From positions 1 through 23,664 of IMG/VR virus record IMGVR_UViG_3300007960_000195: a stretch of DNA of 23,664 nucleotides, one strand, 5' to 3'. The number at the start of each line of letters is the position of its first letter. Position 1 is the stretch's first letter. Positions 1-23,664 of the stretch are shown piece after piece. The DNA is from a virus. Made by a program: the position numbers and the translations under genes. Below the pieces are notes generated by a model. It was not told the origin of the DNA and did not search any database. It was given only the letters and a program-made list of their open reading frames with translations.

Positions 1-405
1 AACAAGGAGCGTCGGCAGCTCCTCGGGAACAGCCTGGTGATGTATATGCACCACGGCTACGGTGGCGGCGGTCCCGTCACTCGAGGCACCATCCAGACCT
101 CGCGCATGGCCGTGTACCTCCCCGACGCCGACATCATCTGGACGGGCCACACGCACGACGAATGGATCATGCCGATCCAACGGGCGCGGCTGTCCCTCCA
201 CGGGCGACCCTACCTCGACCGCGTCCTGCACGTCCGCAGCCCGGGATACAAGGACGAGTTCAGCGAACAGAACGGGTGGGCCGTGGAGAAGGGGATGCCG
301 CCCAAGCCCAAGGGTGCGCTGTGGCTGCGGTTCTACATGGAGAACCATCGGGTGAACGGGCAGGCCCGGCGTAGCCTCAAGTGCGAGGTGCGCGAGGCGC
401 AGTAA
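1..405 (+). CDS. Metallophosphoesterase, C-terminal part (5' truncated by window)
   Basis: The reading frame is open from base 1, so the gene begins upstream of the window; only its last 134 codons are present. Counting from base 1, a His-His-Gly loop at residues 17-19 (MHHGYGGG) and a GHTHD motif at residues 49-53 match the metal-binding histidine motifs near the C-terminal end of calcineurin-like phosphoesterases. In that family these residues hold a two-metal centre that hydrolyses phosphodiester or phosphomonoester bonds. Phages often carry such enzymes near replication genes, but the substrate cannot be told from this fragment. The internal GTG (37) and ATG (40) codons lie inside the conserved domain and are unlikely starts. 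The gene ends 21 bases before the next start, so the two are probably co-transcribed. Confidence 0.8.
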   Translation, partial: NKERRQLLGNSLVMYMHHGYGGGGPVTRGTIQTSRMAVYLPDADIIWTGHTHDEWIMPIQRARLSLHGRPYLDRVLHVRSPGYKDEFSEQNGWAVEKGMPPKPKGALWLRFYMENHRVNGQARRSLKCEVREAQ

Positions 406-426
406 CTGGCCGTCCTAGGAGGACAG

Positions 427-690
427 ATGCGGGTACGCCTCGGCGGGAAATACTGGACGCTGCGGTTCTCGGCAAACCTGCGCGACTACGGCAACATGGA
501 AGACCCAGGCCGCGCCGCGGGTCGCGTGTTACGTGTCGCCACGTGGCAGAACGAGCAGGAGCGCATGGACACCACGCTGCACGAGGCGATCCACTGCTGC
601 CGGCCCGAGCTCGACGAGCAGGCCGTGACCGACCTCGCCAACGACCTGTCCCGCCTCCTGTGGCGTCTGGGCTACAGGCGCGAGCAGTAG
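427..690 (+). CDS. Small HExxH metalloprotease-like phage protein
   Basis: This 87-residue protein carries LHEAIHCC at residues 51-58. It contains the HExxH zinc-binding signature (HEAIH, residues 52-56), followed by a helix-rich tail ending in WRLGYR. Short phage proteins of this kind, with a His-Glu-x-x-His helix and an acidic segment downstream (here PELDEQAV), are common in early or replication regions and resemble the zinc-peptidase core of SprT-like and minigluzincin proteins. Catalysis has not been shown for most of them, so function remains inferred from the motif. The ATG is preceded by a clear AGGAGG ribosome site (418-423) with a short spacer. It follows the phosphoesterase gene and is the last gene before a 634-base non-coding region. 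Confidence 0.7.
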   Translation: MRVRLGGKYWTLRFSANLRDYGNMEDPGRAAGRVLRVATWQNEQERMDTTLHEAIHCCRPELDEQAVTDLANDLSRLLWRLGYRREQ

Positions 691-1012
691 GTTCCAGAAA
701 GTGGAAGTTGCGTGAACATTATTGGTACTTGCACGCCTGATCACATGGTCATGCGCGTATACTGCCAGCGCGGAGATGCGGGACTGCGGCGTGTCGGAGC
801 GCCTAACGACCGCACGGGGATCGCCAGAAGGCCGCGAGGCACGCCGCGATCCGGGCCAACCGTTGGGGTAACAAGAACCTACCGCCCAGGGGCAGACCAC
901 GGCGAAGTCCGGGTGCTGCTCCATGCGACGAACCATCGCCCGCTGGAGCGAAAGTGCTACAGATCCGCACAAGTGTGGGCGGTTGTTTCCGATTGCGGAA
1001 CCGCAGCCGTTC

Positions 1013-1044
1013 TGTATGCGTTTCGGTGAACGCATACAACTTTT
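1013..1044 (+). terminator. Terminator-like hairpin (or operator palindrome)
   Basis: TGTATGCGTT (1013-1022) pairs perfectly with AACGCATACA (1029-1038) across a six-base loop, and a run of four T follows at 1041-1044. The position, after the last gene of the upstream operon and before the promoter at 1193, fits an intrinsic terminator. The U-tract is short, so a protein-binding operator is an alternative. Confidence 0.5.
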
Positions 1045-1073
1045 GGGACCGAATGGGGCTGCCGTAAACGAAA

Positions 1074-1106
1074 CGTCCCGCGGATCATGGGGATCAACGC
1101 GGGACG
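1074..1106. repeat. Strong inverted repeat, hairpin-forming
   Basis: CGTCCCGCG (1074-1082) pairs with CGCGGGACG (1098-1106). Inside, GATC (1083-1086) pairs with GATC (1092-1095), leaving a five-base loop and a two-A bulge, so 13 bp in all. No T-run follows. It lies 36 bases after the 1013-1038 hairpin and about 90 bases before the extended -10 promoter, so it could be a second terminator, a transcript-stabilising hairpin or a regulator-binding site. Confidence 0.5.
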
Positions 1107-1192
1107 CTTCCGGGGGCAAAGGGTGCCAGATCGGGGCCACGCTTGGGCACGCGCCCTCGCGTCACGTCAACGCACCCCGTCCGGCTCTGACA

Positions 1193-1201
1193 TGGTATAC
1201 T
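1193..1201 (+). promoter_or_regulatory. Extended -10 promoter for the replication operon
   Basis: TGGTATACT is a TG-N extended -10 followed by TATACT, one mismatch from TATAAT. No clear -35 is seen 17 bases upstream, which is typical of extended -10 promoters. Transcription would begin near 1208 and give a leader of roughly 115 bases before the ATG at 1325. Confidence 0.5.
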
Positions 1202-1207
1202 GTCCAT

Positions 1208-1324
1208 CGGCCCCGCGCAAGGGGCACGAGCGGCTGGAACTGCTCGCCATTCTGAACACCGGGTGCGGGGCGGGGTTGCACTCCAGCCGCTCCCCCGCTC
1301 CGCCCCGGCCTTCTCGGAGGCACT
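1208..1324 (+). ncRNA. Candidate structured 5' leader RNA
   Basis: Downstream of the extended -10, three pairings are possible: GCCCC/GGGGC (1210-1214 with 1221-1225, loop GCGCAA); an 11-bp perfect stem GAGCGGCTGGA (1228-1238) with its complement at 1282-1292; and CGGGGCGG (1266-1273) with CCGCCCCG (1300-1307). The last two interlock, giving either a pseudoknot or two alternative folds. The second pairing ends 8 bases before the GGAGG ribosome site at 1316-1320, so the fold could control translation or attenuation. No known riboswitch class was recognised. Confidence 0.4.
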
Positions 1325-1897
1325 ATGCCTGATCTGCCTTGGTTCCCCATGTACCCCGCTGACTTCATCGTCAGCACGGCCACGCTGACACCCATTCAGG
1401 GGTGGGCGTATACGCAGCTCCTGATGTACGCCTGGACGAACGGAACGGTCCCGGATGATCGCTCGGCGTGCGCGGCCATCACCCGGTGCAGGCTCACCGA
1501 CGCCGACTGGAAGGTGGTCCGCAGTCGGTTCCGGCCCACCCCGGACGGGCTGGTGAACCCCCGAATGGAGCAGGAGCGCACGGCCGCGAACCGCCGGCAC
1601 AACGCCGCCGTCCACGCCGGCCGCAAGGGGGCAGCAGCCCGTTGGAGCGATAGCAACCCTAATGGGGTCGCTATAGCCACCCTATCCCCACAGAATGGCA
1701 ACCCCATTAGCAGCCCTGCTATGGCAACCCCAATGGCAATCACAACCACAGTCACAACCACAACCACAGACACAAGTTCGCAACCCGTAACTCCACGTCC
1801 AACGAGAAGGGGTACCGTAAGGCAACCCGCCGTGGATAACCTCACGGCGCTACGTGATCTGGTCGCCAAGGAACACGAAGAACGGGGCGGGGAATAA
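1325..1897 (+). CDS. DUF1376-type phage replication protein (replisome organiser-like)
   Basis: The N-terminus (PWFPMYPADF, then LTPIQGWAYTQLLMYAWTNG) is characteristic of the DUF1376/YdaU-like family found in phage replication modules. Members have a winged-helix-like N-terminal domain and are thought to bind the phage origin and recruit the helicase machinery. The domain spans about residues 1-105 and ends in a basic patch (HAGRKGAAARW). It is followed by a low-complexity Ser/Thr/Pro/Asn linker (about 106-165, including a run of threonines) and a short charged C-terminus. The DNA encoding the linker is repeat-rich and may hold the replication origin. The start has a good ribosome site, GGAGG at 1316-1320. 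A possible replication partner follows directly. Confidence 0.8.
   Translation: MPDLPWFPMYPADFIVSTATLTPIQGWAYTQLLMYAWTNGTVPDDRSACAAITRCRLTDADWKVVRSRFRPTPDGLVNPRMEQERTAANRRHNAAVHAGRKGAAARWSDSNPNGVAIATLSPQNGNPISSPAMATPMAITTTVTTTTTDTSSQPVTPRPTRRGTVRQPAVDNLTALRDLVAKEHEERGGE
1632..1777. repeat. Iteron-like repeat cluster, candidate replication origin
   Basis: Inside the DUF1376 gene, five copies of TRGCNNCCC occur at 1651, 1674, 1696, 1708 and 1722, with a weaker copy at 1632. A 12-base unit, ATGGCAACCCCA, is exact at 1695-1706 and 1721-1732. They are followed by a low-GC-skewed CACAAC/CACAGT tract at about 1740-1777. Iterons next to a biased tract inside an initiator gene recall the lambda origin in gene O; the origin role here is inferred. 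Confidence 0.4.
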
Positions 1898-1901
1898 CAC
1901 G

Positions 1902-2357
1902 ATGAACCCAATCAATTTCACCGACAACATGGCGCTCATCGAGGAGCTCTGGCCGAAGTACCGCATGGAGCCAAGCCTGCGGTCGATCATCGTGGAGAAG
2001 TGGGGAGGCCTGCACCAGGACAAGCTGCGCGAGTGCATCCGCCAGCATCGGCTCGAGCGCGACACCAAGCCGGACGTGGCCGCGATCCACAAGGCGTACT
2101 GCCGCATCACGGGGGTCGATACCGGGAGCGATGTGTCGCAGCGCGAGATCGCACGCACCCGCCGGCAGGCCGAGGAAACCAAGGGTCCGACTGAGGCCGA
2201 GATTGAGGCGTGGGACTACTGGGCCGAGGCGATCATCAGCAGCGCCACCAACAGCGAGCTGAAGGAGATCCGAGAGCGATTCAACTTGGAACCCACGCAC
2301 CGAAGATACCTCGCCTGCATGGTGGACTACATTCGGAGGCACCCGCTGCCTCGGTAG
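1902..2357 (+). CDS. Hypothetical protein, possible replication partner
   Basis: This 151-residue protein is not confidently recognised. It is charged and mostly helical (ELWPKYRMEPSLR, then DKLRECIRQHRLERDT and PDVAAIHKAYCRI). The pattern of a short helix, 'W' plus 'LR..I.EKW..L', and 'PD..AIHKAY' resembles small phage replication proteins in which a helical domain scores positions of helicase loading, but this is only a resemblance. The start at ATG 1902 lies 4 bases after the DUF1376 stop; an upstream in-frame ATG at 1854 would overlap the previous gene by 44 bases and is less likely. No good ribosome site precedes 1902, so translational coupling is probable. Confidence 0.65.
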   Translation: MNPINFTDNMALIEELWPKYRMEPSLRSIIVEKWGGLHQDKLRECIRQHRLERDTKPDVAAIHKAYCRITGVDTGSDVSQREIARTRRQAEETKGPTEAEIEAWDYWAEAIISSATNSELKEIRERFNLEPTHRRYLACMVDYIRRHPLPR

Positions 2358-2360
2358 ACT
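2355..2360 (+). promoter_or_regulatory. -10-like box for a leaderless start
   Basis: TAGACT lies exactly six bases before the ATG at 2367, which has no Shine-Dalgarno sequence. The TAG is also the stop codon of the preceding gene. TANNNT at this distance is the signature of leaderless transcripts. The -35 region is at best weak (TTCGGA at 2332). Confidence 0.4.
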
Positions 2361-2366
2361 GACCGC

Positions 2367-4100
2367 ATGGCACGACGGAAGAAGGACCAGCCGATCCTGT
2401 TGGCCGAATACGAGGACTGCCTCCTGGGCATCTCCTTCCCGCGGATGGGCGAGGCCGGACCCCCGGTCGCCGTCTACTCCGCCGACATGATCGCCGCTCG
2501 AATGCGGGACGAGGACGGCCTCAAGCACCGCGCCGCCCGAAACTTCGTCGCCGACCACATCGAGACCCTCGACCTCGGGCCGGGAACCCCAAGAATCGTC
2601 TGGGCCGCAACAGTCACCGATTTCGGACCCAGGCTACGCCCGAGTGAGGTATCATCCGCGTATGCTCACCAGTTACGACGACTTCAAACGGCAGGTGACG
2701 GAGACCCTCGAGCACCAAGGCCGCACCCGATCAGGCTTGGCCCGACAGATGGAGGCCGACGGACTCCTCCGCGCCCATACCGTCCGATGCCTCCTCGGAA
2801 CCCCGGGCACACGCATTGGCCGGCGCAAGCCCACGTTCGACTCCGTGCTCAAGATCGCCGAGGCCGTGGGATTGCAGATCGTTCTCCGGGGACGCCCATG
2901 ACCAAGCCAGCAGGCGTCCATATGGCTATCGAGGACATCCCCCTCGAGCAGCTCCACAACGACCCCGCCAACGTCCGAAAGCACGGCGAGCAGAACCTCG
3001 CCGCCATCAAGGCGAGCCTCGCCCGGTTCGGGCAGCAGAAACCCATCGTCGTGAACCGCGATGGCGTGGTCGTGGCCGGCAACGGCACCCTCATGGCCGC
3101 CCGCGCCCTGGGATGGCGCACCGTCAAGGCCGTCCGCACGGGCCTCGAGGGGGCCGAGGCGACCGCCTTTGCCATCGCCGACAACCGCACCGCCGAGCTC
3201 GCCGAATGGGACGAGAGCGCCCTCCAGCAGCAGCTCGCCGCCATCGCCATCGAGGACGAGGAACTACTCGCCGCCACGGGCTACGACGAGAAGGAACTCG
3301 CCCGCCTCGCGGTTGCCGCCGCCCCGGAAGTGACCGAGGACGAGGTGCCCGAGCCGCCGGCCGACCCCATCACTCAACCAGGCGACCTCTGGATCCTGGG
3401 CGAGCATCGCCTGCTCTGCGGGGATAGCACCAAGGCCGAAGACGTGGAACGGCTCATGGACGGGGAAACGCCGCGTCTCATGGTTACCGACCCTCCGTAT
3501 GGGGTGAACTACGATCCTGAGATGCGGTCGACCGCGAAGTCTGTCGGAAAGATCGCCAACGACGACCGGGCCTCGTGGCTTGACGCGTGGTCGTTGTTCC
3601 CTGGAGACGTAGCGTATGTCTGGCACGCTTCGCTGTTCACGTCGGTCGTTCTTGCGGACTTGGAGTCGGCCGGCCTTCGACGCGTCTCGATGATTATCTG
3701 GAAAAAGCCATATGCAACCTTTTCGATGGCGAACTACCACTGGCAACACGAGCCGTGCTGGTATTGCGTCAGGCCGTCGGGGACCAGGAACTGGATTGGA
3801 TCGCCCAAGGAGTCGACCGTCTGGGACATGACGCAGCCGAAGGATCCATACGGTCGAAGCGGCGAAGACAAGACGCCGCACCCGACGCAGAAGCCAGTCG
3901 AGGCTATGGCTCGCCCAATGAGGAACCACGACCACCAGATCGTTTACGACCCGTTCCTTGGCTCCGGTACGACGCTGATCGCCGCCGAGCAACTCGGCCG
4001 CAAGTGCTACGGCATGGAGATCAGCCCCGCATACTGCGACGTGATCGTCAAGCGGTGGGAAACCCTCACCGGGCAGAAGGCCAAGCTGGAGAAGCGGTAA
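2367..4100 (+). CDS. Conserved small phage protein, ORF open in frame into the methyltransferase
   Basis: Residues 1 to about 93 look like an independent small protein: basic start MARRKKDQP, then ILLAEYEDCLLGISF, VAVYSADMIAARM and GPGTPRIVW. This matches a common short phage protein pattern with a 'Y....G.....G.P.AVYS.D.I' core that ends near 'G..TP...'. No stop follows. The same frame continues for about 84 Arg/Pro-rich residues that are the off-frame reading of the HTH gene (2662-2901), and then enters the methyltransferase at 2898 in frame, giving a nominal 577-residue protein. Either the stop was lost, giving a real fusion, or a one-base error hides a stop; a shift into the frame with TGA at 2645-2647 would end it just before the HTH gene. 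Codon usage is strongly G/C at third positions only up to about 2580. Function unknown. Confidence 0.5.
   Translation: MARRKKDQPILLAEYEDCLLGISFPRMGEAGPPVAVYSADMIAARMRDEDGLKHRAARNFVADHIETLDLGPGTPRIVWAATVTDFGPRLRPSEVSSAYAHQLRRLQTAGDGDPRAPRPHPIRLGPTDGGRRTPPRPYRPMPPRNPGHTHWPAQAHVRLRAQDRRGRGIADRSPGTPMTKPAGVHMAIEDIPLEQLHNDPANVRKHGEQNLAAIKASLARFGQQKPIVVNRDGVVVAGNGTLMAARALGWRTVKAVRTGLEGAEATAFAIADNRTAELAEWDESALQQQLAAIAIEDEELLAATGYDEKELARLAVAAAPEVTEDEVPEPPADPITQPGDLWILGEHRLLCGDSTKAEDVERLMDGETPRLMVTDPPYGVNYDPEMRSTAKSVGKIANDDRASWLDAWSLFPGDVAYVWHASLFTSVVLADLESAGLRRVSMIIWKKPYATFSMANYHWQHEPCWYCVRPSGTRNWIGSPKESTVWDMTQPKDPYGRSGEDKTPHPTQKPVEAMARPMRNHDHQIVYDPFLGSGTTLIAAEQLGRKCYGMEISPAYCDVIVKRWETLTGQKAKLEKR
2650..2655 (+). 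promoter_or_regulatory. -10-like box for a leaderless start
   Basis: TATCAT is placed six bases before the ATG at 2662 of the HTH gene. No convincing Shine-Dalgarno sequence lies at a useful distance. It supports ATG 2662 rather than the in-frame GTG at 2644, which lies upstream of the box. Confidence 0.4.
2662..2901 (+). CDS. Small HTH DNA-binding protein (Cro/XRE-like)
   Basis: This 79-residue protein has the layout of a short lambda-repressor-like HTH. A first helix (TSYDDFKRQVTETLEHQG) is followed by RSGLARQMEADGLLRAHTVRCLLG, which reads as helix-turn-helix (GLARQ...HTV..LL), then PTFDSVLKIAEAVGLQIVLR, the typical last helix and strand in which 'P....L.KIAEALG' follows the recognition helix. 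It probably binds DNA as a small regulator. It lies fully inside the long frame that begins at 2367, but its own codon use and domain logic show that this frame is the coding one. Its stop overlaps the methyltransferase start as ATGA, so the two are coupled. It may regulate the methyltransferase or the adjacent genes. Confidence 0.7.
   Translation: MLTSYDDFKRQVTETLEHQGRTRSGLARQMEADGLLRAHTVRCLLGTPGTRIGRRKPTFDSVLKIAEAVGLQIVLRGRP
2898..4100 (+). CDS. ParB-domain DNA methyltransferase (N-4/N-6 type, beta-class order)
   Basis: Counting from ATG 2898 (400 residues), residues 10-100 form a ParB/Srx-like N-terminal domain (LEQLHNDPANVRKHG, then VVAGNGTLMAARALGW and IADNRTAELAEWD). From about residue 165 comes a DNA methylase domain. 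The catalytic DPPYG motif is at 198-202, HPTQKP at 328-333, and the AdoMet-binding DPFLGSGTT at 351-359. Catalytic motif before AdoMet motif is the beta-class order. It would methylate an exocyclic amino group of adenine or cytosine in phage DNA, probably to evade restriction, as an orphan enzyme with no nuclease next to it. The start is set by the ATGA overlap with the HTH gene. The central part (about 3475-3960) uses visibly more A/T-ending codons than either flank, suggesting segment exchange around the target-recognition region. Confidence 0.85.
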   Translation: MTKPAGVHMAIEDIPLEQLHNDPANVRKHGEQNLAAIKASLARFGQQKPIVVNRDGVVVAGNGTLMAARALGWRTVKAVRTGLEGAEATAFAIADNRTAELAEWDESALQQQLAAIAIEDEELLAATGYDEKELARLAVAAAPEVTEDEVPEPPADPITQPGDLWILGEHRLLCGDSTKAEDVERLMDGETPRLMVTDPPYGVNYDPEMRSTAKSVGKIANDDRASWLDAWSLFPGDVAYVWHASLFTSVVLADLESAGLRRVSMIIWKKPYATFSMANYHWQHEPCWYCVRPSGTRNWIGSPKESTVWDMTQPKDPYGRSGEDKTPHPTQKPVEAMARPMRNHDHQIVYDPFLGSGTTLIAAEQLGRKCYGMEISPAYCDVIVKRWETLTGQKAKLEKR

Positions 4101-4101
4101 G

Positions 4102-4500
4102 ATGCCGCAGGACAGCAGAATGCAGCCGCCCACGCATACCATCGCGGAGGGAGAGGGGAGGCCTCGCGCCGATCTTCGTATGGTCATGGCCGCCATCCGC
4201 GCCGGATGGGTCATCGACCCCGTGATCAAGCAGGCCATCGTCGGCCGAGCCTCCCGCATCCTCGCCAACCCCGACGCCAAGCCCCGCGACGTTGCCAGGG
4301 CGTCCGCCACCCTTCTCGCCATCGAGCGCCTGACTCTCGACGCCGCCAAGGAGGAGGATCGCCTCGCACGCCTCGACGCCGGCACGCCCACCGAGAACAT
4401 CGCCCTCGTGGACATCCCTGACGGGACGCTACAGGCCGTCGCCGCTGCCCTCGCCCCCAAGGCCGAGCCGTGCCCCGCAAAGCCGCGCCGCAAGAAGTAA
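4102..4500 (+). CDS. Probable terminase small subunit
   Basis: This 132-residue, mostly helical protein has a disordered N-terminus and a Lys/Arg tail (KPRRKK). The core RAGWVIDPVIKQAIVGRASRI and AKPRDVARASATLLAIERLTLD followed by a charged helix fits the helical, DNA-binding small terminase type that counts 'DP.A..RD...A...L'. The small subunit recognises the packaging site and assembles as a ring that loads the large subunit. The assignment rests mainly on position: it starts one base after the methyltransferase stop and overlaps the large terminase by 31 bases. Direct sequence recognition of a known small-terminase family is weak. Confidence 0.55.
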   Translation: MPQDSRMQPPTHTIAEGEGRPRADLRMVMAAIRAGWVIDPVIKQAIVGRASRILANPDAKPRDVARASATLLAIERLTLDAAKEEDRLARLDAGTPTENIALVDIPDGTLQAVAAALAPKAEPCPAKPRRKK

Positions 4501-5918
4501 CCCCAGAACAGGCGCTCGAGGCAGCACGGGACAACCCCGCCGCCTTCATTGCCCTCTGCATCGGGAAGCCCGTCAGCCGCATCCAGCGCGAAATGCTCGC
4601 GCACGCCCTCGGTCACCACTCCTGGTACGCGGAAATCCCCCGCGGACACGCCAAGACCTCCACGTTCACCTACCTCGCCGCTTGGTGGCTCGGGAAACGA
4701 CCCGCCACACGGTTCAAGCTCATCGGGTCAAACGACGAGGCCGCCGAGGCCACCTCACGCTTCCTGCGCGAGATCATCCGTAGCCCCATCTACCGGGCCG
4801 TGTTCCCCCATGTCACCCTAAAGCCCGGGGAAGACACCGTCCGAGCATGGAGTGTCGTTGCCCCCGGCCTCGCCGCCCGGCGCGACCCCTCGGTGCAAGC
4901 CTCTGGGATCTTCGGGCGCACGGGCGGCCGAGCCGACATCCTCTGGCCGGACGATATCTGCGACCTGCGAAACGCCGTCCTCCAACCCACCCTCCGGCAG
5001 CAAGTGAAGGACGCCATGTCCAACATCTGGCTGCCCATGCTCGACCCCAGCGCCGCGCACCCCGCACGGCTGTGGCGCACCGCCACCCCCTTCCACACGG
5101 ATGACATCACCGCCGACTGGCGCAAGGAGTGCGAGGACAACGGCACCCTCCTCCGCCGGCCCTGCCAAGGCCTGGACAGCCCGTGGCCCGAGGTGTTCAC
5201 CACCGACATCCTCCGCGCCCGGCGGCAGGCAATGGGGCCGATGGGGTACGCCCGAGCCTACGAGCTCGTCCCCCTCTCCTCCGACCAGCTCATCTTCCGA
5301 CCCGAATGGGCGCAGTACTACGACGAGATCCCCTTGGGCACCCGAACCGTCGCCGCCATCGACTGGGGGTACGGCCGCAAGCGGCAGGACCGCGATGACC
5401 CCGACTACAGCGTCTGCCTCGTCGCCGAGGTGGACTATGAGCGCAACGCGTACCTGACCGACATCCTCCGCGTCCGGGAGTCCTTCCCGGAGTTCGCCCG
5501 CCTCGCCCGTACCCTCCTCGAGCGGCGAGGCGTCAGCACCGTCCTCGCCGAGGCCAATGGCCCGCAAAAGGGCGTCTTCGACCAGTTCCGCGCCGGATGC
5601 CGCCAGCCCGTCATCGCCGTCGAGCGCACCACGGACAAGCTCCTCCGTGCCGCCGGGGCGCAGCCCTTCGTGGAACAGGGCAAGCTCCTGTTCCCCAAAG
5701 CCCCCAACGGGCAGGTCGCCCCCGCCTTCGCCTGCGTCCTGGACGAGATGCTGTCCTTCCCCGCAGGAGCGCATGACGATACGGTCGATTGCGTGGTCGA
5801 TCTGTGTGCCCTTGCCGCCCGAGGCGCCCTCCTGACCGCCGGCGGGGCGGCCACCGTCCACACCTCCGCCGCATCGATCTTCGGCAACCGACCAAACCGG
5901 AAACGGATGTTTGGCTGA
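4470..5918 (+). CDS. terL: Terminase large subunit
   Basis: This 482-residue packaging motor has an N-terminal ATPase and a C-terminal RNase-H-like nuclease. The Walker A-like loop is EIPRGHAKTS (55-64), the Walker B is ILWPDD (157-162), and the coupling motif is TATPFHTDD (204-212). Nuclease acidic residues are seen in AAIDWGYG (D298), LAEAN (E361) and AHDDTVD (about 434-440). It uses ATP to drive DNA into the prohead and cuts the concatemer. The start is GTG 4470, inside the end of the preceding gene, which implies coupled translation; no better start is available. Length is normal for the family. The portal gene follows after 21 bases. Confidence 0.93.
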   Translation: MPRKAAPQEVTPEQALEAARDNPAAFIALCIGKPVSRIQREMLAHALGHHSWYAEIPRGHAKTSTFTYLAAWWLGKRPATRFKLIGSNDEAAEATSRFLREIIRSPIYRAVFPHVTLKPGEDTVRAWSVVAPGLAARRDPSVQASGIFGRTGGRADILWPDDICDLRNAVLQPTLRQQVKDAMSNIWLPMLDPSAAHPARLWRTATPFHTDDITADWRKECEDNGTLLRRPCQGLDSPWPEVFTTDILRARRQAMGPMGYARAYELVPLSSDQLIFRPEWAQYYDEIPLGTRTVAAIDWGYGRKRQDRDDPDYSVCLVAEVDYERNAYLTDILRVRESFPEFARLARTLLERRGVSTVLAEANGPQKGVFDQFRAGCRQPVIAVERTTDKLLRAAGAQPFVEQGKLLFPKAPNGQVAPAFACVLDEMLSFPAGAHDDTVDCVVDLCALAARGALLTAGGAATVHTSAASIFGNRPNRKRMFG

Positions 5919-5926
5919 CGCGGGGG

Positions 5927-5932
5927 TAAACT
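5927..5932 (+). promoter_or_regulatory. -10-like box for leaderless portal start
   Basis: TAAACT lies seven bases before the portal ATG at 5940, in the only gap between terminase and portal. There is no AGGAGG-like site at a useful distance (only a GGGGG run directly before the box). The -35 region is not recognisable. Confidence 0.4.
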
Positions 5933-5939
5933 GCGACCC

Positions 5940-7430
5940 ATGAGCGACTCATCGAACCCGCTTGGGCAGCGCCAGAGCATCCCCGGGGCGGGCCTACAGC
6001 CCAAGAAGCGACCCCGAAAGCCCCTGCCCAACCCGGTAGATCGCGGCATCACCACGCCGCTGGCTCTCCCCGTGGAGGTGCAGCGCACCTTCTTCCGCAC
6101 CGCCAGCCTGATGCTGCGGAACTCAAGCCTCGCCTACAGGCTTGACCCCACCTACCAGGCGATGATGCGGGCAGACGCCGACATCGAGGGCGTTCTGCGC
6201 TCCCTCCTCGTCACCCTCGCCGGCCTCGAGTGGGCCGTCACCCCTACGGACGAGGAGAACCCGCGCCTCGTGAAGCTCGCCGGGCGCGTCAGCGAGATCA
6301 TCGACGCCATCCCCCGCCGATCCGACCTGTTCCGCGCCCTCCACGAGGCCGTCTGGTACGGCGTCAGCGCCGCCAACATCGTTTACGAGCGCGACCCCAA
6401 GCTCGGGGTGCGCGTGCGCGAATGGGTGCCATTCTCCTCGGACACCCTCGCCTTCGACCAGTACGGCAACCTCGCCATGCGGGTCGGCAGCGCCTACTTC
6501 GGGGAACCTGCCGTCACCGACCTGGGGTTCGACTCGCTCGTCCACATCTTCCCCGAGAACGAACGCCGCGCCATCATCCTGCACCGCGTCTTCACGACGG
6601 CCCCCAACTTTATCGACCCCAACACCAGCGAGCAGATCTACCGGGGCGTGGGAGCGCGTGATGTCTGCTGGTACATCTGGCTCCTCAAGCAGGAGATCCT
6701 CCAGAACGCCGCCGCCTACGCGGAGCGGTACGCCCTCGGGATCCGCGTGGGGTACTACCCGTCGGGGAACGATGCCGCCAAGAGCGAGATGCTGACCGTC
6801 CTTCAGAATCTAGTGAACGACAACAGCGTTGTGCTCCCGCGCACGGGTCCGAACGAGTCGATGTACGACATCGACATCAAGGACGCGAACGCCGGCCGCG
6901 CCCAGATCTTCATGGACATGGTGAACTGGCTGTCCTCGAAGCTCAAGGAGGCCATCCTGGGGCAGTCCCTCTCCAGCGAGGCCGGCGGTACGGGCCTCGG
7001 GTCAGGGGTGGCCGACCTCCACGCCGACACGCTGTCCCGCGTCATCCGCTACCACGCCGACACGATGGCCGAGTCGTTCACGAGCGACTTCGTGCGCGTG
7101 GTCGCCATGATGCTCGGCGCGACCGAGGAGGAGGCCCGGGAGATCCGGTTTGAGTTCGCGCCCGAGCGACCGAACGCCAAGGAGCGCATGGAGGCCATCC
7201 AAGCCTTCGTGCAGCTCGGGGGCCGCGTCAGCGAGCGCGAGGTACGAGATCTGCTCGGCCTGTCGGAACCCGCAGACGGCGAGGCCGTGCTTTCCGGCGG
7301 AGCCGCTAGCGCAGGCGCGAGTGACAACCCCCTCGCAGCCCTCCTCGGCCAGGGCGGGGAATCCGAGACGGATGAACCCCCGGCCCCCGAAGCGCCGAAG
7401 GTCTCTGCCATGCGTAAGCGCAAGCGATGA
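5940..7430 (+). CDS. Portal protein, DUF935 / Mu gp29-like
   Basis: This 496-residue protein has the DUF935 pattern: a linker-like N-terminus rich in Pro/Lys/Arg, then YQAMMRADADIEGVLRSLL, LEWAVTP, LFRALHEAVWYGVSAANIVYE and the late AILGQSLSSEAGG followed by LHADTLSRVIRYHAD. In Mu-like phages this family forms the dodecameric portal at the head vertex, through which DNA enters and to which the neck attaches. The C-terminus (about residue 440 onwards) is a disordered acidic/Ala/Pro stretch ending in MRKRKR. Its stop overlaps the next gene as ATGA. Placement between terminase and the gp7-like head protein is canonical. Confidence 0.88.
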   Translation: MSDSSNPLGQRQSIPGAGLQPKKRPRKPLPNPVDRGITTPLALPVEVQRTFFRTASLMLRNSSLAYRLDPTYQAMMRADADIEGVLRSLLVTLAGLEWAVTPTDEENPRLVKLAGRVSEIIDAIPRRSDLFRALHEAVWYGVSAANIVYERDPKLGVRVREWVPFSSDTLAFDQYGNLAMRVGSAYFGEPAVTDLGFDSLVHIFPENERRAIILHRVFTTAPNFIDPNTSEQIYRGVGARDVCWYIWLLKQEILQNAAAYAERYALGIRVGYYPSGNDAAKSEMLTVLQNLVNDNSVVLPRTGPNESMYDIDIKDANAGRAQIFMDMVNWLSSKLKEAILGQSLSSEAGGTGLGSGVADLHADTLSRVIRYHADTMAESFTSDFVRVVAMMLGATEEEAREIRFEFAPERPNAKERMEAIQAFVQLGGRVSEREVRDLLGLSEPADGEAVLSGGAASAGASDNPLAALLGQGGESETDEPPAPEAPKVSAMRKRKR

Positions 7431-8497
7431 AGAAGGAGACGCTCGACAAGCACCTGCGGTCGATCCTCAAGGACGCCCAAAAGGCGTACCGCGAGGCGCT
7501 TGCCGCCCAGATTCGAGGCGAGGAGGACGGCCCCGCCTGGGATCGCTTCGCCGAGGCCAGCAGCGCCCTCCTGCTTGCCTCGTGGCTTGCCGGAGCGCAT
7601 GGCGTCACCCGCCGCGCCAAGATCCCACAGGAGGTCATCGACGGGTTCCTCGAGGAGGACACCCCCGTCACCTTCGCGCTGCCCGCCCTCAAACTGGAGG
7701 GGTTCGGGGCCAAGTACATGGCCCCCATCGCCCGGTGGTTCCGCAGGCTAGTCCCGATCTCGCGCAAGTCTTGGGAGTTGCTCATCGAGGCCGCCCGCCG
7801 CAGCGCGATGGATGTCGCGTCTCACGAGGAGGAGAACGCCCTCGCGGACATCCGCAAGAACCCGTCCGTGGACGCCTTGCTGCGGGGGATGACGTACCGC
7901 GAAGGGGTGAATCGCGTCAAGAGGATCACGGACAGCACGTTCTTCGTAACGGGCATGAACGCGGAGCAGACGCGCCAGACGCAGGAGCTCGTCGCCCGGG
8001 TCATTGAGGGGCGCCCCGCCAAGAGCACGGTGGGTAAGTGGATCAGGGCCATGAACCTCGGTGACTTCGTGACCACCACCCAGCTCATCACGGGGACGGA
8101 CCTGTCCTCGGCTCGGCTGGAGACGGTGCTGCGGACGAACACGAACCGGGCGACCATCGAGGGAGCCGCCGAGGTGCTGCGGGACGAGACGGTGCAGGCG
8201 TTCGTACCCTTGGTGCAGTACAGCGCGACCAAGGATCCCAGGACGCGGCCCGAGCATCTGGCGATGGACGGGTACATCGGTCGGATGGAGGACTTCGACC
8301 GCCAGGGTATCACCCCGCCCTGTGGGTTCAACTGCCGCTGCGCGTTGATCCCCGTGCCGGCGTCGGTGGCCCTTGAGAAGCGATGGACAAACGCGGCAGG
8401 GGTGATCGACTACGCGGCGATCACACGCCACAACGGACAACGACAAGCACTCATCGACACGGGCAAGTTTCCCGATCCCGGGTTCGTGACTGCGTAA
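7427..8497 (+). CDS. Head morphogenesis protein, SPP1 gp7 / Mu F-like
   Basis: This 356-residue protein ends in the conserved block of the SPP1 gp7 family: YSATKDPRTRPEHLAMDG, then GITPPCGFNCRCALIPV. The conserved D-R-TR..H...DG and the CGxNCRC cysteines are plainly seen. The family comprises minor head proteins packed with, or bound to, the portal, and in Mu gpF it is needed for prohead assembly. The N-terminal two thirds are helical and variable (repeated Arg/Glu/Ala helices). It starts within the portal stop as ATGA and is surely co-translated. A few dozen minor copies per virion would be expected. Confidence 0.87.
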   Translation: MKKETLDKHLRSILKDAQKAYREALAAQIRGEEDGPAWDRFAEASSALLLASWLAGAHGVTRRAKIPQEVIDGFLEEDTPVTFALPALKLEGFGAKYMAPIARWFRRLVPISRKSWELLIEAARRSAMDVASHEEENALADIRKNPSVDALLRGMTYREGVNRVKRITDSTFFVTGMNAEQTRQTQELVARVIEGRPAKSTVGKWIRAMNLGDFVTTTQLITGTDLSSARLETVLRTNTNRATIEGAAEVLRDETVQAFVPLVQYSATKDPRTRPEHLAMDGYIGRMEDFDRQGITPPCGFNCRCALIPVPASVALEKRWTNAAGVIDYAAITRHNGQRQALIDTGKFPDPGFVTA

Positions 8498-8514
8498 AAC
8501 ACAAGGAGCAACGG

Positions 8515-8520
8515 TACGAT
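8515..8520 (+). promoter_or_regulatory. -10-like box upstream of ATG 8528
   Basis: TACGAT lies seven bases before the ATG at 8528. A ribosome site AAGGAG (8503-8508) is also present, 10 bases before an earlier in-frame ATG at 8519, so either a leaderless start at 8528 or a normal start at 8519 may be used. Confidence 0.3.
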
Positions 8521-9271
8521 GGGCAGCATGAGCACCCGAAACGAGATCAAGGCGCGGCTGGGATTCCTTTCGGAACCAACGGCGATGGCGGCGCACCCCG
8601 GCGCGAAGGCGAAGTTTGCCAGCATGGGTGACTTGATCGCCACCGCTGAAGGTGTTGCGGTTCAATACGGCATGGCAAAGGAAACGCGGCAGGTGCGGAA
8701 CCTGCTGGAGCAAATCATCAGGGTGATGCAGAAGGGCGGCCCCGGAAGCCAGCGTGAGGCACTTGGGCTTCACGCCGCCATCGGAGGCATTGCCTATCGA
8801 AACGGTCACGGCAGGAACTTTATGTGGACGGGGCCAATGGCTGCGTTGGAAAAGCAGATTCGCGGATTAGGCCAGCACTCCCGCCCCGGCGCGAAGGCGA
8901 AGATGGGATTTGAGGGAAGGTATGTCAACGCGTTTCGTGATGCCATGCAAATGATGGAAGCAAGCGAAGACCTGGAACCACGATCTGCGCTCAAGCAGGC
9001 TGCATCAGATCATGGCATTCCATTCGGCGAGGAAATGCGAAAGTTCGTGGAGTGGGCTGAAAAGCGCGTTCGGTCTTCCCGCCCCGGCTCCAAGGCCACC
9101 GCAGCCAAGGCCTCCGACCTTGAGCGCGAGGACGTGAAGGCTGGCCTCAAGGTCATGTCCGAGGCCGATACCGCCGTCAGCGACAAGATCCGCACCCTCA
9201 TCGCCGAGGGAAAGCCCCAGGAACAGGCCGTTGCCATCGCGCTCGACATGAAGCGCCGAGGAGAGATCTGA
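8519..9271 (+). CDS. Hypothetical head-module protein with PGAKAK repeats
   Basis: This 250-residue protein (247 if started at ATG 8528) is not recognised as a known enzyme. It has three copies of a basic motif: HPGAKAKF (residues 27-34), SRPGAKAKMGF (about 121-131) and SRPGSKATAAK (about 188-198). They separate two helical segments of lower GC composition. The C-terminus (DKIRTLIAEGKPQEQAVAIALDM) resembles a short helix pair seen at the end of many phage proteins with 'GKP..QAVAIAL'. The first two repeats are identical for 19 bases at DNA level. It lies between the head morphogenesis gene and two virion-like genes, so a minor head or DNA-associated role is likely. The basic repeats could contact DNA or be cleaved, but no function is assigned. 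Confidence 0.6.
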   Translation: MGSMSTRNEIKARLGFLSEPTAMAAHPGAKAKFASMGDLIATAEGVAVQYGMAKETRQVRNLLEQIIRVMQKGGPGSQREALGLHAAIGGIAYRNGHGRNFMWTGPMAALEKQIRGLGQHSRPGAKAKMGFEGRYVNAFRDAMQMMEASEDLEPRSALKQAASDHGIPFGEEMRKFVEWAEKRVRSSRPGSKATAAKASDLEREDVKAGLKVMSEADTAVSDKIRTLIAEGKPQEQAVAIALDMKRRGEI

Positions 9272-9272
9272 T

Positions 9273-9821
9273 ATGCCCGTCATCAACACCGCCCAGAACA
9301 ACTACAACAAGGTCAGCATCGACTCGGTCCCGAGCTCGTACAACAACGCCGCCGCCGTGCTGACCAAGACGGCCCCCAGCGTTGGCGTCCTGTTCGACCA
9401 GAGCATCACCAGCGTGGCCTCCCAGGCGCCGTCCCTGCTGTTCGTCATGCCCTTCCTGGTTTCGGCCACGACGGCGCAGACGGGCATCGGGATGCGCGTG
9501 CTTGGGTGGCGCAAGTACCTCGAGGCGTCCACCGGGGACTTCTGGCACATCCCGACGGTCCTGGCCGACCTCACCCTGACCTTCACGAGCGGCAGCGTCC
9601 CGAACTACACCATCGACGCGGTGGCGAATACCCGCACGTTCAGCGGGATCGCCCAGGTGGGTGGTACGCCCTCGGGCAACATCTACTCCCCGGCCACGGC
9701 TGCGGGCGGCAACGTGGAGCCAGCGGCGGCTATGATTGACCTTGCCGGCTCGCAGATCGTCACGGTGCAGTTCAAGTCGAGCGGCACGCCGACGATGGGC
9801 ACCTTCTGGTCGATCCTCTGA
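9273..9821 (+). CDS. Hypothetical virion protein, beta-rich
   Basis: This 182-residue protein has no charged clusters, is rich in Ser/Thr/Ala/Val and alternates like a beta-sandwich (LTLTFTSGSVPNYTIDAV, then IVTVQFKSSGTPTMGTFWSIL). It has no signal peptide and no membrane helix. Its composition and place, directly before a lectin-like protein, suggest a virion surface or adaptor protein on which the next protein is mounted, for example a head fibre base. The ATG follows the previous stop by one base, with GGAGAG upstream (9259-9264). Its stop overlaps the next ATG as TGATG. Family not recognised. Confidence 0.55.
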   Translation: MPVINTAQNNYNKVSIDSVPSSYNNAAAVLTKTAPSVGVLFDQSITSVASQAPSLLFVMPFLVSATTAQTGIGMRVLGWRKYLEASTGDFWHIPTVLADLTLTFTSGSVPNYTIDAVANTRTFSGIAQVGGTPSGNIYSPATAAGGNVEPAAAMIDLAGSQIVTVQFKSSGTPTMGTFWSIL

Positions 9822-11722
9822 TGAACCGAGCCAATCGCCCCAGGCTCTCGCGGATCAGCGGCTCAAGCTACGCGAGTCGCCTGATGTCCCGCGCCGGCGA
9901 CGGCTCCACGCTCACGCTGGACTTCACCACGGGCATCCTTGATCCGCGGCTGTCGTTCACGCGGTTGAGCAATGCCACGTTTATCAACAGCAGCGGGTTG
10001 GTTCAGTATGCGGATGCCAACGTGTTGATCCGTAGTCAGGAATATACGAACGCGGCGTGGGCGAAAATTCGTATTGATACAAGCGCAACGGGACTCAATG
10101 TAGCAAACACGACTACGGCACCCGATGGTTCTAATACGGGATTGCTTCTCCGGGCAGATTCCGCAAGTGGATCGCATCGAATACTGCAAAGCAATGGGAC
10201 AACAGGGGCAACGTATTTGTCTACCGCAGGCGGCGCAATAACGCCTGTAACGCTGTCAGCGTATTTCAAGGCCAACGGATCAGATTATTGTGCCTTGAAA
10301 ATATCGAATAATGTTGAATCCCGGGGTGTTACGCGAACTTTCAATCTCACAAACGGAGTGGTGTCAGGCGCAGAGGATACCGGATGGTCATTGGTAAGCG
10401 CAGCCGCAACACCAGTCGGAAGCGGGTGGTATCGCTGCGAGATCACCGTAAGTCTCACCCGAGTAGACGCAAACGACGATTTGATGGGTATTTGGCTTTG
10501 GGTTGCTAATGGTCCAGATGTTGTTGATCGCTCCTTTACCAACAGCGCGGCAAGTGTCTGGGTGTGGGGCGCACAGGTTTCCATCGGAGCGAACGCACTT
10601 GAATACCGTGCGACAACCACCGTTCCCTACCAAGCCCCCCGCTTCGACCACGACCCGACCACGCTCGCGCCGAGGGGGCTGCTGATTGAGGGTCAGAGCG
10701 TGAATGCTCTGAAGTATTCCGAGCAAATCAATACCGCGCCGTGGTTTACCTTCAGTGCATCTATTGCAGTCAATGATGGGGTTGCGCCAGACGGAAATAC
10801 CACAGCCGATTCCATTACTCCGAGTGGATTACCGGGCGGCGTGTTCTGCAATGACTCATTTGCTGCTGGGACATGGACATTCTCCATTTGGGCAAAAGCC
10901 AATCCGGGAAACACGCTAACCATTTCCATAGATAATGGAGGTAACGGACGAGCGGTGGCAATCACATTGAGTACCGCTACTGCTGGAACGCCGTTCATTC
11001 GTGGTACTGGCGGAACGGTGTCATCTCTGACTGTAAATAGCGTGACTGTGTTTCCAAACTCATGGCGTCGGATTTCAGTAACGGTTGTTACGACTGGCGC
11101 AAATTTTGTCGCCATGTATAACCCCAACGACACCAATAAGATTCTCGTCTGGGGCGCACAACTAGAAGCAGGCTCCGGCGCATCCTCCTACATCCCCACG
11201 GGCGCAAGCACGGCGACGAGGGCTGTTGATTACTGCACCATGCCGACGAGTTCGTTCATTACTGGCAACCCGTATCCAAACACTTTGTTCGTTGACTGCA
11301 TCCCGGCCACGGCAAACTCTGGTTTCCCAAACATGGTCAGGTTGTTCGATCAAACGGGCGGCGGAACATTTTCATACGGCAATGAAATCTACTACTACAA
11401 CGCTGCGTCAATGACTACACAGCGCAAAATTTCAGCGTCACCCAACACAGATAGAAACTTCGCAAACGGACTTGCATACAACACGCAACACAAGTTTGCC
11501 ACCGCCATCGACTCGTCATCGTTCATCGGATCGTATGACGGAGTCACGGGACTTGGGTCAACAACGGCTCCGGCTGCATTGGCATCGGTGGTCACGCATC
11601 TTGGTGTCGGAAACTCCGGTGGATCTACCGCAGTCAACGTGATGAACGGGTGCATCCGCCAGATCAAGTTCTGGCCGACCGCTCTCCCGCAGGCAACCCT
11701 CAACGCACTCACCACCCTATGA
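9821..11722 (+). CDS. Lectin-like fibre/receptor-binding candidate with tandem jelly-roll modules
   Basis: This 633-residue protein begins with the phage fibre-type leader LDFTTGILDPRLSFTR. Two related carbohydrate-binding-like modules follow, roughly 65-270 and 285-470. Each starts with 'N.L..S.E..N.A.W', has 'APDG.TA/TG....', a 'LSAYFKAN' or 'FSIWAKAN' strand, 'GWYRCEITVS' or 'SWRRISVTVV', and ends in WGAQ. Between them sits RFDHDPTTLAPRGLLIEGQS, a common phage linker. A third LamG-like domain (about 485-633) finishes with CIRQIKFWPTALPQATLNAL, the typical end of concanavalin-like lectin domains. It probably binds host glycans. Base composition is visibly lower in GC than its neighbours, pointing to acquisition. 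Its location inside the head module suggests a head fibre rather than a tail fibre. Confidence 0.72.
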   Translation: MNRANRPRLSRISGSSYASRLMSRAGDGSTLTLDFTTGILDPRLSFTRLSNATFINSSGLVQYADANVLIRSQEYTNAAWAKIRIDTSATGLNVANTTTAPDGSNTGLLLRADSASGSHRILQSNGTTGATYLSTAGGAITPVTLSAYFKANGSDYCALKISNNVESRGVTRTFNLTNGVVSGAEDTGWSLVSAAATPVGSGWYRCEITVSLTRVDANDDLMGIWLWVANGPDVVDRSFTNSAASVWVWGAQVSIGANALEYRATTTVPYQAPRFDHDPTTLAPRGLLIEGQSVNALKYSEQINTAPWFTFSASIAVNDGVAPDGNTTADSITPSGLPGGVFCNDSFAAGTWTFSIWAKANPGNTLTISIDNGGNGRAVAITLSTATAGTPFIRGTGGTVSSLTVNSVTVFPNSWRRISVTVVTTGANFVAMYNPNDTNKILVWGAQLEAGSGASSYIPTGASTATRAVDYCTMPTSSFITGNPYPNTLFVDCIPATANSGFPNMVRLFDQTGGGTFSYGNEIYYYNAASMTTQRKISASPNTDRNFANGLAYNTQHKFATAIDSSSFIGSYDGVTGLGSTTAPAALASVVTHLGVGNSGGSTAVNVMNGCIRQIKFWPTALPQATLNALTTL

Positions 11723-12024
11723 CCGACTTCATGCTCCGAGCCGATACCGAAGCGCAAATGGACGATGCGCTTGAAGCCGCCGGAATCCTCGTCGAAGTCG
11801 ATCAGGGCGAGGGCGAGATGGTCCTCATGCCCGTTCCGCATTGCGCTTTGGATCGCATCGGACCCATCCCATCCCAACTTGACCCGGAAGGGGAAGTCAT
11901 TGCGGAAGGCGATCCGCGATATCACGCCAACCTACGGGTAGCGTTTGAGATGACGGAGGAGCAGGTGGACGCGCTGCCGACGTTCGCGCCGGAGCCTGGT
12001 GTCCCGTACCGAGTATGGGCATGA
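11719..12024 (+). CDS. Hypothetical small acidic protein
   Basis: This 101-residue acidic protein starts at ATG 11719, whose ATGA overlaps the stop of the lectin-like gene; an upstream in-frame ATG at 11650 is inside that gene and is rejected. It begins MTDFMLRADTEAQMDDALEAAGI and ends in GVPYRVWA. Helix followed by beta hairpins is suggested (VEVDQGEGEMVLMPV). It may be a chaperone or attachment partner for the preceding fibre, as small acidic proteins behind fibre genes often are, but this is inference from position only. Its stop overlaps the next start as ATGA at 12021. Confidence 0.6.
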   Translation: MTDFMLRADTEAQMDDALEAAGILVEVDQGEGEMVLMPVPHCALDRIGPIPSQLDPEGEVIAEGDPRYHANLRVAFEMTEEQVDALPTFAPEPGVPYRVWA

Positions 12025-13532
12025 CCGACATCGACCTCAAGCCCACCCAGGAGATGGCGTCCAACGCTGCCCGCGGCCTCGAGCTGCGTGCCAAGCACGG
12101 CCGTGGCGGTACCGAGGTCGGCGTGGCACGCGCCCGAGACCTGAAGAACCGCAAGACCTTGTCCCCCGACACCGTTCGGCGGATGAACTCCTACTTCGCT
12201 CGCCACGAGGTGGACAAGAAGGGCGAGGGGTGGGGCAAGGACAGCGCCGGGTACATCGCCTGGCTGCTCTGGGGCGGCGACGCCGGCAAGGCGTGGGCCG
12301 AGCGCAAGGTGTCCGAAATGGACCGCAAGGAGGACAAGACCATGAACCAGAAGGCATCCCACGCGGTGGTCGAGGATGGGGACAAGGTCGTGCTGAAGGG
12401 CGTTGAGCTCTTCATGGCGTTCGACCCCGACATCGATGACCGCAAGTCCGACCCCGAGCTCGCCAAGTTCGACAATGACCGACTCCGCCGCATTGTCGCG
12501 GCTACGCGCAAGCATATGGCCCGCTCGTCTTACCCCCGCGTCGTGATCATGCACGAGAAGGACGGCAAGGAGCCAAAGAGCGCAGTTGGAAGAATCCCGC
12601 GCATCGAGTATCAGGAGCGCGATGGAGTCGGGTACATTGTGGGAGACATGGAGGTGGGACGAGACATCTTCGACCGACTTATCGCCACGAACGCCTTCCC
12701 CAGGCGGTCGGCGGAGATCTGGTCGGAGTCGGACCACCTGTCCGAGATCGCCCTTCTGGGCCGTGAAACACCTCGTCGTCCGCTGCCCGACACGCACTTC
12801 GTGCGCTCGGGTTCTCGGGTGACGTTCAGCAAGTCCAACCACGATCTCGCCGGGGTCGGGGGTGGCCTCAACACGTTCATCCCGGCGGAAATCAAGGAGG
12901 AAGCCTCTATGGCATCCGACAATGACATCCGCGAGGAGTTGGAGGCCATGAAGTGCGCCATCTCCGACATGGCTGCGGAGATGAAGAAGCGGTTCGGCGA
13001 GGCCGACACCGACGAGGACAAGGAAGAGATGGGCGAGCTCGTCATCAAGCACGAAGACGAGGAAGAGTTTGAGGTCAAGGACGAGGAGTTCGCGGCCGAG
13101 GACGAGGACGAGATGGTCATGGGCATGGACGAGGACGAGAAGCCCGACGTGCTCGCCGGCAAGGGTTCGTATGCCCTCCGGGCCGAGCTCGCCCGGACCA
13201 AGTCCCGCATGGCCCGCATGGAGGCCGAGCTGCGCCGCGAGAAGTTCAGCCGCGAGATCGACCTGCTCGAGCAGGAGGGCTACCGCATCCCGGCTAGCCA
13301 GCGCGACCGCCTGATCGCGCAGCTCCAGGGCGCCCGCACGACCACGGAAGCCGTGGACATGATCGAGTCGTGGCGCGAGCTGTTCGCCCGTGACCCGATT
13401 GCCACCAAGATCGACATGAGCCGCGCCGCTCTCCCCCGTGGAGATATGGACGTGGCCGACCTTGTCAAGGAGTTCGCCGGGCGTCCCGGTGAGTTCGCCA
13501 AGGCCATCAACTCCCGCATCAACAAGCGATAA
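12021..13532 (+). CDS. Capsid maturation protease-scaffold fusion with extra N-terminal domain
   Basis: This 503-residue protein starts at ATG 12021 (ATGA overlap; ATG 12015 is an in-frame alternative). Residues 5-100 form a separate domain common in phage proteins (MASNAARGLELRAKHGRGG, then SPDTVRRMNSYFARHEVDKKG and GYIAWLLWGGDAGKAWA). Residues about 108-280 look like the gpI-type protease, with VVLKGVELFMAF, then FPRRSAEIW and LSEIALLGRETPRRPLPD. From about 297 a very acidic, coiled-coil region (Glu/Asp runs, MARMEAELRREK) and a basic-ended C-terminus fit a scaffold. Two in-frame ATGs with strong ribosome sites (12342 and 12909) predict shorter products. The junction carries VGGGLNTFIP, also found at the capsid N-terminus. 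Catalytic residues were not assigned. Confidence 0.72.
   Translation: MTDIDLKPTQEMASNAARGLELRAKHGRGGTEVGVARARDLKNRKTLSPDTVRRMNSYFARHEVDKKGEGWGKDSAGYIAWLLWGGDAGKAWAERKVSEMDRKEDKTMNQKASHAVVEDGDKVVLKGVELFMAFDPDIDDRKSDPELAKFDNDRLRRIVAATRKHMARSSYPRVVIMHEKDGKEPKSAVGRIPRIEYQERDGVGYIVGDMEVGRDIFDRLIATNAFPRRSAEIWSESDHLSEIALLGRETPRRPLPDTHFVRSGSRVTFSKSNHDLAGVGGGLNTFIPAEIKEEASMASDNDIREELEAMKCAISDMAAEMKKRFGEADTDEDKEEMGELVIKHEDEEEFEVKDEEFAAEDEDEMVMGMDEDEKPDVLAGKGSYALRAELARTKSRMARMEAELRREKFSREIDLLEQEGYRIPASQRDRLIAQLQGARTTTEAVDMIESWRELFARDPIATKIDMSRAALPRGDMDVADLVKEFAGRPGEFAKAINSRINKR
12342..13532 (+). CDS. Predicted internal start: protease-scaffold without N-terminal domain
   Basis: ATG 12342 is in frame with the full gene and is preceded by AAGGAGG (12327-12333) with an 8-base spacer. 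It would begin MNQKASHAVVEDGDKVVL, exactly where the extra N-terminal domain ends and the protease-like part begins, giving 396 residues. The boundary makes biological sense, but no data show it is used. Confidence 0.45.
   Translation: MNQKASHAVVEDGDKVVLKGVELFMAFDPDIDDRKSDPELAKFDNDRLRRIVAATRKHMARSSYPRVVIMHEKDGKEPKSAVGRIPRIEYQERDGVGYIVGDMEVGRDIFDRLIATNAFPRRSAEIWSESDHLSEIALLGRETPRRPLPDTHFVRSGSRVTFSKSNHDLAGVGGGLNTFIPAEIKEEASMASDNDIREELEAMKCAISDMAAEMKKRFGEADTDEDKEEMGELVIKHEDEEEFEVKDEEFAAEDEDEMVMGMDEDEKPDVLAGKGSYALRAELARTKSRMARMEAELRREKFSREIDLLEQEGYRIPASQRDRLIAQLQGARTTTEAVDMIESWRELFARDPIATKIDMSRAALPRGDMDVADLVKEFAGRPGEFAKAINSRINKR
12909..13532 (+). CDS. Predicted internal start: scaffold protein
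   Basis: ATG 12909 is in frame and has AAGGAGG (12894-12900) with an 8-base spacer. The 207-residue product starts MASDNDIREELEAMKCA and contains the acidic coiled-coil region and the basic C-terminus (AKAINSRINKR). Nested scaffold genes inside protease genes are established in lambda (C/Nu3) and Mu (I/Z region), which supports this reading. The C-terminal helix would bind the capsid protein during prohead assembly. Confidence 0.6.
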   Translation: MASDNDIREELEAMKCAISDMAAEMKKRFGEADTDEDKEEMGELVIKHEDEEEFEVKDEEFAAEDEDEMVMGMDEDEKPDVLAGKGSYALRAELARTKSRMARMEAELRREKFSREIDLLEQEGYRIPASQRDRLIAQLQGARTTTEAVDMIESWRELFARDPIATKIDMSRAALPRGDMDVADLVKEFAGRPGEFAKAINSRINKR

Positions 13533-13544
13533 GGACTCAAAACA

Positions 13545-13943
13545 ATGGCACTCCAGTTCTCCCCAGAGCTCGTTGCAGGATCCGGTGGCATCAAGGCCTT
13601 CCGCATCTGCAAGATGAGCACGACCGCGTTCACGGGCCTCCCCTCCACCGCCGCCGCCGATTTCGTCGTGGGCGTGACGGACGGCTCCACCCGTCGCTTC
13701 GACACCACGGACGGTCAGCACGCCAACGAAGGCGAGCCGATCAGCCTCCAGCCCTCCAACTGCGTGCAGATTGAAGCGGGTGGAAACATCACCGCGGGCG
13801 CGGCCATCAAGGCTTCGACCGCCGGCGTCGGCATCGCCACCACTACGACGGGGGACGTTCCCCTGTTTGTCGCCCTTGAGGCCGCCGCAAGCGGCGAGAT
13901 CTTCTGGGCGTACCGCCTGCCCTCGGCGAAGCCCCTGCCCTAA
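13545..13943 (+). CDS. Head decoration / capsid cement protein, DUF2190-like
   Basis: This 132-residue beta-rich protein follows the protease/scaffold and precedes the capsid gene, where decoration proteins usually sit. Its pattern IEAGGNITAGAAIKASTAGVG followed by DVPLFVALEAAASGEIFWAYRL is that of DUF2190-type capsid cement proteins ('V...G..I.AG..V..D..G....A...G......A......G......L'). It would bind the outside of the capsid and stabilise it after expansion. The ATG at 13545 has only a weak site (TAAGGAC) and the gene is short, so it is probably highly co-expressed with the capsid gene. Confidence 0.7.
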   Translation: MALQFSPELVAGSGGIKAFRICKMSTTAFTGLPSTAAADFVVGVTDGSTRRFDTTDGQHANEGEPISLQPSNCVQIEAGGNITAGAAIKASTAGVGIATTTTGDVPLFVALEAAASGEIFWAYRLPSAKPLP

Positions 13944-13966
13944 TCCCTGACTGAAGGAGGCCTAAC

Positions 13967-15001
13967 ATGGCATTCGTGACTGTCGGTGGCGGACTGAACA
14001 CCTTCGTCCCCTCCACCAACGCGCTCGCAACGGGCGCACTCCAGGTTGAGTTCACCCGTGCGGTGAACACGTTCGCAATCACCCAGTACGCACAGATCGT
14101 CCCGGCCAATCAGATGACCGGGTACTACGTTCGCATGAACGCGGCCGACAACGTCCGCGTGACGGACGTGAACGAGTTCGTGTGGCCCCTGGGCAACGAC
14201 CGCCCCGTCGGCAAGATGAACGAGCACGATTTCGTGTCGTTCACCTGCCAGCGGTTCGGCTACAGCTTCTACATCCCCAACGAGACTGCCAAGCAGGCCG
14301 CGTGGGACGTGGTTGCCCAGCACGCCCGCAGCAAGGCGCAGCTCGCCATGACCGCCCGCTCGATGCGGACGGCCACCGCCCTCACGGGTTCGGCGGCGCA
14401 GTCGGCCTTCACCGCGGTCGGCAACTACTACGCCTCGGGAACGGCGATCTCGGGCGGCGCGTGGACCGCGTCCACGACCAACGACATCCAGGAGGGCGTC
14501 CAGATCGCTCTCCAGCGGATCAGCCTCTCGACGGGCGGCGCCGTCCGTCCCGAGGACATCTGCATGGTCATGTCGCCGACCATCGCCAACGCGCTGGCCC
14601 GGACCACCGAGGTCAAGGACTACGTGAAGAACTACCCCGCCGCGCTGAACGCGCTCCAGGGGCAGTCCACCTTCTCGAAGTACGGCCTGCCGGAGTTCCT
14701 GTTCGGCGTGCGCGTCGTGGTGGATGACTCGGTCAAGGTCACGAGCAAGAAGGGCGCGACCCTCGCGTCGAGCTTCGTCTACGGCAACGCCGTGGTGTTC
14801 GTGAGCCGTCCGGGTGGCCTGATCGGCCTCGAGGGCAGCCCCTCGTTCAGCACCTGCCAGATCTTCGCCTACGAAGACATGACGGTCGAGAACTGGGACG
14901 ACCCGCACAACCGCCGCATCGAAGGCCGGGTCGTGGACAACTCCACCTCCGAGCTCGTTGCCCCGGTCAGCGGCGTCCTGATCGCTAACGTGACCGCGTA
15001 A
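13967..15001 (+). CDS. Major capsid protein
   Basis: This 344-residue protein has the size and composition of a HK97-fold capsid protein and the strongest ribosome site of the region (AAGGAGG at 13954-13960, six bases before ATG). Its N-terminus, MAFVTVGGGLNTFVP, is short, so the scaffold is a separate protein. The middle shows EHDFVSFTCQRFGYSFYIPNETAKQAAWDV, VRPEDICMVMSPTIANALA, GLPEFLFGVRVVVDDSVKV and GNAVVFVSRPGGLIGLEG, typical of an A-domain and spine-helix layout. It ends VSGVLIANVTA. Placement after the decoration protein and before a strong terminator fits. No cysteine-based or enzymatic motif is seen. Identification rests on size, context and pattern rather than a specific family match. 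Confidence 0.82.
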   Translation: MAFVTVGGGLNTFVPSTNALATGALQVEFTRAVNTFAITQYAQIVPANQMTGYYVRMNAADNVRVTDVNEFVWPLGNDRPVGKMNEHDFVSFTCQRFGYSFYIPNETAKQAAWDVVAQHARSKAQLAMTARSMRTATALTGSAAQSAFTAVGNYYASGTAISGGAWTASTTNDIQEGVQIALQRISLSTGGAVRPEDICMVMSPTIANALARTTEVKDYVKNYPAALNALQGQSTFSKYGLPEFLFGVRVVVDDSVKVTSKKGATLASSFVYGNAVVFVSRPGGLIGLEGSPSFSTCQIFAYEDMTVENWDDPHNRRIEGRVVDNSTSELVAPVSGVLIANVTA

Positions 15002-15018
15002 TACGAGGTCTCGCATGA

Positions 15019-15058
15019 GCAAGGGGGGGCGGCGGCTTCGGCTACCGTCCCCCCTTGC
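15019..15058 (+). terminator. Strong hairpin after the capsid gene, UUCG tetraloop
   Basis: Bases 15019-15032 pair with 15045-15058 (14 bp with one G-T wobble). The inner part closes on C(TTCG)G at 15036-15041, giving a 17-bp stem with one C/A mismatch. There is no T-run after it. It fits a post-capsid terminator or an mRNA-stabilising and attenuating hairpin that lowers expression of the tail genes. Confidence 0.6.
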
Positions 15059-15061
15059 CCG

Positions 15062-15067
15062 TAGAAT
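15062..15067 (+). promoter_or_regulatory. Possible -10 box before the connector gene
   Basis: TAGAAT occurs 11 bases before ATG 15079, directly after the hairpin, and GAGGAG (15068-15073) follows as a ribosome site. No -35 is seen. The nine bases CGTAGAATG recur at 22144-22152, also just upstream of a gene start. Confidence 0.25.
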
Positions 15068-15078
15068 GAGGAGCAGCC

Positions 15079-15570
15079 ATGGCCTACGCGACCTACGCAG
15101 ACCTCGTGAAAGAGCTTGATGCCCGAATCGTGGCCGAGTTGTGCTCGGACACGGGCAGCACGATCACGGGGGCCAACCCCGTCAGCACGACCGCCCTGGA
15201 CCGGGCGAGCTCAATGGTGGACGCCTACGCCCGGGTGGGGAACATCTACACCTCGGCCGACCTGGCTGCGCTGGCGTTGGCTGGGGACTACCTCTTGGTG
15301 GCCTTGGTCGTGGATCTGGCTACCGAGATCCTGTTCCAGCGCCGCGCCATGCGGATCCCGCCGGCCGTGGAGGAGCGCCTGAAGCGGGCGCGGGAAATGC
15401 TCGAGCACCTGCGGGACGGCCGCATGATCTTCGGGGCGGTCGCCAAGGCCGCCGATGCTGGGCTGCCCGAGGTCCGGGCCACGCCGGCGGCTACGAACGC
15501 CTTCTACGGCGGGGTCAGCACCAGTTCATTCTTCCCCATGCGGCGCAATCGAACCATGCCGGGGGGCTGA
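15079..15570 (+). CDS. Head-tail connector, Mu gp36-like (DUF1320-type)
   Basis: This 163-residue protein begins MAYATYADLVKELD, the classic opening of phage gp36-like connectors. It continues with ALDRASSMVDAYARVG, then ALALAGDYLLVALVVDLATEILFQRR and VEERLKRAREMLEHLRDG, giving the all-helical pattern with a C-terminal Gly/Ser-rich tail. Such adaptors bind under the portal and close the head. The ATG has GAGGAG five bases upstream. Its stop is one base before the next ATG. Position between capsid and the HK97 gp10/Mu G-like gene is normal for Mu-like heads. Confidence 0.75.
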   Translation: MAYATYADLVKELDARIVAELCSDTGSTITGANPVSTTALDRASSMVDAYARVGNIYTSADLAALALAGDYLLVALVVDLATEILFQRRAMRIPPAVEERLKRAREMLEHLRDGRMIFGAVAKAADAGLPEVRATPAATNAFYGGVSTSSFFPMRRNRTMPGG

Positions 15571-15571
15571 C

Positions 15572-16249
15572 ATGGACTACGCCAAGCGCGTTGCCCTCGC
15601 CATGATGGATCCCCGGGTGATGAACGGCATCGCGCAAGCGGTCGCCTCCATCGCCAAGCAGCACATCGCGCAGGGGTTCGGGCGAGGATCCGACGGGGGG
15701 TCTTCTACGCTCGAGCCGCTCAAGGACATCACCACGGAATATTGGACTACCCGAAAGCCAAAGACGGGGATCCTGGGCACGCGGCAAGTCACCCAGATGC
15801 GCCAGCGCAAGTCCAAGGACGGGCGAATCACGGTCAAGCCCACCAAGGTCACGGAGTACCTCGTCAAGGGCAGTTCGTACCGCTCCGGGGGGCAGCCCCT
15901 GCGGGACACCGGGAACCTCCTGCGAAGCCTTGGGGCGCGGGTTCGACGCATAGGCCCGAACCGCATGGAGGTCATCCTGACGGGACCGCAGTACGGGATC
16001 TTCCACGAGCTAGGGTTCACGACGAGCGGCCCGAACTACATCCCGTTGACCCGCAAGGGGGCGCGACAGCACTCCACGGGGAACGACCCCCGCAAGGAGG
16101 GGCTGGTGCCGGGGAAGGACTACATGATGGCCTGGGGCGGCGTGACCGTCCCGGCGCGTCCGTTTCTCGTTCCTACGGCGAAAGAATGGGGAGACGTAGG
16201 ACGAACGATTAGACTAGGCCTCGCCAAGGTGCTGAAAGGAAAACGATAG
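15572..16249 (+). CDS. Tail completion / virion morphogenesis protein, Mu gpG-like
   Basis: This 225-residue protein starts at ATG 15572, one base after the connector stop; the longer frame from 15455 overlaps the connector and is rejected. The pattern is that of the phage virion morphogenesis (gpG-like/HK97 gp10-like) family: PLRDTGNLLRSLGARV, YGIFHELGFTTSGPN and VTVPARPFLVPT, where RDTG.LL.S, Y....E.G and PARPFL are hallmark blocks. The protein joins the finished head to the tail. The basic Lys/Arg-rich ends could contact DNA or the tail tube. The next ATG follows its stop (TAG) immediately. Confidence 0.75.
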   Translation: MDYAKRVALAMMDPRVMNGIAQAVASIAKQHIAQGFGRGSDGGSSTLEPLKDITTEYWTTRKPKTGILGTRQVTQMRQRKSKDGRITVKPTKVTEYLVKGSSYRSGGQPLRDTGNLLRSLGARVRRIGPNRMEVILTGPQYGIFHELGFTTSGPNYIPLTRKGARQHSTGNDPRKEGLVPGKDYMMAWGGVTVPARPFLVPTAKEWGDVGRTIRLGLAKVLKGKR

Positions 16250-16738
16250 ATGGCTACCGCAATTCTAGTTTCCGGTCCCACGAAGATCATGTGGAACAAC
16301 GGCTCCGGCTGGTTCGACCTGGGGTACACGGACAACGACAACCTCCCGCAGATCTCCTGGAACGACCATAGCCACGAGGTGCGGACGGTCGTGTCTGGCG
16401 CGACCCCGGAGGAGGTCATCCTGCACAACACCGAGGCGGCGATTTCGTTCACGCTGGTTCGGTTCGACCCTGCCGAGCTGGTGCTGCTCGAGGCTCGGCA
16501 GCGCGGCGCCACGGGAACCACCACGGTGGGCCGGCGGCTGGTCAACGACAACGGCACCTTCGGCATCCGCATCACCCCCCTGACGGTGGGACGGACCCAA
16601 TACACCTTTGGGCGGTGCTTCATGGCTTCCAACGCCTTGGTGCGGTCGCAGTTCGGCAACGTCGAGCTGCGGGCGGGATTGAGCATCAAGGCCATCCCGG
16701 ACGCGAACAACCTCCTTTACAGCACCCAGACCACATGA
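16250..16738 (+). CDS. Probable tail tube protein
   Basis: This 162-residue beta-rich protein starts directly after TAG, with AAAGGA 10-15 bases upstream. It shows strand-rich sequence (KIMWNNGSGWFDLGYTDND, then VILHNTEAAISFTLVRFDPAELVLLEA and TFGIRITPLTV). Length and beta pattern fit a gpV-like tail tube, which stacks as hexamers around the tape measure. It lies just before the frameshifting tail assembly chaperone gene, the usual place of the tube gene. No tail sheath gene is seen beside it, so the tail is probably non-contractile. The assignment is from context and pattern. Confidence 0.55.
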   Translation: MATAILVSGPTKIMWNNGSGWFDLGYTDNDNLPQISWNDHSHEVRTVVSGATPEEVILHNTEAAISFTLVRFDPAELVLLEARQRGATGTTTVGRRLVNDNGTFGIRITPLTVGRTQYTFGRCFMASNALVRSQFGNVELRAGLSIKAIPDANNLLYSTQTT

Positions 16739-16992
16739 TCGACCTGACTGAAAACGACGATCCGATGCTGTTTCGCCTTCAGACCCCCGCCGGGGCGCTG
16801 ATCCTCCAGTGGAACGAGGTCATCGCTTGCCTGTCCAAGCTCGGCACGCAGACGGAGCCATCTGTGGCTGACGTGGCAGCGGCGATCCGCAAGATGAGCC
16901 GCACTCCCGAGGTCGCGGAAGGCTGCTCGGACGAGATCCTGTTCGCGGCATTTGCTCGGGTGAGCAAGGCGGTCGATCAGGTGGGAAACTGA
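16735..16992 (+). CDS. Tail assembly chaperone, unshifted product (lambda gpG-like)
   Basis: This 85-residue acidic, helical protein starts at ATG 16735 by ATGA overlap with the tube gene. It has a beta/helix start (DPMLFRLQTPAGALILQWNEV), a small helical core (SVADVAAAIRKMS, ILFAAFARVSKAVDQVGN), and ends one codon after a slippery site. Small acidic chaperones of this size lie between the tube and the tape measure in most long-tailed phages and keep the tape measure soluble during tail assembly. The final codons GTG GGA AAC TGA contain G GGA AAC in the right phase for a -1 shift. Confidence 0.7.
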   Translation: MIDLTENDDPMLFRLQTPAGALILQWNEVIACLSKLGTQTEPSVADVAAAIRKMSRTPEVAEGCSDEILFAAFARVSKAVDQVGN

Positions 16993-17243
16993 CGAGGGGA
17001 GTCGCCGCTTTCTTGGCGACCTACGGACGGCTCCCCTCCGAGTTTGACCAGGAGATGGCTATGGGCCTCATGGCGAACATCGAAGCGGTGGAGGCTCGGC
17101 AGGCGCTCACGATGGCGTCGGCCATCGGCATCGCGCTCGGATCGGCGGAAATGGCCGAGCGTGCCGTCATGCTCGCCACGGGAAGCCAAGATCTGGCCTG
17201 GTCCGTCCGAATGAAGTGCGAGCATGAAAGGACGCTCCGCTGA
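16735..17243 (+). CDS. Tail assembly chaperone, -1 frameshifted product (lambda gpGT-like)
   Basis: Joining 16735-16989 to 16989-17243 by a -1 slip at GGGAAAC gives a 169-residue protein. The extension begins LTRGVAAFLATYGRLPSEFDQ and then runs through helices (MAMGLMANIEAVEARQALT, ALGSAEMAERAVMLATG) to the stop at 17241-17243. The extension has no ATG near its start and no ribosome site (a TTG at 17013 is the first possible initiator), so frameshifting explains it best. By analogy with lambda GT, the extension would bind the tube protein while the G part binds the tape measure. Confidence 0.68.
16983..17038 (+). promoter_or_regulatory. Programmed -1 frameshift signal: GGGAAAC plus hairpin
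   Basis: The heptamer G GGA AAC occupies 16983-16989, matching X XXY YYZ in the zero frame, and the stop TGA is the next codon. Four bases later GAGGGGAG (16994-17001) pairs with CTCCCCTC (17031-17038), and inside it TCGCC (17002-17006) pairs with GGCGA (17015-17019), an eight-base loop and an 11-base bulge remaining. Confidence 0.7.
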
Positions 17244-17707
17244 TGGCCGTGCAAGCCTCCAACGTGATCTGGACGGCCCTTCGTGACGAGATCCGCACGT
17301 GGATGTCCCAGAATGGCTACGGGACGGCCGCCTATCTGTCCGAGCGCCCGACCGACGAGACGATCTCCCAGTATGCGGTGCAGATCATCCCGGGCGGCGA
17401 CACCGCGAAACACCCCATCAGCGGCGTGGGGCTGCTCGAGGCGCAGGTCACCATCGTGATCTGGTGGCGGTCGCTTCTTGATGACACGAACCGCGCCTCC
17501 TTCCGCATCGGCGGGCAGAACGGGATTGAGGCGTTCATCGATGACGTTCGGAACCTCTTGATCCAGAACGACCTGACCGGGCGATTGACCATCCCGCTGA
17601 CATGGCGCTCGGGCGGGACGATTGAACCCGCCGATGACCTGGTCGGGTGGATGAAGGGGACCGAGACGTTTATGTGCGCCTACGAGATCGATTGGGTGGT
17701 GCCATAA
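17243..17707 (+). CDS. Probable tail terminator protein
   Basis: This 154-residue protein begins MAVQASNVIWTALRDEIRTWM and has a beta core, VGLLEAQVTIVIWWRSLLDD, followed by GIEAFIDDVRNLLIQNDLTGR. It ends in MCAYEIDWVVP. A helix, then a strand pair, then 'I...I..VR.LL..N.L.G' and a last strand ending in 'WVV' is the shape of gpU-like tail terminators, which cap the tail tube at its head-proximal end and fix its length together with the tape measure. The location after the frameshift gene and before the tape-measure candidate is less common than before the tube gene. Starts overlap the previous and next genes by one base. Confidence 0.5.
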   Translation: MAVQASNVIWTALRDEIRTWMSQNGYGTAAYLSERPTDETISQYAVQIIPGGDTAKHPISGVGLLEAQVTIVIWWRSLLDDTNRASFRIGGQNGIEAFIDDVRNLLIQNDLTGRLTIPLTWRSGGTIEPADDLVGWMKGTETFMCAYEIDWVVP

Positions 17708-18543
17708 TGCAAGACCTTGGACGAATTGAGATCGACATCACGGCATCCGCCGGCGAGCCGGGATCCACTTCGGCAACCGGGGGCGGTGGGGGAGATGAGG
17801 GCGACGCCGGCGGCGGTGGCGGCGGAGGTACGCGGGGCGTCTTGGCCCGTATCGCCGCTGCCATGCGCGGGGTAGTGGCGACGATCACCAAGTTTGCGAT
17901 GGTGCTCTCGGCCATCGGCGGGGTGATCGCAGGGGTGGTGAATAAGGTCGTGGATGGCCTCAAGCGCCTGCACGCGATCACGATGGAGGTGCATAACGCG
18001 CTGCGTGATTACTCCCCGGCGATACAGGTCGCCGAGATGATGAACGAGATCGCCATGATGCAGACCAAGTTCCGCCTGGCCGGGACGGCCGGGACTGGAC
18101 TGGCGGCGATGGCGACCGAGCAGGGGCGGATTGACCGAGCGATGCTCGAGCTCAAGACCACGGTGGCGGGGTTCGGGGCGGCAATCCTGACTCCCATCCT
18201 TCGCTTGATCGCTCGGACCCTTGAGATCATCAACGCCTACGTGCCGCGCATTCAGGAGATGCTGGCACAGCTGCTCACGTACATCGGGGAACTAGTGCGG
18301 AGTTTGGGGGGGATGTTCTCCGCGGCGGGCAGTTCCGTGTTCGGGACTGGGTTGAGCCGGATGTTCCCGGGAATCTTCCCCGGTCTCGTGGGCAGCGGGC
18401 AGATGCTTGAGGTTCTCGGAAACAAGATCATCACGATGGCCGATGACGTTCGGGCGATCAATCGAAACACCAGCCCGACCTCAATGGTCGATATCAACCA
18501 GCCATTCCTCGATGACCTGCGCCTGATGGGAGCCAAGATCTAA
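17707..18543 (+). CDS. Short tape-measure-like tail protein
   Basis: This 278-residue protein starts at ATG 17707 (TAATG overlap). A Gly/Asp-rich linker (residues 25-42) is followed by a basic helix and a hydrophobic stretch at 63-82 that could cross a membrane. A long helical part follows (IAMMQTKFRL, AMLELKTTV), then a second hydrophobic segment at about 153-170 and a Gly/Phe/Met-rich tail. Alternating helices, membrane-like segments and position right after the chaperones mark it as the tape measure. It is very small for one: at the usual 0.15 nm per residue it would span about 42 nm. It could instead be a remnant, with the tape function in another gene. Confidence 0.5.
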   Translation: MQDLGRIEIDITASAGEPGSTSATGGGGGDEGDAGGGGGGGTRGVLARIAAAMRGVVATITKFAMVLSAIGGVIAGVVNKVVDGLKRLHAITMEVHNALRDYSPAIQVAEMMNEIAMMQTKFRLAGTAGTGLAAMATEQGRIDRAMLELKTTVAGFGAAILTPILRLIARTLEIINAYVPRIQEMLAQLLTYIGELVRSLGGMFSAAGSSVFGTGLSRMFPGIFPGLVGSGQMLEVLGNKIITMADDVRAINRNTSPTSMVDINQPFLDDLRLMGAKI

Positions 18544-20402
18544 TGCCGACCCCAACCGGAAATGCTTGGCTGGAGTTCACCTGGAACGGCACGGCCTACA
18601 CCCTTGGCTATGTGAACGTGACGAGCTACGAGCAGTCGCCGCAGTATGCGGACGATGGCTACACCCTGAACGCCTACGCCATCAAGGTGTCGGGGACCGC
18701 ATTGGTGGCCGACACCACGAACACGTTCACCGAGCTTGCCCGGAACTTCCGAGAGGGCACGGGGCGCGTCGAACGCATCCGCATCTTGGCCGCGCAGGGC
18801 GGCACAGAGACGCTCCTGGACGTGACGTACCCCGACGCGCAGCGTGGGCCGCACCTGTCTCTGACGGTCAACGAGATCAACGGCAGGCGGGCGGCGGTGG
18901 TGTCGTTCTCTGCCTCGGCGCACACGAGCCTGTCGGGAAGCACGGATGGGCTGCCCAATCCGGCCTATCCGATTATCTCGCACCGATGGGCGCAGACCTT
19001 CGCCCTCGAGTCCACGGGACGAATCACCCGAACGGTGCGCGGAACGCTCGTGGTGAATCTGGCCGGCACGGGCGCTAATCTTGCGGTGGCGGCCGATGGC
19101 ACAGTGGCCTCGGTCACGGGCAAGGCACCCTGGGCGGACCTCTTCCGCAAGGCGGTCGCCCCGGCGCTTACGGTTCCCGATCAAACGCTATGGCGGCGCG
19201 ATAGCCAGACCTACACCCTGAACGAGAGCGGCACGGCCCTCATCTATGAGGTCCAGGACAGCCAGCACCGCACGGCCCTGCCCGATGGCGCCTTCCACGG
19301 CAACGCCGACTTCACCTACGAGCGCACGCGCTCCAACCTCGCCTACGCGAATCTCCGGTTTTCGTGCGATCTTGAAGGCGGACCGTATCAGGACGCCCGG
19401 CAGCTCATTTGGGGGGCCGTCAGCATCGCCACCAGTCGGATCCCGTTCGCGCAGGCGATCATTGAGCGCATGACGGTCTCCGAGACCGAAATGCTGTCCA
19501 AGTGCAAGATCCGGTTCGAGGTGGAAGCCAAGGCTCCTGCCATCAACCAACTTGCCCCAGGGACGAGCTCTCTTGGCGTGCCGCTCGCGGCCATTGTGGG
19601 GAACGCCTTCACGGTCAACCGCACGTGCTCCTTCCGCACTGGGGAGTACGGTCCAAGCGGCCCGAATGCGGGCGTGGGGGGCATCCCGACATGGTTTGGC
19701 AACGACACCAGCGCGAAGCCAGGCTTGGCGCAGGCTTTGGCGGCGGCGGACGTGTTCATCCATGAGGACGCGAGCTGCCCAGCCGGAACGCCGACCACGG
19801 TCCTGATCGCCTCGGACGTGTCGTTCTCGACGGCGAACGGGATCATCAATCAGGGCGTGTTCCCGAATCAGCAGGTCGCCACCTACAACACGAGCGGCAA
19901 GGTGACCGCGGTGGAGAAGGTGGTCACGACCACCCACGTCCAGCACCACACGCGGATGCACCGCCTCCAGACCTTGTACGACGTGGGGGCCGATTTCGTG
20001 TTCCAGGCGGGCAAGGCCAGCGTGATCGTGACCGAGCAGGCCACGGTCCGAAAGGCGAACGAGCCGCCCAATCGGATCTTCCGCCCGATCCCGGCGGGGT
20101 TCGTCGTGCTCGAGGACGATTGGCGGGTCAACCACGGAGACATCGACCCGGCTGGGCATCGCACCTTCACCGGGGTATGGACGCGACGCCTGCTGTCCTA
20201 CGACGGCGGCGGAAGTACGTCTAACGGCTACAGCACGGTCGGCGGCCGCCGGCAATGGTGGGTTCCTGGTGCAGACCCAAGCGTGGCTAGCCCGGTCGCT
20301 CTGGGATATGACCTCACCGCCCAGAGCACGGGTACGAACGTCATCGCCTTCGGCTCGAACGCTCAAGCCTACCCCGTCGGCCCTGCCCAGGACTACGTGT
20401 GA
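18543..20402 (+). CDS. Large tail-tip / baseplate-type protein (unassigned)
   Basis: This 619-residue protein starts by TAATG overlap (MPTPTGNAWLEFTWNGTAY). It is almost all beta: alternating strands in the N-terminal 130 residues (YAIKVSGTALVAD, then LTVNEINGRRAAVVSFSAS), a second similar part from about 140 to 310 (FALESTGRITRTVRGTLVVN, then FTYERTRSNLAYANLRFSC), and a third part containing TTHVQHHTRMHRLQTLYDVG at about 460-480. Size and place after the tape-measure candidate match distal tail or baseplate proteins of siphophages. No enzymatic motif (peptidase or lysozyme) is evident, so the exact role is open. It joins the next gene by a GTGA overlap. Confidence 0.5.
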   Translation: MPTPTGNAWLEFTWNGTAYTLGYVNVTSYEQSPQYADDGYTLNAYAIKVSGTALVADTTNTFTELARNFREGTGRVERIRILAAQGGTETLLDVTYPDAQRGPHLSLTVNEINGRRAAVVSFSASAHTSLSGSTDGLPNPAYPIISHRWAQTFALESTGRITRTVRGTLVVNLAGTGANLAVAADGTVASVTGKAPWADLFRKAVAPALTVPDQTLWRRDSQTYTLNESGTALIYEVQDSQHRTALPDGAFHGNADFTYERTRSNLAYANLRFSCDLEGGPYQDARQLIWGAVSIATSRIPFAQAIIERMTVSETEMLSKCKIRFEVEAKAPAINQLAPGTSSLGVPLAAIVGNAFTVNRTCSFRTGEYGPSGPNAGVGGIPTWFGNDTSAKPGLAQALAAADVFIHEDASCPAGTPTTVLIASDVSFSTANGIINQGVFPNQQVATYNTSGKVTAVEKVVTTTHVQHHTRMHRLQTLYDVGADFVFQAGKASVIVTEQATVRKANEPPNRIFRPIPAGFVVLEDDWRVNHGDIDPAGHRTFTGVWTRRLLSYDGGGSTSNGYSTVGGRRQWWVPGADPSVASPVALGYDLTAQSTGTNVIAFGSNAQAYPVGPAQDYV

Positions 20403-22174
20403 CCGTTACTGCGTACATCACCACGGGAAGCGAGAACATCCCCGTCCTTCTCCCCACGGAGGAGATGCGGGAGACGGCACGTCAGATTGGAGTGCCCGAG
20501 GAGGATCTGTTTCGGGTCGATGTGCCAGCCGGAATGACGCGCTGGACCCGTGCATCTGTCCTGATCGCCTCCACCCAAATCGCGGCCCTGACCACCCCGA
20601 GCACGGTTGGGCTGACGATCAACGATTCAAGCGGCGCGGTGACCTTTGGCGGGCTGTACGTTCGGCCGATCCAGCCCTTCTTCTGGGGGTCGCAGGGTGG
20701 CGTTGCGCTCGTGGAGCTCGTGGACGAGCGGTGGTGGTGGCAGTTCTCGGCCGGGTCGATCACGGCGCAGGAGCTGTACGCGGCATGGTCAAGCGATGGC
20801 CGATGGCAGGACAACGACCTCGGCGTCCCTGATTACACGACCCTCCTGTCCAATATCGGCACTGCGGCGGCGGCGATCAACCTCACGATGCCGACTGGGT
20901 TCACGGTTCGGTCGCCCGAACACCTGCGCCGCATATCAGACCTATTTGCGACGCCAAACGTCAGCCTAGCCCTGCTGGTGGATGCCATCGCCTCGGCCAA
21001 CTGGCAGGTGATCGTGAATACGGGGGCGGCCACGGCGTTCATTGAGCGCGACACGCTCCAGGCGCAGTACGACACTCGGATGAACGCTTACAAGCGGGCG
21101 TATCTGGCCGGGGGGCAACCCGTGAACGGCAACGCCGGCGGCACGGACACTCTCGTGAACCTCTGGAACCAAGGCGGGTTCGGAGCGCGTGCGCCGCGCA
21201 AGGCTCGGGTGATGTACCCCTCTCGGTCGATTGAGGGGCTGACCCAGTACAACAACATCACAAGCGCGAACGTCCCGCCGACGCAGAACGAGTTCATCCT
21301 ACGGAACACGCACTCCGTGGAACCGACGATGAGCTGGGTGCGCCAGCCCCAAGATATTGGGCGGGCCATCCTGCCCGAGGCGGCGGTCATCACGCTCAAT
21401 AACTCGTTCAGTCCTCTCACGTCATCGCCCGGGTGGAACTCGGCAACGCTGACCAACGCGGTGCGGGACGATTACGTGCGGCGGTACAGCCGGGTGCCGT
21501 TCGGTCGGACCATGTGGGCGGGGTGGATCCCGTGGTACACGAGCGCGACCACAACCATCGGGCAGCTCGGGAACGTCTCATACCGCTTGGCGGTCATTGA
21601 CGGCCACGCATCCCCGTACACGATCACGACCTGCGACGAGGACGATTGGCGGCTCGGCCCGAGCGGCAAGGCCATCAATGATCCTGCCGAGGTGGTGACG
21701 GCCAAGGGCAAGGCCCAGGCGTACCGCAACTGCATCGGGGCCACGATCATTGACGCGCCCCCGCCGAACACTCGGGTGTTCCCGGCCAAGATCACCGGAT
21801 ACGACACGGTCAGCACGTGGCGGTTCGTGTACTCCTGGGAGGAGGTCGAGCCAGACCCGACCTCCACCAACCTGTCCGTGACCATCACCCCATATGCGCG
21901 AACGGGCACCACGAACGCCAAGAACATGGCCGAGAACGGGAACGTATACGTGGGTCCGGCCAATACGGGCAACGTCATCGCCCCGGGTGTCCTCCAGAGC
22001 GACTACGCGAACGCAACCATTTCGGCGCTGCCCATCAGCAACGGGACCATCGTGATGATGTGCGAGCAGGCCAACACGGCCTACACCGGAGGCGGAATGC
22101 CTGCGGGTCCGCAGTACTGGTTCTCAATGCCGAACGCCGTGCTCGTAGAATGCACAGAAGAAGGAGGCGGTTAG
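20399..22174 (+). CDS. Large tail-tip / baseplate-type protein, second (unassigned)
   Basis: This 591-residue protein starts at GTG 20399, overlapping the previous stop as GTGA. The first 120 residues are beta-rich with a Trp cluster (ERWWWQFSAGS). Residues about 125-260 are helical (LRRISDLFATPNVSLALLVDAIA, then IERDTLQAQYDTRMNAYKRAY). The rest is again beta-rich (WRFVYSWEEVEPDPTSTNLSV at about 480-500). No domain is firmly recognised. The position, before a small beta protein and the fibre, fits a tail hub or fibre-holding protein. The last residues ECTEEGGG and the next ribosome site lie together, so expression is coupled. Confidence 0.5.
   Translation: MTVTAYITTGSENIPVLLPTEEMRETARQIGVPEEDLFRVDVPAGMTRWTRASVLIASTQIAALTTPSTVGLTINDSSGAVTFGGLYVRPIQPFFWGSQGGVALVELVDERWWWQFSAGSITAQELYAAWSSDGRWQDNDLGVPDYTTLLSNIGTAAAAINLTMPTGFTVRSPEHLRRISDLFATPNVSLALLVDAIASANWQVIVNTGAATAFIERDTLQAQYDTRMNAYKRAYLAGGQPVNGNAGGTDTLVNLWNQGGFGARAPRKARVMYPSRSIEGLTQYNNITSANVPPTQNEFILRNTHSVEPTMSWVRQPQDIGRAILPEAAVITLNNSFSPLTSSPGWNSATLTNAVRDDYVRRYSRVPFGRTMWAGWIPWYTSATTTIGQLGNVSYRLAVIDGHASPYTITTCDEDDWRLGPSGKAINDPAEVVTAKGKAQAYRNCIGATIIDAPPPNTRVFPAKITGYDTVSTWRFVYSWEEVEPDPTSTNLSVTITPYARTGTTNAKNMAENGNVYVGPANTGNVIAPGVLQSDYANATISALPISNGTIVMMCEQANTAYTGGGMPAGPQYWFSMPNAVLVECTEEGGG
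22146..22151 (+). promoter_or_regulatory. Possible -10 box before the small beta protein
   Basis: TAGAAT lies inside the end of the preceding gene, 24 bases before ATG 22176. A ribosome site AAGGAGG (22160-22166) sits between them. No -35 recognised; it shares CGTAGAATG with the site at 15060-15068. Weak on its own. Confidence 0.2.
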
Positions 22175-22175
22175 G

Positions 22176-22514
22176 ATGAGCGACGAATACGCGCTTCAGA
22201 TCCCCAAGGGGGCAGACTTTGACGTAACCATCGGCATTGGCGCGTGGCCGTCCGGGTTTCCGGCCTTGAATACGGCCACCGAGTGGCGGCTGACCATCTA
22301 CACCCTTGACCAGGCTAGCCTGCTGGTGGTGAGCAGCACGGGCGTGTCGCCGATGATCACGCTGAACATCGCGCAGACCGAGGGGACTGTTCTGGTGCCA
22401 GCTGCGACCACGGCCCTGCTGCCGACGGGGGCGGCCCTGTACAACCTTGACCTCTACTTCCCGTCGGCCATCAAGCGGATCATCGGGCTTGCGCCCGTGC
22501 AGGTGAACCCATGA
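22176..22514 (+). CDS. Small beta-sandwich tail protein (fibre adaptor-like)
   Basis: This 112-residue protein begins MSDEYALQIPKGADFDVTIGIG and alternates strands (WRLTIYTLDQ, then ALLPTGAALYNLDLYFPS and IIGLAPVQVNP). A 'KG.DF...I.I' opening followed by strands and a terminal 'Y..DL.F' is common in small phage proteins lying just upstream of tail fibres and resembles the immunoglobulin-like N-terminal domain of BppU baseplate proteins. It has a good AAGGAGG ribosome site and overlaps the fibre gene as ATGA. Role inferred as holding the fibre or a baseplate adaptor. Confidence 0.5.
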   Translation: MSDEYALQIPKGADFDVTIGIGAWPSGFPALNTATEWRLTIYTLDQASLLVVSSTGVSPMITLNIAQTEGTVLVPAATTALLPTGAALYNLDLYFPSAIKRIIGLAPVQVNP

Positions 22515-23664
22515 CCGATATCCTCGTCAACGTCACCCCCAACCCGATCCAAGTCAACATCGGCGGCGTTTCGTCCGTCACGGCTGGGAGCGGGCTTTCG
22601 GGAGGCACCATCACGGGGACGGGCACCATTGCGGTCGATTTCGCCCCGGACGGGGGCGGATCCAGTACGCAGGTGCCTCGGGCCACGGATACACGCTTGT
22701 CCAACGCCCGACCGCCAACCGCGCACGGCTCGAGTCACAATGCGCTCACGGGGTCGGATCCGGTCCAGATCGAGATCAGCCAGGTGACGAGCCTGGCGTT
22801 GACGCTCTCCACCAAGATCGATGACACGGCAACGATCACGGCAGGGACGGGCCTCACGGGCGGCGGATTCGTTGCGGGCAGCCCGACCATCGCGGCCGAT
22901 ATTGCCCCAAGCGGCGGCGGCACGGCCTCGCAGCTCGTTGGTGCCACGGATAGCCGTTTATCCAACGCTCGGACACCCACGGCGCACGCCTCGACGCACG
23001 GCCCACTCGGAAGCGACCCTATCCCAGTAGGCGGCCTCGCGCAAACGCAGGTCGCTAGCCTGGTGACCGATCTCGCCGGAAAGGTGCCGACCTCGAGGCA
23101 GGTGATCGCCGGCACCGGAATGATTGGGGGCGGGGATCTGTCGGCGGATCGAACCCTGACCGCCGACATTGCCCCCAGCGGGGGCGGAACCGCAAGCCAG
23201 CTCGTCGGGGCCACCGATTCGCGCCTGACCAACGCCCGAACCCCTACGGGCGCGGCGGGTGGCGATTTGACCGGGAGCACCTACCCGAACCCCACAATTA
23301 GCCGATTCGCCACGTACCCGATCAGCACCTCGGCCCCGGCATCGGGCGATGGGTGGGTGTACGACGGCAGCACATGGCAGCACACCCCGACCACCGTGGT
23401 CAACTCGTACACCACGGCAGGGGCACACACGTGGACCAAGCCTGCCGATTGCAAGGCGGTTCGGATTTTCTGCATCGGTGGCGGCGGCGGCGGTGGAAGC
23501 GGTCACGTATCCGGCGGCAACCACGCCGGCGGCGGCGGTGGCGGTGGAGGAGGGATCACCGAGATCACCTACAGGGCTTCGGATCTTCCCTCGTCGCTAT
23601 CGATCACGGTGGGTGGCGGCGGCGCTGGCGGCGCGGCGAACTCCAGCGGCACGGGGAATCCAGG
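22511..23664 (+). CDS. Tail fibre / adhesin with tandem repeats and Gly-rich tip (3' end beyond window)
   Basis: The frame is open from ATG 22511 (ATGA overlap) to the end of the window, 384 codons so far. Three related modules each have an AGTGLTGGG-like turn, a 'DIAPSGGGTASQL' strand, then GATDSRLSNARTPT (about 22580-22760, 22838-23020, 23105-23260); the second and third are the closest. It then passes a linker (GWVYDGSTWQHTP) into YTTAGAHTWTKPADCKAVRIFCIGG, a start of the common 'G..TWT.PAG...V.V...G' adhesin domain, with long glycine runs and TVGGGGAGGAAN. Such glycine-rich tips are known in T2-type adhesins. It probably recognises the host receptor. Confidence 0.75.
   Translation, partial: MTDILVNVTPNPIQVNIGGVSSVTAGSGLSGGTITGTGTIAVDFAPDGGGSSTQVPRATDTRLSNARPPTAHGSSHNALTGSDPVQIEISQVTSLALTLSTKIDDTATITAGTGLTGGGFVAGSPTIAADIAPSGGGTASQLVGATDSRLSNARTPTAHASTHGPLGSDPIPVGGLAQTQVASLVTDLAGKVPTSRQVIAGTGMIGGGDLSADRTLTADIAPSGGGTASQLVGATDSRLTNARTPTGAAGGDLTGSTYPNPTISRFATYPISTSAPASGDGWVYDGSTWQHTPTTVVNSYTTAGAHTWTKPADCKAVRIFCIGGGGGGGSGHVSGGNHAGGGGGGGGGITEITYRASDLPSSLSITVGGGGAGGAANSSGTGNP

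Follow-up and report, generated by a model that had tools for sequence, protein, structure and literature searches.

Why would the protease-scaffold protein and the major capsid protein of one phage carry nearly the same ten residues? This question is raised by the head gene cluster of a viral DNA stretch of 23,664 nucleotides, analysed here at its full length (the window; IMG/VR record IMGVR_UViG_3300007960_000195). A sequence-only reading had spotted VGGGLNTFIP in the first of these proteins and VGGGLNTFVP in the second, and had proposed that both copies serve as recognition sites for the phage's own protease or, alternatively, as docking sites by which the scaffold mimics the capsid arm. 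Both peptides are indeed encoded in the window (Table 1). The copy in the protease-scaffold protein (copy 1) comprises residues 281-290 if counted from ATG 12015, and residues 279-288, as originally numbered, if counted from ATG 12021.

Table 1. Features of the head gene cluster that bear on the repeated motif (positions in the window).
Feature	Position	Strand	Remark
Mu-type portal protein (Portal_Mu)	5940..7430	+	context
Mu F-like minor head protein	7427..8497	+	context
Full-length ORF, 505 aa: N-terminal mobile module, protease, motif linker and scaffold	12015..13532	+	
N-terminal module (phrog_2859)	12015..12341	+	missing in some relatives; elsewhere a separate ORF or part of another fusion
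AAGGAGG and second in-frame start ATG 12342 (protease-scaffold without N-terminal module)	12327..12344	+	
Protease domain, residues 116-273	12360..12833	+	
Candidate catalytic H180, S232 and D259	12552, 12708, 12789	+	all invariant
Motif copy 1, VGGGLNTFIP	12855..12884	+	linker of low model confidence that joins protease to scaffold
AAGGAGG and third in-frame start ATG 12909 (scaffold alone)	12894..12911	+	
Scaffold part: acidic stretch, long coiled helix, conserved C-terminal helices	12909..13532	+	
Small head protein (phrog_673)	13545..13943	+	between protease-scaffold and capsid genes
Major capsid protein	13967..15001	+	HK97-fold matches over residues 103-341
Motif copy 2, VGGGLNTFVP	13982..14011	+	capsid residues 6-15

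The likeness between the two proteins was scored as their best ungapped 10-mer pair under BLOSUM62, with 2000 shuffles as the null. The motif pair scores 53, as opposed to a mean of 26.1 (s.d. 2.7) and a maximum of 42 for the shuffles (n = 2000), which corresponds to a Gumbel p of about 1.3e-6, extrapolated from these 2000 shuffles. The runner-up among all pairs of the 23 window genes scores 36. No further motif-bearing ORF occurs in the window or in the first 139 loci, and the motif is confined there to the protease-scaffold and capsid proteins. A weak likeness at residue 450 of a tail-like protein (AGSGASSYIP; 9821-11722) lacks the LNT core and was dropped. The gene of the latter protein, which has a phage tail family match (phrog_5939), sits in the head cluster downstream of the F-like gene and upstream of the protease gene; its product may act as a head fibre or in receptor binding.

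The capsid and protease proteins were then used as queries, and each retrieved many IMG/VR contigs. These contain 59 distinct protease/capsid gene pairs, which form a single IMG/VR clade and are not independent. As the sequence-only reading had suggested looking for, the paired motif recurs in these related phages: both copies are retained in the 59 distinct pairs, with one capsid carrying Cys instead of the first Gly. Their consensus is [VA]GGGLNT[FY][VI]P, with GGGLNT-aromatic-V/I-P as the core. Capsid copies mostly read VGGGLNTYVP (n = 43) or VGGGLNTFVP (n = 14), next to single cases of VGGGLNTYIP and VCGGLNTFVP. The scaffold copies comprise VGGGLNTFVP (n = 38), AGGGLNTFVP (n = 13), AGGGLNTFIP (n = 6), VGGGLNTFIP (n = 1) and VGGGLNTYVP (n = 1). 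Tyr is thus found in 44 of the 59 capsid copies at the position where 58 of the 59 scaffold copies have Phe. This difference is uncoupled between the two copies within a phage, while the core is invariable across the 59 pairs.

At the DNA level, the two copies within a phage show a mean of 6.6 mismatches over 30 bases and of 5.4 over the 10 wobble positions (59 pairs). With around half of the wobble positions diverged, the identity of the peptides must be maintained by selection on the protein, and the earlier view that protein sequence is conserved here, rather than a recent DNA copy, now extends to the whole clade. DNA duplication or gene conversion was rejected as the origin of the pair, as the wobble positions differ and no direct repeat connects the two sites. 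In the clade alignment, the copy in the scaffold ORF forms an invariant block, with three variable residues right after it. In the capsid protein, the 19 residues after the motif (residues 16-34) are equally invariant as the motif itself.

The assignment of the first protein as a fused protease and scaffold held up in a structure model built from 19 relatives (mean pLDDT 52.9, with a better core from about residue 115). Aligned with VIA-align, residues 116-273 of the model match T4 gp21 best (Z 7.3, rmsd 3.1, 112 residues aligned), followed by the proteases of VZV, HCMV, HSV and KSHV (Z 4-6). No protease fold match reaches Z 8, but the top of the list is made up almost entirely of the gp21/assemblin family. 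Judging from this modelled fold and the genomic context, the ORF encodes a protease resembling T4 gp21 and the herpes assemblins, joined to a scaffold. The protease region has no significant Pfam or NCBIfam match, and PHROGs matches the N-terminal module only. H180, S232, D259 and H261 are invariant among 19 sequences. The spacing between S232 and D259 is 27, compared to 25 between S153 and D178 in SPN3US. This conservation, together with a spacing that resembles known prohead proteases, points to H180, S232 and D259 as the putative catalytic residues.

Copy 1 starts eight residues past the end of the protease match, in a disordered linker with a pLDDT of 22-29. In the fold alignments, model residue 273 pairs with residue 256 of the HCMV chain and residue 247 of the HSV chain. 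Both protease chains end at these residues, at their release sites. The location of the motif at the protease/scaffold junction, where a release site would be expected, thereby also agrees with the earlier reading.

The N-terminal module of about 108 residues that precedes the protease is mobile. Besides being absent in some relatives, it fronts a protein annotated as major capsid protein in Roseobacter phage CRP-831, occurs as a stand-alone ORF in Synechococcus phage S-CBS4 and, in Vibrio phage 1.013.O, is joined to a long head protein. The 90 phage records that matched the full ORF were rejected as relatives: among the matches listed, only this N-terminal part aligns.

The start signals within the ORF suggest that it probably yields three nested proteins. 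The signal of the third start (AAGGAGG, 8 nt, ATG) is invariant in 58 of 58 relatives, with GAG representing just 73% of the Glu codons. Translation from this ATG, nine residues past copy 1 (the motif spans residues 9-18 before the start), very probably also produces the scaffold alone and without the motif. For the second start (codon 110), 45 distinct relatives with a recognisable KTxN-type junction were counted, leaving out a few with a variant junction. Behind a Shine-Dalgarno-like AGGAGG, they have GTG (n = 43) or ATG (n = 2), with GTG making up just a third of the valine codons in the ORF. Relatives that lack the N-terminal module begin near the position equivalent to 12342.

The protein that carries copy 2 has an HK97 fold according to its model, even though this model is poor (pLDDT 40): phage capsids make up the top 10 of its fold matches, and phage capsids or encapsulins account for nearly all of the 50 matches, with Z values of 4.6-7.3. 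In addition, 15 of 18 capsid relatives match the major head protein phrog_29. The genes are ordered as Mu-type portal, F-like protein, protease-scaffold, small head protein, capsid and gp36-like protein.

This kind of system is known in principle. The protease of SPN3US cuts its own C-terminal tail and the N-terminus of the major capsid protein (MCP) at one shared motif, and an analogous prohead protease specificity has been described for phiKZ and T4 (PMC5694885; PMC7411985). The statement that no description is known thus holds for the sequence of the motif but not for the arrangement of a shared site, which is documented in SPN3US. SPN3US, phiKZ and 201phi2-1 also resemble the present phage in having a T4 gp21-type protease, with one motif at both the protease tail and the MCP N-terminus. 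However, the SPN3US-type motif (A-X-E or S/A/G/T-X-E) comprises three residues and occurs in eight or more proteins, whereas the motif described here has ten residues, is found in two proteins only and contains no Glu. The novelty lies in a motif of this sequence and length that is restricted to two proteins, and in an ORF with three nested starts.

Two other systems have a comparable protein architecture. P2 gpO likewise joins an N-terminal protease and a C-terminal scaffold in a single protein; it cuts itself and removes a propeptide of 31 residues from the capsid protein gpN, but its authors found no motif common to the gpN N-arm and gpO (PMC7552001). Herpesvirus UL26/UL26.5 resembles the present ORF in its protease fold. 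Its release site also precedes a nested in-frame start for the scaffold, as proposed here, the distance being about 21 residues in pseudorabies virus. The herpesviruses have their second site near the scaffold C-terminus, and the source passages describe no site at the MCP N-terminus (PMC4498786).

Mu comes closest in gene order, with a Mu-type portal and an F-like protein upstream and a protease with a nested in-frame scaffold start; in several Mu-like relatives, a small protein also precedes the capsid gene, as here. Common ancestry with Mu I and T went undetected in profile comparisons from shallow clade alignments (hhalign E 0.08 and 0.51 over about 24 columns). Blastp of the protease and capsid proteins against Mu I/T yielded no real match, and no shared motif was found in Mu. 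The N-terminus of the Mu capsid protein gpT is annotated as confirmed by amino-acid sequencing. Given the similar gene order, this argues against a capsid cut and calls for caution in assuming one here.

We favour, with a probability of roughly 0.6, the reading in which the phage's own prohead protease recognises or cleaves the motif in both proteins, for protease release as well as for capsid N-terminal trimming. We base this on the position of the junction copy right past the protease fold and before the scaffold start, on the confinement of the motif to these two proteins, on the invariant block followed by variable residues in the scaffold ORF, and on the precedents of SPN3US, P2 and the herpesviruses. 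We infer the following course of events. Once in the procapsid, the protease would free itself from the scaffold by cleaving the junction copy. It would also cut the capsid copy, which would remove about 6-14 residues from the N-arm, and this trimming would then license shell expansion. The scissile bond may lie between LNT and [FY], by analogy to the hydrophobic P3 in other prohead proteases.

Nonetheless, several observations speak against a cleavage site. Ten near-identical residues are long for a protease site, given the three of SPN3US, and the implied capsid propeptide is shorter than the 31-130 residues known elsewhere. The motif is no separate island in the capsid protein either, where the adjoining residues are just as invariant, and the fold matches are of limited strength and come from a weak model. 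Room for docking or mimicry is left in particular by so long a motif and so short a propeptide, together with the conserved N-arm and the sequenced start of the Mu capsid protein.

In such a scenario, which we consider the main rival but clearly less likely, the linker copy would imitate the capsid N-arm and dock the protease-bearing scaffold chains in the N-arm groove of a neighbouring subunit. The protease would consequently be carried into the procapsid and be lost on shell expansion. A long and nearly identical motif within a fully conserved capsid N-arm would suit this role, as would a scaffold that carries no second copy and that, if started at ATG 12909, has no motif at all, but a release site accounts better for a position right at the edge of the protease. 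According to entry titles among the fold matches, encapsulin shells of the HK97 fold are bound by short cargo peptides, and a linker copy acting as an N-arm mimic would be the phage counterpart of such peptides. No phage precedent was found for such mimicry, however, and no N-arm-like motif was found in gpO by the P2 authors (PMC7552001). The C-terminal tail of the SPN3US protease has been proposed to target the protease to the prohead (PMC7411985). The Tyr/Phe difference between the copies does not co-vary within phages, which counts against mimicry. A little less probable still is a version in which the linker copy seats the protease on the inner shell, in the N-arm groove, and in which expansion or N-arm trimming and protease release form one coupled event. 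Docking, if true, would reveal how proteases get recruited into procapsids.

It is also conceivable, though improbable, that the protease recognises the motif via an exosite or its cleft and cuts one copy, e.g., its own, with the role of the capsid copy limited to attracting or restraining it. This reading needs an extra assumption, even if the protease is the only molecule obliged to meet both copies and Mu-like capsid N-termini can, by annotation, stay uncut. Finally, although a single clade carries the motif and its 59 pairs are not independent, coincidence or a functionless relic of a local duplication is highly improbable in view of the chance p of about 1e-6, the wobble positions that diverged under unchanged peptides and the variable flanks on the scaffold side.

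Beyond the clade, degenerate DNA scans with the motif and relaxed forms of it in 2.9 million viral contigs returned clade members, chance matches or nothing (for one scan, 80 of 105 matches are listed). No relatives from outside the clade were found in INPHARED phages, plasmids or GTDB genomes. The comparison with other phages covered eleven that have a similar protease-capsid pair: Vibrio phage 1.013.O, S-CBS4 and nine Mu-like phages, the latter with the protease directly or almost directly upstream of the capsid gene. No common 10-mer clearly exceeded the shuffles in these phages. The best one (p of about 0.05, Vibrio phage 1.013.O) lies away from the capsid N-terminus. In the Shewanella Mu-like phage MuM16-1, an annotated RNA-directed DNA polymerase (11653-12609 in the locus of that phage) is located between the morphogenesis and protease genes.

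As a shared cleavage site, the motif provides a defined ten-residue candidate site for the prohead protease in a lineage without isolates in INPHARED. Two short mutations could test the release of the fused protease from the scaffold and the trimming of Mu-type capsid N-arms.

Elsewhere in the window, the ORF at 2367-4100 encodes a ParB-like domain fused to an N6/N4 DNA methylase. No match was found for the first 180 residues of this ORF, a stretch that shares DNA with a distinct small ORF read in a different frame; the true start of the fusion ORF may lie further downstream.
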